Source: Taibaiella helva
GTDB taxonomy: Bacteria > Bacteroidota > Bacteroidia > Chitinophagales > Chitinophagaceae
NCBI RefSeq assembly: GCF_003545695.1
Contig: NZ_QUZZ01000002.1
Location: forward strand, 496,001-560,000
Direction of reading: 5' to 3'
Length of the DNA: 64,000 nucleotides
Shown: positions 1 to 64,000 of the stretch, piece after piece
How the letters are laid out: each line of letters opens with the position of its first letter
How positions within the stretch are numbered: position 1 is the stretch's first letter
Translations under genes and position numbers: made by a program
Notes under the pieces: generated by a model
The model's database searches: none
Seen by the model: the letters and a program-made list of their open reading frames with translations, nothing else
What the model was told of the DNA's origin: nothing

Positions 1-642
1 GGCGATGTTATGGGTATTTTCGCCTATGATTGCCTGGGAAAGATCCGGCCGGAGCATCTTCAGAAAGTTTTCCGGATCTTTAATAAGACAGCTATTGAAG
101 TCTGCGAAGGGCAGCAATGGGACATGGACTTTGAAGAGCAGGAAGAGGTCAGCATTGACGAATACCTGAAAATGATCGAGCTGAAAACCTCGGTATTGCT
201 GGCGGCCAGCCTCCAGATCGGCGCGATCGTTGCCGGTGCACCCGACGAAGATGCGCAGCACCTGTACGAATTCGGCAAAAATATGGGTATTGCCTTCCAG
301 CTGCAGGACGATTACCTCGATACTTTCGGCGCCGAGGACAAGATCGGTAAAAAGCCCGGTGGCGACATCAGGGCCAATAAAAAAACCTTTCTGACCCTGA
401 AAACCCGGGAAATTGCCGGCGCGCTCCCGGTGATGGAAGCGCTGATGCAGAAAGAGGAGGAGGAAAAAGTGAACGGCGTGCGGCAACTTTACCTCGATTT
501 TAATATCGATGAGCATAGCAAAAATGTGATCAACCAATACGCTGAGTATTCATTTGCTCATTTAGATAAGATCAGCCTTCCCGGGGAAAGAAAAGAGCCT
601 TTACGCCAGTTGGCCGCCTGGTTGCTGAACCGCCAATACTAA
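1..642 (+). CDS. Polyprenyl (farnesyl/geranylgeranyl-type) diphosphate synthase, 3' part
   Basis: The frame is open from base 1 and its first residues (GDVM) match the interior of the family just after the first Asp-rich motif, so the 5' part lies outside the window. About 213 C-terminal residues are present. The second Asp-rich motif is visible as QLQDDYLD followed by GKKPGGDI, the Mg-diphosphate binding region of trans-isoprenyl diphosphate synthases. The enzyme condenses isopentenyl diphosphate with allylic diphosphates in the cytoplasm, supplying quinone side chains, carotenoids or lipid carriers. Family assignment is firm. Product chain length cannot be read because the chain-length region is missing. 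Confidence 0.9.
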   Translation, partial: GDVMGIFAYDCLGKIRPEHLQKVFRIFNKTAIEVCEGQQWDMDFEEQEEVSIDEYLKMIELKTSVLLAASLQIGAIVAGAPDEDAQHLYEFGKNMGIAFQLQDDYLDTFGAEDKIGKKPGGDIRANKKTFLTLKTREIAGALPVMEALMQKEEEEKVNGVRQLYLDFNIDEHSKNVINQYAEYSFAHLDKISLPGERKEPLRQLAAWLLNRQY

Positions 643-717
643 GTAACTGAAGGATTTAAATAGTGTCAAATTGACAAAAAAGAAGGTTTGGCAAGTAAAT
701 TGAACATAACTTAAAAG

Positions 718-1356
718 ATGAACCGGTTTAACCCTTTCAATAATAAAAAGCGTATGAGTAACAAAGACCAGAAGCTTCAGAATGAGGCCCAAAGCAAGGA
801 CGAAACAAACCAGCAAAATATAGAGGACGCTGCCATGAGCTTTAATTCGGATGATAGTTTGGCAGGCACCACACATTTAAATGACGAAATGGCTACTGAG
901 GAAGATGATCGGGTGCGGCAGCTGGAACATGAGCTGAAAGAGTCGAATGATAAATATGTGCGCCTGGTAGCCGAATTCGACAATTTCCGTAAGCGTAATG
1001 CGAAAGAGCGTATCGAGCTGATCAAAAATGCCGGAGAAGATGTGATTAAAGCATTGCTTGATGTGCTGGATGATTCAGAGCGTGCGATGAAGCAAATGGA
1101 GACCAGCGAAGATCTGAACCAGATCAAAGAAGGTATCTACCTGGTATTCAATAAACTAAAAAACACATTGCAACAAAAAGGCCTGAAGGCGATGGAAAGC
1201 AGAGAGCAGGAATTCGATACGGAATTGCACGAAGCGATTACCGAGATTCCTGCGCCTGCGGAAGCGCTGAAAGGTAAAGTGCTGGATGAAGTGCAGAAGG
1301 GCTATTATCTGAACGATAAGATCATCCGCCACGCCAAAGTGGTAGTGGGCAAATAA
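718..1356 (+). CDS. grpE: GrpE, nucleotide exchange factor for DnaK
   Basis: The 212-residue product has an acidic, Gln-rich disordered N-terminus (to about residue 60), then a long coiled coil with the family signature around KYVRLVAEFDNFRKRNAKER, and a C-terminal beta domain ending with GYYLNDKIIRHAKVVVGK. GrpE releases ADP from DnaK and works with DnaJ, encoded two genes downstream. An internal ATG at 754 (MSNKDQK) is an alternative start. No good Shine-Dalgarno is seen, as is usual in Bacteroidota. dnaK is not in the window. Confidence 0.95.
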   Translation: MNRFNPFNNKKRMSNKDQKLQNEAQSKDETNQQNIEDAAMSFNSDDSLAGTTHLNDEMATEEDDRVRQLEHELKESNDKYVRLVAEFDNFRKRNAKERIELIKNAGEDVIKALLDVLDDSERAMKQMETSEDLNQIKEGIYLVFNKLKNTLQQKGLKAMESREQEFDTELHEAITEIPAPAEALKGKVLDEVQKGYYLNDKIIRHAKVVVGK

Positions 1357-1365
1357 CCGGCCCTT

Positions 1366-1710
1366 ATGGAAGCAAAGCCTGCCGATAACCGGCAACTGAT
1401 CCTGGATTGTCTGAAGCAAAAGAGCACTGCGCCGGGTGTGGATCTGCAAGCCTACCTGCGGTGCAGGAAGGTAAGCGAGCAAAAGATCCCCGAGATCGTG
1501 ACGGAGACGCTCAGGATAGCGGAAGCGCGGCGGGCGGCTAAAACCAGGATGCAGGAGGGTGGTGTGGTTACGACTATAGGCCTGGGTGGTATCACCTATG
1601 CCGCGACAACGGGGAGAGATGGAACAGTGTGGTTGCTGTGGAGTGTGGTAGGCCTGGGCATACTGGCCAATGGCTGGTGGAAGAGACGAAAAACGAAAAA
1701 GTTCAATTAA
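1366..1710 (+). CDS. Small membrane protein between grpE and dnaJ, function unknown
   Basis: The 114-residue protein starts 9 bp after grpE and ends 36 bp before dnaJ, so it is almost certainly co-transcribed with both. The N-terminal two thirds are charged and helical with no recognised domain. Residues about 60-105 carry two short hydrophobic stretches (VVTTIGLGGITYA and WLLWSVVGLGILAN) that could form a hairpin in the inner membrane, followed by a basic tail (KRRKTKK). I do not recognise the family. Its place suggests a link to protein quality control or simple read-through co-expression; this is inference only. Confidence 0.7.
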   Translation: MEAKPADNRQLILDCLKQKSTAPGVDLQAYLRCRKVSEQKIPEIVTETLRIAEARRAAKTRMQEGGVVTTIGLGGITYAATTGRDGTVWLLWSVVGLGILANGWWKRRKTKKFN

Positions 1711-1746
1711 ATACATAAATGCTGTTCGGAAAGGGCAGGTAAGTAT

Positions 1747-2904
1747 ATGAGCAAGAGAGATTATTACGAAGTGCTGGGCGTCCAGAAGGGAGCGTCGGCT
1801 GATGAGATCAAGAAGGCGTACCGTAAAGTGGCCATGCAATACCATCCCGACAGGAATGCGGGAGATGCGGCAGCAGAGGAAAAATTCAAGGAGGCCGCTG
1901 AGGCTTATGAAGTGCTGAGCGATGGCAATAAACGGGCCCAATACGACCGTTTCGGTCATGCCGGTATGAGCGGCGCTGCCGGTGGTGGTTTTGGCGGCGG
2001 TGGCGGTATGCGCATGGAGGATATCTTTTCCAACTTCGGCGACATCTTCGGTGACGATATGTTCGGCAGCTTTTTTGGCGGAGGCCGCCAAAACGGTGGC
2101 CGGAGAGGCTCCAGGGGCTCCAACCTGCGGGTCAAGCTCAAAATGTCCTATGCCGATATCGCCCATGGCGCGACCAAAAAGATCAGGGTCAAAAAGCATG
2201 TGCACTGCAGCACCTGTAACGGCTCCGGCGCCAAGGACAAGAACTCGGTACAAACCTGTACGACCTGTCATGGCAGCGGCCAGGTAAGGAGAGTGCAGAG
2301 CACCTTCCTGGGCCAGATGCAAACGGTAACTGCCTGCCCGACCTGTAATGGCGAAGGATCGATTGTTACCGCCAAGTGTACGGCCTGTAAAGGCGAAGGC
2401 CGCGTCTTTGGCGAAGAGACCATTACGATAGACGTGCCGGCCGGCGTACAGGATGGCATGCAGCTCAGCATGAGCGGCAAGGGTAATGTAGGTGAACGGG
2501 GCGGCATGCCGGGCGATCTGCTGATCCTGATCGAAGAAGAAAAGCATCCCGAGCTTACCCGCGATGGGAATGATGTACAATACGTGCTGCCCCTGTCTTT
2601 TTATGATGTGATCTTCGGCACGCAGGTAGAAGTGCCGACCATCGACGGAAAGGCTAAGATCAAGATCCCGGCCGGGACCCAGAGCGGTAAGATCTTCCGC
2701 CTGAAAGGAAAAGGTTTTCCCGAGATCAACAGCTATGGCAAAGGCGACCAGTTGGTGCAGGTAAAGGTATGGACACCCCAGCAGCTCAGCGACGACGAAC
2801 GCCGCGCGATGGAGAAGCTGAAGGACTCCGCCAATTTTGAGCCCGGCGAGGAAGCCCGGAAGGAGCGCAGCTTTTTTGAAAAGATAAAAGATGCCTTCAG
2901 CTAA
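1747..2904 (+). CDS. dnaJ: DnaJ (Hsp40) co-chaperone
   Basis: The 385-residue type I DnaJ is complete. It has a J domain at residues 1-70 with HPD at 33-35, a Gly/Phe-rich linker at about 75-120, four CxxCxGxG zinc-binding repeats ([32 protein letters not shown]) at about 155-215, and the C-terminal substrate-binding domains. It stimulates the DnaK ATPase and delivers unfolded clients. It forms an operon with grpE, which is common in the phylum, and a strong intrinsic terminator follows. Confidence 0.97.
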
Positions 2905-2933
2905 GCTGGAAGGTAAAGCATAGAAACATTTAC

Positions 2934-2955
2934 AGGCGCCGTGAGGCGCCTTTTT
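2934..2955 (+). terminator. Rho-independent terminator after dnaJ
   Basis: A 7-bp stem (AGGCGCC / GGCGCCT) with a GTGA loop is followed directly by five T residues, 30 bp after the dnaJ stop. Confidence 0.85.
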
Positions 2956-2974
2956 CATATTCGCCTGGCCAGGA

Positions 2975-3000
2975 GGTCGCTTTCGCGTCCCGGCCGCAAG
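2975..3000. repeat. REP-like sequence, copy 1 (downstream of the RAYT gene)
   Basis: A 26-bp sequence containing TTTCGCGTCCCGGCCGCAAG recurs in the same orientation at 3717-3741 with one base missing. The two copies flank the transposase gene at 3072-3644. Next to this copy are a 10-bp palindrome (CCTGGCCAGG at 2964-2973) and a small hairpin (TCCGG / CCGGA at 3014-3026). RAYT transposases are known to sit between the REP elements they mobilise, so I read this as a REP-type element. Confidence 0.6.
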
Positions 3001-3071
3001 TTTGACCACATGTTCCGGCCGCCGGAGCGTGTGCCGGTCGGGATGCGCAGCAGCCTGAACGGCACGTCTTC

Positions 3072-3644
3072 TTACCCGTGATATGTCTGTAGCGCTGTGT
3101 CGTAGTCTTCTTTCAGCTGCTGTCTCGTATATCCGGTTAAGGTGAACAGCAGTTCCTGGTCGCAAATTCCCGGGGTTTCATCGAAGTATTCCTGTAAGGA
3201 TGAATAAGCCCAATCGTGCCAGCTATGTTTTACGAGCCCTGCCTTCAACGGGTTCTGGTGTATATAATGCATACAGCGTAAGATATCGTTTATATCGATC
3301 AGCATTTTTGCTTTGGTCTTTTGCTGAAACAAAGAACCGGTTGTATGGTTTTGGCGATTCATCATTTGTGTATAGCTGCTGAGTAATACACCGAAGTTGT
3401 AAGGCAACTGCTGCATATGCTTGCTGCCAAATGCAGACCGGTTCTGACAGCCATGTGGCTGCGCCACGATCATCAGGTGAAAATGATTGGGCATCAGGCA
3501 CCAGGTCAGTATGGAGCAATCAGGTAAAAGTTGCTTTCTCATTTTCTCCACGAAAAGGAGATAATTGCCTCTTTTGAAGAAAATCGGTTGTTGATTGTTG
3601 CCTCGGTTGTAAATATGATATACTTGCCCTGTTTCGAAATGCAT
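3072..3644 (-). CDS. REP-associated tyrosine transposase (RAYT, IS200/Y1 family)
   Basis: The 190-residue protein belongs to the Y1_Tnp/HUH superfamily. The metal-binding HUH motif is seen in MPNHFHLMI (residues about 52-60) and the likely catalytic tyrosine in SSYTQMMNR (about 90). The ending NPLKAGLV and YSSLQEYF are typical of the RAYT branch. Such proteins cut single-stranded REP hairpins. They are usually single-copy domesticated genes rather than full insertion sequences. A repeated REP-like sequence lies on each side, and the gene is inserted between the dnaJ terminator and the prs promoter. Confidence 0.9.
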   Translation of the reverse strand: MHFETGQVYHIYNRGNNQQPIFFKRGNYLLFVEKMRKQLLPDCSILTWCLMPNHFHLMIVAQPHGCQNRSAFGSKHMQQLPYNFGVLLSSYTQMMNRQNHTTGSLFQQKTKAKMLIDINDILRCMHYIHQNPLKAGLVKHSWHDWAYSSLQEYFDETPGICDQELLFTLTGYTRQQLKEDYDTALQTYHG

Positions 3645-3716
3645 TGTGTTTTTATATTATATTTTTGTCTTTTCAAAAAGCATGCCAGAGATAGGACATG
3701 CTTTCGCCTGCGTTCA

Positions 3717-3741
3717 GGTCGTTTCGCGTCCCGGCCGCAAG
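3717..3741. repeat. REP-like sequence, copy 2 (upstream of the RAYT gene)
   Basis: This is the second copy of the sequence at 2975-3000, in the same orientation and matching at all but one inserted base. Here the core continues into GGCC-GCAA-GGCC, a short stem with a GCAA tetraloop (about 3733-3744), which fits the foldable end of a REP element. Confidence 0.6.
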
Positions 3742-3799
3742 GCCTGGTTGCGCGTAACAAAAAAATAATCCGGCTGTGCCGAATTCCTGATTTTATTCC

Positions 3800-3807
3800 T
3801 ACCTTTG
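3800..3807 (+). promoter_or_regulatory. Bacteroidota -7 box for prs
   Basis: TACCTTTG matches the TAnnTTTG consensus and lies 22 bp before the ATG at 3829. A TTG inside the box (3805) is in frame with prs but cannot be the start if this promoter is used. No clear -33 TTG is seen. Confidence 0.7.
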
Positions 3808-3828
3808 CGCCCTCATTCCACATTCCCA

Positions 3829-4779
3829 ATGCAACCTTCGGTTAAAATCTTTTCCGGCACGAATTCCGAATACTTAGCCAGCAAGATCGCTAATGCTTAC
3901 GGAGACAAGCTGGGCGACATCAATGTCCAGAAATTCAGTGACGGTGAGTTCCAGCCCGTATTCCAGGAGTCGATCCGCGGCGATTATGTTTTCCTGGTGC
4001 AGTCGACCTTTGCGCCTTCCGACAACCTGATGGAATTGCTGATGATGATCGATGCCGCCAAGCGTGCTTCTGCAGGCTATATCACGGCGGTGATCCCTTA
4101 CTTCGGCTTTGCCCGCCAGGACCGGAAAGACAAACCCCGTGTTTCCATCGCTTCCAAGCTGGTTGCTAACCTGCTGACCACCGCCGGCGCCGACAGGGTA
4201 ATGACCATGGACCTGCATGCCCCCCAGATCCAGGGATTCTTCGACATTCCTGTGGATCACCTCGACAGCTCTGCTATTTTTATCCCGTATATTGAAAAAT
4301 TAAATCTGGAAAACCTTACCTTTGCGTCCCCCGACGTAGGCAGCACCAACCGTGTGCGCGAGGTGGCCAGCTATTTCAATGCTGAAATGGTGATCTGCGA
4401 CAAACACCGCAAGCGTGCCAACGAGATCGCTTCCATGACGGTGATCGGCGATGTGACCAACCGGAACGTTGTGCTGATCGACGATATCTGCGATACTGCT
4501 GGTACTTTGTCGAAGTCTGCGGCCATCCTGAAGGAAAGGGGAGCCTTAAGCGTACGCGCTTTCTGTACCCACCCGGTATTGAGCGGCAAGGCTTACGAGA
4601 ATATTGAAAATTCAGAGCTGGAAAGCATGGTGGTATGCGATACCATTCCGCTGAGGCAGCAGTGCAGCAAGATCGAAGTGCTGAGCACTGCCGAATTGTT
4701 TGCTGTAGCGATCAGGAATACATTCGAAAACAAATCGATCCATTCCCTGTTCATCCACAGCCAGAGGAAAAATAAATAA
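3829..4779 (+). CDS. prs: Ribose-phosphate pyrophosphokinase (PRPP synthetase)
   Basis: The 316-residue product (starting MQPSVKIFSGT) is of normal length for class I PRPP synthetases, which make 5-phosphoribosyl diphosphate from ribose 5-phosphate and ATP for nucleotide, His and Trp synthesis. Visible motifs are GDYVFLVQST, the flexible-loop region YFGFARQDRKDKPR with catalytic basic residues, and the PRPP-binding motif VLIDDICDTAGTL. The ATG at 3829 is chosen because the upstream TTG overlaps the promoter. The next gene downstream is rplY, a common neighbour. Confidence 0.96.
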   Translation: MQPSVKIFSGTNSEYLASKIANAYGDKLGDINVQKFSDGEFQPVFQESIRGDYVFLVQSTFAPSDNLMELLMMIDAAKRASAGYITAVIPYFGFARQDRKDKPRVSIASKLVANLLTTAGADRVMTMDLHAPQIQGFFDIPVDHLDSSAIFIPYIEKLNLENLTFASPDVGSTNRVREVASYFNAEMVICDKHRKRANEIASMTVIGDVTNRNVVLIDDICDTAGTLSKSAAILKERGALSVRAFCTHPVLSGKAYENIENSELESMVVCDTIPLRQQCSKIEVLSTAELFAVAIRNTFENKSIHSLFIHSQRKNK

Positions 4780-4939
4780 GCGCCTGTATCGTTTTACAGG
4801 ACCAGATAAATGACTGTTTAAGCAATAAAACCCGGCCGGCTTATGCCGCCAACCTTTACATTTTAAATCAATCACAGCTTAGAGTACAGATGTTCGCCGG
4901 GACAACGTTTGGCTTTGGGTAGTAAAAAATCACACAAAA

Positions 4940-5521
4940 ATGAAATCTGTTGTTATCGAAGGACAGCTGAGGACCGACATGGGTAAAAAAGCAGCCCGTG
5001 ATCTGCGTTCACAAGGACAAGTATTGGGCGTTATCTATGGTGGTAAGGAAGAAGTTCACTTTTCTGCACCCGTTATGGCTTTCCGTGGCCTGGTGTACAC
5101 CCCCGAGTTCCAGATCGCCGAGATCAAGATCGACGGTAAGTCTTACCGCACCATCCTGAAAGACAAACAATTTGACGTAGTAACCGATGCGCTGAACCAC
5201 ATCGACTTCCTGGAGCTGGTAGAAGGCCGCAAAGTAATTGCCAACCTGCCGCTGAATTTCCATGGGCAGTCTGAAGGTGTAAAAGCCGGTGGCCGCCTGG
5301 TGATCAAAATGAAATCATTGAAGGTGCGTACGCTGCCTGAAAACCTGGTAGCTTCCATCGATGTAGATATTACCAACCTGCAGCTGAATGGCAACATCCG
5401 TGTTGAAGACGTGAAGCTGGACAACGTGGAGCTGATGAATCCCGCCCGTCAGCCTATCGCTTCTGTTGTGATGACCCGTGCGCTGCGCCAGGCCGAAACA
5501 GAAGAAAAGAAAGGTAAATAA
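4940..5521 (+). CDS. rplY: 50S ribosomal protein L25 / general stress protein Ctc
   Basis: The 193-residue protein has the long CTC form of L25. The N-terminal 5S rRNA-binding domain begins MKSVVIEGQLRTDMGKKAAR and is followed by a C-terminal TL5-type beta domain. It binds 5S rRNA in the large subunit. The gene is 160 bp after prs, with only a weak hairpin (CCTGTA / TACAGG, 4783-4800) between them, so co-transcription is possible. A strong terminator follows. Confidence 0.93.
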   Translation: MKSVVIEGQLRTDMGKKAARDLRSQGQVLGVIYGGKEEVHFSAPVMAFRGLVYTPEFQIAEIKIDGKSYRTILKDKQFDVVTDALNHIDFLELVEGRKVIANLPLNFHGQSEGVKAGGRLVIKMKSLKVRTLPENLVASIDVDITNLQLNGNIRVEDVKLDNVELMNPARQPIASVVMTRALRQAETEEKKGK

Positions 5522-5541
5522 GCTTTTGCTTTTTGTTTACG

Positions 5542-5574
5542 AATGCCGTACCTCCTGGTGCGGCATTTTCTTTT
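5542..5574 (+). terminator. Rho-independent terminator after rplY
   Basis: An 11-bp stem (AATGCCGTACC / GGTGCGGCATT, one G-T pair) with a TCCT loop is followed by TTCTTTT. Confidence 0.9.
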
Positions 5575-5654
5575 GGTGCATAAGTTAATCCGGCCGCTAT
5601 TGATATTATTGAGGCTTGCACGGGCGTTAGTATTCCGTATATCCGCTGCTGCCC

Positions 5655-6341
5655 ATGAAAAAGTTTGTCTATGCTCCTCTGCTGTTCCTGTCTATCGCCA
5701 TTCCGGGGTTTGCCCAGGACCGTGATATCATCTCTACGGAAATACCCCAGGTAACAATCGAGGCCCGTACGGGAAAGAAACAGAAGATGTCTTCCTTTAA
5801 CCTGCTGCGGTATGGATCGCGTATGGGCAGCATATTGCATTGTACAGAGCAGCTGGGCATCCTGGTGCCGCAGCGTGCCGATTCCGTACTCTACCTGCAT
5901 TCGGCAGTGATCCCTTTTGAATACATAAAAGAGAAGGCAGCATTTGCCGAAAAAGACAAACCGGAGTATGACTTTTTTCTCCTGCTTCCTTTCCCTTCAG
6001 GCGACAGCCTTATCCGGTTGAGCCCGGAGTATACTGTAACAAAAGGCGGCAGCACCTGGTATGGCATGGTGCGCTATCGCCTGGTGCTGGATATTGGTGA
6101 ACGTTTGCTGTTGAAGGAGCCGGTTCCTTATTTCTATTTTTTCATGAAGCCCCGGTGTCCGGCAGATACTTACGCTAAAGAGATCTTCCGGTTTGTACAC
6201 CGCTTTCGCTCTAAGCTGACCTATCGATGGGTAATTGATAAGGCCCTGCTGTGGGACCTCCGTGAGCGGGACACCACATTTCTCCGGAACGCCTTCTTCC
6301 TGAACTGGCAGCTGAAGCTCGACTACCGCTGCGATCCTTAG
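5655..6341 (+). CDS. Exported protein of unknown function
   Basis: The 228-residue product begins with a clear signal peptide (MKKFVYAPLLFLSIAIPGFAQ, cleavage after about residue 21). The mature part has mixed beta-rich character (about residues 35-190) with several aromatic patches such as PVPYFYFFMKPRCP. I recognise no domain. It has its own transcription unit, convergent with the efflux operon. Confidence 0.7.
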   Translation: MKKFVYAPLLFLSIAIPGFAQDRDIISTEIPQVTIEARTGKKQKMSSFNLLRYGSRMGSILHCTEQLGILVPQRADSVLYLHSAVIPFEYIKEKAAFAEKDKPEYDFFLLLPFPSGDSLIRLSPEYTVTKGGSTWYGMVRYRLVLDIGERLLLKEPVPYFYFFMKPRCPADTYAKEIFRFVHRFRSKLTYRWVIDKALLWDLRERDTTFLRNAFFLNWQLKLDYRCDP

Positions 6342-6363
6342 CCAATGTGCTTAGCAGGCAATC

Positions 6364-6392
6364 AAAAAAATGCCACCTCCTGCGAGGTGGCA
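6364..6392 (-). terminator. Terminator of the metal-efflux operon
   Basis: A 9-bp stem (TGCCACCTC / GAGGTGGCA, loop CTGC) is preceded on the plus strand by seven A residues, giving a stem plus U7 for minus-strand transcripts leaving the cusA gene. Confidence 0.85.
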
Positions 6393-6446
6393 CCTTTCCA
6401 ACAAAAAATAAAAGAACAGGGCCGGATTGAAAAAAACGCCCATGCA

Positions 6447-9400
6447 CTATTGGCCTACTGCGCCAATCTTTTTGAGCAGCTTACGGTTCTCCCTTTTATG
6501 GATAAGGTTGTAAGCCTTATAATACAGCACGGGGAGAATAAGCAGGGTCAGTATCGTTGAGGTAACCAGGCCGCCGATCACGACGATAGCCAGAGGCTTC
6601 TGCGTTTCGGAGCCGATACCGGTGCTGATTGCAGCCGGCAGCAAGCCTATTGCGGCCATCAGCGCGGTCATTACCACCGGGCGGGTACGCGAGATCACGC
6701 CCTGCTCCAGGGCTTCGTTGATGTGCATCTTCGCTTCCAGGTTCTTCTTGAATACGCTGATCAGGATAACCCCGTTCTGGATGCATACTCCAAAGAGCGC
6801 AATGAAGCCGATGCCGGCGCTGATGCTGAAATTCATACCCGTAATATGCAGGGCCAGTATACCGCCTATGAGCGCAAAGGGTACATTCATCAGGGTAAGC
6901 ACAGCATCTTTGACGTTGCCAAACAGCACGAACAGGATCATGAAGATACCCAGCAGGCATACCGGCACGACATTAGAAAGCGTTTTGGATGCCCGCTGCG
7001 CATTCTCAAATTCTCCATTCCAGGTAAGGCTATAGCCTTTAGGCAGCTTTACGTTGGCCTTTACTTTGTCCTGCGCTTCTTTAACCGTACTGCCGAGATC
7101 GCGGCCACGTACAGAGAACTTGACGGGAATATAGCGGGAGTTGTTGTCGCGGTAAACAAAGGAGGGGCCGGTCAATACCTTGATCTCGCTGATCTCTTTA
7201 ATCGGGATCTTGGAACCGTCCTGGGTGGGTACCATCAGCTGCTCGATCTTTTCTTCCGTATTACGGAATTCCTTATCGTAGCGGATGCGGATATCAAACT
7301 TACGTTCCCCTTCATAAAGCTGCGTTGCAGCCTTGCCGCCAATCGCCATCTCGATCACAGAATTGGCGTCGGTAATGCTGACGCCGTATAAGGCCATCTT
7401 CTGCTGGTTCAGCTCGATACGGAATTCCGGCTGGCCCAGGTTACGCAGCACGCCAAGGTCTTCCACGCCCTGAACCGTGCGCAGCTGGTCCATTACCTGG
7501 TTCGCCAGCCCGTTGAGCGTATTGAAATCCTGGCCGAATACTTTTACGGCCAGCGATGCCGGAACGCCGGCAACGGCTTCTTCCACATTGTCGCGTATCG
7601 GCTGCGAGTAATTGAACAGGATACCGGGAAACTGGCTCAGCTTTTTGTTCATGTCCTCGACCAGGCTTTCTGTGGTCACGCCCTTGGGCCATTCTTTCTT
7701 CTGCTTCAGGTCCACAGCGATCTCTACATTGAAGAAGCCCTTGGGATCGGTACCGTCCACCGTACGGCCCACCTGTGCCAGGGTATGATTGACTTCGGGG
7801 TATTTCTCGATAATGTCCATCATCTTGCGGGCCATATCGTTCGACTGTTCCAGGGAGGCGCTCATCGGCAGCTGCGCTTTCACCCACAGGGCGCCCTCGT
7901 CAAGGTCGGGCAGGAATTCGGAGCCTAAAAATCTGGAAGAAAGGAAGGTGAGCACCATAAAGGATACCGCGGCGATGAGGCTGAGGCGCTGATGCCGGAA
8001 TACCCAGCGAAAGGCGCGCCCGATGGTCTTTTCAAAGAAGACGACCAGCACATTGTGCTTCTCCTTTACATTCTTGCGCAGCAATACGCTGGCAAAGGCA
8101 GGTACAAAGGTAAGCGTGTAGATGAGCGCACCCAGCAAAGCAAAGCCCAGGGTAAAGGCCAGCGGGGAAAACATCTTACCTTCTACTTTCTGGAAAGCAA
8201 AAATGGGGATGAGGCAGGTAATGATGATCAGCTTGGAAAAGAAGATCGCCTTACCCATCTCGGTACCCACCTGCTTGAACAGGCCCAGCTTGGCGAGCTT
8301 GTTGAAGCGCTCCATACCCACTTCCCTGGCTTTATGATCGAGGGCCACAAAGATACCCTCGACCATGACGACCGCACCGTCGATAATAATACCGAAGTCT
8401 ACTGCTCCCATCGATAGCAGGTTGGCCGTCATGCCCCGCATACGCATCAGCATGAATGCAAACAGCAACGCCAGCGGCACGATCAGACTCACGATAAGCG
8501 TGGTGCGCCAGTCGGCCATAAAGATGAGTACGATCACCGTTACCAGCACGATCCCTTCAAAGAGGTTGTGCAGCACGGTTTCCGTAGCAAAGTCCATCAG
8601 GGTGGTACGGTCGTAGAAGGGCACGATCTTCACATCCTTGGGCAGGATATTTTCGTTCAGGTCCTTTACTTTATCGTGGATACGCGATAGCACTTCGGCA
8701 GCGTTCTCTCCCTTGCGCATCACCACGATCCCTTCTACCACATCATCTTCCTTATCGCGGTGCACCTGTCCCAGCCTGGGCTTTTCGGTCTCGACCACAT
8801 CGGCCAGGTTTTTCACCAGGATCGGTACGCCATTGATCTTGGTGACGATCACATTTTTAATTTCATCCACATTGTTGAGCAGGCCTATACCCCTTACGAT
8901 AAAGGCCTGGCCGTTACGCTCGATCACATCGCCGCCGACATTGATATTGCTTTTGTTGACAGCATTGTACACATCCAGGGCAGTAAGGCCATAGTGGCTG
9001 ATGCTGTTGGGATTCACACTGATCTCGTAGATCTTTTCCCCACCGCTGAAGGTGTTCACGTCGGCTACGCCGGGTATGGATTTGAAACGGCGGTCGAGCA
9101 CCCATTCCTGTATGGTATTGAGCTCGCGGATGCTGCGGGTCTTGCTTTCCAGCGTATAGCGGTATACCTCTCCGGTAGGGCCGTAGGGTGGCTGCACATC
9201 GGGCTTGATCCCGTCGGGGAGATCGGCATCGTTGAGGCGGCTGAAGACCTGCTGCCGGGCAAAGGCATCGTCCACATCATCGTCGAAGATGAGGCGTACA
9301 TAAGACAGGCCGAAAGAGGAAGTAGAACGCAGATTGATCTTTTTCTGCACCGAGTTCATGGCCGTTTCCAGGGGAATGGTCACGAAACGTTCTACCTCTT

Positions 9401-9584
9401 CGGCGCTGCGTCCCGGCCATTGGGTAATAATGATGATCTGGGTATTGGTCACATCGGGAAAAGTCTCGATAGGCGTATTCCGGTAACTGATAAAACCGAT
9501 CACCGCCAGCACAGCTGTCAGGAAGAAGACCAGGTACCGGTGCCTCAAAGAGAAATGAATGATTTGCTTTATGATCTTATTCAT
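6447..9584 (-). CDS. CusA/CzcA-type heavy-metal RND efflux pump
   Basis: The start is placed at the ATG at 9584 (MNKIIKQIIHFSLRHRYLVF), giving 1045 residues, normal for HME-RND pumps. Twelve hydrophobic segments with two large periplasmic loops are evident. The TM4 proton-relay region reads GAVDFGIIIDGAVVMVEG, and the N-terminal porter has PIETFPDVTNTQ. The pump exports cations such as Cu/Ag or Zn/Co/Cd from periplasm or cytoplasm by proton antiport. It is the last gene of a four-gene minus-strand operon with adaptor and TolC-like genes spaced about 50 bp apart. The metal specificity cannot be fixed from sequence alone. Confidence 0.94.
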   Translation of the reverse strand: MNKIIKQIIHFSLRHRYLVFFLTAVLAVIGFISYRNTPIETFPDVTNTQIIIITQWPGRSAEEVERFVTIPLETAMNSVQKKINLRSTSSFGLSYVRLIFDDDVDDAFARQQVFSRLNDADLPDGIKPDVQPPYGPTGEVYRYTLESKTRSIRELNTIQEWVLDRRFKSIPGVADVNTFSGGEKIYEISVNPNSISHYGLTALDVYNAVNKSNINVGGDVIERNGQAFIVRGIGLLNNVDEIKNVIVTKINGVPILVKNLADVVETEKPRLGQVHRDKEDDVVEGIVVMRKGENAAEVLSRIHDKVKDLNENILPKDVKIVPFYDRTTLMDFATETVLHNLFEGIVLVTVIVLIFMADWRTTLIVSLIVPLALLFAFMLMRMRGMTANLLSMGAVDFGIIIDGAVVMVEGIFVALDHKAREVGMERFNKLAKLGLFKQVGTEMGKAIFFSKLIIITCLIPIFAFQKVEGKMFSPLAFTLGFALLGALIYTLTFVPAFASVLLRKNVKEKHNVLVVFFEKTIGRAFRWVFRHQRLSLIAAVSFMVLTFLSSRFLGSEFLPDLDEGALWVKAQLPMSASLEQSNDMARKMMDIIEKYPEVNHTLAQVGRTVDGTDPKGFFNVEIAVDLKQKKEWPKGVTTESLVEDMNKKLSQFPGILFNYSQPIRDNVEEAVAGVPASLAVKVFGQDFNTLNGLANQVMDQLRTVQGVEDLGVLRNLGQPEFRIELNQQKMALYGVSITDANSVIEMAIGGKAATQLYEGERKFDIRIRYDKEFRNTEEKIEQLMVPTQDGSKIPIKEISEIKVLTGPSFVYRDNNSRYIPVKFSVRGRDLGSTVKEAQDKVKANVKLPKGYSLTWNGEFENAQRASKTLSNVVPVCLLGIFMILFVLFGNVKDAVLTLMNVPFALIGGILALHITGMNFSISAGIGFIALFGVCIQNGVILISVFKKNLEAKMHINEALEQGVISRTRPVVMTALMAAIGLLPAAISTGIGSETQKPLAIVVIGGLVTSTILTLLILPVLYYKAYNLIHKRENRKLLKKIGAVGQ

Positions 9585-9634
9585 TGATTGTCGTTTGTGG
9601 AAAAACAAAAGCCGCGCCGGTGGCGGCATTGCAC

Positions 9635-10729
9635 CTATTCATTCGTCAGCTGGTTGAAGATCAGGTTCTGGTAAGCCGTAATGAGCTTAGTGCCGGGCTG
9701 CACGCCACCGGTAATATAGGTGCGCTCATTGACAGTCTTCAGCACAGTGACCTGGGCGATCTTAATATCGCTTTTGCCATTGTACACCACTACATAGGTT
9801 TTGCCATCCTGCGATATCAGCGCTGCCGTTGGCACGCAGACTGCCTTCTGGCCTTCGTCATTGCTGACGATCACCTTGGCAAACATGTCGGGCTTCAGCA
9901 GCATGTCTTTATTTTCCAGCACCACTCTTATCCGCATGGTCTTGCTTTGCGGATCCAGCACCTGGCCGGTCTTATCGATCTTGCCGGTATAGGCCTTGTC
10001 GGGATAGGCGGCGGGGATTACCCTGGCTTCAAAGCCTTCCCGTACTTTGGCTATGTCCGTTTCATAAACATTGGCGTAGACCCATACGTTTTTCAGATCG
10101 GATATGGTGAAGAGATTATCACCCATATCGGGGCGGATAAACGCACCAGTAGCGGTTTTCTTTTCCACTACATAACCATCGATAGGAGAGGCGACCACAT
10201 ACTCGCCGCTGGCACTGGTACGTCCGCCGCCGTTGATGTTGATCGAAGCCTGCACCTTCTCCTTACCGGCCAAAGCTTTCTCATAATTCTGCCTGGCCTC
10301 GGTGTATTCCCTTTCGCTGCTGATGCCGTTCTTGTACAATGCTTCCGCGTTGTCCAGCTGCCTTTTGGCAATGGATACATCGGCTTTGGCGCTGCTAAGG
10401 TCGCTGTAATTGCCGGCTACGTCGGCGCTGCGGATCACCGCCAGCACCTGGCCTTTGCTTACCTTATCGCCAACCGATACGCGGGTATCGGTTACCTGTC
10501 CGCTGCTGCGGGGAAAGATGCGTACCAGGTTGTTTTCGTTGAAACTGACTTCGCCGCTCAGGGACAGCTCGTCGCTGATGTTGCAGTACGACACGGTATC
10601 AATCCGGATCAGGTGCTGCATAGAATCGCTGAGGGTAAAGGGCTTCGCTGCTTCTTTCTGCTCCTGCTTTTCCTTGCAGGAAGCCAGTGTGATCAGGGCA
10701 ATGAGGGTGACTGCTATTGAAGATTTCAT
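9635..10729 (-). CDS. Efflux RND periplasmic adaptor lipoprotein (CusB/CzcB type)
   Basis: The 364-residue membrane fusion protein carries a lipoprotein signal with lipobox LASC (Cys18). The biotinyl-lipoyl-like half motifs flank a coiled-coil hairpin at about residues 105-150 (DLSSAKADVSIAKRQLDNAE), followed by the beta-barrel and membrane-proximal domain. It bridges the inner-membrane pump and the outer-membrane TolC-like channel encoded on either side. The GRIPTRCDS-like Cus methionine cluster is not evident, so Cu specificity is not supported. Confidence 0.92.
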   Translation of the reverse strand: MKSSIAVTLIALITLASCKEKQEQKEAAKPFTLSDSMQHLIRIDTVSYCNISDELSLSGEVSFNENNLVRIFPRSSGQVTDTRVSVGDKVSKGQVLAVIRSADVAGNYSDLSSAKADVSIAKRQLDNAEALYKNGISSEREYTEARQNYEKALAGKEKVQASININGGGRTSASGEYVVASPIDGYVVEKKTATGAFIRPDMGDNLFTISDLKNVWVYANVYETDIAKVREGFEARVIPAAYPDKAYTGKIDKTGQVLDPQSKTMRIRVVLENKDMLLKPDMFAKVIVSNDEGQKAVCVPTAALISQDGKTYVVVYNGKSDIKIAQVTVLKTVNERTYITGGVQPGTKLITAYQNLIFNQLTNE

Positions 10730-10780
10730 ATTCTTGAATTGATTTTTGTTCGGATGCGCGGCTGGTTCAGGGCCATTGCA

Positions 10781-12088
10781 TTAAAAGATATCGGCGCCCA
10801 GCTGCAGGTTCAGCTCTTCTCTGGCCAGCTGGCTATCCAGCTGCAGCTGCAGCTGTTTGGTGCGGACCTCTTCGTAATCGTTGAAATAGTCGATGAATTC
10901 GAGCAGGCTGATCTGCCTTTGCCGGAAGCTTTCTGCAATGTTTTCCTGCAGCTTTTTATAATCGGCATAGAAGTCCTGCCGGGCGCTGGTTTGCAGCTGC
11001 CTTGTGTACAGGTATTTCCGGTAAGCGCCGGTCACATCATTCTGCAGCCGTACATCGGCCTGCGACAGGTTGGTCTCTTCCTGCTTCACCTGCCAGCGGG
11101 CGGCTTTGATATTGCCGCGGTTGCCGTTCAGCATCGGCAAGGGCAGGGATAAGCCGAGGCCTACATAGTGCGGTGTATAGTTACTGTTATGGTCGTAGCT
11201 GGGACCTACCGTAACATCGGGCACAGCCAGCGCTTTCTGGAATGCAAGGTTTTGGCGCTGGTACTGCACCTGTAGCTGCTCCAGCTGGTAGGTGGCATTG
11301 TTTTGCTTGGCCGTGTCTACCAGCGCAGGTATGCTGATGGTGGGAAAGGTATTTTCATCCGCTTCGGCTACAGGCAATATCACCGTATCGTCCGTGATCT
11401 GCAGCAGGGTTTTCAGCTCCGACTGGCTGTCTTCGATCTGCTTCAGGTTATCGGCCATCTGCTGCTTCAGGCTGATCTGCAGGGCTTGCACGCGCAGCAG
11501 GTCTTTACGGGCGATATTGCCCGCATTGAATTGCGCGGTCATGCCTTCCAGCAGCTTATCCAGCTGGGTATCCTGCTCGGCATAAAGGTCCTGCACCGAT
11601 CGCAGCTGTACCAGGGTATAGAAATCGCTGCGCAGCTGGAATTTCAGGTGCTGCATCAGCTCGGTGAATTGCCATTGGCTGATGTCCACGCCGGTTTGTG
11701 CCATGCTGATCTGCTTGCCGCGCTTGCCGGCGGTCTTGATCAGCTGCTGCACCTGGATAAAGAACTGTCCCTTGGGCGTGCCGTCGGGATTGTTGCCGTG
11801 CTCAAACCATTTGTGGTTGGAATACACATTCTGATCCGTAGTCAGGGTAGGGTCGTCCCAAAGCCGTGCCTGCTGCACCAGGGCTTTGCTGGCTTCGATG
11901 TTGTAGTGCCGGGCCAGCAGCTCCAGGTTCTTTTCCAGGAAAAGTCTTTCGGTTTGCTTCAGGGTCAGGGAAAGCGTGCCGGCTGCAGTTTGTGCGCCTG
12001 CCGGCAGAGTGCGCAGCAGGGAAGTCAGGCCCAGCGTAATGCACAGGACCAAGCCCCATCCGCGAACGGAATGTTTGAGGACAATCAT
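10781..12088 (-). CDS. TolC-family outer membrane efflux protein (CusC/CzcC type)
   Basis: The start at 12088 (MIVLKHSVRGWGLVLCITLG) gives 435 residues with a signal peptide ending near AGAQ. Two outer-membrane efflux repeats of long amphipathic helices follow (for example LLRVQALQISLKQQMADNLKQ). It forms the outer-membrane exit duct for the RND pump. An open frame extends upstream to 12172, but the signal peptide supports the internal start. A short palindrome (CGCATAGC / GCTATGCG, 12163-12181) lies just upstream. Confidence 0.92.
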   Translation of the reverse strand: MIVLKHSVRGWGLVLCITLGLTSLLRTLPAGAQTAAGTLSLTLKQTERLFLEKNLELLARHYNIEASKALVQQARLWDDPTLTTDQNVYSNHKWFEHGNNPDGTPKGQFFIQVQQLIKTAGKRGKQISMAQTGVDISQWQFTELMQHLKFQLRSDFYTLVQLRSVQDLYAEQDTQLDKLLEGMTAQFNAGNIARKDLLRVQALQISLKQQMADNLKQIEDSQSELKTLLQITDDTVILPVAEADENTFPTISIPALVDTAKQNNATYQLEQLQVQYQRQNLAFQKALAVPDVTVGPSYDHNSNYTPHYVGLGLSLPLPMLNGNRGNIKAARWQVKQEETNLSQADVRLQNDVTGAYRKYLYTRQLQTSARQDFYADYKKLQENIAESFRQRQISLLEFIDYFNDYEEVRTKQLQLQLDSQLAREELNLQLGADIF

Positions 12089-12197
12089 AAAGAAAGAAAA
12101 TAGATGAAAACATGATCCCTGCAAGGGGAACGGTGGGCAATGGCGGTTACAGCACATCGCAGCGCATAGCATAGCTATGCGTTAAAAGAAAACGGAA

Positions 12198-12599
12198 TTA
12201 CGCGGGAGGATGGTTAATCTCTTTCCAGAACAGGTAAGAGTAATTGTTGCAGAAGCGGGGAAGCTCTGCAGCGGTATTGTCGTTGAGGTAAAGGATGCGT
12301 TCGGGCACCTTGGCAAAGCGATCCTGGTGGAACATCTTGAAGGTGATGTTGTGCTTCAGCTCTCCTGATTGTTTATCGTTCTTATGTTTCGGTTCGGGGA
12401 AGGCGTTTTGAAAGCCGGCCACATCTTCCACCATCAGCTCGGCGAAGGAGTCGATGGGATTGACATCCTTCAGCTGGCTCTTTGCGGAGCAAAAGCAATT
12501 GCTGCAATAAAAGTTCGTATTGTAAATACTGAGGTTCAGTATCTGCAAGGCCAGGATAACCAGCATGAACTTTCTGAAGTATAGACGGACGAAGGGCAT
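12198..12599 (-). CDS. Small exported protein leading the efflux operon, function unknown
   Basis: The 133-residue protein has an N-terminal hydrophobic segment (LVILALQILNLSIY), then three closely spaced cysteines (FYCSNCFC), an acidic segment with FAELMVEDVAGF and a Pro/Lys/His-rich stretch (PEPKHKNDK). Comparable small genes often precede CusABC-type operons in Bacteroidota, and a role in metal sensing or binding is plausible from the Cys/His content and position. That role is inference. It is first in the operon and has a good -7 box. Confidence 0.65.
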   Translation of the reverse strand: MPFVRLYFRKFMLVILALQILNLSIYNTNFYCSNCFCSAKSQLKDVNPIDSFAELMVEDVAGFQNAFPEPKHKNDKQSGELKHNITFKMFHQDRFAKVPERILYLNDNTAAELPRFCNNYSYLFWKEINHPPA

Positions 12600-12637
12600 T
12601 AGCGTTTCAAACGAAGAATCGTTTCAAATATTGTACA

Positions 12638-12645
12638 CAAAAGTA
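12638..12645 (-). promoter_or_regulatory. -7 box of the efflux operon
   Basis: On the minus strand the sequence reads TACTTTTG (TAnnTTTG), 38 bp before the first gene of the operon. Between box and gene lies a small inverted repeat AAACGA-agaa-TCGTTT (12609-12624), inside a direct repeat of GTTTCAAA (12604 and 12621), which could be a regulator site. Confidence 0.65.
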
Positions 12646-12791
12646 ATTGCTATTTGAATGAAATAAAATGTGCAAACATTAAATAACGAATAATTTACCA
12701 AAGGCTTTATGTGTAAATAGCCTGTCTGCCTAGAGGGAAGAACATGGTGCCGTATGCCAAAGCTATTACCAGCACAAGAGGTCTGTATACG

Positions 12792-12818
12792 AAAATGCCT
12801 CCGCTAAGGGAGGCATTT
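12792..12818 (-). terminator. Terminator after gapA
   Basis: A 10-bp stem (AAATGCCTCC / GGAGGCATTT) with a six-base loop reads into a short U run on the minus strand, 24 bp after the gapA stop. Confidence 0.85.
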
Positions 12819-12841
12819 AAATAGTATTACTGCTGACCGGC

Positions 12842-13852
12842 TTATTTGATCAGGCCGGCAAAGTATTTTACGGTACGCACGAGCTGGGAAACATAGCTCA
12901 TTTCATTGTCGTACCAGCTAACGGTCTTCACCAGCTGAGCGTCGCCTACAGTAACCACTTTGGTTTGTGTAGCATCGAACAGGGAACCGAAAGTGGTACC
13001 GATGATATCGCTGGATACGATCTCATCTTCATTGTAGCCGAAAGATTCATTGGCAGCAGCTTTCATTGCAGCATTCACTTCTTCGGCGGTTACTTTTTTA
13101 CCCAGGATGGTAGTCAGCTCGGTGAGGGAACCGGTTACGGTGGGTACGCGTTGTGCGCCGCCGTCCAGCTTACCTTTCAGGTCGGGCAGCACCAGGCCGA
13201 TCGCTTTGGCAGCGCCGGTTGAGTTGGGAACGATGTTCTCGGCAGCAGCGCGGGCGCGGCGCAGATCACCTTTGGCATGAGGCGCGTCCAGGGTGTTCTG
13301 ATCGTTGGTGTAGGCATGCACAGTCGTCATCTGGCCCGCTTTGATCTCAAACTGCTCGTGCAATACCTTAGCCATAGGCGCCAGGCAGTTGGTGGTGCAG
13401 GAAGCGCAGCTGATGATGGTTTCAGAGCCATCGAGGATATCGTGGTTTACATTGAACACTACGGTTTTCAGATCGCCGGTAGCAGGAGCAGAGATCACTA
13501 CGCGCTTGGCGCCGGCAGCAATGTGCGCTTTGGCCTTTTCAGCGTCGGTGAAGAAGCCGGTGCATTCCAGCACTACGTCCACTTCATGCTGTCCCCAGGG
13601 AATCTGGGAAGGATCTTTCTGAGCGTATATTTTAATTTCGTGACCATTAACGGTGATAGCATTGGCGGAGTGGCTTACTTCCTGCCCGAAACGGCCCTGG
13701 GCAGTATCGTACTTCAGCAGGTGCGCCAGCACTTTCGGCTCAGTAAGATCGTTGATGGCAACGACATCAATTCCTTCCATATTGTAGATCTGACGGAAGG
13801 CGAGGCGGCCGATACGCCCGAAACCATTAATAGCAACTTTAACTTTACTCAT
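12842..13852 (-). CDS. gapA: Glyceraldehyde-3-phosphate dehydrogenase, type I
   Basis: The complete 336-residue enzyme has the NAD-binding start [18 protein letters not shown] and the active-site motif [12 protein letters not shown] with the catalytic Cys (about residue 154). It oxidises glyceraldehyde 3-phosphate to 1,3-bisphosphoglycerate in glycolysis and works in reverse in gluconeogenesis. It is a single-gene unit with its own promoter and terminator. Confidence 0.97.
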
Positions 13853-13891
13853 TTTTTATTGTGGATTTTTACTGTGTTAAAAAAATCGCTG

Positions 13892-13922
13892 CAAAGGTAA
13901 ATGCAAGCGCAGTATTTTCCAA
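13892..13922 (-). promoter_or_regulatory. gapA promoter (TTG-N19-TACCTTTG)
   Basis: On the minus strand, TTGG (13922-13919) is followed after 19 bp by TACCTTTG (13899-13892), a full match to the Bacteroidota -33/-7 arrangement. The gapA ATG is 40 bp downstream. Confidence 0.85.
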
Positions 13923-13980
13923 TTAAAGTAGATAGGTATATAAAGGCAAAGTGATTTTTGGGAAAATTTTCTGTGATTTT

Positions 13981-14010
13981 TTGGAAATGTAAAAAAGAGT
14001 ATTACCTTTG
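13981..14010 (+). promoter_or_regulatory. tRNA-Glu promoter (TTG-N19-TACCTTTG)
   Basis: TTG at 13981-13983 and TACCTTTG at 14003-14010 are separated by 19 bp, the same arrangement as in front of gapA. The tRNA begins 20 bp downstream. Confidence 0.85.
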
Positions 14011-14029
14011 CCATCCCAAAGCAATCAAC

Positions 14030-14101
14030 GCCGCGTTGGTCAAGGGGTTAAGACGCCTCCCTTTCACGGAGGAATCACGGGTTCGATTCCCGTACGTGGT
14101 A
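14030..14101 (+). tRNA. tRNA-Glu (anticodon TTC)
   Basis: A cloverleaf can be drawn by hand. The acceptor is GCCGCGT / ACGTGGT (with two wobble pairs) and the D arm is GTC / GAC. The anticodon stem is CCTCC / GGAGG with loop CTTTCAC, giving anticodon TTC. The T arm is ACGGG / CCCGT with loop TTCGATT, and the discriminator is A at 14101. CCA is not encoded. Confidence 0.95.
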
Positions 14102-14110
14102 CAGAAAAAC

Positions 14111-14141
14111 AAAAAAGCCTGCAAATTCTGCAGGCTTTTTT
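14111..14141 (+). terminator. Terminator after tRNA-Glu
   Basis: A 13-bp arm (AAAAAAGCCTGCA / TGCAGGCTTTTTT) with loop AATTC works as a bidirectional intrinsic terminator. Confidence 0.9.
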
Positions 14142-14324
14142 CGTTACGCATTATGAGTAGGGTGCACACGGGGCGTGTGTCAGCTACTTTATTTAGGATC
14201 AATCGTAAAAGTTGGGGGGAGAAGATAAGATTGCCGCTTTTCTGTAGACGCATTTTCATAAACATTTCGCAAGTTAGTTAGTAGCTCAAATAATGCTGAA
14301 AGTGTCTCCATTGGATCGCTTTTA

Positions 14325-14378
14325 TTCAGCACATTTGCTTGGTGTACTTCAGCATTTACTGGTGTACCTCAGCATTTA
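14325..14378. repeat. Imperfect tandem repeat of about 20-23 bp
   Basis: A unit close to TTCAGCATTTACTGGTGTAC occurs at 14325-14346 (diverged), again at 14348-14367, and partly at 14368-14378. It overlaps the end of the recombinase remnant and might be an old attachment or binding region. This is weak evidence. Confidence 0.45.
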
Positions 14379-14939
14379 ATAAAGTAAGATCCTTCCTGAA
14401 ACGTTGATTGAATTTAGTGTAAGTCTCGTCATCAATTTTGTCATTGACATATTTTTCTGTCAGGCCGCCCAGCTTTTTCTGAACTTCTGCGATCGACCTG
14501 TTTCTTGTTGTAATAACCCTGCTCAGATTCGTTTTAGAATCCTTAAGAATAGATCGGGCTTTCTTGGTGATATATTCAACCGGGTCAGGCGAAAAAAGCT
14601 AATGGCTCCCAGCAATTCAGCAAACTGATCATGCATAGCTTCTCCCCTGTAGTTCTTTTCCGTATGATGAATGCACCTATAGTAGAGATAATACTTTTTC
14701 TTTCCCTTTGAAAAACCGGCAGTCATATGTTGGCCACACCAGCATTTTATTAAACCTCGTAATGGGAACTCCTCTTTTGGTTGAACTTTAGTAGGCTTAA
14801 TGTTTCGGAGCAGATGCTGAGCATTCCAAAAATCTATTTCTGAAACTTTAATGATCAACAAGTAAAAATCCTCGAAATAAAGGCAGGTAGTCAGGTACTG
14901 ATCCAACGGATGACGCAGATTTCTATGAAATATGAGCAC
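14356..14939 (-). pseudogene. Serine site-specific recombinase remnant (zinc-ribbon and C-terminal coiled-coil part)
   Basis: On the minus strand, residues EEFPLRGLIKCWCGQHMTAG and the following SKGKKKYYLYYRC match the recombinase zinc beta-ribbon domain of large serine recombinases. The first frame ends at 14523. Another frame (14580 to the stop at 14356) continues with DKIDDETYTKFNQRF, the usual C-terminal helical segment. The two join if one T is added to the T6 run read at 14597-14592, so a homopolymer frameshift broke the gene. The catalytic resolvase and most of the recombinase domain are absent. It is a decayed integrase next to a tRNA gene. Confidence 0.8.
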
Positions 14940-14985
14940 ATATCAAAAGGAAGAAAGCAATTTTCGTTCTTCACAACTATAGTCA

Positions 14986-15017
14986 TTGGTGTCTCCATAA
15001 ATTCACCGATATCTTTC
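14986..15017 (+). promoter_or_regulatory. Possible promoter of the lanthipeptide-like precursor
   Basis: TTG (14986-14988), 21 bp, then TATCTTTC (15010-15017), one mismatch from TAnnTTTG. It would give a leader of about 40 nt before the ATG at 15063. Confidence 0.45.
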
Positions 15018-15062
15018 CTCACTTTAACATTGCTTCATTACTTATCAAAAACTCAAATCGAA

Positions 15063-15260
15063 ATGAAAAAGAAAAAGCTAGTTTTAAAGAAAAGCCACTT
15101 AATGAGTTTAACAGATCAAAGCCTGGTTTCAAAAGATATCGAAAACGTTTTGGGTGGAACGCGGCTCAGCCCCACTATAACCTTATTGTCAAAGCCCTGC
15201 CCTTGGACTTCAGTCGTTGTTAGGTGTAATGAAATGAGCACACTGCCACCATACGCGTAG
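15063..15260 (+). CDS. Putative class I lanthipeptide / RiPP precursor peptide (GG leader)
   Basis: The 65-residue peptide starts MKKKKLVLKKSHLMSLTDQS and has a leader ending in VLGG at residues 29-32. This closely resembles the lysine-rich Bacteroidota natural-product precursors (class I lanthipeptide and GG-leader type). The 33-residue core (33-65) has nine Ser/Thr (33, 36, 38, 40, 43, 49, 50, 59, 60) and two Cys (46, 55), enough for lanthionine rings. A longer open frame from 14910 is not needed, since the ATG at 15063 starts the conserved leader. No LanB/LanC, radical SAM or peptidase-transporter gene is in the window, so it is an orphan here. A strong terminator follows. The family call is from pattern recognition; modification type is inference. 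Confidence 0.75.
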   Translation: MKKKKLVLKKSHLMSLTDQSLVSKDIENVLGGTRLSPTITLLSKPCPWTSVVVRCNEMSTLPPYA

Positions 15261-15272
15261 TGCATTCATTAT

Positions 15273-15305
15273 AAAAAAACGCAGCTGAAATTCAGCTGCG
15301 TTTTT
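15273..15305 (+). terminator. Terminator after the precursor peptide gene
   Basis: The stem AAAAACGCAGCTGA / TCAGCTGCGTTTTT with a short loop ends in five T residues, 12 bp after the stop codon. Confidence 0.9.
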
Positions 15306-15370
15306 GGATTCATAATAACTGTAAGGATAAAAACAACATTGTGCTCAAATATTGCATAATTGGCACGTAG

Positions 15371-15451
15371 TGGAAAATCCGGCGCTGATGTACCCGTTTA
15401 GCCGGCTGACTATCCACCGGCTAAATGGGGTCAAGTTCATCGGATTTTCCA
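15371..15451 (+). mobile_element. 81-bp palindromic element, copy 1 (MITE-like)
   Basis: The element has perfect 11-bp terminal inverted repeats (TGGAAAATCCG / CGGATTTTCCA) and an inner inverted repeat (TTTAGCCGG / CCGGCTAAA at about 15398-15425). A second 81-bp copy with only two differences lies inverted at 17959-18039. There is no coding capacity. No clear target duplication is seen. It could be a miniature inverted-repeat element or a paired recombination site. Confidence 0.75.
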
Positions 15452-15544
15452 GTTATTGTATTGGTTTTAAGCTGCCGCATAGCTACATCTTTACAATTTC
15501 CATGCGGTGGTGCTTTGCCTTTCCTTCTTCGGAAGCATTATCGT

Positions 15545-16237
15545 CTATTCCCGGCGATGTTCGCGCGAAATGATTTTCTTATTTTCTTTATAATCATCAA
15601 TTTGTTCTAAAAGTTCCATGGATTTTAATATCGGCAACCATTCCTTGCTATTAAAAATCAGCCTGAACCACTTTTTATTTCTGTTTTCATATTTAATATT
15701 AAGGAACAGCCAGATAGCAACGAGTGAAAAGGTGAGTGTTATTATTCCCTGAAAGAGTAAAAACATAGTATTTCCATTTACAAATACACTTCTTGGTAAA
15801 TAAAAAGTTGTCCAAACGGGGAGTTGCAGGAAAAGAAGCCTTGTAACCCAAAGGGTAGAAGTTTTCAGGCGGGCAAGCTTTTCCTGTGTTGACAAAATTG
15901 GTTCATCAATATCAACGTTGTGAATAAGGGTTAATTGGTAAATGTATACGCCTATTGCAAGTAGGGTAAGCAAAACCTGGATGGCTGCCGAGTACAAAAA
16001 GAACAAACTCACCTTATGATAGGCATAAACAAACAGATTAATAATCATAGAACCAATTGCAATTACCCAAATGGCGCCGACAATCAGGGCAAATACTTTC
16101 ATCGGTTTCATTGATGACAAAAGACTATTGACTTTCATTTTTGAGATATCTGACGCATTTTTTTGATTAAGAACCAGGTTTTCTTCAACCTTCTGGTTGT
16201 ATGATTTCCAAAGCTCCTTTAATGTCACTTCTTCCAT
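15545..16237 (-). CDS. Four-helix membrane protein, possible partner of the ECF sigma factor
   Basis: The 230-residue protein has a soluble N-terminal segment of about 45 residues (LKELWKSYNQKVEENL) and about four membrane helices at 48-70, 80-102, 128-148 and 158-178, with a charged cytoplasmic tail. It starts 4 bp after the sigma-factor stop. Genes of this type repeatedly follow ECF sigma genes in Bacteroidota, and an anti-sigma-like role is a reasonable guess, but no known anti-sigma domain is visible. Confidence 0.6.
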   Translation of the reverse strand: MEEVTLKELWKSYNQKVEENLVLNQKNASDISKMKVNSLLSSMKPMKVFALIVGAIWVIAIGSMIINLFVYAYHKVSLFFLYSAAIQVLLTLLAIGVYIYQLTLIHNVDIDEPILSTQEKLARLKTSTLWVTRLLFLQLPVWTTFYLPRSVFVNGNTMFLLFQGIITLTFSLVAIWLFLNIKYENRNKKWFRLIFNSKEWLPILKSMELLEQIDDYKENKKIISREHRRE

Positions 16238-16241
16238 TGGT

Positions 16242-16745
16242 TTACTTATTTTGAGTGAATCTTCTTTTTAGTTTCTCTTTAATACGTCCTACCTTTGTTG
16301 AAACATTGCTCACAGTGATCCCTAATATCTCTGAAATTTCATTGTAATTTTTATTTTCCAGGTAAAGCAGCACAAGTGCCTTATCCATTTCTTTTAGCTC
16401 GCTAATAAATCGCTCCAATTGTAGCAACAGTTGTTCTTTTTCACTGCTATCGGCTGCTGAAATCTGGGTAAAATTCTCTTTCAGTGTAATGAATTTATCC
16501 TTTCGGACCTTCCTTTTCCGATAGTGTGAAATGGCGACATTTAATGAAATGCGATACAACCAGGTTGTAATTTGGAATTTGTCATTGTATTTATGCAAGG
16601 ATTGCCAAATCTGTATCATTATTTCCTGGATCAGGTCTTGCCTGTCTTCTTCATCCCTGCAATAAGTACGGGCCACTTTAAACAGAATACCCTTATGCTG
16701 CTCAAGAATGTTCTGGAATATTTTCTGCTGCTCTTCTTGCTGCAT
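16242..16745 (-). CDS. RNA polymerase sigma factor, ECF subfamily
   Basis: The 167-residue protein has sigma region 2 (DRQDLIQEIMIQIWQSLHKY, followed by TTWLYRISLNVAISHYRKR) and region 4 (LVLLYLENKNYNEISEILGI with HTH, then VSTKVGRIKEKLKRR). It would direct RNA polymerase to a small regulon. It sits second in a three-gene operon, 4 bp after the hydrolase gene and 4 bp before the membrane protein gene, all bracketed by the 81-bp inverted elements. Confidence 0.92.
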   Translation of the reverse strand: MQQEEQQKIFQNILEQHKGILFKVARTYCRDEEDRQDLIQEIMIQIWQSLHKYNDKFQITTWLYRISLNVAISHYRKRKVRKDKFITLKENFTQISAADSSEKEQLLLQLERFISELKEMDKALVLLYLENKNYNEISEILGITVSNVSTKVGRIKEKLKRRFTQNK

Positions 16746-16749
16746 TGGC

Positions 16750-17802
16750 TTATAGGTTGAGAAACCAGTTTTGAATTAGTTTGTAGGCTTGCGCATTGTG
16801 CCGTATTCCATTGTGCGATGCTCCTTGAATAATGTACACTTTACCCTTGCTGTTGTCTATAACAGCTTTTTTTAATTTGTCAGCAGCAAACACCTCATCA
16901 TGATCGCCTATCAAAACAAGCATGGGTACTTTGACAGATTTCAAGCCGTCTGTATAATTATCCGGGGCCATGCTTATATTTGCCCGGTATGAATATTGCC
17001 TCAGCGGCATCGTTTCCGGCAGGTTGAAAAACAATACCGGTAAGCTATCCTGTTCATGATGATTAATTTCATTCAACATTTTTAAGCCGATGATCCGTGT
17101 AAAATGAATTTTCATGAATGGTTCTGTACTATCACTCCCGGCAGCCTGAACCTTGCGAATGGCGGGCGAATTGTGACCAATTAATGGCGCAAAAAGCAGG
17201 AAGCCATCAATTTTCTGTTGGTGATTGGCCATTGCATATCTTAAAGTTACGCCACCGCCCATTGAGTGTGCCGCAATAAATATTTTACCATTTGGTTTCC
17301 CCTTTTTGACGGTTTCAATAATATCTGATAAATCATCTGCGTACTGATTTATATAATCAACATCCCCTGCCTTGCCTTCCGACTGTCCATGCCCTCTGAA
17401 ATCAATAGCAAAGATCTCTGCTTGCGTTGCTTCCTGTAAAAGTCCGGCTGCTTTATTCTGCAACCAGGCCGTACTCCCCACTCCATGAAGCAGCAGAATA
17501 GTGTTTTGTGATGCCTTTGGAAACTTGTATGAGAATATTTTTTTATTGTCCCTTGTTATAAAGAAGTGATCTTCTGTTTTATAATCCTGTTCAAAACCGA
17601 GGTCTGTAAGTACTGTCGGGTCAATAGCTGCCTGTTTTACCGGTTTAAAGGTTGGGGCGGGCATGTTGATCAGCCGGGCAGCTTCAGTTAGCAGGCTGTC
17701 TTTATTTCCGTTGAAATATTGTTGCAGTATACTTTGCCCCTCCACTTTTCCTGCAAGTGTTAAGCTGATCATGAATGCCAGGAGGATTATTATTTTTCTC
17801 AT
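16750..17802 (-). CDS. Exported alpha/beta hydrolase
   Basis: The 350-residue protein has a signal peptide (MRKIIILLAFMISLTLAGKVEG) and an alpha/beta hydrolase fold: HGVGSTAWLQNKAA (oxyanion region), nucleophile elbow AHSMGGG, acid near IGDHDEVF and His in GASHNGIRHN. It resembles the monoglyceride-lipase/lysophospholipase (Hydrolase_4) group. The substrate is unknown. As first gene of the operon with the ECF sigma factor it may act on the envelope signal or substrate; this is inference. Confidence 0.85.
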   Translation of the reverse strand: MRKIIILLAFMISLTLAGKVEGQSILQQYFNGNKDSLLTEAARLINMPAPTFKPVKQAAIDPTVLTDLGFEQDYKTEDHFFITRDNKKIFSYKFPKASQNTILLLHGVGSTAWLQNKAAGLLQEATQAEIFAIDFRGHGQSEGKAGDVDYINQYADDLSDIIETVKKGKPNGKIFIAAHSMGGGVTLRYAMANHQQKIDGFLLFAPLIGHNSPAIRKVQAAGSDSTEPFMKIHFTRIIGLKMLNEINHHEQDSLPVLFFNLPETMPLRQYSYRANISMAPDNYTDGLKSVKVPMLVLIGDHDEVFAADKLKKAVIDNSKGKVYIIQGASHNGIRHNAQAYKLIQNWFLNL

Positions 17803-17958
17803 TGTCGAATAATTAAATATTTTGCATGTTTTCTAATTATTCGCAAAGGGGAAAGAAATATCACACATAAATAAAAAAATACTTCATAAAGTCAGCTGGA
17901 GTTCAGGAAAAGGTGAGGGTAAAACTGTTAAGACTAATGATTCATCAAGTTTGCCAAG

Positions 17959-18039
17959 TGGAAAATCCGATGAACTTGACCCCATTTTGCCGGTGGATAG
18001 TCAGCCGGCTAAATGGGTACATCAGCGCCGGATTTTCCA
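17959..18039 (-). mobile_element. 81-bp palindromic element, copy 2 (inverted relative to copy 1)
   Basis: The reverse complement matches 15371-15451 at 79 of 81 positions. In this copy the terminal inverted repeat extends to 15 bp (CAAGTGGAAAATCCG and its complement). Together the copies form a long inverted repeat around the 2.5-kb sigma-factor operon. Confidence 0.75.
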
Positions 18040-18079
18040 CTTGTGCTTTGTCATGCTATTTTCTACCGGTTTCCCAGTA

Positions 18080-18110
18080 TTGTTTTTGTACGGTACCTGG
18101 ATTAAATTTG
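18080..18110 (+). promoter_or_regulatory. Possible promoter TTG-N20-TAAATTTG
   Basis: TTG at 18080-18082 and TAAATTTG at 18103-18110 match the Bacteroidota pattern, but the leader to the ATG at 18271 would be about 150 nt. Confidence 0.45.
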
Positions 18111-18270
18111 CGCAGGCGAGCGACGGAATAGCAGACCAGGCAGTCTATCCTGAAATTGCTTGCATCCTGGTGGGAGAGCATTGGTCCACTAGACTAAAAA
18201 TGTTGCCAGATCTTCGCGGCTAATACTCTGGTCGATTTAGCTTAACTGTATTCCAGTAAATCGAAAACTC

Positions 18271-18753
18271 ATGAATCACGTTTATATCCTCTGTTTTATT
18301 CTTTGTCTTTTTTCAGGAACATCCATTTTTGCGCAGGAAGCAAAAGTCGATAAGAAAACGAAAGAAGCCCTGGCTCAGCGTTATGCAGAAGATAAGTATT
18401 ATGCCGAGTTTAAAAGAGGTATTTATAACCGGGAGGCATGGAAAGCTTCCTGGGTGGGGGTAAAGCTTTCTGAGCTATATAAGAGCTGGGGTGTGCCAAC
18501 AAGAACTGCTACGGACGAAACCGGTGGGCAGGTTGTGGTGTACGAAAATGTAACCAATACGTCCGGCGGCAGCTATACGCCGGGATATATTGAAACGGCT
18601 ACAAATGGTTTTGGACAAACGGTAATAACGGGGCAGAGAGCAGCGGAAGATACAAGATGGAGCAGCCGGTATGTTACCATAACAACAGTTTATGCCGATA
18701 AAAAAGGAGTGATCACAAAAGTGGATTTCAAAAGCAGCTACAGTCGTAATTAA
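18271..18753 (+). CDS. Exported protein of unknown function
   Basis: The 160-residue protein has a signal peptide (MNHVYILCFILCLFSGTSIFAQ). The mature part includes WVGVKLSELYKSWGVPTRTA, similar in style to small SmpA/OmlA-like modules that begin with a K-x-x-L-x-x-x-WG-P-T motif, and a Gly/Thr-rich middle. It likely forms an operon with the next gene (16-bp gap). The SmpA resemblance is weak and I give no function. Confidence 0.65.
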   Translation: MNHVYILCFILCLFSGTSIFAQEAKVDKKTKEALAQRYAEDKYYAEFKRGIYNREAWKASWVGVKLSELYKSWGVPTRTATDETGGQVVVYENVTNTSGGSYTPGYIETATNGFGQTVITGQRAAEDTRWSSRYVTITTVYADKKGVITKVDFKSSYSRN

Positions 18754-18769
18754 TAAATTGACCATTATT

Positions 18770-19486
18770 ATGAAAAATATTAAAGCCGCACTGGTCTTTG
18801 CTTTTATACTTTCTTCATTTGGTGCCAAAGCACAGGGAAAATATTTTGAAGTGATCACGGAGAAAAATGAAATTACAGGTGGGTGCGTTGGGAAAGTGCG
18901 GCCATTATATGATCCTGAATATGTAAAGCTGGCCTATCCTGGCAAAACAAAAGAACAGCTTTACGATGCTGTAGTAAACTATGTAAAAAGCCATAGTGGA
19001 CTTAAGCTGGATTATACCAATGATGTAAAGAAGACCTTCTTGGCTTACAGAGATTTTGCAACGATCGGCGATAAAAAGAAATGTGGCGCTGATCTTGTTT
19101 CGCTAACTTATATTGGCGTGGTCACGGATCTAAAAGACACGCTGCTTGTGAGCTATAGCCGCGCTTCCAAGATTTTTTCAACTATTTTTGACGCCAAGCT
19201 TGTTATAAGCCCTGGCAATGATGTGGTTTCAGAAGGGGATGTGCCCTTTAATGAGTTTCAATTTGTTCTACCCGCTGCCGGAAGAACGCAAAGCAGCATA
19301 GCGCCCAACGGCGGGCTTATAGGTATAGCTACTTCCCGGAAGATCAACTATAAATTAGCATATCCTGAGAGCGTGTTTGATGCCAACGGCAAAATATTAA
19401 ACCCCGGCAATAAAAAAATAATTGAGGACTTCTTTGATGGCTATGTCACTGATTTAAAAAACTATCTGGATAAGCATCTAAAATAG
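18770..19486 (+). CDS. Exported protein of unknown function
   Basis: The ATG at 18770 starts a signal peptide (MKNIKAALVFAFILSSFGAKAQ); an in-frame TTG at 18758 is less likely. The 238-residue protein has DUF4468-like spacing: a GC-containing start, a soluble domain of about 150 residues, then a conserved-looking C-terminal piece (KKIIEDFFDGYVTDLKNYLD). I do not recognise a function. It is followed by the 55-bp perfect palindrome. Confidence 0.65.
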   Translation: MKNIKAALVFAFILSSFGAKAQGKYFEVITEKNEITGGCVGKVRPLYDPEYVKLAYPGKTKEQLYDAVVNYVKSHSGLKLDYTNDVKKTFLAYRDFATIGDKKKCGADLVSLTYIGVVTDLKDTLLVSYSRASKIFSTIFDAKLVISPGNDVVSEGDVPFNEFQFVLPAAGRTQSSIAPNGGLIGIATSRKINYKLAYPESVFDANGKILNPGNKKIIEDFFDGYVTDLKNYLDKHLK

Positions 19487-19505
19487 TTCGGCCTTCATGC
19501 TATAT

Positions 19506-19560
19506 GCGAAATGCACTGACCCCAATAAATTAGACACTTATTGGGGTCAGTGCATTTCGC
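19506..19560. repeat. 55-bp perfect palindrome (23-bp arms, 9-bp loop)
   Basis: The arms 19506-19528 and 19538-19560 are exact inverted repeats, starting GCGAAATGCACTGACCCC, with loop ATTAGACAC. No T run follows on either strand, so it is not a normal terminator. The ACTGACCCC...AGACAC parts resemble insertion-sequence ends (IS3-like, from memory), suggesting a miniature element or two abutted ends. Confidence 0.7.
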
Positions 19561-19783
19561 AGGCATCTTTGTTGTGTATTCGTTGGTAGGGCGCGCGCGT
19601 GCCAGCAGGAGCAAAAAATAGCCGGACATGTCTGACCGCAAAGTCCTCGTCAATTAAAGGGATGCTAGCTTAAAGCATTTGTTGATAAAACAATACCTAT
19701 TAATCCTGTGCCGTCTTCCAGCGGACGCGGGCGCTCAGCCGTTTCAGCCGGGAACGGCAGTTACGATAAGTATAAGGGGATGT

Positions 19784-20425
19784 CTATTTTACCAATCCAA
19801 GCTTCAGGGCTACTTTAACCAGGCCGACGGTATTTTTTACATCCAGCTTCTGGAGCAGGCTGTACCTGTGGTTCTCCACGGTACGGAAACTGATGTAGAG
19901 CTTCTCTGAGATCTCCCTTGTCGTATTTTCTTCTGCGATCAGTTTCAATATCTGCATTTCCCGCTTGGTAATCTCAGGTACCACATCGTCCTTATCCCGA
20001 CCAGGATGCAGCACATGGGCAAGTATCTTCTCTTTCAGGGAAGGGTCGATGAACTCCTTTCCTGTATACACGGTTTCAATGGCTGCTATCAGGTTCTGGC
20101 GATCCGTATCTTTAAGCAGGTAACCGGAGCAGCCCCTGCGCATCATGCTCGATACCATGGCCGGCGCGTCCAGGCTGGTAAGCACCACGATCTTAACAGA
20201 AGGGTGCTGCTGCCTGATCACCGGCGCCAATGCTTTGCCAGACTGGCCGGGAATCAGTATATCCAGCAGCAGCACATCGGGACTAAAGACAGACAAGCCG
20301 TCCATGAGGGAAGCGGCCGAATGATAGACGCCCCTGACGACAATATTCCCATGTCCTTCCAGCATGGCGCTGACACCGCTGGTAGCAAGCGGATGGTCAT
20401 CTACTATAGAAACGGATATGGGCAT
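19784..20425 (-). CDS. LuxR/NarL-family response regulator
   Basis: The start at 20425 (MPISVSIVDDHPLATSG) gives 213 residues. The receiver has the DD pair near residue 10, the phospho-Asp in PDVLLLDILIPG and the Lys in LLKDTD. The C-terminal HTH reads ITKREMQILKLIAEE, followed by REISEKLYISFRTVENHR. It is 75 bp downstream of the histidine kinase gene on the same strand, so the two form a two-component pair. The longer open frame to 20482 is not supported by the domain start. Confidence 0.93.
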   Translation of the reverse strand: MPISVSIVDDHPLATSGVSAMLEGHGNIVVRGVYHSAASLMDGLSVFSPDVLLLDILIPGQSGKALAPVIRQQHPSVKIVVLTSLDAPAMVSSMMRRGCSGYLLKDTDRQNLIAAIETVYTGKEFIDPSLKEKILAHVLHPGRDKDDVVPEITKREMQILKLIAEENTTREISEKLYISFRTVENHRYSLLQKLDVKNTVGLVKVALKLGLVK

Positions 20426-20500
20426 CGGCGCGCTGCATTTATGTGCGCTAATATATAAACTTTTTGCATGACTGATGGTCATAAAATATCATAACCTTCG

Positions 20501-22507
20501 CTATGCCGCACCTGAATGATTCAGGAAGGGCCTTACATCGAATTCCAGGTAAACGGTAGTGCCCTGTCCCTGCTCGCTCTCGATGTCGAAAGTTCCCTGC
20601 AGGATCTTTACCCGGTTCCTGATGCTGCGGATACCATAGCCCTTGTTGTTTTCCGTATGGGGCATGCCCCGGCCGTTATCTTCCACTGTTATGGAGCAGA
20701 GGTTGTCGGCATATTGCAGCTGGACCAGCGAAGCGGTAGCCCCCGCGTGCTGGACGATATTCTGGACAAGCCCTTGTACGATCCTGTAAACAGCGGTTTC
20801 CGCCTGTATTACCAATTGAGGAAGCGGCGGTCCTATCTGCTGGAACTTGATATGCAGGCCCGAAGCTTGTTCCGTGGCCTTGCAGAAATAGAAGATCGCC
20901 TGTGCCAGACCGTCTTCCAGCAGTATTTCCGGCATAAGGTTATGCGCCGTATTCCTGAGCTCCCGGGTAGCTATATCCAACTGTCCGATGACATCCTGGT
21001 AATGGGCGTTTACTGCGGCTTCCGGGGAACCCGTAAGGTTCATTTTTACATTGGCCAGCCGGACCAGCACACCATCATGAAGATCGTAGGCTATCCTGCT
21101 CCGCTCTTTATCCGCGCCTTCGGCTTCTGCTTTCAGGCGCGCTATCTCCTGGTCCTGCAATAAGGAATGCATTTGCTGGTTTAAGAAGGACTTCTTGTGA
21201 CGATAGTTGCGGTAAGCGAGTATTAATATGATGCACAGCAAACCGGAAACCACACACATTGCAGCGATCCAGGATTGCTGTTTTTTCAGGGCAGTGTCCC
21301 GGAAGGATATTTCTGCCTGCTTCTGTATCATGTTTTTCTCATGTTCCAGCGCCTGGAAATTAAGCATGAAGTCCGCAACTACTTTCTTTTGTCCGTCATA
21401 CAGCAGTGTATGCTGGTCCATCCACTTTTGGTGGAACTCATATGCCTTTCGGTAATCTCCAAGGGCTGCGTACGTATCCGAGAACCCTTCATAAATTACT
21501 TCTAAAGTCTGATTTTCTTCACCATTAGTGAGCTTCAACGCTTGCTTCAGATGCAGGATCGATGTGGCGTAATCCTTTTTGAGAAAAGCCAGATAACCGG
21601 ATACTAATTCTGTCCTTATTATGGATATGCCCGGCTGCGTGACCGATTGCGCCAAATGGAAATAATATTCGGCACTGTCATATTGTCGATGAAAAATATA
21701 GCTCTCCGTTAAATTGAGCAATATGGTATAGGACAACAAGCTGTCATGTAGGTTTCTGGCAATCGCATAAGCATCCTTATAATAGCCGATCGCATCGTTG
21801 GAATCAAGCTTTACGTAAGTTCCCGCCTGGCATAGTATAACATTGAGCAGCATCGGCGAGTCAACAGGCTTTATTTTGAGGACGTATTCCCTGGCGATGG
21901 AAAGGTAGCTGTTGGCCATACTATCTTCCTTCAGCGCAGTCATTAGGACGCCCAGGTTCTGGTATAATACAGCAATGGTACGCGGATTATCCACCTTATT
22001 TTCCCGAACGGGCTGTATGGCCCGGAAATAGTACAATGCGGCTTTTGCAAAATCGTTTGAGCTGTAGCTCTTACGGGCTGCGAGCGTATTCTGCACACAG
22101 GTTAATTCACCATCTTTTAATTGCGCATTCAGCATAGAGATGGAATCAATATAGGGTTGGCAACCTGCCCGGTCGCCCTTTTGAAGCAGCTTGTTCCCTA
22201 TTACATACCATATAACCCCTGTTTCTTTTTTAAATCCTCTTTTCTTTGCCAGCACCAACGCCGTACGTGCTATTTTGATGGCGCTGTCGGGGGGAACTTC
22301 CCGTTTTCTGGCAATCTCTATATACCGGTTGACCAGTAAGCTGTCCCGTATCATTGGTGAGGCCGTGATAGCAGGTGAATGCTCCTGCCCGGTTAAACGC
22401 GGGGCTGCTATCAGTATCAGCCATAAAGCAAACTGAAGGGGAAGTATCTTTTTTATAAAACACTTCAGGTTATATGTCGCGGTCTTTTTCATGATGAGAA
22501 ATTTCAT
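20501..22507 (-). CDS. Sensor histidine kinase with TPR-rich periplasmic sensor
   Basis: The start at 22507 (MKFLIMKKTATYNLK) or 22492 precedes a signal or TM segment (FALWLILIAAPRLTG), giving about 668 residues. An exported TPR-type region spans about residues 60-400. A second TM helix (SWIAAMCVVSGLLCIILILA), a short coiled coil, a HisKA_3 helix with the His in IAYDLHDGV, and an HATPase_c domain (VEDNGRGM and GYGIRSIRNRVK) follow. It should phosphorylate the adjacent LuxR-type regulator. The open frame upstream to 22774 overlaps the divergent Crp gene and is not used. Confidence 0.92.
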   Translation of the reverse strand: MKFLIMKKTATYNLKCFIKKILPLQFALWLILIAAPRLTGQEHSPAITASPMIRDSLLVNRYIEIARKREVPPDSAIKIARTALVLAKKRGFKKETGVIWYVIGNKLLQKGDRAGCQPYIDSISMLNAQLKDGELTCVQNTLAARKSYSSNDFAKAALYYFRAIQPVRENKVDNPRTIAVLYQNLGVLMTALKEDSMANSYLSIAREYVLKIKPVDSPMLLNVILCQAGTYVKLDSNDAIGYYKDAYAIARNLHDSLLSYTILLNLTESYIFHRQYDSAEYYFHLAQSVTQPGISIIRTELVSGYLAFLKKDYATSILHLKQALKLTNGEENQTLEVIYEGFSDTYAALGDYRKAYEFHQKWMDQHTLLYDGQKKVVADFMLNFQALEHEKNMIQKQAEISFRDTALKKQQSWIAAMCVVSGLLCIILILAYRNYRHKKSFLNQQMHSLLQDQEIARLKAEAEGADKERSRIAYDLHDGVLVRLANVKMNLTGSPEAAVNAHYQDVIGQLDIATRELRNTAHNLMPEILLEDGLAQAIFYFCKATEQASGLHIKFQQIGPPLPQLVIQAETAVYRIVQGLVQNIVQHAGATASLVQLQYADNLCSITVEDNGRGMPHTENNKGYGIRSIRNRVKILQGTFDIESEQGQGTTVYLEFDVRPFLNHSGAA

Positions 22508-22529
22508 GATGCAAAATTTGCAATTATCC

Positions 22530-22543
22530 CAGGAAATTTCCTG
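22530..22543. promoter_or_regulatory. 14-bp perfect palindrome in a divergent promoter region
   Basis: CAGGAAATTTCCTG lies between the kinase gene (minus) and the Crp/Fnr gene (plus). It is a candidate operator, but the binding protein is unknown. Confidence 0.4.
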
Positions 22544-22660
22544 AGTGAATTCTCTTATTTTTTGGAAAATGAGTGCGTGGTTTCTTTTACCCCGTAGCAT
22601 TATGAGCGACATTGCAGCATCCGCCGGATCGTGCCCGCCCGGAGCAGGCCCTCCGCACAA

Positions 22661-23236
22661 ATGAGCACTATGGAAAAACTGCGCAGCAACATAGAAGAGG
22701 TAACACCGGTAAGCGACGGGGAAATGGCATTCATCCACTCCTTCTTCTCCCTGAAAAAAGTACGGCGCTACCAATACCTGGTGCAGGAGGGTGACGATGT
22801 GCCATATGAATACCTGGCACTATCCGGTATTTACCGGGTGTATTATCTCGCTGATGATGGTAAAGAGCATATCGTAAAGTTTGCAGAGGAAAACTGCTGG
22901 ATGTCGGACTATAAAGCGTTCTTCAAACATGACCGTGCAAGTATGTTTATCGAATGCATGGAAGCAGGCGAAGTGCTGTGCCTTACGCTTTACGGGAGGG
23001 AACAATTATCGGCTGAGCTGCACAAGATGGAGCACTTTTTCAAAGTCCGGCTCACCAATGAGTATGTTGCCCTGGAAGAACGGGTAAAGCAATTGCTTTC
23101 CAATACTGCGCGCCAGCGTTATGAAGCCTTCCTGAAATCCCATCCCGGCCTTTTGCAGCGTATTCCTAAAAAGGTGGTTGCAGCTTACCTGGGCGTATGC
23201 CGGGAAACATTGAGCAGGCTTTACTTAAGCTGCTAG
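22661..23236 (+). CDS. Crp/Fnr-family transcriptional regulator
   Basis: The start at 22661 (MSTMEKLRSNIEEV) gives 191 residues. The N-terminal cyclic-nucleotide-binding-like beta barrel covers about residues 20-110 (LVQEGDDVPYEYLALSGIYR). The C-terminal winged helix includes RYEAFLKSHPGLLQRIPKKV and YLGVCRETLSRL. No Cys cluster of the FNR type is present. It leads a run of small redox or detoxification genes and may control them. Confidence 0.9.
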   Translation: MSTMEKLRSNIEEVTPVSDGEMAFIHSFFSLKKVRRYQYLVQEGDDVPYEYLALSGIYRVYYLADDGKEHIVKFAEENCWMSDYKAFFKHDRASMFIECMEAGEVLCLTLYGREQLSAELHKMEHFFKVRLTNEYVALEERVKQLLSNTARQRYEAFLKSHPGLLQRIPKKVVAAYLGVCRETLSRLYLSC

Positions 23237-23575
23237 GTCGTGTACCCGCCGATCGTTTAGGTCCTGATGCTATCACGTAATGACATGTATGCCTCCCGAC
23301 TTACTACAGGCCTGCATTTGCCTTATCCATTAAACGCAGCCGGGTTGTGACATTTATCACACCACATTAGTGACAAAAGTCCTTGCGCTCCGGTACGCGG
23401 CTGTTGGAATTTTGCGGTATCCAACAGGCGCAATATGCGGCAAGCGGTCGCCATTATTTTTTGATGCATTTGTACCTGGTGTAACCTCCTTTGCAGCTTG
23501 CATTGGAAAAGCAAACAAGATCAGCAAAAGCTTTCTGCAAATAATCATTATTCATTAATGTTCAAACTACATATC
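23237..23575. other. Intergenic stretch without a recognisable gene
   Basis: About 340 bp between the Crp gene and the 2TM gene. I see only short frames with no domain and no clear -7 box. Regulatory sites for the downstream cluster would be expected here. Confidence 0.5.
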
Positions 23576-23809
23576 ATGACAGCATCCGCAGGATACAATG
23601 CTACCAGCATCCAACCCCAAAAGGGTTTCAGGATCCATCTTATCGTTTTCCTCTTGTCTACGCCGGCTATCTGGCTGGTGTGGTACCTCACGGACAGGAC
23701 CTATCCCTGGCCCTTATGGTCAACACCGGCATGGGCGGTAGGCGTACTGTTCCACTACCTCGGCGTGTATGTTTTCAAAAAATCAAAAACACATAACATT
23801 AAAGCATGA
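23576..23809 (+). CDS. 2TM-domain small membrane protein
   Basis: The 77-residue protein (start MTASAGYNATS) has two membrane helices (FRIHLIVFLLSTPAIWLVWYL; WAVGVLFHYLGVYVF) separated by a Trp/Pro-rich turn (PWPLWSTPAW). This is the pattern of the 2TM domain family often linked to Bacteroidota regulators. An alternative ATG is at 23558. The stop overlaps the next gene by 4 bp, so the two are translationally coupled. Confidence 0.75.
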   Translation: MTASAGYNATSIQPQKGFRIHLIVFLLSTPAIWLVWYLTDRTYPWPLWSTPAWAVGVLFHYLGVYVFKKSKTHNIKA

Positions 23810-24366
23810 GCCAGCAGCAAAAAACATTCAGGCGTATTGTGACAGGACACGACGCCGATAACAAATCCGTCATTGTTTCCGATGCCGCACCCAGCCATGT
23901 GCAATTGGTGGGCGGCTCAGGCGGGCCTACTTTTTTTGAAGTATGGCATACCCTGGAAGCCCCTGCTTTAATCCATGCTCAACCCGGTGAAACCGATGAG
24001 CCCGGGCTTGTATTGCCACCACCGGAAAATGGTACCCGGATCAGGGTGATTGCATTCCCGCCGGAAGGCGACGCCATCAGGAACCTGACAGGCGCAGAAG
24101 CGGCAGCTAAGTTCAGATCGATGGGTGATGAGAACGCTTCTACAGCACAGCCGGGAGCGCCACACCCCCTGATGCACAAGACCAGGACAGTTGACTATGG
24201 CATCGTGCTGGAAGGGGAGATCACCATGATACTCGACCGCGGAGAAACAACCCTGAAGGCCGGGGATATTGTGATCCAGAATGGTACCAGCCATGCCTGG
24301 GCCAACCGCTCCGGAGCTACCTGCAGGATGGCATTTGTATTGATCGACGGAGCCTTTACCAACTAA
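23806..24366 (+). CDS. Cupin-domain protein
   Basis: The 186-residue protein carries one cupin barrel at about residues 115-180: HKTRTVDYGIVLEGEITMIL, then LKAGDIVIQNGTSHAWAN. The usual first motif His pair is reduced, but E135-like and His in SHAW are present. The N-terminal part is a partial second barrel (GGPTFFEVWHT). Cupins of this layout act on small polar or aromatic acids. The neighbours (CMD-like protein, hydrolases) fit detoxification of organic compounds; the substrate is unknown. Confidence 0.85.
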   Translation: MSQQQKTFRRIVTGHDADNKSVIVSDAAPSHVQLVGGSGGPTFFEVWHTLEAPALIHAQPGETDEPGLVLPPPENGTRIRVIAFPPEGDAIRNLTGAEAAAKFRSMGDENASTAQPGAPHPLMHKTRTVDYGIVLEGEITMILDRGETTLKAGDIVIQNGTSHAWANRSGATCRMAFVLIDGAFTN

Positions 24367-24393
24367 TTCGGGGATACTATAAAAAAAGTGATC

Positions 24394-24969
24394 ATGCGCA
24401 TCAAACCTATACCGCCGGAGGCGCTTAGCCCTGAGGCCCGTTACGTGCACGAAGAGATCGTAAAACTTACAGGCCACAGCCAGGGGCAGGTCAATATGAT
24501 GGATAAGCAAGGGGCGCTGCTGGGACCATTCCCCGCTATGCTTCAATATCCTCAGTTCGGCGTGCCGGCGCTTACCTTTTTGCGTTCGCTCGACCACCAT
24601 GCCACCCTTCCGAAGGCGGTGCGCGAAGTCGCTATCCTTACCGTAGCGGGTATATTGGGTGCGCGTTTCGAGCTCTACGCCCATGAGATCATGGCCAGAG
24701 CATATGGCATTGCACAAAGCAGCATTGCGACCCTCGCCGCTGCAGGAAAGCCGGCTCATTTGAACGAGCCGGAAGCCATAGCACATGACATAGCCGCCGC
24801 TTTGGTGCGTGGGCGTATAGTGCCCGATGCGACCTACAACCTGGCTGCTGACCTGCTGGGCAAAGAAGGCGTCGCGGAGCTATACTTCCTGGTAGGCGGC
24901 TATTGCCTGATCGCCATGATCCTTAACGGATTCGACATACCCGCGCCCTGCAGCCCTTCCGGCTCATAA
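24394..24969 (+). CDS. Carboxymuconolactone decarboxylase-like (AhpD-fold) protein
   Basis: The start at ATG 24394 (MRIKPIPPEALSPEAR) gives 191 residues; a GTG at 24388 is two codons upstream. The all-helical CMD fold is indicated by LPKAVREVAILTVAGILGAR, followed by FELYAHEIMARAYG. The redox CxxC of AhpD is absent, so a peroxidase role is unlikely. It follows the cupin gene by 27 bp and is probably in the same transcript. Confidence 0.82.
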   Translation: MRIKPIPPEALSPEARYVHEEIVKLTGHSQGQVNMMDKQGALLGPFPAMLQYPQFGVPALTFLRSLDHHATLPKAVREVAILTVAGILGARFELYAHEIMARAYGIAQSSIATLAAAGKPAHLNEPEAIAHDIAAALVRGRIVPDATYNLAADLLGKEGVAELYFLVGGYCLIAMILNGFDIPAPCSPSGS

Positions 24970-25033
24970 GACGGCTGCAAGCACCTTGCCCCAATTTTTT
25001 AAAAAAGCATCGAACATTTTAAATATAAACAAG

Positions 25034-25831
25034 ATGAAAAAAGCAGCTTCAACATTGCTTACCGCGGCACTTGCTGCAACAACACTTCTTTCCTGCGCCA
25101 AGGACGATGACCGTAAACAAAACACCTATGTGCTGGTACATGGCGCCTGGCAGGCCCCTTACGTATGGGACGAAGTGCGGGATGACCTTAGCCGTAAAGG
25201 AAACAAAGTTGTTGTGGTAGAACTTCCCGGACATGGAAAAGATACTACCCCGACGTATACCCTCAGCCTCGATATATACAGGGATAAAGTCATAAAAGAG
25301 CTTTCGGCTGTAGAAGGGCCGGTGATACTGGTGGGGCACAGTATGGGCGGCATGGTGGTAACGGCCGTGGCGGAAACGGTCCCTGCCAGGATACGGAAGC
25401 TCGTTTATATCGGCGCGTTTGTGCCACAGTCGGGGCAGGCGCTTGCTGAGATCAGCGATCCCGATTCCCAGCTGGGCCCTTCTTTGATCCCCTCGCAGGA
25501 TCAGCTGACGATTGATGTTAAGAAGGAAGACCTGGCCAGCTTATTTATTGCCGACGGATCTGCGCAGGCAAAGCAGCTCGTTCTGGACAATTACCGGGCA
25601 GAGCCTGCGATCCCTTTTACCACTAAGGTCACCTTAACTGAAGCGCATTTCGGCACTGTTGATAAAGTATACATCAAGACCTTACAGGATAAGGTAATCA
25701 GTCCCGGCCTCCAGGATAAGATGATCACAGCGGCAGGCATCGGAACGATCTATACGGTTAACACGAGCCACTCGCCCTTCCTGTCTCAGCCGCACCAGGT
25801 AGCGGAGCTATTGCTGAAATCAGCCCAATAG
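25034..25831 (+). CDS. Lipoprotein alpha/beta hydrolase (esterase, salicylate-esterase-like)
   Basis: The start at 25034 gives 265 residues with lipoprotein signal (lipobox LLSC). The fold is shown by YVLVHGAWQAPYVWDEV, nucleophile elbow GHSMGGM, and the final His in NTSHSPFLSQP. It resembles the plant-type hydroxynitrile-lyase/methylesterase subgroup. It is likely exposed to the periplasm or surface. It is part of the Crp-led cluster. Confidence 0.88.
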   Translation: MKKAASTLLTAALAATTLLSCAKDDDRKQNTYVLVHGAWQAPYVWDEVRDDLSRKGNKVVVVELPGHGKDTTPTYTLSLDIYRDKVIKELSAVEGPVILVGHSMGGMVVTAVAETVPARIRKLVYIGAFVPQSGQALAEISDPDSQLGPSLIPSQDQLTIDVKKEDLASLFIADGSAQAKQLVLDNYRAEPAIPFTTKVTLTEAHFGTVDKVYIKTLQDKVISPGLQDKMITAAGIGTIYTVNTSHSPFLSQPHQVAELLLKSAQ

Positions 25832-25887
25832 CTGTGTAACGCAAAGCGCTTCGTGCATTATTGGCGGGCATTCAAAAACGAATAATT

Positions 25888-27315
25888 ATGACAACCTTCA
25901 AACTTTTAACAACGGCAAAAGCAACAGCCGCGTTGATTACGCTATGCTTCGGCCTGGTAAGCGCATTGGCGCAGGCACAAAACCCGGTGAAGATGAAAAA
26001 GAAGATCTTATTCGTAGTAACAAGCCATGACCGGAAAGGCAATACGGGAGAACCCACCGGCTTTTATTTATCGGAAGTATCGCATCCCTGGGAAGTGCTT
26101 GCAGCGGCCGGATACGAGATCGACTTCGTAAGCCCGGAAGGAGGCAAAGCGCCTGTGGACGGCTTCAATCTTGGCGATCCGGTGAACCGGAAATTCTGGA
26201 ATGACAAAGCTTACAGGCATAAGATCGAAAACACGCTCAAGCCTTCACAGGTCAGACCGGAACATTACGTGGCTATTCATTACGCAGGCGGTCATGGCGC
26301 TATGTGGGATTTCCCGGATAATAAGGCGTTGGCAAAGATAGCGGCGGCTGTTTACGAACAGGGCGGTATCGTGAGCGCGGTATGCCACGGCCCGGCCGGT
26401 TTGGTCAATGTCAGGTTGTCGGATGGTCAATATTTAGTGGATGGTAAAAGGATCAATGCCTTTACCAATGAAGAAGAAGCTGCTGTCAAGCTGGATAAAG
26501 TCGTGCCCTTCCTGCTGGAATCGGCTTTAATAGCGCGGGGCGCTCATTTTGAAAAAGCCGGGTTGTGGCAATCCTATGTAGTAAGCGATCAGCGTGTCGT
26601 TACCGGGCAGAATCCACAATCTGCCAAAGCGATTGGCGAAGCCGTGCTGGTCGCCCTGAATAGCCTTCACGCTGTAAGCAGGCTTACCTGTTATCCTGTA
26701 AAACAATCCCATCAGGCGGCATTCCGGAAAGCGATGGGCATCTATGTGCAACAATCCCTGACCGACGAAGACAATATTATGTCGGAAGCTTATTACGAGC
26801 AGGAGGACAGCACCGCGCTTTGGCTGATCGAGCGATGGGCAGATAGGGCGGGCATAGGCAGAGCGGATAAAAGTGCAGCGGCGGCGGCACTGGTTTCGCT
26901 GGCGAAAAAGGCACTGCTAAGGCCGGTAGCCATCACCTATGTAGCAGACCTGGCGCCGCTTTCCAGGCAACAATGGCGCAGGGCATCCCGAAAAGAGGAC
27001 GACCAGCTCACCATTATATTGTTTGTGGATGCACAACCCGGATCGCAGGACGATTTCAAAAGCATCTATCGCAAAGCGCTGCCGGCGTTCCGGTGTGAGC
27101 CCGGGGTGGTAACCTACCAATTGTCGCAGCTGGAGGCAGACAGTACCCGGTTTGTCACTTACGAAAAGTTCAGAAGCAAGGACGCATTCCAATACCATCT
27201 TGACTTTCCGCCTATACTTCCGGTGATCGACTATTTAAATACCCGCATTAAAAAGCTGCCCTTTCAGCAGGGGCTTCATACACTCATCGAGTTTGCGCCG
27301 CTTATCCGGGAGTAG
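25888..27315 (+). CDS. Exported DJ-1/PfpI-family protein fused to two ABM-like domains
   Basis: The start at 25888 (MTTFKLLTTAKATAALI) gives 475 residues with a signal peptide ending near AQAQ. Residues about 30-255 form an Hsp31-type DJ-1/PfpI domain with the nucleophile in SAVCHGPAGL and the upstream YAGGHGAMWDF. Residues about 260-475 contain two dimeric alpha-beta-barrel (antibiotic biosynthesis monooxygenase) units, seen in SRLTCYPVKQSHQAAFRKAM and LFVDAQPGSQDDFKSIYRKA, with EKFRSKDAFQYHL at the end. The combination suggests quinone or carbonyl detoxification; this is inference. The fusion itself is seen directly, with no stop between the parts. Confidence 0.85.
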   Translation: MTTFKLLTTAKATAALITLCFGLVSALAQAQNPVKMKKKILFVVTSHDRKGNTGEPTGFYLSEVSHPWEVLAAAGYEIDFVSPEGGKAPVDGFNLGDPVNRKFWNDKAYRHKIENTLKPSQVRPEHYVAIHYAGGHGAMWDFPDNKALAKIAAAVYEQGGIVSAVCHGPAGLVNVRLSDGQYLVDGKRINAFTNEEEAAVKLDKVVPFLLESALIARGAHFEKAGLWQSYVVSDQRVVTGQNPQSAKAIGEAVLVALNSLHAVSRLTCYPVKQSHQAAFRKAMGIYVQQSLTDEDNIMSEAYYEQEDSTALWLIERWADRAGIGRADKSAAAAALVSLAKKALLRPVAITYVADLAPLSRQQWRRASRKEDDQLTIILFVDAQPGSQDDFKSIYRKALPAFRCEPGVVTYQLSQLEADSTRFVTYEKFRSKDAFQYHLDFPPILPVIDYLNTRIKKLPFQQGLHTLIEFAPLIRE

Positions 27316-27342
27316 CCTCGCTGCAATACCTATATTTTCTAA

Positions 27343-28164
27343 ATGAAAAAAATGAAACCCATGAACAAACTTACTTTAGCAGGTGCCTTAAGTGTGCTTG
27401 CAGCTTCAATCACAACTGCTCAGACAACTATGAACAATCCCAGCAATACGCATGAGCTGCGCGTAATGAATCAGCTCTCCACACAAGCGGCAGTCGTTAA
27501 TATGCCCGTATCCCAACTGTTAAATGCACCGGGCAACGAAGCCTTGAAAGCTTTCTTCTTTACGCCCGTAGCCAGCAAAGCAGCGCTGAAAGGCAAGCGC
27601 ATTGCTGTGCTTGTTGCAGACGGCTTTGAAGAGATCGAGCTGACCGGACCGGTATGGTATTTCAGGGAACTGGGCGCGCAGGTGGATATTGTTGCGCCTA
27701 AATACAATCCTGCTCCTGAGAGATACGGCCTGATGTACCCCGAAATGTCGAAGACACATGTAATGGCCATTCAATATCTGCAGCCTGTAGGTTGGATAAA
27801 GTTTGACCGCACTGCAGACCAGATTAAAGTCGCCGACTACGACGCGGTATTTATTCCCGGAGGCGCCTGGAACCCGGATAATCTCCGCAATGACAGAGAT
27901 GTGATCCGGTTCATCCGCGATTGCAACAGCGTGGGGAAACTGATAGCCGCTATTTGTCATGGCCCCGTGGTATTGGCTTCTGCCGATATCCTGAAAGGAA
28001 GAAAGCTGACGGGCTACTGGAATATCCAGACAGACCTGAAAAATGCAGGAGGTAATGTAGTGGAAGAATCCGTGGTAACAGATAAGAACCTCATCACCAG
28101 CAGACACCCGATCGACGTAGCCGATTTTTCAAGAGCCGTTGAAAAATGGTTATTAAAGCCATAG
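27343..28164 (+). CDS. Exported DJ-1/PfpI-family (type 1 glutamine amidotransferase-like) protein
   Basis: The 273-residue protein has an N-terminal signal (ALSVLAASITTAQ). An alternative start is at 27361. The DJ-1 domain occupies about residues 80-270: IAVLVADGFEEIELTGP with the conserved Glu, GGAWNPDNLR, and the nucleophile in AAICHGPVVL. Family members are proteases, glyoxalases or deglycases. It directly follows the fused DJ-1 gene (27 bp) and is a paralogue of its N-terminal half. Confidence 0.87.
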   Translation: MKKMKPMNKLTLAGALSVLAASITTAQTTMNNPSNTHELRVMNQLSTQAAVVNMPVSQLLNAPGNEALKAFFFTPVASKAALKGKRIAVLVADGFEEIELTGPVWYFRELGAQVDIVAPKYNPAPERYGLMYPEMSKTHVMAIQYLQPVGWIKFDRTADQIKVADYDAVFIPGGAWNPDNLRNDRDVIRFIRDCNSVGKLIAAICHGPVVLASADILKGRKLTGYWNIQTDLKNAGGNVVEESVVTDKNLITSRHPIDVADFSRAVEKWLLKP

Positions 28165-28321
28165 TGTTATATGGTATTGCAAAATGCGCTTTGGTGGCAA
28201 TGGCCAGTATTGCCATAGCCTCCGCCGGCTGTCGTTTTTATCCCTTTAATTGTCGCATACAGGCTGCATATTACAGCGCAGGGTTGCCGAGATTTGTATT
28301 CTCAATCAAACCTCAGCGAAT

Positions 28322-29257
28322 ATGAAAAAGATAACCAGCCTGTCTCTTGTCTTCAGTCTACTGTTCCTGGCTTCCTGTCAGCCGGCGCAGGAAAAAAGCG
28401 GGGGTACTGTTACAGGAGCGAAGGATACAACCACAGCACACCAGGACATTAAGCCGGCGGAAAGCGGCTATGCAGATGTGAACGGGCTAAAGATGTATTA
28501 TGAAGTGTATGGCAAGGGAAAACCCCTGGTGCTGCTACATGGTTCCTTCATGACCATCCCTTTGAACTGGTCGCATATTATACCGCTCCTGGCAAAGGAC
28601 CGGAAGGTGATTGTGGCCGAAATGCAGGGCCATGGCCGCACAAGAGATATCGGGCGCGATATGAGCTATGAAAGCATGGCCGACGATGTTTCGGGACTGC
28701 TGAAGCATCTTAAGGCAGACAGCGCCGACATCCTGGGATACAGTATGGGCGGTGGCATTGCCTTCCAGCTAGCAGTACGCCATCCGGAGCAGGTACGCAG
28801 GCTGCTGATCTTGTCCGGTGCATATGCACACGATGGATGGTGGCCTGATGTGGAAGCCAGCTTCGCTGCCATCAATGCCGATATGTTCAAGGGTAGCCCC
28901 ATACAGAAGCAATATGATAGCCTGGGCAATGATCCGGCACATTTCCCTGAATTTGTCAAAAAGGTGATGAGCATGGACCTGAAGCCTTATGATTGGTCGG
29001 CAGCGGTAAAAAAGATAAAGGCGCCTATATTCTTCGCGCTTGGCGATGCCGATGGTATCCGCTACGAACATGCCCTGGAGCTGTTCCGGGCCAAAGGCGG
29101 CGGAAAGATGGGCGATCTGCACGGGTTGCCGCAATCGCGCCTGGCCATTCTGCCGGGAACGACCCATATCGGTATGATGTATCGTACGGATTTGCTGATC
29201 CCCATGATCAACGATTTCCTGGATTCCGATCTGAATGCGCCGCCGCCTACTTTTTAA
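28322..29257 (+). CDS. Lipoprotein alpha/beta hydrolase
   Basis: The start at 28322 gives 311 residues with lipobox LASC. Hydrolase motifs are VLLHGSFMTIPLNW, nucleophile elbow GYSMGGG, acid in ALGDADGIRYE and His in PGTTHIGMM. It ends the Crp-led cluster and has a strong terminator. The upstream frame from 28250 is not needed because the signal peptide begins at the chosen ATG. Confidence 0.88.
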   Translation: MKKITSLSLVFSLLFLASCQPAQEKSGGTVTGAKDTTTAHQDIKPAESGYADVNGLKMYYEVYGKGKPLVLLHGSFMTIPLNWSHIIPLLAKDRKVIVAEMQGHGRTRDIGRDMSYESMADDVSGLLKHLKADSADILGYSMGGGIAFQLAVRHPEQVRRLLILSGAYAHDGWWPDVEASFAAINADMFKGSPIQKQYDSLGNDPAHFPEFVKKVMSMDLKPYDWSAAVKKIKAPIFFALGDADGIRYEHALELFRAKGGGKMGDLHGLPQSRLAILPGTTHIGMMYRTDLLIPMINDFLDSDLNAPPPTF

Positions 29258-29275
29258 TAAAAGAAGCAAACAATA

Positions 29276-29306
29276 AAGGATGCCCGCAGGTACTGCGGGC
29301 ATCCTT
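29276..29306 (+). terminator. Hairpin terminator at the end of the redox/hydrolase cluster
   Basis: A perfect 14-bp stem (AAGGATGCCCGCAG / CTGCGGGCATCCTT) with loop GTA is followed by ATTTA. It lies 18 bp after the stop. Confidence 0.8.
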
Positions 29307-29475
29307 ATTTACAGGACAATGGTGCGATTACCCAACCGACCGGCTTTCACCCTTTAGGGTTATTGCCACCCTTGCAGCTTTGTCTGAATTTTGTGTAATT
29401 GATAACAGTGAAAAGGCGGTGATGCTGGCTTCGTTTTCGGGATGTTCTGCATCACAGCCCATAAAACATAAGGCT

Positions 29476-32400
29476 ATGCTACAAAAATTAATCGGACTCT
29501 TCCTGCTCTGTTGCTCCGGTTGGACGCTCCGGGCCCAGACCAGCCCTGTCGACAGCCTGGCAAAGCGCTACCGGGACTGGCTTACCGGCGAAGGGGTTAA
29601 TTATAGCAATGCTTCCGTCAACGACAGGTATATCCGCTTTCGTAATGCGGGGAATGGCGCCCGCAACCTTTCAGGATACGATTTCGCCAATCCCGGACCT
29701 GCATGGGATTTTACCAGCAGCACTGACCAAAGCGCTTATGCAACCCTCGTGGAGCAAAAGCTGGTACGGCTTGTATTTCTATACCAGATCAAAGGCCCTG
29801 CCACCAATCCCAATCCGGATTATCACAGCCTTCCGCTCCGGGATACCATATTGATGCTTTTTAACTACATGAAAGCAAAAGGCATTAGTGATACCACCGA
29901 TTTTGCCTACCGGGTATTGCCGGCTACTGAAGAAGTAATTACCAGTCACTATGGTGTGGCTTTACGTTCGTCGGCTTATGCAACATCTGTCTTCCTAATG
30001 AAAGAGGATCTGTCGGCAGCAGGCGAGTTTGGTCACCATCTGGCGGCGCTGCAGGCGTTGACCTATTTTATCAGTCCTGAGTTTCCTTATTTCCACTTTA
30101 CCTACCCGGGATACAATACCGATGTGATCCGGTCGTCGATCCAGCAGCGTCTTTGCTATGTACTGGCGCAGGATGATACCAGCAGCACACGTATTACCAA
30201 TATGGCATTCCTGAAGGATTTTATCAATAACGCCTTGCTCACCGGTCACGGCTGGAGCGATTGTATCAAGCCCGATGGCCTTACTTATCACCACAGAGGG
30301 GTATATGCCAATACCTATGGTGTAGATGCGTTACAGCAGGCCAGCATCCTGATCCGTATGCTGAAAGGAAGCAGCTATCCCTTGAGTTCGGCCGCAGAGC
30401 AAAATGTAAAGAATGCGGTGATGAATTATCGCCGGTTTTGTATTGATTTTACCATGCCCAGAGGCCTTGCAGGACGCTTCCCGGAAAATACCGCTGTCCT
30501 GGATGCGCTGCGTCCGGCTTTGGCCTATCTCTATATTGCCGATCCTGCTGCCCATGCCGATGCGGGACAGGAATTCGTCAGGCTCTGGAATATTTCGCCG
30601 GCAGCCAATACAACGCTGCAGCGGGCGAATACGGTAAGCATTAACGTGATCAATACCATGGGTGGTATACAGGATATGGCCAACACCCTGAATGCCGGCC
30701 TGGCGCCGTCCGTAAAAATTTCCACCGGCCAATTCGGCTTTCCCTATGCCGGACTCAGCTTGCATAAATACAATGGCTGGCAGGTCAGCATGAAAGGCAC
30801 CAGCAACGTCAACTGGCATTATGAGAATTCAGCAACGGAAAATCTTTTCGGGCAATACACTTCCGCCGGCGCCCTGGAAATACTGGCTAAAGGCAATCCC
30901 GTAACACCCGACAGCAATGGCCTTTCCTTTAACGGCTGGGACTGGGCGCATATCCCCGGCACTACCGTGGCCAGCCTGCCTTTTAATGTTATGGCCAATA
31001 GCATTATGCGGCAATTCAACGGTAAGGGCTTCCTGGCACATGCTGCGCTGGGCAACAACGGGGTTTTTGCTATGGATTATAAAGACATCAATTCTGCCAC
31101 AGGGATGACGGCGCGAAAGACCGCTTTCTTTTTCGGCGATAAGATCCTCTGCCTCGGTTCCGATATCAGAGATGCCGGTGGAACTTACCCGATACACACC
31201 ACCTTGTTTCAGACCGCCTTCGGCACCGGTAATACCGGCCTGGTCAATGGTGCAGTGGCAAGCGGCAACAACTATACCTTATCGCAGACCGGCGGTCCCT
31301 TCTGGGCTACAGATGCTGTTGGCAACGGCTTTGTGGTACCGGCAAGTGCTTACAATACCCATAGCATTATCGTGCAGAGAAGCAGCCAGACCTCACCCAA
31401 CCAGGCGAATACCGCCAGTACTACGGGTGATTTTGCCAAAGCCTACATCGATCATGGCGCAGCGCCCGCATCGGGTAGCTACCAATATGCCGTGTTGGTG
31501 CAGGGTGGAGCGACTACGCAAAATTTTGCCGCTGATTTTGACAGCTATTTCCAGGTGCTGAAGCAGGATAGCCAGGCGCATATGGTGCTGTATGTACCCG
31601 ATTCTACCTATAGCTATGTGGTATGGGATACCAACGCTACGCTGCCGGCGGGAAGCCTGCTGCTGAAGGCGAATAAGCCCTCGGTAACCCTGTTGCAGCA
31701 GGTTGCCGGAAGTAATGAGCTGCAGGTGAGCCTCACTAATCCCGATATGGGTCTGCTGGCGCCCGGGGAAGCCTATACCTATAGCCAGATCAGCAGCACT
31801 CCATTGAGGCTGTATCGTGTGCCGGAAACCCGGGTGGTAACGATAAGCCTGGCCGGAGCCTGGCAGCTGCAAACGCCGCTCAGCAATGTGAGCCTCACAG
31901 CCAATGGCAGCAATACCGATGTAGCTTTCAGTACTATCAATGGGTTCACGATAGAAGCGGTGCTGGTAAGAACAGTACCGCTTCCTCTCGGTTTCACCGC
32001 CTTTTCGGTAGCAGACCGGAACTGCAGCCATCAGCTGAGCTGGCACTATGCCGGTCCTGTTCCTGAACAGTATGCTGTTGAGCGCAGTGCCGATAGCCGT
32101 AGCTGGCAGCGGCTGGCCTTGCTGCCCTCATCAGCGACAGGCTACACGGACAATGATGATGATCGCTGCTGGTACCGGCTGGCAGCCATCGGTCGCGAGG
32201 GCAGGACCGCTTACAGTTCCATTGTACCGGCTGGTCCGGGAAACTGCGCGGCAAAAATAATATTATACCCCAACCCGACAACCGGAAGGGTAGTGCTTTA
32301 CAATAAAGGTAGCCGTCCCCCGGCCGGAGTGATAATATCGGATCTCCGTGGGCAAAACCTGGAGGGGCAGGTTGCCGTACGCTATGCGCCCGGCGAGATC

Positions 32401-32481
32401 CATATCGACCTTTCTTCATTGGCTCCCGGCATGTATTTCGTCCGTTCGGGAACTCAGGTCTATAAAGTGGCCAAACGATAG
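29476..32481 (+). CDS. Polysaccharide lyase family 8-like enzyme with T9SS sorting domain
   Basis: The ATG at 29476 starts a signal peptide (MLQKLIGLFLLCCSGWTLRAQ), giving 1001 residues. Residues about 25-370 form the alpha/alpha toroid and the rest the beta-sandwich domains of PL8 (chondroitin AC/ABC, hyaluronate and xanthan lyases). His272 and Tyr281 (DGLTYHHRGVYANTYG) have the same nine-residue spacing as the catalytic His/Tyr pair of chondroitin AC lyase, as I recall it. LAGRFPENT and SATENLFGQY match other active-site regions. The C-terminal end (ILYPNPTTGRVVLYN to VYKVAKR) is a type A T9SS sorting domain, so the enzyme is secreted or surface-attached. No SusC/SusD genes are adjacent. 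Confidence 0.88.
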   Translation: MLQKLIGLFLLCCSGWTLRAQTSPVDSLAKRYRDWLTGEGVNYSNASVNDRYIRFRNAGNGARNLSGYDFANPGPAWDFTSSTDQSAYATLVEQKLVRLVFLYQIKGPATNPNPDYHSLPLRDTILMLFNYMKAKGISDTTDFAYRVLPATEEVITSHYGVALRSSAYATSVFLMKEDLSAAGEFGHHLAALQALTYFISPEFPYFHFTYPGYNTDVIRSSIQQRLCYVLAQDDTSSTRITNMAFLKDFINNALLTGHGWSDCIKPDGLTYHHRGVYANTYGVDALQQASILIRMLKGSSYPLSSAAEQNVKNAVMNYRRFCIDFTMPRGLAGRFPENTAVLDALRPALAYLYIADPAAHADAGQEFVRLWNISPAANTTLQRANTVSINVINTMGGIQDMANTLNAGLAPSVKISTGQFGFPYAGLSLHKYNGWQVSMKGTSNVNWHYENSATENLFGQYTSAGALEILAKGNPVTPDSNGLSFNGWDWAHIPGTTVASLPFNVMANSIMRQFNGKGFLAHAALGNNGVFAMDYKDINSATGMTARKTAFFFGDKILCLGSDIRDAGGTYPIHTTLFQTAFGTGNTGLVNGAVASGNNYTLSQTGGPFWATDAVGNGFVVPASAYNTHSIIVQRSSQTSPNQANTASTTGDFAKAYIDHGAAPASGSYQYAVLVQGGATTQNFAADFDSYFQVLKQDSQAHMVLYVPDSTYSYVVWDTNATLPAGSLLLKANKPSVTLLQQVAGSNELQVSLTNPDMGLLAPGEAYTYSQISSTPLRLYRVPETRVVTISLAGAWQLQTPLSNVSLTANGSNTDVAFSTINGFTIEAVLVRTVPLPLGFTAFSVADRNCSHQLSWHYAGPVPEQYAVERSADSRSWQRLALLPSSATGYTDNDDDRCWYRLAAIGREGRTAYSSIVPAGPGNCAAKIILYPNPTTGRVVLYNKGSRPPAGVIISDLRGQNLEGQVAVRYAPGEIHIDLSSLAPGMYFVRSGTQVYKVAKR

Positions 32482-33231
32482 CAGAATACCGCCTGCTCCC
32501 GGTAATCGCAGGATACTTTTCCAGCTGCCGGGCAGAAATGCACGGGCTTTGCTCTTTTGGCTGCTAAGCAGCCGGAATGATAAAGATTAACCGCTGACAC
32601 AACTGTTCAAAGTACAGCCAAGGCCCTGGCACACGCTGGCGCCTGCTGTGTATTGGTGCAATCGTCTGTAGCCTGCACGGTACAGCCGGGGCAGGCGCTT
32701 TTTACCCCTGTCTGGCACAAATCGGGAAACGGGCCACTGATAACATTACCTTCCTGGGCAGCAGTCAGGATGGTGACCCGTCCTTTGTGCAGGACCAATT
32801 CCGGTCCAGGTTCAATGTTTTTTCTTCATAAAAAAGGAGTTTGATTGATGAAGCACGAAGCTAAACCGCAGGAGCCGGGGCCGCGTTCTTCAATTGTATT
32901 TCCGGGCAGGAGCATCGTATCGTTGGACCGGGCAGCATAATGTCCGGCAGCCGGATATTGGGGCAGCAGCACAGCTGCAGCATTGCGGAACTGTTCTATT
33001 TGCCTGCATGTTGATATAGGAGCAAGTGGGCTCCGCCACATGAATGATACAATGATTCAATTGTAATTATTTAATTTTCAATAGTGTATTTGTCCTTTTT
33101 TTTGTCTTCCCCGTTGTCTTGCGCTTTGTCTATACCTGTCCCTGCCGATCTATGTCTTGGATGAATAATTTCACGAAACCCCGGTTTCCCTAATGTGTAG
33201 CCGGCAATCCTTAACCAATAATCCATCGCGC
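32482..33231. other. 750-bp intergenic region, no gene seen
   Basis: Only short overlapping frames occur here and none shows a domain. The last 170 bp are AT-rich (about 33060-33120) and probably hold the promoter of the next gene, but no clean TAnnTTTG box is found. Confidence 0.5.
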
Positions 33232-35148
33232 ATGACACGGTCCTTACTTCTCATTTGGGCATTATTTGCGGCAGGAATTTCCCTGTACGCGCAGAACAGC
33301 TGTAACGGTGTATGGGGACAGTACCTGGTCAACCAAACCTTCGGGCAGGGCAACGGTACCGATCCCTGGTACGCGCCACTTGCCACCTATGCACCCGGGG
33401 CTTCTACCTCTACTACCTTCGTAGGCGTTGCCGGTCCTCCGGGCGGAGTATTGGTGGACAACTTTTCCGGCCTGGTCCAGGTACCTACGGTAAGCGGGCA
33501 GGGTTGGGTAACGACAACCGATCATACCGGCAATCCTAACGGGCTGATGTTCCTTATCAATGCGCCCTCTACCGCCGCAACCGTATTTTTTGAGTATACG
33601 ATGAATGATCTTTGTCCCAATACGACCCTGAAGCTTTCCGTATGGATCCTGAATGTCAACCCGCCTTCGCTGACCTCCAATCCTATTTATCAATATCCCA
33701 ATATGACGCTCCGGGCCGTGGATGTGGTTTCCAATGCTGTGTTGGGCAGCTCCGAGTCGGGCGATGTGGCTGCCGATGAAGCCTGGCACCAGTATTCGGT
33801 TGTCTTCAATAACGGCGCCAGCACGTCCATCAAGCTGCAGCTGGTCAATAATTCTGTGGGTTCCGGCTATGGCAACGATCTGGCCATCGACGATATTACG
33901 GTGCAGCCCTGTGTCCCCGAGTCGCACATCCTGCCCAAGCTCAACAGCACCGTCTGTCAGAATACGATCATTAATTTCGATGCCAATGTGATCAACAGCC
34001 CTTATAATCCGGCAGAATACCAGTGGCAGTATAGCGCCGACAATGGGCTTACCTGGCTCAACCAGGGGCCGGCAAGCGCCGCGACCAGCTATACTTTCAA
34101 TACTGCGGGACTGACACCGGGCACCTATATGGTGCGCTTTATGACCGGCCCGCAGGGCCTCACCGGCAATTACAACTGTGTCGCAGTAAGCGATACCAGC
34201 GTAATTGAAGTGGCGGAATTCCCCCATACGACGGTGAACGCGTCGGTATGCCTGGGAAACACTTATAACTTCTACGGCCGCTACCTGGGGCTGGCCGGTA
34301 CTTACGATACCTTGATCAAGAGCGGGCCGGCCGATCTCTGCGGCACGCTGTACACTTTGAACCTGGCGGTTAAGCCACGCCCCGATGTTGCTATTGCCGG
34401 ACCGGAGAAGCAGGATCTGTGTGCGGGCGACACCCTGAGCCTGGCGGTCGGTCGTCCCGATGCCGGAGCTACTTACCAATGGATGCTGGAGCGGACGGCG
34501 ATCACCGGCGAAACCGGCAGTGTGTATAAAACCGCTACGGGCGGAAGTTATCGTGTTGCCGGCCTGCTGGACGGCTGTGCCGATACTTCCCTGCGGGTGC
34601 TGGTCAGTGAAAGGGCGCTGCCGGAAGCCGCGATCCTTTACGACCCGGTTTCGCGCTGCACCTACGATACCCTGGAATTCAGCGCCGTACCGCAGGTCGG
34701 GGGCTCCTATTATAACTGGGCGCCGGAAAAGGCTTTCCGCATGTTGGGTGGGGCAGAAGGCCTGAGCGTGCACGGCTCCTTTAAAGAAGAGCAGATGGTA
34801 TACCTTACCGTGTACAGCCCTTACGGCTGTCATGCCACCGACTCGGTAAAAGCCCTGGTGCATGCCTGTTGCCAGGCCCTGGTACCGACGGCATTCAGCC
34901 CCAATAACGATGGGCTGAACGACTACTTCCGTCCCGCGCTGAAACCCGGGCAGGAGCTGGTGACCCTGAAGGTATTTGACCGCTACGGGAAATTGGTGTA
35001 CGACAATGGCAATATACAAAAGGGCTGGAATGGATGCTATAAGAACGGAGCGGCTGCCAATGCCGGCACCTACATGTATATCATGAGCTATACCTGCGAT
35101 GATAAGAAAGTATATGAGCTGAAAGGTGATCTTACCCTGCTGCGATAA
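33232..35148 (+). CDS. Secreted protein with gliding-motility-type C-terminal (T9SS type B) domain
   Basis: The ATG at 33232 starts a signal peptide (MTRSLLLIWALFAAGISLYAQ), giving 638 residues. The N-terminal half (about 22-240) resembles a jelly-roll/carbohydrate-binding module, with VFFEYTMNDLCPN and DLAIDDITVQPC. Ig-like repeats follow. The last 90 residues, from ALVPTAFSPNNDGLNDYF to KVYELKGDLTLLR, are the CHU_C/type B sorting domain. It is likely surface-anchored or secreted. Its function beyond adhesion or gliding is unknown. It ends 5 bp before the convergent regulator gene. Confidence 0.9.
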   Translation: MTRSLLLIWALFAAGISLYAQNSCNGVWGQYLVNQTFGQGNGTDPWYAPLATYAPGASTSTTFVGVAGPPGGVLVDNFSGLVQVPTVSGQGWVTTTDHTGNPNGLMFLINAPSTAATVFFEYTMNDLCPNTTLKLSVWILNVNPPSLTSNPIYQYPNMTLRAVDVVSNAVLGSSESGDVAADEAWHQYSVVFNNGASTSIKLQLVNNSVGSGYGNDLAIDDITVQPCVPESHILPKLNSTVCQNTIINFDANVINSPYNPAEYQWQYSADNGLTWLNQGPASAATSYTFNTAGLTPGTYMVRFMTGPQGLTGNYNCVAVSDTSVIEVAEFPHTTVNASVCLGNTYNFYGRYLGLAGTYDTLIKSGPADLCGTLYTLNLAVKPRPDVAIAGPEKQDLCAGDTLSLAVGRPDAGATYQWMLERTAITGETGSVYKTATGGSYRVAGLLDGCADTSLRVLVSERALPEAAILYDPVSRCTYDTLEFSAVPQVGGSYYNWAPEKAFRMLGGAEGLSVHGSFKEEQMVYLTVYSPYGCHATDSVKALVHACCQALVPTAFSPNNDGLNDYFRPALKPGQELVTLKVFDRYGKLVYDNGNIQKGWNGCYKNGAAANAGTYMYIMSYTCDDKKVYELKGDLTLLR

Positions 35149-35153
35149 ACAGC

Positions 35154-36989
35154 TCAGCGGCTGTCCATCCGTTTGAACATTTCTTCTTCCGTAATACCGA
35201 GCTTTTTAAAGAGGCGTAGCTTGGTCTTTCTGACCGAGTCAGGCGAGATGCCCAGGGCACTCGCCTTCTCGTTTACGGACAAGCCGATTTTTGAAAGCGC
35301 CAGCAAGCGTATCTCGGCATTGGTGAGTCCCGGAAAGTAACGTTCCAGGTGGATGAAGAACTGCGTATGGATCTGGCTGAAAGTATGTTTGAAATCCCGC
35401 CAGTCGTCCTCGGTCAATATGGTCGCCTGCTGCAGCTTGTTCAGTATCTCTTCGTTTTCCTGCTGGTCGTAGCCCGATTTCTGGTTGAGCTGTTCCAGTT
35501 CGAGCCGGGTTTCTTCCAGCAGCTTGCTTTTTTGCTTCAGGCTGCTGATATAGGTATCGAGCAGCTGGCGGGCATTGCCCAGCTGTCTCCGGGTATGTTT
35601 TCTTTCAATTTGTACCCGCCTGATCAGCTGCCATCCTGCCAGCATCAGCAGGATAACAATGATGATGGCGCCTTTGCGTTCGGTGCGGTGCCGCCGGTTC
35701 TCGCTTTCCAGCAGCCTGATATCGGCCTGCAGCTTTTCCGCCTCCAGCTTGCTTTTTATCCGGTCGGCCGCTACGATGTCCATTTCTTTGGCGGCTTTCT
35801 CCTGGTAATATAGAAAGGAATCTACGAAAAGCGTGGCTTTCTCTTTGTCCCGCTCTTTGTTTAGTTTAAAGAGATTGAAATAATAGCCCGCGTACACTTT
35901 GTTCTCGTTAGCGGCAAAAATAAGCGGCGCAGCATTTTGCAATACCCGGTCGGCCGAGTCCTTTTCCGACAAGGCCAGGTATATTTTCGCAATATCGATG
36001 CTGGCCCTGGCAGCGCTGGCGATCTGCTGCGTCGCTTTGCTGATCTGCACATCGCGGTAGAGGTAGGGCAGGGCTTCCCTGTATTGCTTTTTGCGGAACA
36101 GAAGCTCCCCGATATTGCCGCTTACGATACCGATCCAGTCAGCCACATGGGCCTTGCCGGCCAGCTCGAAGGCATGCTGGAAATAATAGCCTGCCGAGTC
36201 GTAGTTGCCCATCTGGCGGTAGCATAGCGCGATCGTGTTGTAGGCATCCACCACTTCCCTCATCTCTACGGTACGCTCGAACTTTACCCCTTCCAGCATA
36301 AAAGAAAGGGCATTGTCATAGTCGGCAAAAGAATAAAAAGTATTCCCTAACAAAGCATACAGCTCAAAAGTATTGGGAAAGGCGCTGAATCCTTTCTCTC
36401 CGGCCATTTCCTTGGCGCGGATAATATACTCGAAGCCTTTGGAGTAAGCCGGTGTTTTGCTGAGCGCATAACCCTTAAAGAACATCGCCTCTATATAAAG
36501 CATATCGGAACACCTGGGCCGGGCCAGCATTTCATTGAAGAAAGGAAGGCAGCTTATGGTCCGGAATTTATTGCTGGCATCCTGTATAAAACGGTATTTA
36601 CCCTTCAGGAAAAGGACGCAGTTATACAGTGGACAGGATTTCCTGGCCGCTGCTATTTGCATCATTGTATCCAGGTTGCTGAAAGCGGTTGCCGAATCGG
36701 CATATTGGATCTCGTAGCTGAACAAGCGGAAGCTATAGTCTACCAGGGCGTCCTCTTCCAGGACCTTCAGCGAATCGATCGGGTTGCTGCGCCCTGCTGC
36801 ATGATGTCCCAGCAAGCCGGCCATGATTAAGAGGCACCATAATGCTTTTCTCCTGCTTCCTGAGCAGGCATGTGCCCCTCCGGAAACGAAGTACAGGAAG
36901 CCGGAACGAAAACCTGTTCGGTAACCTCCGGGCTTGTGGAAACAGGTCTGCAGTATCGGGAACGGTGAAGGATAGCGAAGGAGAGACAT
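35154..36989 (-). CDS. Membrane-anchored TPR regulator with C-terminal LuxR-like HTH
   Basis: The 611-residue frame has a hydrophobic N-terminal segment (ALWCLLIMAGLLGHHAAG), a TPR region of about residues 90-400 (VDAYNTIALCYRQMGNYDSA), a TM helix (GAIIIVILLMLAGWQLI), a coiled coil, then an HTH (TNAEIRLLALSKIGLSVNEK, ending SPDSVRKTKLRLFKKLGI). This layout is common in Bacteroidota, where the HTH faces the cytoplasm and TPRs sense periplasmic signals. The ATG at 36989 leaves about 45 residues before the signal segment, so a downstream GTG start is possible. A near-consensus -7 (TACCTTTT) is at 37057-37050. Confidence 0.85.
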   Translation of the reverse strand: MSLLRYPSPFPILQTCFHKPGGYRTGFRSGFLYFVSGGAHACSGSRRKALWCLLIMAGLLGHHAAGRSNPIDSLKVLEEDALVDYSFRLFSYEIQYADSATAFSNLDTMMQIAAARKSCPLYNCVLFLKGKYRFIQDASNKFRTISCLPFFNEMLARPRCSDMLYIEAMFFKGYALSKTPAYSKGFEYIIRAKEMAGEKGFSAFPNTFELYALLGNTFYSFADYDNALSFMLEGVKFERTVEMREVVDAYNTIALCYRQMGNYDSAGYYFQHAFELAGKAHVADWIGIVSGNIGELLFRKKQYREALPYLYRDVQISKATQQIASAARASIDIAKIYLALSEKDSADRVLQNAAPLIFAANENKVYAGYYFNLFKLNKERDKEKATLFVDSFLYYQEKAAKEMDIVAADRIKSKLEAEKLQADIRLLESENRRHRTERKGAIIIVILLMLAGWQLIRRVQIERKHTRRQLGNARQLLDTYISSLKQKSKLLEETRLELEQLNQKSGYDQQENEEILNKLQQATILTEDDWRDFKHTFSQIHTQFFIHLERYFPGLTNAEIRLLALSKIGLSVNEKASALGISPDSVRKTKLRLFKKLGITEEEMFKRMDSR

Positions 36990-37124
36990 AGTTTATCCCG
37001 CCGAAATTAAAAAAATGTTTTGACACTGCCGGGATATAGACTATGTTTAAAAAGGTAGTTCCCGTAACCCGGAAATGCTGGTGGGTGCAGTAAAAGGGAT
37101 TTTACGATAACGGAAGTAACACGG

Positions 37125-39050
37125 CTACCGGAGCAATGTCACATCGCCTTTACGCTGGAAGGGACGCTGAAGAGTACCGCCGAAGAAGCTGAGCTCAAAG
37201 AAATAAGTGCCCAGGTCTGAGGGGCGGCCCTCAAAGAGGCCATCCCACCCTTTCTGAGGATCAGTGCTGGTATAAACGCGCTGCCCGTACCGGTTAAAGA
37301 CCTGGAACCGGTAATGCTGTACAGAACACTCGGGGGCGATCACCGGCCGCAGCAGATCATTGATACCATCGCCGTTGGGTGAAAAGGCATTGGGAACACC
37401 AAAGCCACAGTTGCAGGTTGATAGGGTAACCGCTATGGAATCGGTGGCTCTGCATTCGTCCCGGGACAGGGTCACCTGGTATATACCGGTAGCTGTAGCC
37501 CGGTATTGGCTGGCGGTGCTGCCATCCTGCCACCGGTAAGCGGCGCCGGGCACGCCGCCGGCATCCAGCGTCAGCGCAGGAACATCGCATAAGGCCGTAT
37601 CTGGTCCCAGGTCAAGGGATAAAGCATAGCTGCTCACCTTAAACGTGTCGATACGGGTACGGCAGATATCCTTGTAAGCTACATAGTACATGCCGGGACT
37701 GTTTACGGTTAACGTGCGTCCTGTGCTGCCGTCGTTCCAGCGATAATCAGCGCCCGTATCAGCCGATAGCGTTACCGGCTCCTGCTGCTGGTTAATGATA
37801 CACAGCGCGATGGAGTCGTACCGGTTGACGGCGGTATCCGTCGGCGAGAGCAGCACTTCGGCTGGAAGCCCCGTACGGCTTGGATTAAGCAGGGGAACGC
37901 TTTTGGCCTGGAAGTCGCAGGCAATACCCGCAAGATTGGGTTTGTTGATGGTATGCAGAAAATTGCTCGCCGTAGTCACATAGATCTTCCCATTGTATTG
38001 CCGCAGGTATCCGGGCAGGTTGCCCGTCGTATCGATATGTCCAATCAACGTTTTGGAGGCGGTGATCGTCGCCGAATCATGGGTGCTGACATCGTACTGG
38101 TAGATGTCTATGCGGGAGCCGAATATTTCAGGATGCTCCCTGTAGGTGGCATACAGCTTACTGCCATCGGGCGAAAAGGCCGCAATATAGCTGCCGCTGG
38201 GTCCCAGCACACCCAGGTGTACCGGGTCCGATACCGTACCGGTCGACCGGTCCAGCTTATAGATCAGCAAACCGCCGGGGTCGTTGATATCAAGATAGCC
38301 CCATTCCGCTACAGCTATCCGTTTCAGGTCCGGAGCGAGCGCCATGCTATGACTTTCATAAGTAGGGAAATAGGAAACGGTTGGCGTCGTCACGGGAACC
38401 GGATCCACACCCGATGCGGTGATGTGATAAGCCAGGAAGACCGGTTGCAGCTGCAGGTGTACCATCAGCCATATATCGCATTGCGTGCCCGGTATGGCGA
38501 TCATGCCTTCGCTGAGCCTTGCGTCATTGAGTGGTATATTTTTCCGACCAGGTATGATGTCTCCCTTACCGCCATCCAGCGCTATGTCCACTATGGAATA
38601 GTACAGGTTGCTTTCCCCCGGCGCGCCCGGCGAAGTGCTGATACCCCTGAGCGAAAAGACATAGTACTGGCCCTTATGGCCGATCACGGGAACAATACAG
38701 ACACCCTGTATTGTACTGCCCACACCGTTAAAGGGCTGAGAACTGTTGCCCAGCAGGGAATCGCCGTTGGGCATAGGCATATGCTCCCGGTTAAAGCATA
38801 TCGGACCGGCGCAGTAAAAAAGGAGCTCGCCGGTATTGGGATCGGCTACAGAAGCGGCGCCTTCCCAGCAATCTACCGATGAGATGAAAGGTATACCCGT
38901 ATTGAAATTCATCCCTGCCTTCTGACCGAATACCCACACGCCATTCGCCTTGAGGAAGCCCGCTTCCTGGTTGTATTGCGCTCCCGAACGGAAGCACAGG
39001 CAGCAGCACAGGAAGAAAAGAAGGGCGGTGCCCGATAAATGCCGGTTCAT
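37125..39050 (-). CDS. Secreted beta-propeller-like protein with T9SS type B C-terminal domain
   Basis: The 641-residue protein has a signal peptide (GTALLFFLCCCLCFRSGAQ). Residues about 35-380 look like a beta-propeller (repeats such as FSPDGSKLYATYR and MALAPDLKRIAVAEWG). Two Ig-like modules follow, each with DYRWNDGSTGRT or AYRWQDGSTASQ. The final 85 residues (CGFGVPNAFSPNGDGINDLL to RKGDVTLLR) are a gliding-motility-associated sorting domain. It is surface or secreted, with function unknown. It is paralogous at the C-terminus to 33232-35148. Confidence 0.9.
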   Translation of the reverse strand: MNRHLSGTALLFFLCCCLCFRSGAQYNQEAGFLKANGVWVFGQKAGMNFNTGIPFISSVDCWEGAASVADPNTGELLFYCAGPICFNREHMPMPNGDSLLGNSSQPFNGVGSTIQGVCIVPVIGHKGQYYVFSLRGISTSPGAPGESNLYYSIVDIALDGGKGDIIPGRKNIPLNDARLSEGMIAIPGTQCDIWLMVHLQLQPVFLAYHITASGVDPVPVTTPTVSYFPTYESHSMALAPDLKRIAVAEWGYLDINDPGGLLIYKLDRSTGTVSDPVHLGVLGPSGSYIAAFSPDGSKLYATYREHPEIFGSRIDIYQYDVSTHDSATITASKTLIGHIDTTGNLPGYLRQYNGKIYVTTASNFLHTINKPNLAGIACDFQAKSVPLLNPSRTGLPAEVLLSPTDTAVNRYDSIALCIINQQQEPVTLSADTGADYRWNDGSTGRTLTVNSPGMYYVAYKDICRTRIDTFKVSSYALSLDLGPDTALCDVPALTLDAGGVPGAAYRWQDGSTASQYRATATGIYQVTLSRDECRATDSIAVTLSTCNCGFGVPNAFSPNGDGINDLLRPVIAPECSVQHYRFQVFNRYGQRVYTSTDPQKGWDGLFEGRPSDLGTYFFELSFFGGTLQRPFQRKGDVTLLR

Positions 39051-39073
39051 GGTATCCAGGGTTTGATGGCGTG

Positions 39074-39081
39074 CAAAACTA
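39074..39081 (-). promoter_or_regulatory. -7 box before the beta-propeller T9SS gene
   Basis: The minus strand reads TAGTTTTG (TAnnTTTG), 23 bp before the ATG at 39050. Confidence 0.6.
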
Positions 39082-39263
39082 TTCCCTGCAACGAAGGAAG
39101 GCTAAGCAGCAGCGAAATAATATACGCTTTTATATGACCTGTTTCCTGGTTCAGCCGTTGGGAAAAGCAACTGCTTTGCAGGAGAATACCTGGAAATGTG
39201 TAGTGAAATGGTAATGGGAAACAGGTAGCCTTTGCGGCGCTGCTTTGCAGCGAACATAAACAA

Positions 39264-39298
39264 GCCCGGACACATACGCTTATGCGTTGTGTCCGGGC
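39264..39298 (-). terminator. Hairpin after the MFS gene
   Basis: The stem GCCCGGACACA / TGTGTCCGGGC has an inner CGC/GCG pairing. The minus strand continues TTGTTT, a weak U tract, 22 bp after the MFS stop. Confidence 0.65.
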
Positions 39299-39319
39299 CT
39301 GCTCAAACAAGAACCGGTG

Positions 39320-40513
39320 CTAAGCGCGCATGATGCCCGGCTGTAGCTCTTTTTCCGCTTCAGCGTCTGCCGGTGCTGTAGCTTCCTGCTTTTTGCCTAG
39401 CGGTATGAAGCTCAGGGCCAGGGTCGCAGCCAGGAGGGAGATGCTCATCCACAATACCTGGTGTACACCATAGCGGGCAATGATGAGGCCGCCCAGCATA
39501 GTACCCAGGGAAATGCCGATGTTATAGCAGGAGGTCAGCAGGCTGTTGACAAACTCCAGCGCACTGTGCGGCACCGAACGGGTGGTACGGATATTGCCGA
39601 TCAGGAAACCGCCGGTATGTACCGCGCCCCAAAGGGAAAGAATAAAGACCATGGGTATAAAGAAGCCGCCGAAAGTATAAGCCAGCAGCTGAACAAGGAT
39701 AAGCGAAGCGAAAAAGACACGCGTGGTCAGCAGCACATTCTTGCTGAGCGCAAGGCCTGTAAGCCAGTTGCCCAGTACGCCCAAACCACCGAACAAAAGC
39801 AGCATTACGCTGATCTGCGTACCGTTCATCTGCGTGATCTTTTCCAGGTAGGCAGCAAGGTAGCCATAGCTGGAGAACATGCCGCTCAGCATCAGGATGG
39901 TGGAGACCAGGTTCAGCCAAAGCTGCGGGCTTTTTAAAACGAACAGCTGGCTTTCACCAGCTGTCTTCTTCGACGCCGGCATCGAAGGCACGAAGAACAG
40001 CAGGCCCATAAAGGCGATAAGGCTCACCAGGCTGGACAGGAAGAAGGAGGCCTGCCAGTTGTGAAAGAACTCCGCTGCATAAGTAGTGATAGGGACACCC
40101 ATCACCGTGGCAATGCTCACACCCGACATCACTACGGATACTGCTTTGCTCCCCGATTCTTTGAAAGCCGCAGCCAGTGAAATATTCCAGAAGAGCGGGT
40201 GCAGCACGGCCGGCAGCACGCGTGCGATCATCAGTACGGTAAAATTGGGTGAGAAAGCTGAAAGCAGGTTGGAGACCACGAACACAGCCAGCACGGCAGA
40301 CATCAGCACCTTGCGGTTCAGCCTGCCGGTCACAGCAGTGATCAAAGGTGAAGACAGCGCAACGGTTAATGCGAAAGCGCTGAGCAGCCATCCCGCCGTA
40401 TCCAGGGAAACGTCAAAAACTTTAGCGAGATTGGGTAAGATACCGATAACACCGAATTCAGTGGTAATGATACCAAATGCGCCAAGGGCCATTGCATAGA
40501 TCGATCTTTTCAT
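39320..40513 (-). CDS. MFS transporter, DHA1-type (AraJ/YdhP-like) exporter
   Basis: The 397-residue protein has 12 predicted membrane helices. The start MKRSIYAMALGAFGIITTEF, followed by GVIGILP, is typical of the sugar-efflux/arabinose-efflux-permease group, and GRLNRKVLMSAVL matches the loop 2-3 motif A. It probably exports small molecules or drugs. An ArsR-family gene is divergent in function but lies upstream on the same strand, and a shared operator-like sequence occurs before both genes. Confidence 0.88.
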   Translation of the reverse strand: MKRSIYAMALGAFGIITTEFGVIGILPNLAKVFDVSLDTAGWLLSAFALTVALSSPLITAVTGRLNRKVLMSAVLAVFVVSNLLSAFSPNFTVLMIARVLPAVLHPLFWNISLAAAFKESGSKAVSVVMSGVSIATVMGVPITTYAAEFFHNWQASFFLSSLVSLIAFMGLLFFVPSMPASKKTAGESQLFVLKSPQLWLNLVSTILMLSGMFSSYGYLAAYLEKITQMNGTQISVMLLLFGGLGVLGNWLTGLALSKNVLLTTRVFFASLILVQLLAYTFGGFFIPMVFILSLWGAVHTGGFLIGNIRTTRSVPHSALEFVNSLLTSCYNIGISLGTMLGGLIIARYGVHQVLWMSISLLAATLALSFIPLGKKQEATAPADAEAEKELQPGIMRA

Positions 40514-40530
40514 CAGTTTTGTTTATTTAA

Positions 40531-40548
40531 ATATTTAAATGTTTCGAT
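40531..40548. promoter_or_regulatory. Putative ArsR operator before the MFS gene
   Basis: ATATTTAAATGTTTCGAT matches the right half of the palindrome at 40912-40935 (ATGTAAATGTTTCTAT) at 14 of 16 aligned positions. It is 17 bp upstream of the MFS start. Confidence 0.55.
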
Positions 40549-40592
40549 GTATTTAAAGCCTGCATTTCATAGTAAGCAGGAGAAGAAAATAA

Positions 40593-40871
40593 TTAATCCT
40601 TTAAAGCACTCAGGCTGCTGATATAATCGTCCAGCACTTCTTCATTCAAAACATACTTCAGGTTGCGGCCTTCTTTTTCCGGGATCAGCAGATCTGCGTC
40701 CACCAGCTGCTTCAGGTGGTGGGAAACGGAAGGCTGGGTGAGGTCGAGCAGCTCCGTGATCTCCGCACAATACAGGCAACCCTTTTTCTTTTTGAATTGC
40801 TGAAGAATGGTGATCCTGCTGGCATCGCTTAACGCACGGGCGATCTTCTCAAATTTTTTATTGTCCATCAT
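40593..40871 (-). CDS. ArsR/SmtB-family winged-helix repressor
   Basis: The start at 40871 or 40868 gives about 92 residues. The open frame runs further upstream, but it would cross the promoter box at 40894-40901. The winged helix is visible in LSDASRITILQQF, LDLTQPSVSHHLKQL (recognition helix) and DADLLIPEKEGRN. The Cys in GCLYCAEI sits near the alpha3 position where ArsR metal sites (CxC type) occur, but the pattern is CxxC. The ligand could be a metal, redox signal or drug. It likely represses itself and the MFS gene. Confidence 0.9.
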   Translation of the reverse strand: MMDNKKFEKIARALSDASRITILQQFKKKKGCLYCAEITELLDLTQPSVSHHLKQLVDADLLIPEKEGRNLKYVLNEEVLDDYISSLSALKD

Positions 40872-40893
40872 CCGAACAAATTGAATACGGAAG

Positions 40894-40901
40894 CAAAGGT
40901 A
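40894..40901 (-). promoter_or_regulatory. -7 box of the arsR-type gene
   Basis: TACCTTTG on the minus strand, 23 bp before the ATG. This decides against the longer upstream start at 40913. Confidence 0.75.
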
Positions 40902-40911
40902 GGTGTAAAAC

Positions 40912-40935
40912 ATAGAAACATGTAAATGTTTCTAT
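40912..40935. promoter_or_regulatory. 24-bp perfect operator-like palindrome before the arsR-type gene
   Basis: ATAGAAACAT-GTAA-ATGTTTCTAT has 10-bp perfect arms. It covers the -20 to -40 region of the promoter at 40894-40901, the right place for autorepression. A related half lies before the MFS gene. Confidence 0.65.
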
Positions 40936-41074
40936 TGGAAAAGTCAAAGCCCCTATTGAAGGTTTCAATATACGGTTAATAGACGGATCATGTAATCAAG
41001 AACCACAGGAAGCATAACAATGGAGAAGCTTTTTGCCATCCAACCAAGAGGTCATTTGATTGTTGTCTCTTGTA

Positions 41075-41566
41075 ATGAAAGCATATAAAACAATAGTAGA
41101 GACGGCCAGCCGGCTGATCGCCGGCCGGAAGCTGACCATCGCTTTTGCCGAAAGCGCTACGGCCGGCAAGCTGGTGTATGCCTTTTCCCTGACACCTTAT
41201 TCCGGCGAGATATTGAAAGGAGCGCTGGTCTGCTACAATGCTTGTATCAAGGAAGAGGTGCTGGGTATTCCCAAAGCAATGATCGAAACATTTACGCCGG
41301 AATCAGCTGAAGTAACCCGGGAGATGGCCCGCCGGGTACAGCGGCTGATGAGCACCGATATTGCAGTGGCTGTTACCGGGCTCACTACGTCGGGCGGGAG
41401 TGAACAGCCTGGAAAGCCCGTGGGGACCATGTTCTACTGTGTGTGCTTCCGCAACGAGATTCATGAACGGAAAAAGATTTTCGTTGGCGAGCCTGCGGAG
41501 ATCATCGAGCTGGCTATCGAGCAGATCGGGAAAACCATTATTCATTTATTCGAAAAAGGAGCATGA
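41075..41566 (+). CDS. CinA-family nicotinamide-nucleotide amidohydrolase (PncC-like)
   Basis: The start at 41075 (MKAYKTIVETASRLIAG) gives 163 residues, matching the stand-alone C-terminal domain of CinA. Motifs are TIAFAESATAGKLVY (active-site Ser region), the Tyr/Asn pair in ALVCYNACIKEEVLG and VTGLTTSGGSEQPGKPVG. The enzyme deamidates nicotinamide mononucleotide to NaMN in pyridine nucleotide recycling. TGLTT in place of the usual TGIAGP is a deviation. It overlaps the next gene by 4 bp. Confidence 0.87.
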   Translation: MKAYKTIVETASRLIAGRKLTIAFAESATAGKLVYAFSLTPYSGEILKGALVCYNACIKEEVLGIPKAMIETFTPESAEVTREMARRVQRLMSTDIAVAVTGLTTSGGSEQPGKPVGTMFYCVCFRNEIHERKKIFVGEPAEIIELAIEQIGKTIIHLFEKGA

Positions 41567-42237
41567 TGGCGAAGCATAAAGACAAAAGCTTTTTTTACAG
41601 GAACAGCCTCTCAATTGTTTTTATATCCCTGTTCCTGCTGGCCCTCGCGGCGCAGGCCTTCTTCGGATGGCGGGAGCATAATGAAACCCTGTCCGATGCA
41701 GGCGTGGCCGCAACCGGTTTTCTCAGCTACCTGGGAAGCGGGCATTTTTATGCAGCAACTTTCGAAAATTTCCAGAGCGAGTTCCTGCAGATGGCCTTGT
41801 ATGTTGTGCTGACTATTTCGCTGCGGCAGATCGGTTCAGCAGAATCGAAAGACCTTACCCGGCTGGAAGAAGTGGACCGGGTGCCCGATCCGACGCGGCC
41901 TGGTGCACCGGGCCCGGTAAAGAAGGGCGGCTGGCGGCTGAAGCTTTACACGCATTCGCTTTCTATCGCTTTCTTGATCTTGTTCCTGCTGAGCTGGGCC
42001 GGCCACTTGTATGGTAGCTACCGGGAGTTTAACGAGCAGGAGGCTTTAAAGCATAAGCCGCCTAAAGAAATCCTCGCTTTTATGCAGGAGCCGCAGTTTT
42101 GGTTTGAGACTTTTCAGAACTGGCAGAGCGAGTTCCTGTCGGTTGCTTCTATCGTGATCCTTTCCATTTTCTTAAGGCAAAAAGGCTCTCCGGAATCCAA
42201 GCCTGTAGACGCGGCGCATATGGAGACCGGCAAGTAA
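41563..42237 (+). CDS. DUF6766-type membrane protein with internal duplication
   Basis: The 224-residue protein is two copies of one unit. The pairs are NSLSIVFISLFLLALAAQ with HSLSIAFLILFLLSWAGH, FENFQSEFLQMALYVVL with FQNWQSEFLSVASIVIL, and FLRQ-GS-ESK at each end. Each half has two membrane helices. I recognise the DUF6766 family but know no function. It is coupled to the CinA-like gene by an ATGA overlap. Confidence 0.82.
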   Translation: MMAKHKDKSFFYRNSLSIVFISLFLLALAAQAFFGWREHNETLSDAGVAATGFLSYLGSGHFYAATFENFQSEFLQMALYVVLTISLRQIGSAESKDLTRLEEVDRVPDPTRPGAPGPVKKGGWRLKLYTHSLSIAFLILFLLSWAGHLYGSYREFNEQEALKHKPPKEILAFMQEPQFWFETFQNWQSEFLSVASIVILSIFLRQKGSPESKPVDAAHMETGK

Positions 42238-42243
42238 ATGGTG

Positions 42244-43320
42244 TTAAGGCTGCTTTGTCGCTTCTTTCCGTTCTTTTCTTTCCTTTTTCATTCGTTCTTT
42301 CAGGCCGCCTTCAACGCCGGGTGTGGGTAGTGTATGAAAAAGGTTACCCGGTCCGGTGGACTTTTCCGGTGTCTGGGTCGCCTGGTATTTGTGTGTCATG
42401 TTGGAGCCGATGCGTTCGACAAGACCCGGTGCTATACGGTGTGCCGCCAGGGCCGCTTTCGCCTTCCAGCCTGCAGCGATCGACCGTTTGCCGCGGAGGC
42501 AGGCATGCAAGGTTACATTCACCGCTTTACGGGGCGGGTCCAGGGCCATCATGCGGGGAGCATGCCCGGTATATACGGCTGCATGGTCCCATAGCGGGGT
42601 GTCCAACGCATAAGGCAGGACCGTGACCACCCTGATCTTTTTATACCCGTTCAGGCGCAGCTCCTGTCGTATCGTATTACCGATATTTTGCACCCCGGCT
42701 TTCGAGGCAGAGTAGGCCGCCTGGTAAGCAGTCGGTATATTGCTTTCTACCGAAGCAATATTGATCAGTACACCGGAACCTTGCCGGATAAACTGCTTCA
42801 TGGCATAAAAACTACCATACAGCACACCGTTAAGATTCACGTCGATCACCCGCCGCTGGTCGGCAAGAGGTGTTTCCCAGAACCGGCCAACGGCCGCCAC
42901 GCCGGCATTATTGATCCAGATATCTATGCGCCCGAACAGCTTGCCCACCGTATCCGCCAGCCGTTCTACCTGTTGTTCCGAAGAGACATCAGTAGGGATC
43001 ACCAGTGCCCGTCCGCCCGCAGCTTCGATGGCAGAAGCGACTTTATCCAGTTCGGAACGGTTCCGTGATGCCAGCACGACCGTTGCCCTGCATCGGCCGG
43101 CTTCCAGGGCAATGCCCCTGCCCAGGCCGCTGGAGGCGCCCGTGATTACAAAGATCTTCGGGGACAGCTTTTCCCTTTCGCCGCGGGACAGGTTCCCGGT
43201 CCGGCAGGATACGAGGAATAAAAGGAGTCCTGTCAGCAACAGGACTCCTTTTGGGGCAATTTGCTTAAGCTGCAGCACGGCCGGATGCCTGTGCTTTGCA
43301 GTACTGCAATGACTGTTCAT
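42244..43320 (-). CDS. Short-chain dehydrogenase/reductase with a lipoprotein-like N-terminus
   Basis: The 358-residue protein has a Rossmann fold at about residues 55-300: VITGASSGLGRGIALEAG (NAD(P) binding), INNAGVAAVG, and catalytic YSASKAG. Before it lies LLLTGLLLFLVSC, a hydrophobic run ending in a lipobox-like LVSC, which is unusual because SDRs need cytosolic NAD(P)H. The C-terminal tail (about 310-358) is charged and Lys-rich (KERMKKERKERKEA). It is last in the stress operon starting near 45977. Oxidation substrate is unknown. Confidence 0.85.
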   Translation of the reverse strand: MNSHCSTAKHRHPAVLQLKQIAPKGVLLLTGLLLFLVSCRTGNLSRGEREKLSPKIFVITGASSGLGRGIALEAGRCRATVVLASRNRSELDKVASAIEAAGGRALVIPTDVSSEQQVERLADTVGKLFGRIDIWINNAGVAAVGRFWETPLADQRRVIDVNLNGVLYGSFYAMKQFIRQGSGVLINIASVESNIPTAYQAAYSASKAGVQNIGNTIRQELRLNGYKKIRVVTVLPYALDTPLWDHAAVYTGHAPRMMALDPPRKAVNVTLHACLRGKRSIAAGWKAKAALAAHRIAPGLVERIGSNMTHKYQATQTPEKSTGPGNLFHTLPTPGVEGGLKERMKKERKERKEATKQP

Positions 43321-43335
43321 AACGGTTTGTTTTCG

Positions 43336-43890
43336 TTATTCACTGGCCGCCGCTTCGTTCACATAGCCTTCGGCGATCTCGCTGAGCAGCTGGTCTGTTT
43401 CTTTCTCCTCGTCGAGCGTCTGCTGGAGCAGCCGTTCTGCATCCTTCAGGCCCAGCGTAGCCGATAACGTACGCAAAGTACCATAGCTGGCTATCTCGTA
43501 ATGCTCCACTTTCTGGGCAGCCGCAATTAGTGCGGCATCCCGTACCTCGGTACCTTCTTCCGTTTCTTCGATCAGCTCTTCCGCTTCTTTGATCAGTCCT
43601 TCCATGGCCTCGCATTTCTTGGAAGTCGGTCTTTTGCCGAGGCTTTCAAATACCTGTGTCAGGCGTTCTACATGGCCTTCTGTCTGGGTCATGTGGTCTT
43701 CAAATGCCTTTTCAAGCTCCTCGGTGGTCGCGGCTTTCGCCATTTTTTTCAAAGCCTTGACCAATTGCTTTTCGGCCCAGTTGATGTCTTTCAGGGAGTT
43801 GACGAACAATTCCATAAGGGCGCCTTCCTCCTGTGTCGTACGCTTGCTGCGTGTTGCGCCTTTTGCCGGCGCTGTTTTGGTTTGTGTCAT
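43336..43890 (-). CDS. YciF/YciE-like ferritin-fold stress protein (DUF892)
   Basis: The 184-residue protein is of the DUF892 family: LMELFVNSLKDINWAEKQLV, HMTQTEGHVERLTQVF, KCEAMEGLIKEAEELI and AALIAAAQKVEHYEIASYGT. The Glu and His residues in these four helices form a ferritin-like di-iron site. YciF proteins are induced in general or osmotic stress; the exact role is not known. It has a paralogue at 48360-49016. It is in line with the oxidoreductase operon. Confidence 0.9.
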   Translation of the reverse strand: MTQTKTAPAKGATRSKRTTQEEGALMELFVNSLKDINWAEKQLVKALKKMAKAATTEELEKAFEDHMTQTEGHVERLTQVFESLGKRPTSKKCEAMEGLIKEAEELIEETEEGTEVRDAALIAAAQKVEHYEIASYGTLRTLSATLGLKDAERLLQQTLDEEKETDQLLSEIAEGYVNEAAASE

Positions 43891-43947
43891 AGTACAAATG
43901 GTTTTTTTGTGATAAAAAAGCTGTAATTCATTTACCGGTATTCGTTC

Positions 43948-45471
43948 TTATTCATCAAGAACTATGAGACGCAGTCCTTCTGAGGCCGGACCATTAAGCA
44001 TTTCGCCGGTCACCGTATACCTGGCGCCGTGACAGGGGCAGTCCCAGCTACGTTCAGCGCTGTTCCACTGTACAATGCATCCGGCATGCGGGCATACGGG
44101 GTGCAGCGCGTATAGCTTTCCCTGCTCGTCTTTATACAAGGCGATCTTCTCTTCTTCATAAAGAACGATGCGGCCTTCTCCTTTGGCCAGCGCCGACAGT
44201 TCTGTTAAAGATTCCTGTTTGATGCGGTCGGCAACAAAATGCTTCAGCACGTCTGCATTTTCTTTGACAAACCGGCTGAAGCCGGCTACCGGCTTGATTC
44301 TTGAAGGCGACAAAAGACCAGCATAGGGACTGTCGCCCGATACGATAAGGTCGCAGAGGATCCGGGCTGCCAATGTGCCGAAGATCATGCCATTGCCACT
44401 GTACCCGGTGGCCACAAACTGGTGCTCGCCACCGCCCGGCAGGTGCCCGATATAGGGCAGGCCGTCGGCCGGCTCGTAGTATTGAGACGACCAGCGGTAA
44501 GCTACGGCCCGTACATCATAATATTTGCGGGCATACGCTTCCAGCTCGCTGAAGACATGATCGGCATGGGGTTCGTGGCCCGTCTTGTGGTCGTTTCCGC
44601 CCACCAGCAGGAGTGGCTTGCCCGCCTGCGTAGCCGTCCGGAAATAATGATAGGGTTCCTGGAGATCGTAAGCCAATCCATCAGGATATTGATCATTGGC
44701 CAGTTCCAGCGCAAGCACATAGGACCGGTATGGCGCACAGCGGAAGTGCAGCAGGTTGATGCCGGGCGGTATGTGCGTGGCATATATGATGTCTGTAGCA
44801 CGATATTCTACCTGGCCTGCATGCACTTTTTGAAATGCACCTTCAGATTTTATAGATCCTGCTGCTGTATGCTCCTTTATGCTGCCACCTGCAGCAATAT
44901 ATTGCTGCAGCAAGGCAGAAAGATATTTTACGGGATGGAACTGTGCTTGCGCGCCGAACCGGATCGCCTTATCAAAAGGCAGCGGAACAGGAATGGTTGC
45001 GCTCTGCGCTGCCGGAATACCTACAGCTTCAAGGCCCTCCTGTATTTTGTCCAATTGCTTGCGTTCCCGTTCATTCTGCGAGAAGAGATAGCCGTCCTTG
45101 TACGCAAAATCGCAGTCTATATGATACTGGTCGACATGACCTTTTATTATGGCAATGGCTTCGGCGGCACCCCTGGCAACCAGGATTGCGTTCTGTTTGC
45201 CGAATTTGCTGATGAGATCAGCGTAAGGTGTATCGATCACCGTATTCAGGTGGGCAGTCGTTCCCGATGTCGTGCCGAAGCCCACATTATGTGCTTCCAG
45301 GATAAGGCATTTTTTACCGGACTGCAGCAGCAGCAGCGCAGTAGTCATACCGGTAATGCCTGCCCCGATAATGATCACATCGAAGGGCCCCGATCCGGGT
45401 GTAGTAGCCGGAGCTTCCGTTTTCAGGGATTCCTGCCATAAGCTTGTAGAAAAACCATCTCTGTTCTTCAT
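43948..45471 (-). CDS. FAD-dependent oxidoreductase with C-terminal Rieske [2Fe-2S] domain
   Basis: The ATG at 45471 (MKNRDGFSTSLWQESL) gives 507 residues; a longer open frame to 45705 overlaps the upstream gene. The DAO-type FAD domain shows DVIIIGAGITGMTTALLLLQ and the conserved end GNGMIFGTLAARIL. The C-terminal Rieske domain has both halves of the cluster motif, CPHAGC and CPCHG. This fusion is typical of stress-linked Bacteroidota oxidoreductases. It starts 2 bp after the 4TM gene, so they are co-expressed. Confidence 0.92.
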   Translation of the reverse strand: MKNRDGFSTSLWQESLKTEAPATTPGSGPFDVIIIGAGITGMTTALLLLQSGKKCLILEAHNVGFGTTSGTTAHLNTVIDTPYADLISKFGKQNAILVARGAAEAIAIIKGHVDQYHIDCDFAYKDGYLFSQNERERKQLDKIQEGLEAVGIPAAQSATIPVPLPFDKAIRFGAQAQFHPVKYLSALLQQYIAAGGSIKEHTAAGSIKSEGAFQKVHAGQVEYRATDIIYATHIPPGINLLHFRCAPYRSYVLALELANDQYPDGLAYDLQEPYHYFRTATQAGKPLLLVGGNDHKTGHEPHADHVFSELEAYARKYYDVRAVAYRWSSQYYEPADGLPYIGHLPGGGEHQFVATGYSGNGMIFGTLAARILCDLIVSGDSPYAGLLSPSRIKPVAGFSRFVKENADVLKHFVADRIKQESLTELSALAKGEGRIVLYEEEKIALYKDEQGKLYALHPVCPHAGCIVQWNSAERSWDCPCHGARYTVTGEMLNGPASEGLRLIVLDE

Positions 45472-45473
45472 CT

Positions 45474-45977
45474 TCAATACAGTTGGAAGTAGCCGGGATA
45501 CACACTGTATACCAGCGCCAGCACAAGGCCGAACAGGATATGACCTAAATAGACCGAGCTGAGAAAAATACCTGTCCGTATCCTTGGTGTCAATGGATGC
45601 AGCTTCAGCATGAGCAGCCAGCATAGTACTGCTACAATGCCGATAAGGGCGCCAAACCCTATTCCTCCGCCAATTCCGGCGGGCAGCCAGTGTTTGGTAA
45701 GGCATAGCGCATAGATCAGCGAAAAGAAGATGCCTATGGCGTAATGCAGGATATTACCCCATATCAGGGCGACCGGCTGGTGCGATACCTTGCCGGAAGG
45801 AGTCGTTGTGAACGTAAATAAAGTACCCAGCACCCTGGGCACAGCCAGCTGGTAGCCGGTAGCTGCGGCGAACATCCGGACAAACATTGTCATTAAAAAG
45901 GTACCGGCAATTCCGGCGAGGATAATTACCATATTCAAAAGCTTAACAGTAGTGGTTTGCCTGGGATATTCCGGCAT
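45474..45977 (-). CDS. Four-helix membrane protein, function unknown
   Basis: The 167-residue protein has membrane helices at about 14-36, 70-92, 100-122 and 138-160 (LLNMVIILAGIAGTFLMTMF and ALIWGNILHYAIGIFFSLIY among them). I recognise no domain. It is the first gene of the stress operon (4TM, FAD/Rieske, YciF, SDR) and could serve as a membrane partner for the Rieske oxidoreductase; this is inference. Confidence 0.75.
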   Translation of the reverse strand: MPEYPRQTTTVKLLNMVIILAGIAGTFLMTMFVRMFAAATGYQLAVPRVLGTLFTFTTTPSGKVSHQPVALIWGNILHYAIGIFFSLIYALCLTKHWLPAGIGGGIGFGALIGIVAVLCWLLMLKLHPLTPRIRTGIFLSSVYLGHILFGLVLALVYSVYPGYFQLY

Positions 45978-46049
45978 ACCATGGTTATCGCTGTATTCCG
46001 GGCAATCTTCTTGCTGGTGTAATAGCGAACGGGTCTCTTGAGAAGTAAT

Positions 46050-46064
46050 GCAAGAAATATACCG
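46050..46064 (-). promoter_or_regulatory. Putative sigma-54 promoter of the 45977-42244 operon
   Basis: On the minus strand CGG-TATATTTC-TTGC gives GG, 10 bp, GC, the -24/-12 spacing of sigma-54 promoters. Transcription would start near 46038, about 60 nt before the first gene. It is strikingly similar to the site at 46997-47012. Confidence 0.6.
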
Positions 46065-46320
46065 CTTTGCTGCACCGGGAAATAATCACTTGCAGATCAT
46101 TGTGATAAATGAGCTTCGACCATCGGGCATTCCTCTTGCTCCAAGTAAAGTGTGGACAGAAATACCCACCAAGGTGAAATCCTTTCACTGCATGACGGCC
46201 GCAATAATTGCTTCTGCCGGCGCACGACACAGGAAAAACTTTGCCGGGAATGAGGCTCTTTTTGCCTTGCCGCGCTGCACGGCCGTTCTTAGATCACTGT
46301 TGATCAATCTCCGAACATAT

Positions 46321-46334
46321 GGCATGGCATATGC
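46321..46334 (+). promoter_or_regulatory. Weaker sigma-54-like site before the 72-residue membrane protein
   Basis: GGCATGGCATATGC has GG-N10-GC spacing and GGCA at -24, but -12 is ATGC in place of TTGC. Confidence 0.4.
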
Positions 46335-46428
46335 TCTATTCAGTGTAAATCTTCCCGGCGGTCAGCGGCGCTGTTCTATAGGAAGGTCCTGCTGCTGCCG
46401 GATCTGTTCACTACTAAAACTATTTTCT

Positions 46429-46647
46429 ATGCCAAACGAAGGAGCGATGACAAAAGCGATCGAAGAGCAAGCAGCTAAAGTACCCTCAACGGTTTTTCTT
46501 ATCGGGGCGCTGACCTCAATGGGCGTTTCCCTTGCCTTCAAGCTTGCCGGCTGTAAGCATACAGCTCTTTTCCTGGGACAATGGGCTGCGCCCTTTTTGC
46601 TCCTGGGGCTATACAACAAGATCGTAAAAACAGAAGGCCACGATTGA
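46429..46647 (+). CDS. Small two-helix membrane protein
   Basis: The ATG at 46429 (MPNEGAMTKAIEEQAA) gives 72 residues with two hydrophobic helices (TVFLIGALTSMGVSLAFKLA; TALFLGQWAAPFLLLGLY). A longer open frame from 46048 shows no coding character upstream. It has its own terminator. Function unknown; its location suggests a stress role. Confidence 0.7.
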   Translation: MPNEGAMTKAIEEQAAKVPSTVFLIGALTSMGVSLAFKLAGCKHTALFLGQWAAPFLLLGLYNKIVKTEGHD

Positions 46648-46666
46648 TCGAACCAGTCGCAAAAAC

Positions 46667-46693
46667 AAAGCCACCGTGTCAACGGTGGCTTTT
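46667..46693 (+). terminator. Rho-independent terminator
   Basis: The stem AAAGCCACCGT / ACGGTGGCTTT with loop GTCA is followed by TG, 19 bp after the small membrane protein gene. Confidence 0.85.
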
Positions 46694-46996
46694 GTGCCTC
46701 TGGCGGCGTTCAGGCTTACTGATCGCGGCTTGCATGAATAGAAACGCTAATCGTGAATGCCGCTGTCATTATTTATGTTCTGCAGTAATCGTACCGGACA
46801 GAATGCACAAAACGCTGAACAGTAAAGAAACCGGGTAGCACTATTTTTATCAAATCTTTTACAGCGGAAAAATTTGCACAATGGGTGCAAGCCAGGTAAC
46901 GCCTGTAACAACCGGCATCGGCCGGGTTATGAGAAGTAATGGGGTTAAGGGCCTGGTTTGCTGAAAGATAAACAGCCCCTGCGATCCAGTGCCTGC

Positions 46997-47012
46997 TTGG
47001 TATATCTTTTGC
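46997..47012 (+). promoter_or_regulatory. Putative sigma-54 promoter of the DUF4142 gene
   Basis: TTGG-TATATCTT-TTGC has TGG and TTGC 8 bp apart (GG-N10-GC). Transcription would begin near 47024, placing the hairpin at 47037-47067 in the leader. Confidence 0.65.
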
Positions 47013-47036
47013 GCTATCATCAACGATGGCAGCGGC

Positions 47037-47067
47037 TGTTTGAGCCGATGCGGCATCGGCTCAAACA
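47037..47067 (+). promoter_or_regulatory. 31-bp perfect palindrome in the DUF4142 leader
   Basis: TGTTTGAGCCGATGC and GCATCGGCTCAAACA flank a single G. No T run follows, so it is either an operator, an mRNA stability structure or a processing site. Confidence 0.5.
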
Positions 47068-47108
47068 TAGGGCCGGTCTTGCTTGTTATCCGCTTAAAAT
47101 AAAACGAT

Positions 47109-47705
47109 ATGAAAAAGCACATCTTATTTTTCCCTGTTGCAGTTGCCCTGCTGCTGGGAAGCTGTAACAACAATGGCGGACAGGATAGCAAAGAAGCCGC
47201 CGATAGCATCAACGAGTCCAGGATAGAAAGCAGGGAAGATGGCGCAGCAGATACAAGCGCCAGGGTGGCGGTTGCAGAGGACGATGCAGAATTTGCTGTG
47301 AAAGCCGCTGCCGGAGGGCTTGCAGAAGTCGAACTGGGAGCGCTGGCGCAGCAGAAGGGCGTATCAGCCGAAGTAAAGGACTTTGGCGGTATGATGGTAA
47401 AGGATCATAGCGCCGCTAACGATGAGCTCAAAGCCCTGGCGCACAAAAAAGGTATCACCTTGCCGGCAACACCTGATACGGATGAGCAAAAGCTTAAAGC
47501 CGATCTGTCAGCAAAATCAGGAGCAGATTTCGACAAAGCTTATATTAAAGCAATGATCGATGATCATGAAAAAGACGTCAGGCTTTTTGAAAAGGCTTCC
47601 AGGGAGCTTAAGGACCCGGAGCTGCAGCAATTTGCGACAACCAAGCTGCCGGTGCTGAGAAGCCACCTGGAGCATTGCCAGGCAATAGGTAAGAAAGTAA
47701 AATAG
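47109..47705 (+). CDS. DUF4142 lipoprotein (ferritin-like fold)
   Basis: The 198-residue protein has a lipoprotein signal with LLGSC (Cys19). A low-complexity acidic linker is followed by a four-helix DUF4142 domain (about 55-195): EFAVKAAAGGLAEVELGALA, MMVKDHSAANDELKALAHKK, FDKAYIKAMIDDHEKDVRLF, LRSHLEHCQAI. The His/Glu pattern suggests a ferritin-like bundle. Family members are induced by stress; no catalytic role is established. The SPW gene follows 65 bp downstream. Confidence 0.9.
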   Translation: MKKHILFFPVAVALLLGSCNNNGGQDSKEAADSINESRIESREDGAADTSARVAVAEDDAEFAVKAAAGGLAEVELGALAQQKGVSAEVKDFGGMMVKDHSAANDELKALAHKKGITLPATPDTDEQKLKADLSAKSGADFDKAYIKAMIDDHEKDVRLFEKASRELKDPELQQFATTKLPVLRSHLEHCQAIGKKVK

Positions 47706-47769
47706 TTGCTGAAGGTATATTGCGGGCGAAAGTTCCGCATTGTTTTTCCTGCTGATAATGTATTGTACT

Positions 47770-48150
47770 ATGAAGTTCATTTCCCGGAAAGTGCATGCTG
47801 TATTGGATATCCTTCTTGTCCTGGCCCTGATCGCCGGTCCATGGCTCTTTGTACCCGGGAAAAAGGGAGTTGAGTCTGTGGCCCTGCTGGGAGCGGGGAT
47901 AGGGGTGCTGGCCTATAGCCTGATGACCAAGTACGAGCTGGGTGTCGTCAGAACGCTGAATTTCAAAAACCACCTGTCGATCGATCTGATCTGTGGTGTT
48001 TTCCTGCTGGCTTCGCCATGGCTGCTCAATTTCGGAGATCGCTCCTACCTGCCGCATGTTATTATGGGCGCCCTGTTGATCCTGTTTGCAATCACGACCA
48101 GGAATCAATCTATTTCGGTAACGCAGCAGGAAAAGACTTTCACGTTCTGA
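47770..48150 (+). CDS. SPW-repeat membrane protein
   Basis: The ATG at 47770 (MKFISRKVHAVLDILL) gives 126 residues; an ATG at 47758 is an alternative. Two SPW-type motifs occur, DILLVLALIAGPWLF and DLICGVFLLASPWLL, each within a pair of membrane helices. The function of the family is unknown. It is probably co-transcribed with the DUF4142 gene. Confidence 0.83.
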   Translation: MKFISRKVHAVLDILLVLALIAGPWLFVPGKKGVESVALLGAGIGVLAYSLMTKYELGVVRTLNFKNHLSIDLICGVFLLASPWLLNFGDRSYLPHVIMGALLILFAITTRNQSISVTQQEKTFTF

Positions 48151-48297
48151 ACGGACGCCGGCTGGCGATAGAATTCTTACGCCTGCTTGTGTTTAAAGTG
48201 TTGGCTGGGTAGGCATCGTTACGTTTGTTGTACAAAATTCCCCGCCGGGATCGACCCGCCCGGCTTCAATCCACTGTTACTGAACGGTCGTCGGTTA

Positions 48298-48312
48298 CGG
48301 TACGCTGTTTGC
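48298..48312 (+). promoter_or_regulatory. Putative sigma-54 promoter of the second yciF-like gene
   Basis: CGG-TACGCTGT-TTGC gives GG-N10-GC spacing and GGTA at -24, like the sites at 46997 and 46064. Transcription would start near 48324. Confidence 0.55.
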
Positions 48313-48359
48313 TCCGTTTATATCAATGTCTTCAACTTATGTTTCATCCCAAAAATAAA

Positions 48360-49016
48360 ATGCTAATGAAAAAGGACAACACCGTCGGTACCGCCGGCAA
48401 TGCTGCATCGACGGTAAACAGAACAAACAATAAAGCCGGTAGCGGCAATGCCGCCGAAGACCAGAAACGGCCTTTGCTGGAAAAGCTTTTCCTGGATATG
48501 CTGAAAGATATCTATTGGGCAGAAGACCACCTGGTGGAAAAGCTTCGTGTGATGAAGGAAGCAGCAACGACCGACGAGCTGGAAGAAGCTTTTGAGGATC
48601 ACCTGTATGTAACACAAAGGCATAAAAGCCGCCTTGAAAAGGTATTCCGGCTCATGGGCGTAGCGCCTGAAGCCAAAAAGTGCGATGCGATGCAGGGCCT
48701 GACCAAGGAAGCGGAAGCGATGATCGGGGAAACCAAAGAGGGCACGATGACGCGGGATGCCGCGCTCATTATCGCGGCCCAGAAGATTGAGCACTACGAG
48801 ATCGCTACTTACGGAAGCCTGGTGCAGCTGGCGCTTACGCTCGGCTATGAACAGGCGGCAGATCTGCTGGAAAGGACCTTATGGGAAGAAGAGGATACAG
48901 ATGCCCTGCTTACCGATATCGCAGAATCGGATGTCAATCCTATGGCGGATGAAGAAGAAAATGATGTTGCTGAAGGTGTCAATACCGCTTATGAAGAGGT
49001 CGGTACGGGCCGTTAG
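48360..49016 (+). CDS. YciF-like ferritin-fold stress protein (DUF892), second copy
   Basis: The chosen ATG at 48360 gives 218 residues; ATGs at 48339 and 48366 are also possible. After an N-terminal Asn/Gly/Ala-rich tail come the four helices: LFLDMLKDIYWAEDHLVEKL, HLYVTQRHKSRLEKVF, KCDAMQGLTKEAEAMI and AALIIAAQKIEHYEIATYGS. It is a clear paralogue of 43336-43890 with a longer acidic C-terminal tail (about 190-218). Confidence 0.9.
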   Translation: MLMKKDNTVGTAGNAASTVNRTNNKAGSGNAAEDQKRPLLEKLFLDMLKDIYWAEDHLVEKLRVMKEAATTDELEEAFEDHLYVTQRHKSRLEKVFRLMGVAPEAKKCDAMQGLTKEAEAMIGETKEGTMTRDAALIIAAQKIEHYEIATYGSLVQLALTLGYEQAADLLERTLWEEEDTDALLTDIAESDVNPMADEEENDVAEGVNTAYEEVGTGR

Positions 49017-49037
49017 CGACATGCTGCTATTTATGGA

Positions 49038-49078
49038 ATCTGACAAAGGAGATAGCGAAGCTATCTCCTTTGTCAGAT
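49038..49078 (+). terminator. Perfect 19-bp hairpin after the yciF-like gene
   Basis: ATCTGACAAAGGAGATAGC and its complement flank loop GAA, 21 bp after the stop. No T run follows, so termination or 3' stabilisation is inferred from position. Confidence 0.6.
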
Positions 49079-49292
49079 ATGGGAACAGCGTATTTAACGC
49101 TACTGAGCGCCGTACATTGCAGTGGCAAGGTAAAGTGCTTAGCTTTGTCCTGTCCTGTATTTGAATGGTGAGCACCATGCAACAAGTTCCCGGCTTGTAT
49201 GTTAAAAGTTAGTACTGCTGGTTAAGCTGAAGGCCGGGTGAACACAGCATCGCATAAGAAAATAGGATATCCCGCTTATAAATCTGTTATCT

Positions 49293-49943
49293 ATGATCCG
49301 GATTGCACTCATTGAAGACCATAACATTGTCAGGAATGGTATCAAAACCTTACTGAACAAGGAGGAAGACATGGAGGTCGTCGCTGAGGCCGCGCATGGG
49401 GAAGAAGCCCTGAAGCTGCTGGAAGAAGGGCTGCGTCCTGACGTCGTGCTCAGCGATATCAATATGCCCGATGTCGACGGTCTGTCGTTGTGCCGGATGG
49501 TCATGGAACATCATCCCGGGATCAAGTTCATTATCCTTTCCATGTACGACCAGGTAGAATACATCAACCAGGCCTTTAAGAACGGAGCGCTGGGCTACAT
49601 CCTCAAGAATGTAAGCCCTGACGAGCTGACATTTGCCATCAGGCACATCTGTCTGCGGGAAGAAAGGTATATCTGCTCGGAGCTGGCGATAAGGATGCTC
49701 GAGCGCCAGATCCAGTCTTCGGATATATGCCTGCCGGAGCATAGTGAATTTGATTTTACAAAAAGGGAGCTGGAGATACTGACCCTGGTCAGCGAAGGAT
49801 ACACCAACCAGGAGATCGCCGACAGGCTGTATACCAGCAAACGTACGGTAGAAGGGCACCGGCAAAGCCTGATCGAAAAGACCGGCGTCCGGAACTCTTC
49901 AGCATTGATCCGTTATGCGCTGATCAATGGTCTAATCCGCTGA
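49293..49943 (+). CDS. LuxR/NarL-family response regulator
   Basis: The 216-residue regulator has a receiver with ED near residue 8, phospho-Asp in PDVVLSDINMPDVDG and Lys in ILKNVSP. The C-terminal HTH reads FTKRELEILTLVSEG, then QEIADRLYTSKRTVEGHR. It is convergent with the histidine kinase at 49932-50990; the stop codons overlap tail to tail by 12 bp. The two likely form a pair. Confidence 0.93.
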   Translation: MIRIALIEDHNIVRNGIKTLLNKEEDMEVVAEAAHGEEALKLLEEGLRPDVVLSDINMPDVDGLSLCRMVMEHHPGIKFIILSMYDQVEYINQAFKNGALGYILKNVSPDELTFAIRHICLREERYICSELAIRMLERQIQSSDICLPEHSEFDFTKRELEILTLVSEGYTNQEIADRLYTSKRTVEGHRQSLIEKTGVRNSSALIRYALINGLIR

Positions 49944-50990
49944 AGGCAATGGAAAAAAAATCTCCGCTTTGGTGCCGGTCTTCACAGGTGATGATAATGA
50001 AAATGTGCCGTTCATCGTCTTTACCCGGTTTTCGATGCTGAGCAATCCAAACCCGTTCTGCAGCGCTTCTGTATCGGTTCCTGTGCCATTATCCTGTACC
50101 ACCAGGTGAATGCCTTCCCCGCTCTCCCGAAGTGAGATGGATACTGATGTCGCGTTGGCATGCCGTACGATATTGTTGATCAGCTCCTGTGCCATACGGA
50201 AAAGGACCAATTGGGTATCGCTATTCAACGTCGTCAGGAGACGGAAGTCAAACGTGCAGCGGATATTTCTTTCTGTCAGGCTTCTCCCGATCATGTCGCG
50301 CAAAGCAGTTTCGAGGCCAAAATCTTTTAGGACGACCGGCATCAGCTCAAACGATACCTGCCTTACCTTCAGTATCGTGCTGTTCAGCATTTTCCTGATC
50401 TCGCTGAGCGAAAGATGTTCCAGCTGCATCTGGATTGCCGATAGCTGCTGCCCGATTTCTGTATGCAGATGCTCTGCTATTCTCCGGCGTTCCTGTTCCT
50501 GCATGGCGGTTACAGCGCGGGTAATTTCCTGCTCCTGCTGCTGTACGAGCACCTGTAGCTTCTGCCTGGCGGTAACCAGCTGCTCTTCCAGGAAAGCCGC
50601 CCGCCGTAAGAGCTCATTCGACGCAGAAAGATCTGAAGATGATGTTTCATGGAAAATATAGAGCAGCAGATAACTGCCGTCGTCCAGTCTGTAGGTCGTC
50701 AGGTTGCTGCCCTCCGCCGGCAGATCAAGCGGCGTAAAGGTATTGTTCCGGATGACGTCCTGCAGCCATTGCTTTTGTTCGCTGCTCCAGCCGGAACCGT
50801 GGGTTTCAATAAAATGCTCATCTATTAAAGTTCCGCCGGCAATTTTCCAGATATCCGCCGCTGCTGCGTTGGCGTGGATCACGGAAAAATATTTGTCGAT
50901 GTGAACCAGCGCTATTCCTGGGGGAGAAGTGTAGGTAGTGTTTGCTCTTTGGTTGTTTTTGATAGGTTTCTCGTTAGGTCGTTTCGGCAT
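49932..50990 (-). CDS. Cytosolic PAS histidine kinase (HisKA_3/HATPase)
   Basis: The 352-residue protein has no membrane helix. Residues about 20-115 resemble a PAS fold, a coiled coil (about 120-170) is rich in Gln, and the phospho-acceptor His is in RRIAEHLHTEIGQQL. HATPase motifs are FRMAQELINNIVRHANAT, DNGTGTD and GFGLLSIENRVK. Lack of transmembrane helices suggests an internal (redox or energy) signal. It pairs with the convergent LuxR regulator. Confidence 0.9.
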   Translation of the reverse strand: MPKRPNEKPIKNNQRANTTYTSPPGIALVHIDKYFSVIHANAAAADIWKIAGGTLIDEHFIETHGSGWSSEQKQWLQDVIRNNTFTPLDLPAEGSNLTTYRLDDGSYLLLYIFHETSSSDLSASNELLRRAAFLEEQLVTARQKLQVLVQQQEQEITRAVTAMQEQERRRIAEHLHTEIGQQLSAIQMQLEHLSLSEIRKMLNSTILKVRQVSFELMPVVLKDFGLETALRDMIGRSLTERNIRCTFDFRLLTTLNSDTQLVLFRMAQELINNIVRHANATSVSISLRESGEGIHLVVQDNGTGTDTEALQNGFGLLSIENRVKTMNGTFSLSSPVKTGTKAEIFFPLPSAD

Positions 50991-51142
50991 GGTCCCTTTA
51001 TTCCAAACCCAAAATAATCAAACAATTTCGACTTAAAGATATGACAGATACAAGGGTACAGCAAAAAGGGTATTTACCGCAAAACAGCGCAGGTATTTAT
51101 AACGAAGACAAAAAATACGATCGGCGCTGTCCGCGCGCTCTT

Positions 51143-52450
51143 TTACCCGATATTCATTTCCTTAAGTTTGTTGTACAAGGTTTTCCTGTGTACATGAAGC
51201 AGGTCAGCCGCTTTTCTCTTGTTGAAATGAGCCATTTCCAGGGCTTTTATAATCCGCTCCTGCTCTGCTTTTGCCGAGGCCTGCTTCAGGTCGACGGCGC
51301 CTGCTTTGTCCGGGAGTCCGGTAAAAGCGGGGCCAGGCTCGCCGGGTAAAACGCCTGCGGGTATGGCTCTGCCATCCGGAGTAAGCAGGCAGGCCCTTTT
51401 CAGCGCATTTTTGAGCTCGCGTATATTGCCCGGCCATGCATACCTGAGCAGCCTTTGTTCTGCTTCCGGGGAGAAGCCGCTTGTCTCTTTGCCCAGCTCT
51501 GCGGCAATAGCAGCGAGCAGCTGGTGTGCCAGCGGCAATATGTCGCCGGTACGTTCCCTCAGCGGGGGCAGTACAATCGATACTTCATTGAGCCGGTAGT
51601 AGAGATCGGAACGAAAGGAGCCTTCTTCCAGCGCCTGGTCGAGGCTTTCATTGGTCGCCGCCAGCACGCGTACATCTACCGCTTGTTCCCGGGTCGCGCC
51701 TGTTTTCCTGATTTTCTTTTCCTGTAAGCAGCGGAGCAGCGATACCTGTACGTCATAGGGTAGATTGCCAATCTCATCAAGGAACAGCGTACCGCCGTCA
51801 GCCAGCTCGAATACACCCGCTTTGTCGCAGGCCGCATCGGTAAACGCCCCTTTGACATGGCCGAACAGCTCACTTCCGGCCACATCCCTGCTCAGGCAGC
51901 CGCAATCCACAGCAATAAAAGGTTTGTCCTTTCTCCGGCTGGTATTATGGATCATGCGGGCGATCACTTCTTTGCCCGTACCGGTTTCTCCGCAGATCAT
52001 TACCTGGTAATCGGTAGGCGCTACGAGGCTTACCAGCCGGTGCACTTCCTTCATGCTTTCGCCTTTTCCACGATAAGGCTCTTTTTCGCCGGCTATATCG
52101 GTCCGGCTTGCTGTGCTGGCAAGCTTTTGCCCGATATGGCGCAGCAGATCGGACGGAATATGCAGGGCTCCGGAAGCGGCCGCTTGATTGATCGCCTCGA
52201 GGGCACGTATATCGCCCGGCACCGATATCATCAGCACCAGCGCTCCGGGAAGCAGCGCTTCGAGTAATTGATAACGTTCTTCTTTTTCGCTGCAGTCGCG
52301 GCGTATATCAAGGATAATGGCGGGCGGACAAGGGTCGGGCAATGCAGGGAGCGTCTGCTCATAGCGGATAGTCGTGGCAGCGGTGCTGCTGCCGGTTACC
52401 GACCGGGGATTGAGGATCCTGTCCTCATCAAATACAAGGATAGCTTGCAT
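51143..52450 (-). CDS. Sigma-54-dependent transcriptional activator (AAA+, Fis-type HTH)
   Basis: The 435-residue protein has an N-terminal receiver-like region (about 1-130; LILDI-type Asp at AIILDIRRD) that looks degenerate. The AAA+ domain follows: Walker [22 protein letters not shown] (sigma-54 contact loop; GAFTDA instead of GAFTGA), Walker [12 protein letters not shown], and arginine fingers in [13 protein letters not shown] Fis-type HTH ([20 protein letters not shown], then [13 protein letters not shown]) ends the protein. It should activate sigma-54 promoters. Several sigma-54-like sites lie within 10 kb. Confidence 0.93.
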
Positions 52451-52692
52451 GGTTTGGCTTTTGGAATAAGAATGCTAACCAATAAGCTGGGCCGATAGTT
52501 ATACGCAGTTTGCGCCGGATACCTGATTTGCCTTGCGTTAACTACGCGCTGACCGGTATAAGGAGCTTATCTTCAGCCCTTCCGGCCGGCGTTATCCTTT
52601 TCTTAAAAAAAGAAGACGGCAATCATCGGCAACTAAAGTGGGGGCTTCCCTGTTGAACCATCTGATACTTTTTCATCCGCAAAATCAGAACA

Positions 52693-53580
52693 ATGAGCAA
52701 GCCGATGCAGGACCCGCAGACAAAATATCCCGCGCCGCCTTTCCCCCAGCAGCAGATAGCTGTTCCCGGCACGGAAAAAGAGATGAATCCCAAGGCCGAT
52801 CATGGCGAACATAGCTACAAAGGCAGCGGACGGCTGGCAGGAAAGAAGGCAATCATTACCGGCGGCGATTCCGGTATCGGAAGGGCTGTGGCCATTGCCT
52901 ATGCAAGGGAAGGCGCCGATGTAATGATCTGTTACGGTTATCATACAGAAGAAGCCGATGCGCAGGAAACGGCACGCTGGGTAAAGGATGCGGGGCAGCA
53001 GGCGATCCTGGTGCAGGGCGATATCGGGGAAGAGGAGCACTGCAGGAAAATTGTGGCGACGGCGATAAAGGAATGGGGCCGGCTGGATATCCTGGTCAAC
53101 AATGCGGCTTTCCAGATGTCGCATAAAACGATCGCTGAAATCCCCGCCGAAGAGTGGGAACGGACCTTCGCTACCAATATGCACAGCATGTTCTATCTCT
53201 GCAAGGCTGCCGATCCGCACCTGCTTCCCGGCAGTGTCATTATCAATACCGCATCTGTAAATGCTTACCACCCCAATGCTGCGCTGCTGGCTTATGCGGC
53301 GACGAAGGCCGCCATTCAGAATTTTACAGCCAACCTCGCGCAGGTCCTGCTCGAGCAGGAACGGGGCATACGGGTCAATGCTGTTGCTCCCGGACCGGTA
53401 TGGACACCATTGATCCCCTCGACAGTCCCGGGTCCGGCCCATTTCGGTGAAGATAGCCCCATGAAACGCCCGGCCCAGCCTGCGGAGATCGCACCCTCCT
53501 ATGTATTCCTGACTTCAGAAGAAAGCAGCTATATCTCCGGCGCAACTCTTGCCGTAACGGGCGGCAAGATCACGATATGA
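52693..53580 (+). CDS. YghA-like short-chain dehydrogenase/reductase
   Basis: The 295-residue protein has an N-terminal extension typical of YghA-type SDRs (PMQDPQTKYPAPPFPQQQ, then MNPKADHGE), NAD(P) motif IITGGDSGIGRAVAIAYARE, NNAAFQ and catalytic YAATKAA. The C-terminal end YISGATLAVTGG is classical. The family is associated with general or osmotic stress (aldehyde or sugar alcohol reductases), and the gene lies in the same region as YciF and KGG genes. Confidence 0.92.
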   Translation: MSKPMQDPQTKYPAPPFPQQQIAVPGTEKEMNPKADHGEHSYKGSGRLAGKKAIITGGDSGIGRAVAIAYAREGADVMICYGYHTEEADAQETARWVKDAGQQAILVQGDIGEEEHCRKIVATAIKEWGRLDILVNNAAFQMSHKTIAEIPAEEWERTFATNMHSMFYLCKAADPHLLPGSVIINTASVNAYHPNAALLAYAATKAAIQNFTANLAQVLLEQERGIRVNAVAPGPVWTPLIPSTVPGPAHFGEDSPMKRPAQPAEIAPSYVFLTSEESSYISGATLAVTGGKITI

Positions 53581-53591
53581 CCTTACAGGAA

Positions 53592-53801
53592 TCAATCCCA
53601 TGCACCTTCCTGTTCCCTGGCTATGGTATCGCTGTCGCAGAACCAAGCGAAGAAATCCTGGGTTCCGGGTAAGCGTCCTTCATACAGCAGCTGCGCAATG
53701 TCCAGCCCGGCCCAGTAACGGTTGATCCAATAGACAGGTTGCCTGTAATAGGGCTTTAGTATTCCGGTGCAATCCCCGGCAAGCGGGAATAGGCATGACA
53801 C
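53592..53801 (-). pseudogene. Possible remnant of a small gene (uncertain)
   Basis: One minus-strand frame, opening at a GTG at 53801, encodes PYYRQPVYWINRYWAGLDIA and then LPGTQDFFAWFCDSDTIARE, ending near 53592. The region upstream (53802-53910) shows coding-like residues in a different frame (MTMHRIRHTPSGLPEQTALS). This could be one gene broken by a frameshift or chance open frames. No domain is recognised. Confidence 0.35.
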
Positions 53802-54085
53802 AGCATATCGAGCCGTTTTTGCCTGCGTTCAGCTCTTTTAGTACCTGGGATAATGCTGTTTGTTCCGGCAGCCCGGAAGGGGTATGCCTGATCCGGTGCA
53901 TAGTCATGTGTCATAGCATATGGTTGAAATATGGTTTCTTAAAGGATGTACCGGCATGGAAGCATTCGGAACCGGTACCACCGTGGCAGTGTTCACGCTT
54001 TTGGCGGGCAAGGTGGCTATCCGTAAAAGAAAAGAAGGGCGCCACCGGTCATCCGGGGCCCCTCTTCCTGAGTTTTACGGGAAAG

Positions 54086-55126
54086 TTATCTTCCGCCGTG
54101 CGAAGCGCGGCCGCCCATGGCCGCGATACGGCGCACCTCAGCTTTGCCCATGGATGCAAAGCCGCGACGGCTGCTTCTGCCTCCGCCATTATTACCACCG
54201 CGTCCACCGCTATTACCGCCGCGTCCACCGCTATTACCGCCGCGTCCACCGTTGTTGCTGCTACGTCCGGCGCCGTTACCACCGCGTCCGCCACCATGCG
54301 AGGCGTGTCCCCCCATAGCGGCAATGCGACGTACCTGGTCGCGATCCATTGCTGCAAAGCCTCTGCGGCTTCCGCCACGGCGGTCGTCGTCATCATCATC
54401 GTCATCGCGTCGTCTTCCGCCACCGTGGGACGCGTGCCCGCCCATAGCGGAGATGCGGCGGACTTCATCCCGGTCCATAGCGGCGAAGCCTCTGCGGCTT
54501 CCGCCACCACGGTCATCGTCATCATCATAGCGCCCGCGGCCGTTTCCACCTGAGCTGCGGCCTCCGCCACGGCGGTCGTAGTCATCGTCATCATCGCGTC
54601 GCCGGCCTCCGCCATGGGAAGCGTGACCGCCTTTGGCTGCGATGCGACGTACTTCGTCGCGGTCCATAGCGGCAAATCCGCGGCGGCTGCGACTATCTCC
54701 GTAGTCGTCATCATACTCGTCGTCTTCGTATCTGCCCCGTCCGCGGTTTGAGCGATCATCTTCATCATAGTCGTCTTCATCGTATCTGCCCCTTCCGCCA
54801 TGCGAAGCCCTGCCGCCTTCAGCGGCGATGCGGCGTACCTCATCACGGTCCATAGCGGCGAATCCGCGACGGCTGCGACCATCTCCATAGTCGTCATCAT
54901 CATACTCATCGTCATAACGTCCGCGCCTTCCACTATAGCGATCATCGTCGTCATCGTCCTCGTAGCGGTCATTGTACCGGCTACGGCCACCGCCATAATC
55001 ATCATAGTCGTCATCCTCATAATCCTCATCGTAACGGCTGCCGGAGCTGTAGGAGCGTTCGCCGGACCTTCTGTAATCCCTGTCGTCTCTGTCGGAATCG
55101 TAATTTCCCCGATTTCGTGTTGGCAT
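54086..55126 (-). CDS. KGG-type stress-repeat protein with five repeats and D/R/G-rich linkers
   Basis: The 346-residue protein contains five near-identical units of about 26 residues of the type RRGFAAMDRDEVRRIAA followed by GG-ASHGG, at residues 85-111, 148-173, 210-236, 253-279 and 319-345. These match the KGG/con-10/YciG stress motif (GF-xM-...-IA-KGG-A-H). Linkers are Asp/Arg/Gly/Tyr-rich and predicted disordered, with long D runs (241-248) and SGGRGGN repeats (299-312). Family members are general stress, desiccation or sporulation proteins of unknown mechanism. The repeat number here is unusual. Confidence 0.88.
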   Translation of the reverse strand: MPTRNRGNYDSDRDDRDYRRSGERSYSSGSRYDEDYEDDDYDDYGGGRSRYNDRYEDDDDDDRYSGRRGRYDDEYDDDDYGDGRSRRGFAAMDRDEVRRIAAEGGRASHGGRGRYDEDDYDEDDRSNRGRGRYEDDEYDDDYGDSRSRRGFAAMDRDEVRRIAAKGGHASHGGGRRRDDDDDYDRRGGGRSSGGNGRGRYDDDDDRGGGSRRGFAAMDRDEVRRISAMGGHASHGGGRRRDDDDDDDDRRGGSRRGFAAMDRDQVRRIAAMGGHASHGGGRGGNGAGRSSNNGGRGGNSGGRGGNSGGRGGNNGGGRSSRRGFASMGKAEVRRIAAMGGRASHGGR

Positions 55127-55141
55127 AGTTCAATGTTTTTT

Positions 55142-55722
55142 TAGGTTGAAATATGTTTATAGATTCAAATGCTATGCCAGCAGCTCATCACAGACAAATA
55201 TGGATTGTCTGCCTGTATTAGGTGCTTCAGAATGAAAGCTTCCTGTATTGCGGTTGCAACAAGAGGTGGCAATGGGTAATTGCTCCAGGTGTAAGTATTT
55301 TCATGTTAGGTGCAATCCGCTCCACGAATGGGGCTTTGCTTAGGAGGTAGGTAACCACTTCTCCCTTTTCATTTAAAATTTCCCTCAGGCCACTATGGAT
55401 CAATTGCCTGCACTGATAGGGGGCTTAGCTCCGGCAGCTTTACGATCTCTTCTTCGAGATATATAGCCCTTTGTGCGATTTTCCGGAAGTCATCAGCAGC
55501 AAAGTGAAGATGCTTAATGGCAGATTGATATCGTCTCGGATACCGGGGGCACCGGGGTCTTTATGATGATTCCCAATAAGATCGGATTGAAACAGGGACT
55601 ATGCTAACTGTTGCTGTTCTTGCACTTATTCGGCAATACGGTTCCCGTATCAGCATTTCCTTTTATCCACCTTTTCTCACAAGACCGTTGAAGGCTATGC
55701 CCTTAGGTGCGCGCACCAGCTG
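55142..55722. other. Intergenic region, no gene seen
   Basis: About 580 bp between the KGG gene and the sigma-54-like site before dodecin. Only short non-conserved frames are present. Divergent regulatory DNA for the KGG gene must be here, but I find no clear -7 or -24/-12 element for it. Confidence 0.5.
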
Positions 55723-55737
55723 TGGCATTGCTTTTGC
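55723..55737 (+). promoter_or_regulatory. Putative sigma-54 promoter of the dodecin operon
   Basis: TGG-CATTGCTT-TTGC matches TGGCA-N6-TTGC, the best fit among the sites in this region. Transcription would start near 55749, 32 nt before the ATG. Confidence 0.65.
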
Positions 55738-55780
55738 GCTGTTACAGCAGAATATTTTTTAACCGCTAAACACAAAAGCT

Positions 55781-56032
55781 ATGCCTATAGTAAAAGTAAT
55801 TGAAGTCATTGCGGCTTCGGAAGCCAGTTTCGATGATGCCATCCGGAATGCGGTGCGGGAGGTGGCCGATACCGTCGACAATATCGATTCCGTTTATGTA
55901 AAAGATTTTAAGGTACATGTAGAAGGTGGTCAGATCAAATCCTATGGCGCTATATGTAAAGTCGCTTTCCGTGTCAATAAGAACGGTGCGAAGGGGGCCG
56001 GGACCGCATCCGGTCCGTCCGGTAAGAAATGA
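55781..56032 (+). CDS. Dodecin (flavin-storage) family protein
   Basis: The 83-residue protein begins MPIVKVIEVIAASEASFDDA and contains VREVADTVDNIDSVYVKDFK and VEGGQIKSYGAICKVAFRV, the beta-alpha-beta-beta dodecin fold that assembles into 12-mers binding flavin or CoA. The C-terminal tail is Gly/Ala/Lys-rich. It overlaps the next gene by 4 bp. Its promoter looks sigma-54 dependent. Confidence 0.93.
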   Translation: MPIVKVIEVIAASEASFDDAIRNAVREVADTVDNIDSVYVKDFKVHVEGGQIKSYGAICKVAFRVNKNGAKGAGTASGPSGKK

Positions 56033-56307
56033 GCAGGCTGGCCGGCGCACGTGGCAGAAGAGATCTCCGGTTGAATGTACGGCCACTGGAAATGATCTTG
56101 CGGCTCAGCCTGGGGCTGGCCCTGCCTTTTATGCTGGTGTGGGTACATCCGCTTTGGCTTATTATTGTCAATACTGTGGTCGCTACCTATCTGCTGGTCA
56201 CTGCTGCGCTCTTTTTCTGTCCGCTTAAATTCTTTTTTCAGCATGTGCTGGCGGGCAATAAAGGGGCCACTAAAGATGAACGGAAAATGCCTTTCAAAGA
56301 TCTTTAG
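56029..56307 (+). CDS. DUF2892-type small membrane protein
   Basis: The 92-residue protein starts with a basic tail (MSRLAGARGRRDLRLNV), then two membrane helices (ILRLSLGLALPFMLVWV; LIIVNTVVATYLLVTAALFF) and a Lys-rich end. The NV---R---G start fits DUF2892. It is translationally coupled to dodecin by ATGA. Function unknown. Confidence 0.75.
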   Translation: MSRLAGARGRRDLRLNVRPLEMILRLSLGLALPFMLVWVHPLWLIIVNTVVATYLLVTAALFFCPLKFFFQHVLAGNKGATKDERKMPFKDL

Positions 56308-56561
56308 GAAGAATGCTGCTGAATCATTTTTTATGAACGCCATAGCGGGTGGCGCCATTTTTTTCCTGCTCGGCCGTAGCCGGAGTACAACAAAAATTAC
56401 GATTCAAGCCCGTTTACATTTCGAATCGCTCAATGTGACGCGCCTGAAGTATCTTAAGACAGCCTTGCGTTGTTCTGCTGGTTTGATAAGAAATCGTTAT
56501 ACCCCGGAAAGCCTGATGGATCAGGGTCAACAATACTGTTTCTGTGTTGTTGATCTTCGCT

Positions 56562-58685
56562 ATGGAGCTGAAAACGTACATTGGTTTCCCCTTTCCTTTA
56601 GGAGCAACCTGGGATGGCAAAGGAGTTAATTTCTCATTGTTTTCTGATAACGCGACGGCTGTGGAGGTCTGCCTCTTTGATCATAAGGAAGATGCGACAC
56701 CATCGGCTTGTGTCCGGATCACAGATCGAACCTACAGTGTGTGGCATGTCTATATTCCGGGACTGAAGCCGGGCCAGCTGTATGGCTTCAGGGTACATGG
56801 TCCTTACCGCCCTGAAGAAGGGTTGCGCTTTAATCCGCACAAGTTGCTGATCGATCCCAACGGTAAGGCGATATCCGGTGTGCTGAACTGGCACGATGCT
56901 TTATTCGGCTATGAGATCGGCAGTCCTGACGGCGACCTGAAGATGAGCAAAACCGATAGCGCGCCTTATCTGCCGAAAGCGATCGTTGTGACGAATGACT
57001 TCGATTGGGAGGATGACAGGCCATTGAAGATACCTTACCAGAACACCATTATCTACGAAGCCCATGTAAAGGGTTATACCTGGCTTAATCCCGATATACC
57101 GGAGGAGATCAGAGGAACCTATGCTGCTATCGCTCATCCTGCTTCTGTCCGGTACCTTAAGGCGCTCGGCATTACAGCGATCGAGCTGATGCCCGTTCAT
57201 CATTTCGTTACCGACCGCTACCTCAACGATAAAGGCCTTACCAATTACTGGGGTTACAATACCATTAATTATTATGCGCCCGATATCCGCTATTCGGCCT
57301 CCTCGGAATGTGGCGGGCAGATCAATGAATTCAAGCAAATGGTGAAAGACCTGCACAAAGCGGGTATCGAAGTAATCCTCGATGTAGTGTACAACCATAC
57401 CGGCGAAGGGAGCGAGCTGGGACCTACCTTGTCGTTCAGGGGAATCGATAATGCGTCTTATTACCGGTTGCAGGATGAGAAGCGTTATTATATGGATTAT
57501 ACCGGCACGGGAAACACTCTCAATACAGTACAGCCCAATGTGCTGCGTATGATCATGGATAGCCTGCGCTACTGGATACTGGACATGCATGTAGACGGTT
57601 TCCGTTTCGACCTGGCCTCGACCCTGGCCCGGGAGCTGCATGAGGTGGACCGTCTGGGCTCCTTTTTTGATATCATCCACCAGGACCCTGTGATCTCCCA
57701 GGTGAAGCTGATCGCCGAACCCTGGGATGTGGGCGAAGGGGGGTACCAGGTGGGTAAGTTTCCTCCGGGCTGGGCCGAATGGAATGGTATGTTCCGCGAT
57801 TGTATCCGGGATTATTGGCGGGGAGCAGATAGTATGCTGGCCGAATTTGCCGGCCGCTTCACCGGCTCGGCTGATTTGTATAAAGATGACCGCTATCCGA
57901 CAGCCAGCATCAATTTCGTTACAGCGCATGACGGCTTTACCATGCGCGACCTCGTCTCCTATAATGAAAAGCATAACGAAGCGAATGGTGAAGACAACCA
58001 GGATGGCGAAAACCATAACCGGAGCTGGAACTGCGGAGCAGAAGGGGATACTGACGATAAATCCATATTGAAGCTGAGGCGGCAGCAGGTCCGCAACCTG
58101 ATGACCACGCTTTTTTTGTCCCAGGGAGTACCCATGCTGCTGGCAGGTGATGAGATCGGCCGCACGCAGAAAGGCAATAACAATGCCTACTGCCAGGACA
58201 ATGAGATCTCCTGGATCGACTGGGAAAATAAGGACGAAGTGCTGCTTGCCTTTACGCAAAAGCTGATCCGGATCAGGAAAGAGCATCCTATCTTTTGCCG
58301 CACCCGCTGGTTCAAAGGAGCCAAGCTAAAAGAAGGATCGGTTGCCGATATCGCCTGGTTCCTGCCCGAAGGAACAGAGATGACAGACGAGAACTGGAAT
58401 CATGACTATGCCAAGTCGCTGGCGGTTTTCCTGAACGGGCAGGGGATCAATGCACACACTTATGAGAACGAGCCGATCACAGACGATCATTTTTATATCC
58501 TGTTCAACGCCCATTACGAGGCTTTAGCCTTCAGGCTGCCGGACGCAGCCTATGGCGAACAGTGGATAAAGATCATAGACACGGCGCAGGAGGAAGAAAA
58601 TGAGGCGCAGGCGCTTTACCGCTGTGGCGAAAAGCTGACGGCGGCAGGGCGTTCTGTAGTCGTATTGCAGCAAAAGAAAAAATAG
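56562..58685 (+). CDS. glgX: Glycogen debranching enzyme GlgX (isoamylase-type)
   Basis: The ATG at 56562 (MELKTYIGFPFPLGATW) gives 707 residues; an upstream TTG at 56544 is not favoured. It has a CBM48 N-terminal domain and a GH13 (subfamily 11) barrel: VILDVVYNHTGEG, MHVDGFRFDLAS (nucleophile Asp), KLIAEPWDVG (acid/base Glu) and NFVTAHDGFTMRD. It hydrolyses alpha-1,6 branches of glycogen or limit dextrins, supplying linear maltodextrins for TreY/TreZ encoded downstream with 6-bp spacing. Confidence 0.95.
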   Translation: MELKTYIGFPFPLGATWDGKGVNFSLFSDNATAVEVCLFDHKEDATPSACVRITDRTYSVWHVYIPGLKPGQLYGFRVHGPYRPEEGLRFNPHKLLIDPNGKAISGVLNWHDALFGYEIGSPDGDLKMSKTDSAPYLPKAIVVTNDFDWEDDRPLKIPYQNTIIYEAHVKGYTWLNPDIPEEIRGTYAAIAHPASVRYLKALGITAIELMPVHHFVTDRYLNDKGLTNYWGYNTINYYAPDIRYSASSECGGQINEFKQMVKDLHKAGIEVILDVVYNHTGEGSELGPTLSFRGIDNASYYRLQDEKRYYMDYTGTGNTLNTVQPNVLRMIMDSLRYWILDMHVDGFRFDLASTLARELHEVDRLGSFFDIIHQDPVISQVKLIAEPWDVGEGGYQVGKFPPGWAEWNGMFRDCIRDYWRGADSMLAEFAGRFTGSADLYKDDRYPTASINFVTAHDGFTMRDLVSYNEKHNEANGEDNQDGENHNRSWNCGAEGDTDDKSILKLRRQQVRNLMTTLFLSQGVPMLLAGDEIGRTQKGNNNAYCQDNEISWIDWENKDEVLLAFTQKLIRIRKEHPIFCRTRWFKGAKLKEGSVADIAWFLPEGTEMTDENWNHDYAKSLAVFLNGQGINAHTYENEPITDDHFYILFNAHYEALAFRLPDAAYGEQWIKIIDTAQEEENEAQALYRCGEKLTAAGRSVVVLQQKKK

Positions 58686-58691
58686 ACCAGA

Positions 58692-60545
58692 ATGAACCAA
58701 CCCGATATCCGGAGAAAACAGTTAGGGATCAGCTTCCATGAAGGGCGGGCCGAAGTGTTGCTGTGGGCGCCAAAGGCCAGGGAACAGGTAGTGCTGCACG
58801 ACGAGACTACAGGCGAACATTTGCCGCTGGAGCGAGGAGCATTCGGCTATTGGACCTTACAGACCGATCGTATAGCGGACGATGACTTGTACTGTTTTTC
58901 TATTGATGGAGGCAAACCTTTGCCCGATCCGGCATCGCTATCGCAACCGGACGGCGTGCATGGCCCCTCTCAGGCATTGGATCTGCAGCATTTCCCCTGG
59001 ACCGATCAGCAATGGCACAACCCCGATTTTGGCGATTACATTATTTACGAGCTGCATACCGGTACCTTCAGCGAAGAAGGTAATTTCAACGGGATTATGG
59101 CTAAGCTCGGTTATTTGAGGAGCCTGGGTGTGAACGCAATCGAGCTGATGCCGGTGGCGCAATTCCCGGGGCGCCACAACTGGGGCTACGATGGTGTGTT
59201 TCCCTTTGCCGTTCAGCAGAGCTATGGCGGCGCCAGGGCTTTGCAGGAGCTGGTAGACCGCTGTCATAGCGAAGGCATCGCCGTAATCCTGGATGTGGTC
59301 TACAACCATCTGGGACCAGAAGGCAATTATCTCAAGGCTTACGGTCCTTACTTTACCGGCAAATACAAAACGCCCTGGGGCGAAGCGATCAATTTCGATG
59401 ATGCCTGCTGCGACCCGGTACGGCGCTTTTTTATCGAGAATGCTTTGATGTGGTTACGTGACTTCCATATCGACGCTCTCAGGCTGGATGCCGTGCATGC
59501 GATCAGGGACTTTAGTCCGCAGCATATTACCAAAGCCCTGAATGATGCCGTGACTTTATATGCCGACACTGTAAGTAAACGAAAGTACCTGATCGCGGAG
59601 ACCGACCTTAACGACAGCCGTTATATCCGCCCCGTGGCCGATTGTGGCTATGGCTTAAGGGCGCAGTGGAGCGACGAGTTCCATCATGCGCTGCGGGTGG
59701 CTGTGGGACAGAACCGTGAAGGCTATTATGCCGATTTCAATGGCCTGGAAGACCTGGCTGTCGCGATGAAGAATGCTTATGTTTTTACCGGGCAATACTC
59801 GGAACACAGGCAACGCAATTTCGGCACACCGACCTGGGGGATCAGCGGCGATCATTTTGTCGTCTTCGCACAGAACCATGACCAGGTAGGTAATAGAATG
59901 CTGGGAGAGCGACTGTCTCAGCTGACGGATCAGGAAACGGCAAAGCTGCTGGCAGCAGTAGTGCTCACGGCGCCTTTCGTTCCCTTGCTATTCATGGGGG
60001 AAGAGTGGGGGGCTTCTTCGCCCTTCCTGTATTTCACCGACCATAGTGACAAGCAGCTGATACAGGCCGTGGAAGCCGGGCGGAAAGCCGAGTTCGCTGC
60101 CTTTCAGCGGGAGGGCGAGCCTTTCCCGGCCAATGCCGAAGCAACCTGGCTCCGTTCCCGGCTCGACTGGACAGAGCGGAGCGGTGACCGGCACGAAACG
60201 ATGTTCCGCTTTTACAGGCATCTTATACAGCTAAGGAAGACGCATGCCGCTTTAAAGAATTATGACCGCGCTGCCGTAGAAGTGTCCTGCGATTCGTCTA
60301 AAGAAGTGTTGATCCTGGAGCGCACCTATGAGGAGCAGCACTTGTACTGCCTGTTCAACTTTTCCCTTCAGCCGCATGAGGTCCGGCTGCGGGAAGATGC
60401 CTTTCCTCTGCGGCTATTGCTTTGCTCGTCGGATCAATGCTGGATGGGCCCCGGCGATAGCGCATCACGTTATGATCGGGATACAGTATTGACCTTAACG
60501 CCCCGTTCCGCTCTTATCCTGTCCAACGATCATGTATCTTCCTGA
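58692..60545 (+). CDS. treZ: Malto-oligosyltrehalose trehalohydrolase
   Basis: The 617-residue GH13 enzyme has an N-terminal CBM48-like domain and motifs VILDVVYNHLGPEGNY, IDALRLDAVHAIRD (nucleophile Asp), LIAETDLND (acid/base Glu) and VVFAQNHDQVGNR. It releases trehalose from maltooligosyl-trehalose made by TreY. Its 3' end overlaps treY by 14 bp. The gene follows glgX in an operon for converting glycogen to trehalose. Confidence 0.95.
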   Translation: MNQPDIRRKQLGISFHEGRAEVLLWAPKAREQVVLHDETTGEHLPLERGAFGYWTLQTDRIADDDLYCFSIDGGKPLPDPASLSQPDGVHGPSQALDLQHFPWTDQQWHNPDFGDYIIYELHTGTFSEEGNFNGIMAKLGYLRSLGVNAIELMPVAQFPGRHNWGYDGVFPFAVQQSYGGARALQELVDRCHSEGIAVILDVVYNHLGPEGNYLKAYGPYFTGKYKTPWGEAINFDDACCDPVRRFFIENALMWLRDFHIDALRLDAVHAIRDFSPQHITKALNDAVTLYADTVSKRKYLIAETDLNDSRYIRPVADCGYGLRAQWSDEFHHALRVAVGQNREGYYADFNGLEDLAVAMKNAYVFTGQYSEHRQRNFGTPTWGISGDHFVVFAQNHDQVGNRMLGERLSQLTDQETAKLLAAVVLTAPFVPLLFMGEEWGASSPFLYFTDHSDKQLIQAVEAGRKAEFAAFQREGEPFPANAEATWLRSRLDWTERSGDRHETMFRFYRHLIQLRKTHAALKNYDRAAVEVSCDSSKEVLILERTYEEQHLYCLFNFSLQPHEVRLREDAFPLRLLLCSSDQCWMGPGDSASRYDRDTVLTLTPRSALILSNDHVSS

Positions 60546-63500
60546 AGCCACATACCGCGTCCAGCTCAATAAGGAGTTCACCTTCGCCCATCTGAGGGCG
60601 ATTATTCCTTACCTGCACCAGCTGGGAATCAGCACCATCTATGCGTCGCCCATCTTTGCAGCCGTTCCGGGCTCAAGGCATGGCTATGATGGTATCGATC
60701 CCAATGCGATCAATCCGGAGATCGGGACGTTGGGCGAGTTCAGGGAGATGGCTGCCGAGCTGAAGCAGCGTGGCATGGGCTGGCTCCAGGACTTTGTGCC
60801 CAATCACATGGCATATACGCCGCTTAATCCCTGGATATGCGATTTTCTTGAAAAAGGAAAGATGTCCTTTTACGATCATTATTTCGACAAGAACCCCGAT
60901 GAGCCGCTGATGGCGCCCTTCCTGGGACAACCATTTCCCGATGTGCTGGCGGCAGGCGAGCTGAAGATCGTTTATGAAAAAGGCCGGTTATACCTTCGTT
61001 ACTTCGAAGCCTGCTACCCGCTGAACTATACAGCTTATGGCGATATCCTGTACCACGAGTTGTTCGACGACTTTCCCTTCCTCCCCGTGCGCAGGCAATT
61101 GGATATCCTATCGCAGGTTACGGACAGCGAAGGTTTCCAGGATGCCTGGGAGCTCCTGCTGAACCACCTGGAATGGTCTTTGGCCGATACTGCCGTTGCT
61201 GCACGTTTTGCCGCGGGGCTTGAGGTCCTCAGCGAGAATAAAGATTTGCTTCAGCGCCTTTGCGAGCAGCAGTTTTATCGCCTGTGCCATTGGAAGGAGA
61301 CTGATACGCGGATCAATTACCGGCGGTTCTTTACGATCAATAGCCTTATCGGGATCAATATACAGCACGCAGAGGTCTTCCGGCACTATCACCGGCTGCT
61401 GTTCCAGCTGATAGAAGAAGGCCTGGTACAGGGCATACGTATCGACCATATAGACGGCCTGTATGATCCGGGGGCTTACCTGGAGCAGCTGCGGGAACAT
61501 ACCGGTGACGACGTTTATATCGTAGTGGAAAAGATATTGGAAACAGAAGAAAGCCTTCCGGCACTATGGCCGGTGCAAGGTACTACCGGCTATGATTTCC
61601 TGGCCACCGTCAACCAGGTGCTGACCGACAGTGCAGCAGAGGCTGCATTTACGGCTGCTTATGCAACCTGGGCGCCGGGCGAAGGCAGCGTACAGGAACA
61701 AATGTATGCTTACAAGCGAAGAATGCTGGAGGAGCATATGCAGGGAGAGCTGGAAAATTTGCTGCGGCTGTGGAAAGCGATCCCCGGCATGCAGCAGCCT
61801 GCCTCCGTATCCGATCATGACCTGAAAGCATTGCTAACAGCTTTGCTGGCTTGCTGCCCGGTATATCGCTTTTACCCGCAGGGGCTGCCTTTCGTCAGGG
61901 AAGAGCAGGAAGATTTTGATAAGCTCTTGTCTTTGGCCGGCCAAACGGGTACCGTCAGTAGTCATGCTTTAACCTTTTTTGAGCATTGCTTTTCGGCCGG
62001 GGCCCTTTCCGGTCTGTCTTACCGTGAACGCCTGCTGCGCTTCTGGCGCCGGTTTATGCAGCTCAGCGGTCCGCTGATGGCGAAAGGAGTGGAGGATACG
62101 CTGATGTATAACTACATGCGGTTCCCGGCGCACAACGAAGTGGGAGATACGCCTGCTGCATTTGGCATGCCTGTCTCCGCCTTTCATGAGCGAATGGAAA
62201 AAAGGCAGGCTACAACGCCCTTCGCGCTCAATGCCACAGCTACACATGATACCAAAAGAGGGGAAGAAGCACGGGCAAGGTTGCGCCGGACCAGCTATGA
62301 TGTAGCTGGCTGGCAGGCGGCTATAAGCGAATGGATGGATATGGCGAAAAGCAATGCAGCCAACCTGAGCCCTAAAGACCAGTATACCGTGCTGCTGGCG
62401 GTGTACGGGAGTCTGAGCCCCGAAGGTAGTGAAGCAGATTTTGCAGAACGCTTATCTGCTTATCTGCGCAAGGCAGCCAGGGAGGCCAAGCATCATTCTT
62501 CCTGGGATAAGCCAGATGAGGCTTACGAGCATGCGCTGATCCGCTATGGACTTGCCGTCGCCGATCAACGCAGCGGCACCGGTATGGCAATGCGACGCTA
62601 TCTCCGACGGCAGCAGGCGGGCATAGAACGGCAATCTTTGTCACAGCTGGTCCTTAAATGCACCTGTCCCGGGATACCCGATATTTACCAGGGCGCTGAA
62701 TACCCTGATCTCAGCTTTGTCGATCCGGATAACCGGCGTCCCGTGAATTATACGGACCGGGCGGTATTGCTGCAACGGGTAGCGCAGAAGGACTTCAGCC
62801 TGGCACAGCTATCCATGGAAAATCCTGCAGCCATAAAGCTCTTCTGTATGCATCGCCTGCTGCAATGGCGCAGGTCATGTCCGGAGCTCTTTCACCTGGG
62901 CACCTACGAGCCGCTGCCGATTGATGGTCCCTATCTTTCTTTCCTGCGCCGCTACGGGCGGCAATGGCTTTGGGTAATGATTCCGCTTGATGATCCGGTT
63001 ACGGCTACTGTCCGCCTTCCGGGGCTGCCTCCCGGAGCACCGCGGCAATGGACCTCGCTGTTCACGGGAAAGACAATGGCAAGCGATGAACCGGATATAG
63101 CTGCTCAGCTGGCGGCTTTTCCTGTAGCTGTTTTTACAGCGGATGTTCCTGATCCGGGCCGCAACGCCGGTATATTGCTGCCGCTGTTTGCGCTGCCTTC
63201 TGCCCGTGGGATCGGTACACTGGGGCGGGAAGCATTTGACTGGATACGGTTCCTGGCGGGCTCTGGACAGCGCTTGTGGCAGCTGCTGCCGCTCAACCCC
63301 ATATCCCATGAAAGCGCTTATTCTCCTTATGCTGCTGTTTCGGCCTTCGCCGGAGAGCCGCTTTATCTCGACCTGGAGCAGCTGGCAGACGAAGGACTAT
63401 TGCCCCGGCAGGCGATAAGAGAAGTACGCTGGCCGACGGGGGATAGGGTAGACTACAAAGTGCTGATCGCACAGCAACGCCGGCTGCTGCGACAGGCCTG

Positions 63501-64000
63501 GCAAGTTTTCGGCAGCGGTAATATTGCCGTGCTGCGCCGGGATTTTGCACAGTTCTGCTGGAAACAGACTTTCTGGCTGGAAGATTATGCTTTGTATGTT
63601 GTGCTGAAGCGGAAGCAGGAGAATCAAGCCTGGTACGAATGGCCGGAACCTTTACGGGACCGGCATTACGACGTGCTGGAAGCAGTAAAGAAGGAAGAAA
63701 GCGAAGCGATCGCTTTCGAGCAGTGGCTCCAGTTTCTCTTCTTCAGGCAATGGGCGCGGCTGAAGCGCTTTGCGGCACAATATGGTGTGGCGCTTATGGG
63801 CGATCTGCCTTTTTATATGGACCACGATTCGGCTGATGTATGGGTGCACCGGCAGTGTTTTATGGTGGACGAAGAAGGCCGTAAAACAGCACAGGCTGGT
63901 GTGCCGCCCGATTACTTCAGCGAGACGGGACAACTATGGGGCATGCCTACGTATAACTGGGAAGCCTTGCGGGAAGCCGGCTTCGGGTGGTGGCTGCAAA
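60532..64000 (+). CDS. TreY-MalQ fusion: malto-oligosyltrehalose synthase / 4-alpha-glucanotransferase (3' end outside)
   Basis: I translated this frame line by line from ATG 60532 (MYLPEATYRVQLNKEFTF) to the window end and found no stop, so at least 1156 residues are encoded. Residues about 1-870 are TreY: IYASPIF, QDFVPNHMAYT, GIRIDHIDGLYDPGAYL and GIPDIYQGAEYPDLSFVDP. It isomerises the reducing-end alpha-1,4 bond to alpha-1,1. From about residue 875 the same frame becomes MalQ: AGILLPLFALPSARGIGTLG, LWQLLPLNPISHESAYSPYA and LMGDLPFYMDHDSADVW. MalQ disproportionates maltodextrins. The window cuts the catalytic MalQ part. It overlaps treZ by 14 bp. Confidence 0.93.
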   Translation, partial: MYLPEATYRVQLNKEFTFAHLRAIIPYLHQLGISTIYASPIFAAVPGSRHGYDGIDPNAINPEIGTLGEFREMAAELKQRGMGWLQDFVPNHMAYTPLNPWICDFLEKGKMSFYDHYFDKNPDEPLMAPFLGQPFPDVLAAGELKIVYEKGRLYLRYFEACYPLNYTAYGDILYHELFDDFPFLPVRRQLDILSQVTDSEGFQDAWELLLNHLEWSLADTAVAARFAAGLEVLSENKDLLQRLCEQQFYRLCHWKETDTRINYRRFFTINSLIGINIQHAEVFRHYHRLLFQLIEEGLVQGIRIDHIDGLYDPGAYLEQLREHTGDDVYIVVEKILETEESLPALWPVQGTTGYDFLATVNQVLTDSAAEAAFTAAYATWAPGEGSVQEQMYAYKRRMLEEHMQGELENLLRLWKAIPGMQQPASVSDHDLKALLTALLACCPVYRFYPQGLPFVREEQEDFDKLLSLAGQTGTVSSHALTFFEHCFSAGALSGLSYRERLLRFWRRFMQLSGPLMAKGVEDTLMYNYMRFPAHNEVGDTPAAFGMPVSAFHERMEKRQATTPFALNATATHDTKRGEEARARLRRTSYDVAGWQAAISEWMDMAKSNAANLSPKDQYTVLLAVYGSLSPEGSEADFAERLSAYLRKAAREAKHHSSWDKPDEAYEHALIRYGLAVADQRSGTGMAMRRYLRRQQAGIERQSLSQLVLKCTCPGIPDIYQGAEYPDLSFVDPDNRRPVNYTDRAVLLQRVAQKDFSLAQLSMENPAAIKLFCMHRLLQWRRSCPELFHLGTYEPLPIDGPYLSFLRRYGRQWLWVMIPLDDPVTATVRLPGLPPGAPRQWTSLFTGKTMASDEPDIAAQLAAFPVAVFTADVPDPGRNAGILLPLFALPSARGIGTLGREAFDWIRFLAGSGQRLWQLLPLNPISHESAYSPYAAVSAFAGEPLYLDLEQLADEGLLPRQAIREVRWPTGDRVDYKVLIAQQRRLLRQAWQVFGSGNIAVLRRDFAQFCWKQTFWLEDYALYVVLKRKQENQAWYEWPEPLRDRHYDVLEAVKKEESEAIAFEQWLQFLFFRQWARLKRFAAQYGVALMGDLPFYMDHDSADVWVHRQCFMVDEEGRKTAQAGVPPDYFSETGQLWGMPTYNWEALREAGFGWWLQ

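What the first reader, a model, noticed from the sequence alone, without database searches (positions are those of the whole stretch)
14986..15305. Orphan class I lanthipeptide-like precursor with promoter and terminator
A 65-residue gene has the Lys-rich Bacteroidota leader and VLGG cleavage site, and a core with nine Ser/Thr and two Cys. It has a plausible promoter and a strong terminator, yet no modification, peptidase or transport genes in 64 kb. The core sequence may be new, and the enzymes would have to act in trans.
Basis: partly seen in the sequence, partly recalled or inferred. Interest (0 to 1): 0.75.

Follow-up and report, generated by a model that had tools for sequence, protein, structure and literature searches.

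The report
Orphan member of scattered lanthipeptide library
A small lone gene that looks like the raw material for a ring-shaped bacterial peptide turns out to sit in a genome with about seventy other such scattered genes but only two dehydrating enzymes to serve them, a set-up on a scale that my literature searches did not find described for this class of peptide.

Summary
The 65-aa ORF (15063-15260 +) is there as described. It carries the published LxLxKx5L leader motif, VLGG and a strong hairpin; motif, GG and basic N-terminus together occur in 0 of 65,667 simulated ORFs. The genome, a Taibaiella relative, has no LanB, LanC or C39 hit in the window but 2 LanB, 4 LanC and 1 C39 hit elsewhere and 70 other precursor-like ORFs, 63 of them over 10 kb from these enzymes. 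Two sister genomes have 71 and 98 leaders; a third has no leader, LanB or operator. Many precursors share an operator, ACTGMA-N7-TGCAGT: 17 of 18 copies in sister G002 precede a RiPP precursor or LanC. The window ORF itself is atypical: under the NF038153 cut-off, no operator, longest motif-to-GG linker, second-lowest codon score of 71, no solid homologue in 294 genomes. So it is precursor-like and would be processed in trans, if at all. The discovery is its setting: a genus-level, prochlorosin-like library of class I type, a new variant of a known kind.

The parts
15063..15260 (+). precursor-like ORF, 65 aa, with stop
15063..15158 (+). leader, residues 1-32, Lys-rich, ends VLGG; GC 32%
15078..15110 (+). 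LxLxKx5L leader motif L6-L16 (LVLKKSHLMSL)
   Evidence: motif as published in PMC7268733
15153..15158 (+). double glycine G31-G32; L-12, I-7 and V-4 upstream fit a C39 double-Gly site
   Evidence: sequence; consensus recalled, -4 and -7 also named in a passage of PMC12328550
15159..15257 (+). putative core, 33 aa, 9 Ser/Thr, 2 Cys
14986..15017 (+). weak Bacteroidota-type promoter candidate (TTG, 21 nt, TATCTTTC)
   Evidence: sequence; consensus recalled
15275..15305 (.). strong hairpin with A and T runs on both sides, likely intrinsic terminator
14030..14102 (+). tRNA-Glu (ttc); DNA similarity to the three sister genomes ends here, apart from short or recombinase matches
14523..14939 (-). remnant of a serine recombinase (zinc ribbon, PF13408, 26.5 bits, cut-off 25.3)
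   Evidence: relative near the same tRNA in G001
14189..14228 (.). copy of a 33-41 nt repeat that also lies at five contig ends of this genome

Best explanation
The ORF is an atypical orphan entry of a genome-wide library of class I-type lanthipeptide precursors. Shown from sequence: about 70 small genes with a common leader and very different Ser/Thr/Cys-rich cores are scattered over 12 contigs, with 2 LanB, 4 LanC and 1 C39 hit in the genome; part of them share one operator. Inferred: the leader (LxLxKx5L) is bound by a LanB encoded elsewhere, Ser/Thr of the core are dehydrated, a LanC closes Cys onto them (at most two rings for this core), and the C39 domain of the exporter cuts after VLGG and exports TRLSP...PPYA. 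The gene sits beside a conserved tRNA-Glu and a decayed recombinase, so it probably arrived on a mobile island and is not, or not yet, wired to the shared operator.
For: Motif combination absent from 9.6 Mb of null sequence. Leader HMM from 70 sisters: top of 483 window ORFs (5.5 bits, E 0.54), above all 3,540 ORFs of 550 kb reversed sequence (best 4.3). Sister leaders: 71 hits at E 10 or better, 51 over the cut-off, 70 kept. Enzymes exist; all four LanC keep WCYGD and CHG. In relatives the same leader type sits within 6 kb of the LanB homologue (L109 6, L110 3, L111 1; none in the two Pedobacter loci L112, L113). Hairpins of this strength are common after the group: 43 of 71 at -18 kcal/mol or lower against 14 of 150 random stretches; at -12 the contrast is weaker, 58 of 71 against 87 of 150. 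G002 has a clear lone precursor about 5 kb to the right of the same tRNA-Glu (L086:6728-7057).
Against: NF038153 6.7 bits, cut-off 22, and absent from the 71 genome hits. Linker of 14 residues between motif and GG; the 65 other ORFs with a GG have 1-10, 43 of them 9. Codon log-odds second lowest of 71, and 68% of shuffles score as well. Only 2 Cys, fourth lowest Cys fraction. No shared operator (4 mismatches) and no pseudoknot leader. No homologue in 294 family genomes beyond a doubtful E 0.008 hit with a stop, none in genome contigs.
Confidence: 0.5

Rival explanations
1. A decayed or foreign precursor: it came with the tRNA-Glu island, and is now silent or drifting like the recombinase beside it.
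For: Recombinase remnant, no operator, odd codon usage, no relatives.
Against: Frame intact through leader, GG and core; hairpin intact.
Confidence: 0.22
2. A double-glycine peptide of another kind (unmodified bacteriocin or signal) that uses only the C39 exporter, not LanB/LanC.
For: L-12, I-7, V-4, GG is a fuller double-Gly site than in most sisters (the strict form is met by 12 of 70); few Cys.
Against: LxLxKx5L motif and Lys-rich start match leaders found beside LanB; no other NCBIfam or Pfam match.
Confidence: 0.18
3. A chance ORF.
For: Non-coding-like codon score, no homologues.
Against: Motif test 0 in 9.6 Mb; hairpin 14 nt after the stop. The genome is 75 times the window, so somewhere in it a rare chance match could occur.
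Confidence: 0.1

Closest known systems
Bacteroidetes class I LanA with LxLxKx5L/GG leaders (PMC7268733, passages; NCBIfam NF038153)
   Same: leader motif, GG, Ser/Thr/Cys core; C39 protease in the system
   Different: that survey counted precursors within seven genes of a LanC-domain protein; here 63 of 70 are over 10 kb from LanB, LanC and C39. The window ORF is below the model cut-off and has a longer linker
Prochlorosins/SyncA (class II, ProcM/SyncM, cyanobacteria)
   Same: conserved leader, diverse cores, dozens of precursors, many far from few enzymes; 29 (PMC12328550 passage) to 79 substrates (PMC9872173 abstract start)
   Different: separate LanB and LanC instead of LanM, different leader family, Bacteroidota, shared operator that also covers a LanC and a microviridin-like precursor
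Pinensin-type clusters of Chitinophaga (organism and split LanB recalled; pinensins named passages)
   Same: phylum; LanC that match the LanM cyclase model best, below its cut-off; split LanB at C33:61813-64914
   Different: one cluster with its precursor in place, no scattered library (recalled)

Membership tests
NF038153 class I lanthipeptide leader | score at or above 22 bits | tested here: not met
   6.7 bits, E 8.1; so not filed as a member. 20 of the 71 genome hits are also under the cut-off
Bacteroidetes LxLxKx5L/GG LanA | LxLxKx5L in the N-terminal part of the leader | tested here: met
   L6-L16, strict form; 61 of 70 sisters also strict
Bacteroidetes LxLxKx5L/GG LanA | usual spacing between motif and GG | tested here: not met
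   14 residues against 1-10 in the 65 others with GG; 5 of 70 have no GG by residue 40
class I lanthipeptide precursor | core with both Ser/Thr and Cys | tested here: met
   9 Ser/Thr, 2 Cys of 33
class I lanthipeptide precursor | LanB and LanC in the same cluster | tested here: not met
   no hit in the window; also not met by 63 of 70 sisters at 10 kb
class I lanthipeptide precursor | dehydrated, lanthionine-bearing product | not testable with these tools
   needs mass spectrometry
double-glycine (C39) exported peptide | hydrophobic -12, -7, -4 and GG, with a C39 transporter in the genome | tested here: met
   L21, I26, V29, G31G32; one PF03412 hit, C33:199078, in a 731-aa ABC transporter
prochlorosin-type trans-acting library (genome level) | many unlinked precursors with shared leader and diverse cores, few enzymes | tested here: met
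   70 precursor ORFs, 2 LanB, 4 LanC; that the enzymes act on them is not shown
prochlorosin-type trans-acting library (genome level) | one class II LanM does the work | tested here: inconclusive
   class I LanB and separate LanC are present; LanM itself was not searched for, but the four PF05147 hits all lie in ORFs of 386-405 aa, LanC size
ACTGMA-N7-TGCAGT regulon | operator about 50-70 nt before the start codon | tested here: not met
   best 4 mismatches at the window ORF

The most novel reading that the evidence does not exclude
Taibaiella-type bacteria run a plug-in RiPP library: 60-100 scattered precursors share one class I leader and feed one or two LanB, a few LanC and a single C39 exporter in trans; part of them is co-regulated with a LanC and with a microviridin-type precursor through one operator, another part by an uncatalogued pseudoknot RNA before the start codon; new entries arrive on tRNA-linked mobile islands, of which the window ORF is one caught before being wired in.
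Probability: 0.4. Interest if true: 0.87.

Novelty: new variant of a known kind. Interest (0 to 1): 0.7.

Why it matters
One-enzyme, many-substrate lanthipeptide systems are known to me only with class II LanM enzymes of cyanobacteria. A class I counterpart in Bacteroidota would show that this strategy arose twice, would give naturally tolerant LanB/LanC pairs for peptide engineering, and would expose dozens of peptides per genome that mining near enzymes does not count. The operator and the pseudoknot make it directly testable which conditions switch the library on.

Tried and rejected
Pfam on the ORF: nothing. Homologue searches: own genome, one weak hit that is itself a sister leader; 294 family genomes; genome contigs: nothing solid. 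Rfam on the ORF region at relaxed E: 13 matches, all below gathering scores, most on the hairpin. Idea that the ORF belongs to the operator regulon: rejected. Idea that the pseudoknot leader is a known riboswitch: no such family at gathering over nine loci; at relaxed E one chance-level match in one place (Alpha_RBS, 9 bits, gathering 38, E 9.1) and none in the other. The control printed for the operator pattern (pattern read backwards) is poor, because its base order differs; I rely instead on what lies downstream of each copy. With one mismatch allowed the pattern is not specific: 92 forward and 77 reverse matches in the genome (most of these were not looked at). Own-genome operator counts are partly circular (the consensus came from there); G002 is not. 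G001 carries 71 leaders but its 3 operator-like sites precede no RiPP gene that I could see, so the operator is not universal even in the genus. In one search the genus counts stop at 26 because only 26 candidates were scored; I use. NF038153 at E 10 also rings in 5 of 14 control genomes, 0 over the cut-off, so the weakest of the 71 hits could be chance; at E 0.01 it rings in 0 of 14. One of the 71 hits (C27:557449, inside a 342-aa frame) was dropped before all counts of 70. Core lengths and medians are rough, because the script cut some leaders at an early GG or GA.

Full report
What is in the window. The ORF at 15063-15260 (+) encodes MKKKKLVLKKSHLMSLTDQSLVSKDIENVLGG / TRLSPTITLLSKPCPWTSVVVRCNEMSTLPPYA. 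The leader carries the LxLxKx5L motif that Walker et al. 2020 (PMC7268733, passages read) report for class I LanAs of Bacteroidetes, many of which end in GG. It also has a good double-glycine site (L-12, I-7, V-4, GG; consensus recalled). A hairpin of -20.5 kcal/mol starts 14 nt after the stop; the promoter is only plausible. In a null test the strict motif, GG and a basic N-terminus together occurred in 0 of 65,667 ORFs of 9.6 Mb simulated sequence and in 0 of 2,891 ORFs of 550 kb reversed sequence, but in 51 of 70 sisters; dropping the basic N-terminus gives 1 in the simulation, loosening the motif instead also 1. The NCBIfam model gives it only 6.7 bits against a cut-off of 22. A leader HMM made from the 70 sisters puts it first of 483 window ORFs with 5.5 bits (E 0.54), above the best of 3,540 null ORFs, 4.3 bits: supportive, not strong.

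What counts against it. The motif-to-GG linker is 14 residues; the 65 other ORFs with a GG have 1 to 10, and 43 of them have 9. Its codon log-odds are the second lowest of 71 and 68% of shuffles do as well. It has 2 Cys where the median sister has 6. It lacks the shared operator. No homologue was found in 294 genomes of the family (one E 0.008 match with an internal stop) or in genome contigs.

Where it sits. GAPDH and tRNA-Glu (12842-14102) align at 80-88% with the three other genomes held of the genus, and the alignment ends within 9 nt of the tRNA in all three. In the 10-17 kb fetched to the right of the tRNA in each sister, no window DNA up to 24000 matches apart from short repeats and a recombinase stretch in G001, and of ten window proteins between 14523 and 23236 only the recombinase matches, again in G001. 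To the right of the tRNA in the window lies a decayed serine recombinase (PF13408). In G002 a clear lone precursor, L086:6728-7057, lies about 5 kb to the right of the same tRNA. So this tRNA looks like an insertion hotspot that has received a precursor gene at least once and probably twice (inference).

The genome. The window is part of a 4.82-Mb genome. The best match to its full-length LanB among named genomes is Taibaiella koreensis, 89% identical (5 loci; very near genomes may be left out there), so the genome is taken as a Taibaiella relative. NF038153 gives 71 hits at E 10 or better, 51 over the cut-off; one lies inside a long frame and was dropped. The other 70 encode peptides of 50-106 aa (one printed without its Met) with one leader pattern and very different cores, median about 8 Ser/Thr and 6 Cys (rough cuts). 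They lie on 12 contigs; 63 of 70 are more than 10 kb from any LanB, LanC or C39 hit, and 43 of 70 have no other precursor within 5 kb. Two further precursor-like ORFs were met in fetched stretches (L060, L073). Enzymes: one full-length LanB (1063 aa, TIGR03891) with a precursor, a C39 ABC exporter and an HlyD-like adaptor (TIGR01843 122 bits, below its cut-off) at C33:194.6-202.6 kb; one split LanB with LanC and precursor at C33:60.2-64.9 kb; three more LanC, each with one or two precursors but no PF04738 hit nearby. All four LanC keep the zinc-site cysteine and cysteine-histidine (WCYGD, CHG), unlike the LanC-like proteins of three Bacteroidales clusters that PMC10352776 reports to lack them (passages).

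Distribution. In the four genomes held of the genus, leaders at E 0.01 or better number 60 (own), 71 (G001), 98 (G002) and 0 (G003); controls 0 of 14. G003 also has no LanB and no operator. In a sample of 288 family genomes 13 have leaders and 31 have LanB; outside the genus the maximum is 7 leaders. Of five LanB loci fetched from named genomes or MAGs, three have leaders of this type within 6 kb: 6 in L109, 3 in Taibaiella soli L110, 1 in T. koreensis L111, and none by this test in the two Pedobacter loci. This ties the leader to LanB.

A shared operator. Of 71 upstream regions (window included) 18 hold ACTGCA-N7-TGCAGT with at most one mismatch of 12, always 53-67 nt before ATG; two more have 2-3 mismatches and the remaining 51 four or more. 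Own genome, pattern ACTGMA-N7-TGCAGY: 21 distinct exact places; 16 precede a precursor of the 70; of the other five, one precedes a precursor the model missed, one a microviridin-type precursor (NF033738, 47.6 bits, cut-off 26), one what looks by eye like a broken precursor, one the LanC at C32, and one lies inside an unrelated gene. Independent test in G002, pattern ACTGMA-N7-TGCAGT: 18 distinct places; 8 lie about 35-45 nt before leader hits listed; the other 10 were fetched, and 7 precede further precursor-like ORFs, 1 a microviridin-type precursor, 1 the LanC orthologue and 1 nothing of the kind (read by eye): 17 of 18. In G001 none of 3 does.

A second signal. Ten other precursors have, just before the start codon, an RNA that can form an H-type pseudoknot: P1 pairs 47 of 50 and P2 39 of 40, with changes on both sides (ACGCU/GGCGU, AUGUC/GGCAU; CUCC/GGAG, CCCC/GGGG); re-dealt partners reach these values in 1.0% and in 0 of 5,000 trials. 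The ten were chosen by eye for this pattern and the best partner positions were searched for, so the test leans in its favour; the re-dealing ignores relatedness. Rfam offers no family.

Reading. The most economical account is a class I counterpart of the prochlorosin strategy: conserved leader, diverse cores, few enzymes, precursors unlinked. A survey that looks within seven genes of a LanC-domain protein would not count most of it. I did not find it described: searches list nothing of the kind (titles and abstract starts seen; several of these lists were capped, for example 20 of 96 and 10 of 2,414), and no held paper has both Taibaiella and lanthipeptide. The library lacks most subscription papers; Caetano et al. 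2020 on Pedobacter lusitanus was seen only as a reference. Modification in trans, cutting and export are inferred, not shown. The window ORF is best seen as an atypical, possibly newly arrived or decaying entry; I put the chance that it is a working LanB/LanC substrate at about one half.

Noticed in passing
G000 (own genome) 21 places, G002 18 places: Operator ACTGMA-N7-TGCAGT, mostly 50-70 nt before scattered RiPP precursors of two classes and also before a LanC; the binding protein is unknown.
   Followed up: yes
upstream of precursors in L030, L033, L034, L035, L038, L040, L046, L057, L059, L063: Uncatalogued H-type pseudoknot RNA (CGCUGAACAACC-CCCC-AUGGCG-AAGACA-GGGG-AGG type) with varying but pairing stems before ten precursors; looks like a translational switch.
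   Followed up: partly
L074:3011-3226 (G000 C27), L095 (G002): Microviridin-type precursor (NF033738 47.6 bits for the G000 copy) under the lanthipeptide operator; no ATP-grasp ORF noticed by eye in the about 3 kb listed around the G000 copy, none searched for.
   Followed up: partly
L062:14529-14852 (-): Small ORF that looks helix-turn-helix-like by eye, directly upstream of the operator-controlled LanC at C32; a candidate regulator by position only.
   Followed up: no
G000 contig ends (C2, C3, C21, C30, C33), C27:313352 and window 14189-14228: 33-41 nt repeat shared by contig ends and the window recombinase region, probably the end of a multi-copy element that breaks the assembly; one precursor (C2:154101) lies next to such an end.
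   Followed up: partly
G003 (same genus): No leader, no LanB and no operator in a 99% complete genome of the same genus: the whole system is missing together.
   Followed up: yes
window 54086-55126 (-): 346-aa ORF of repeated RRGFAAMDRDEVRRIAA..GGHASHGG units in a highly charged, low-complexity protein.
   Followed up: no
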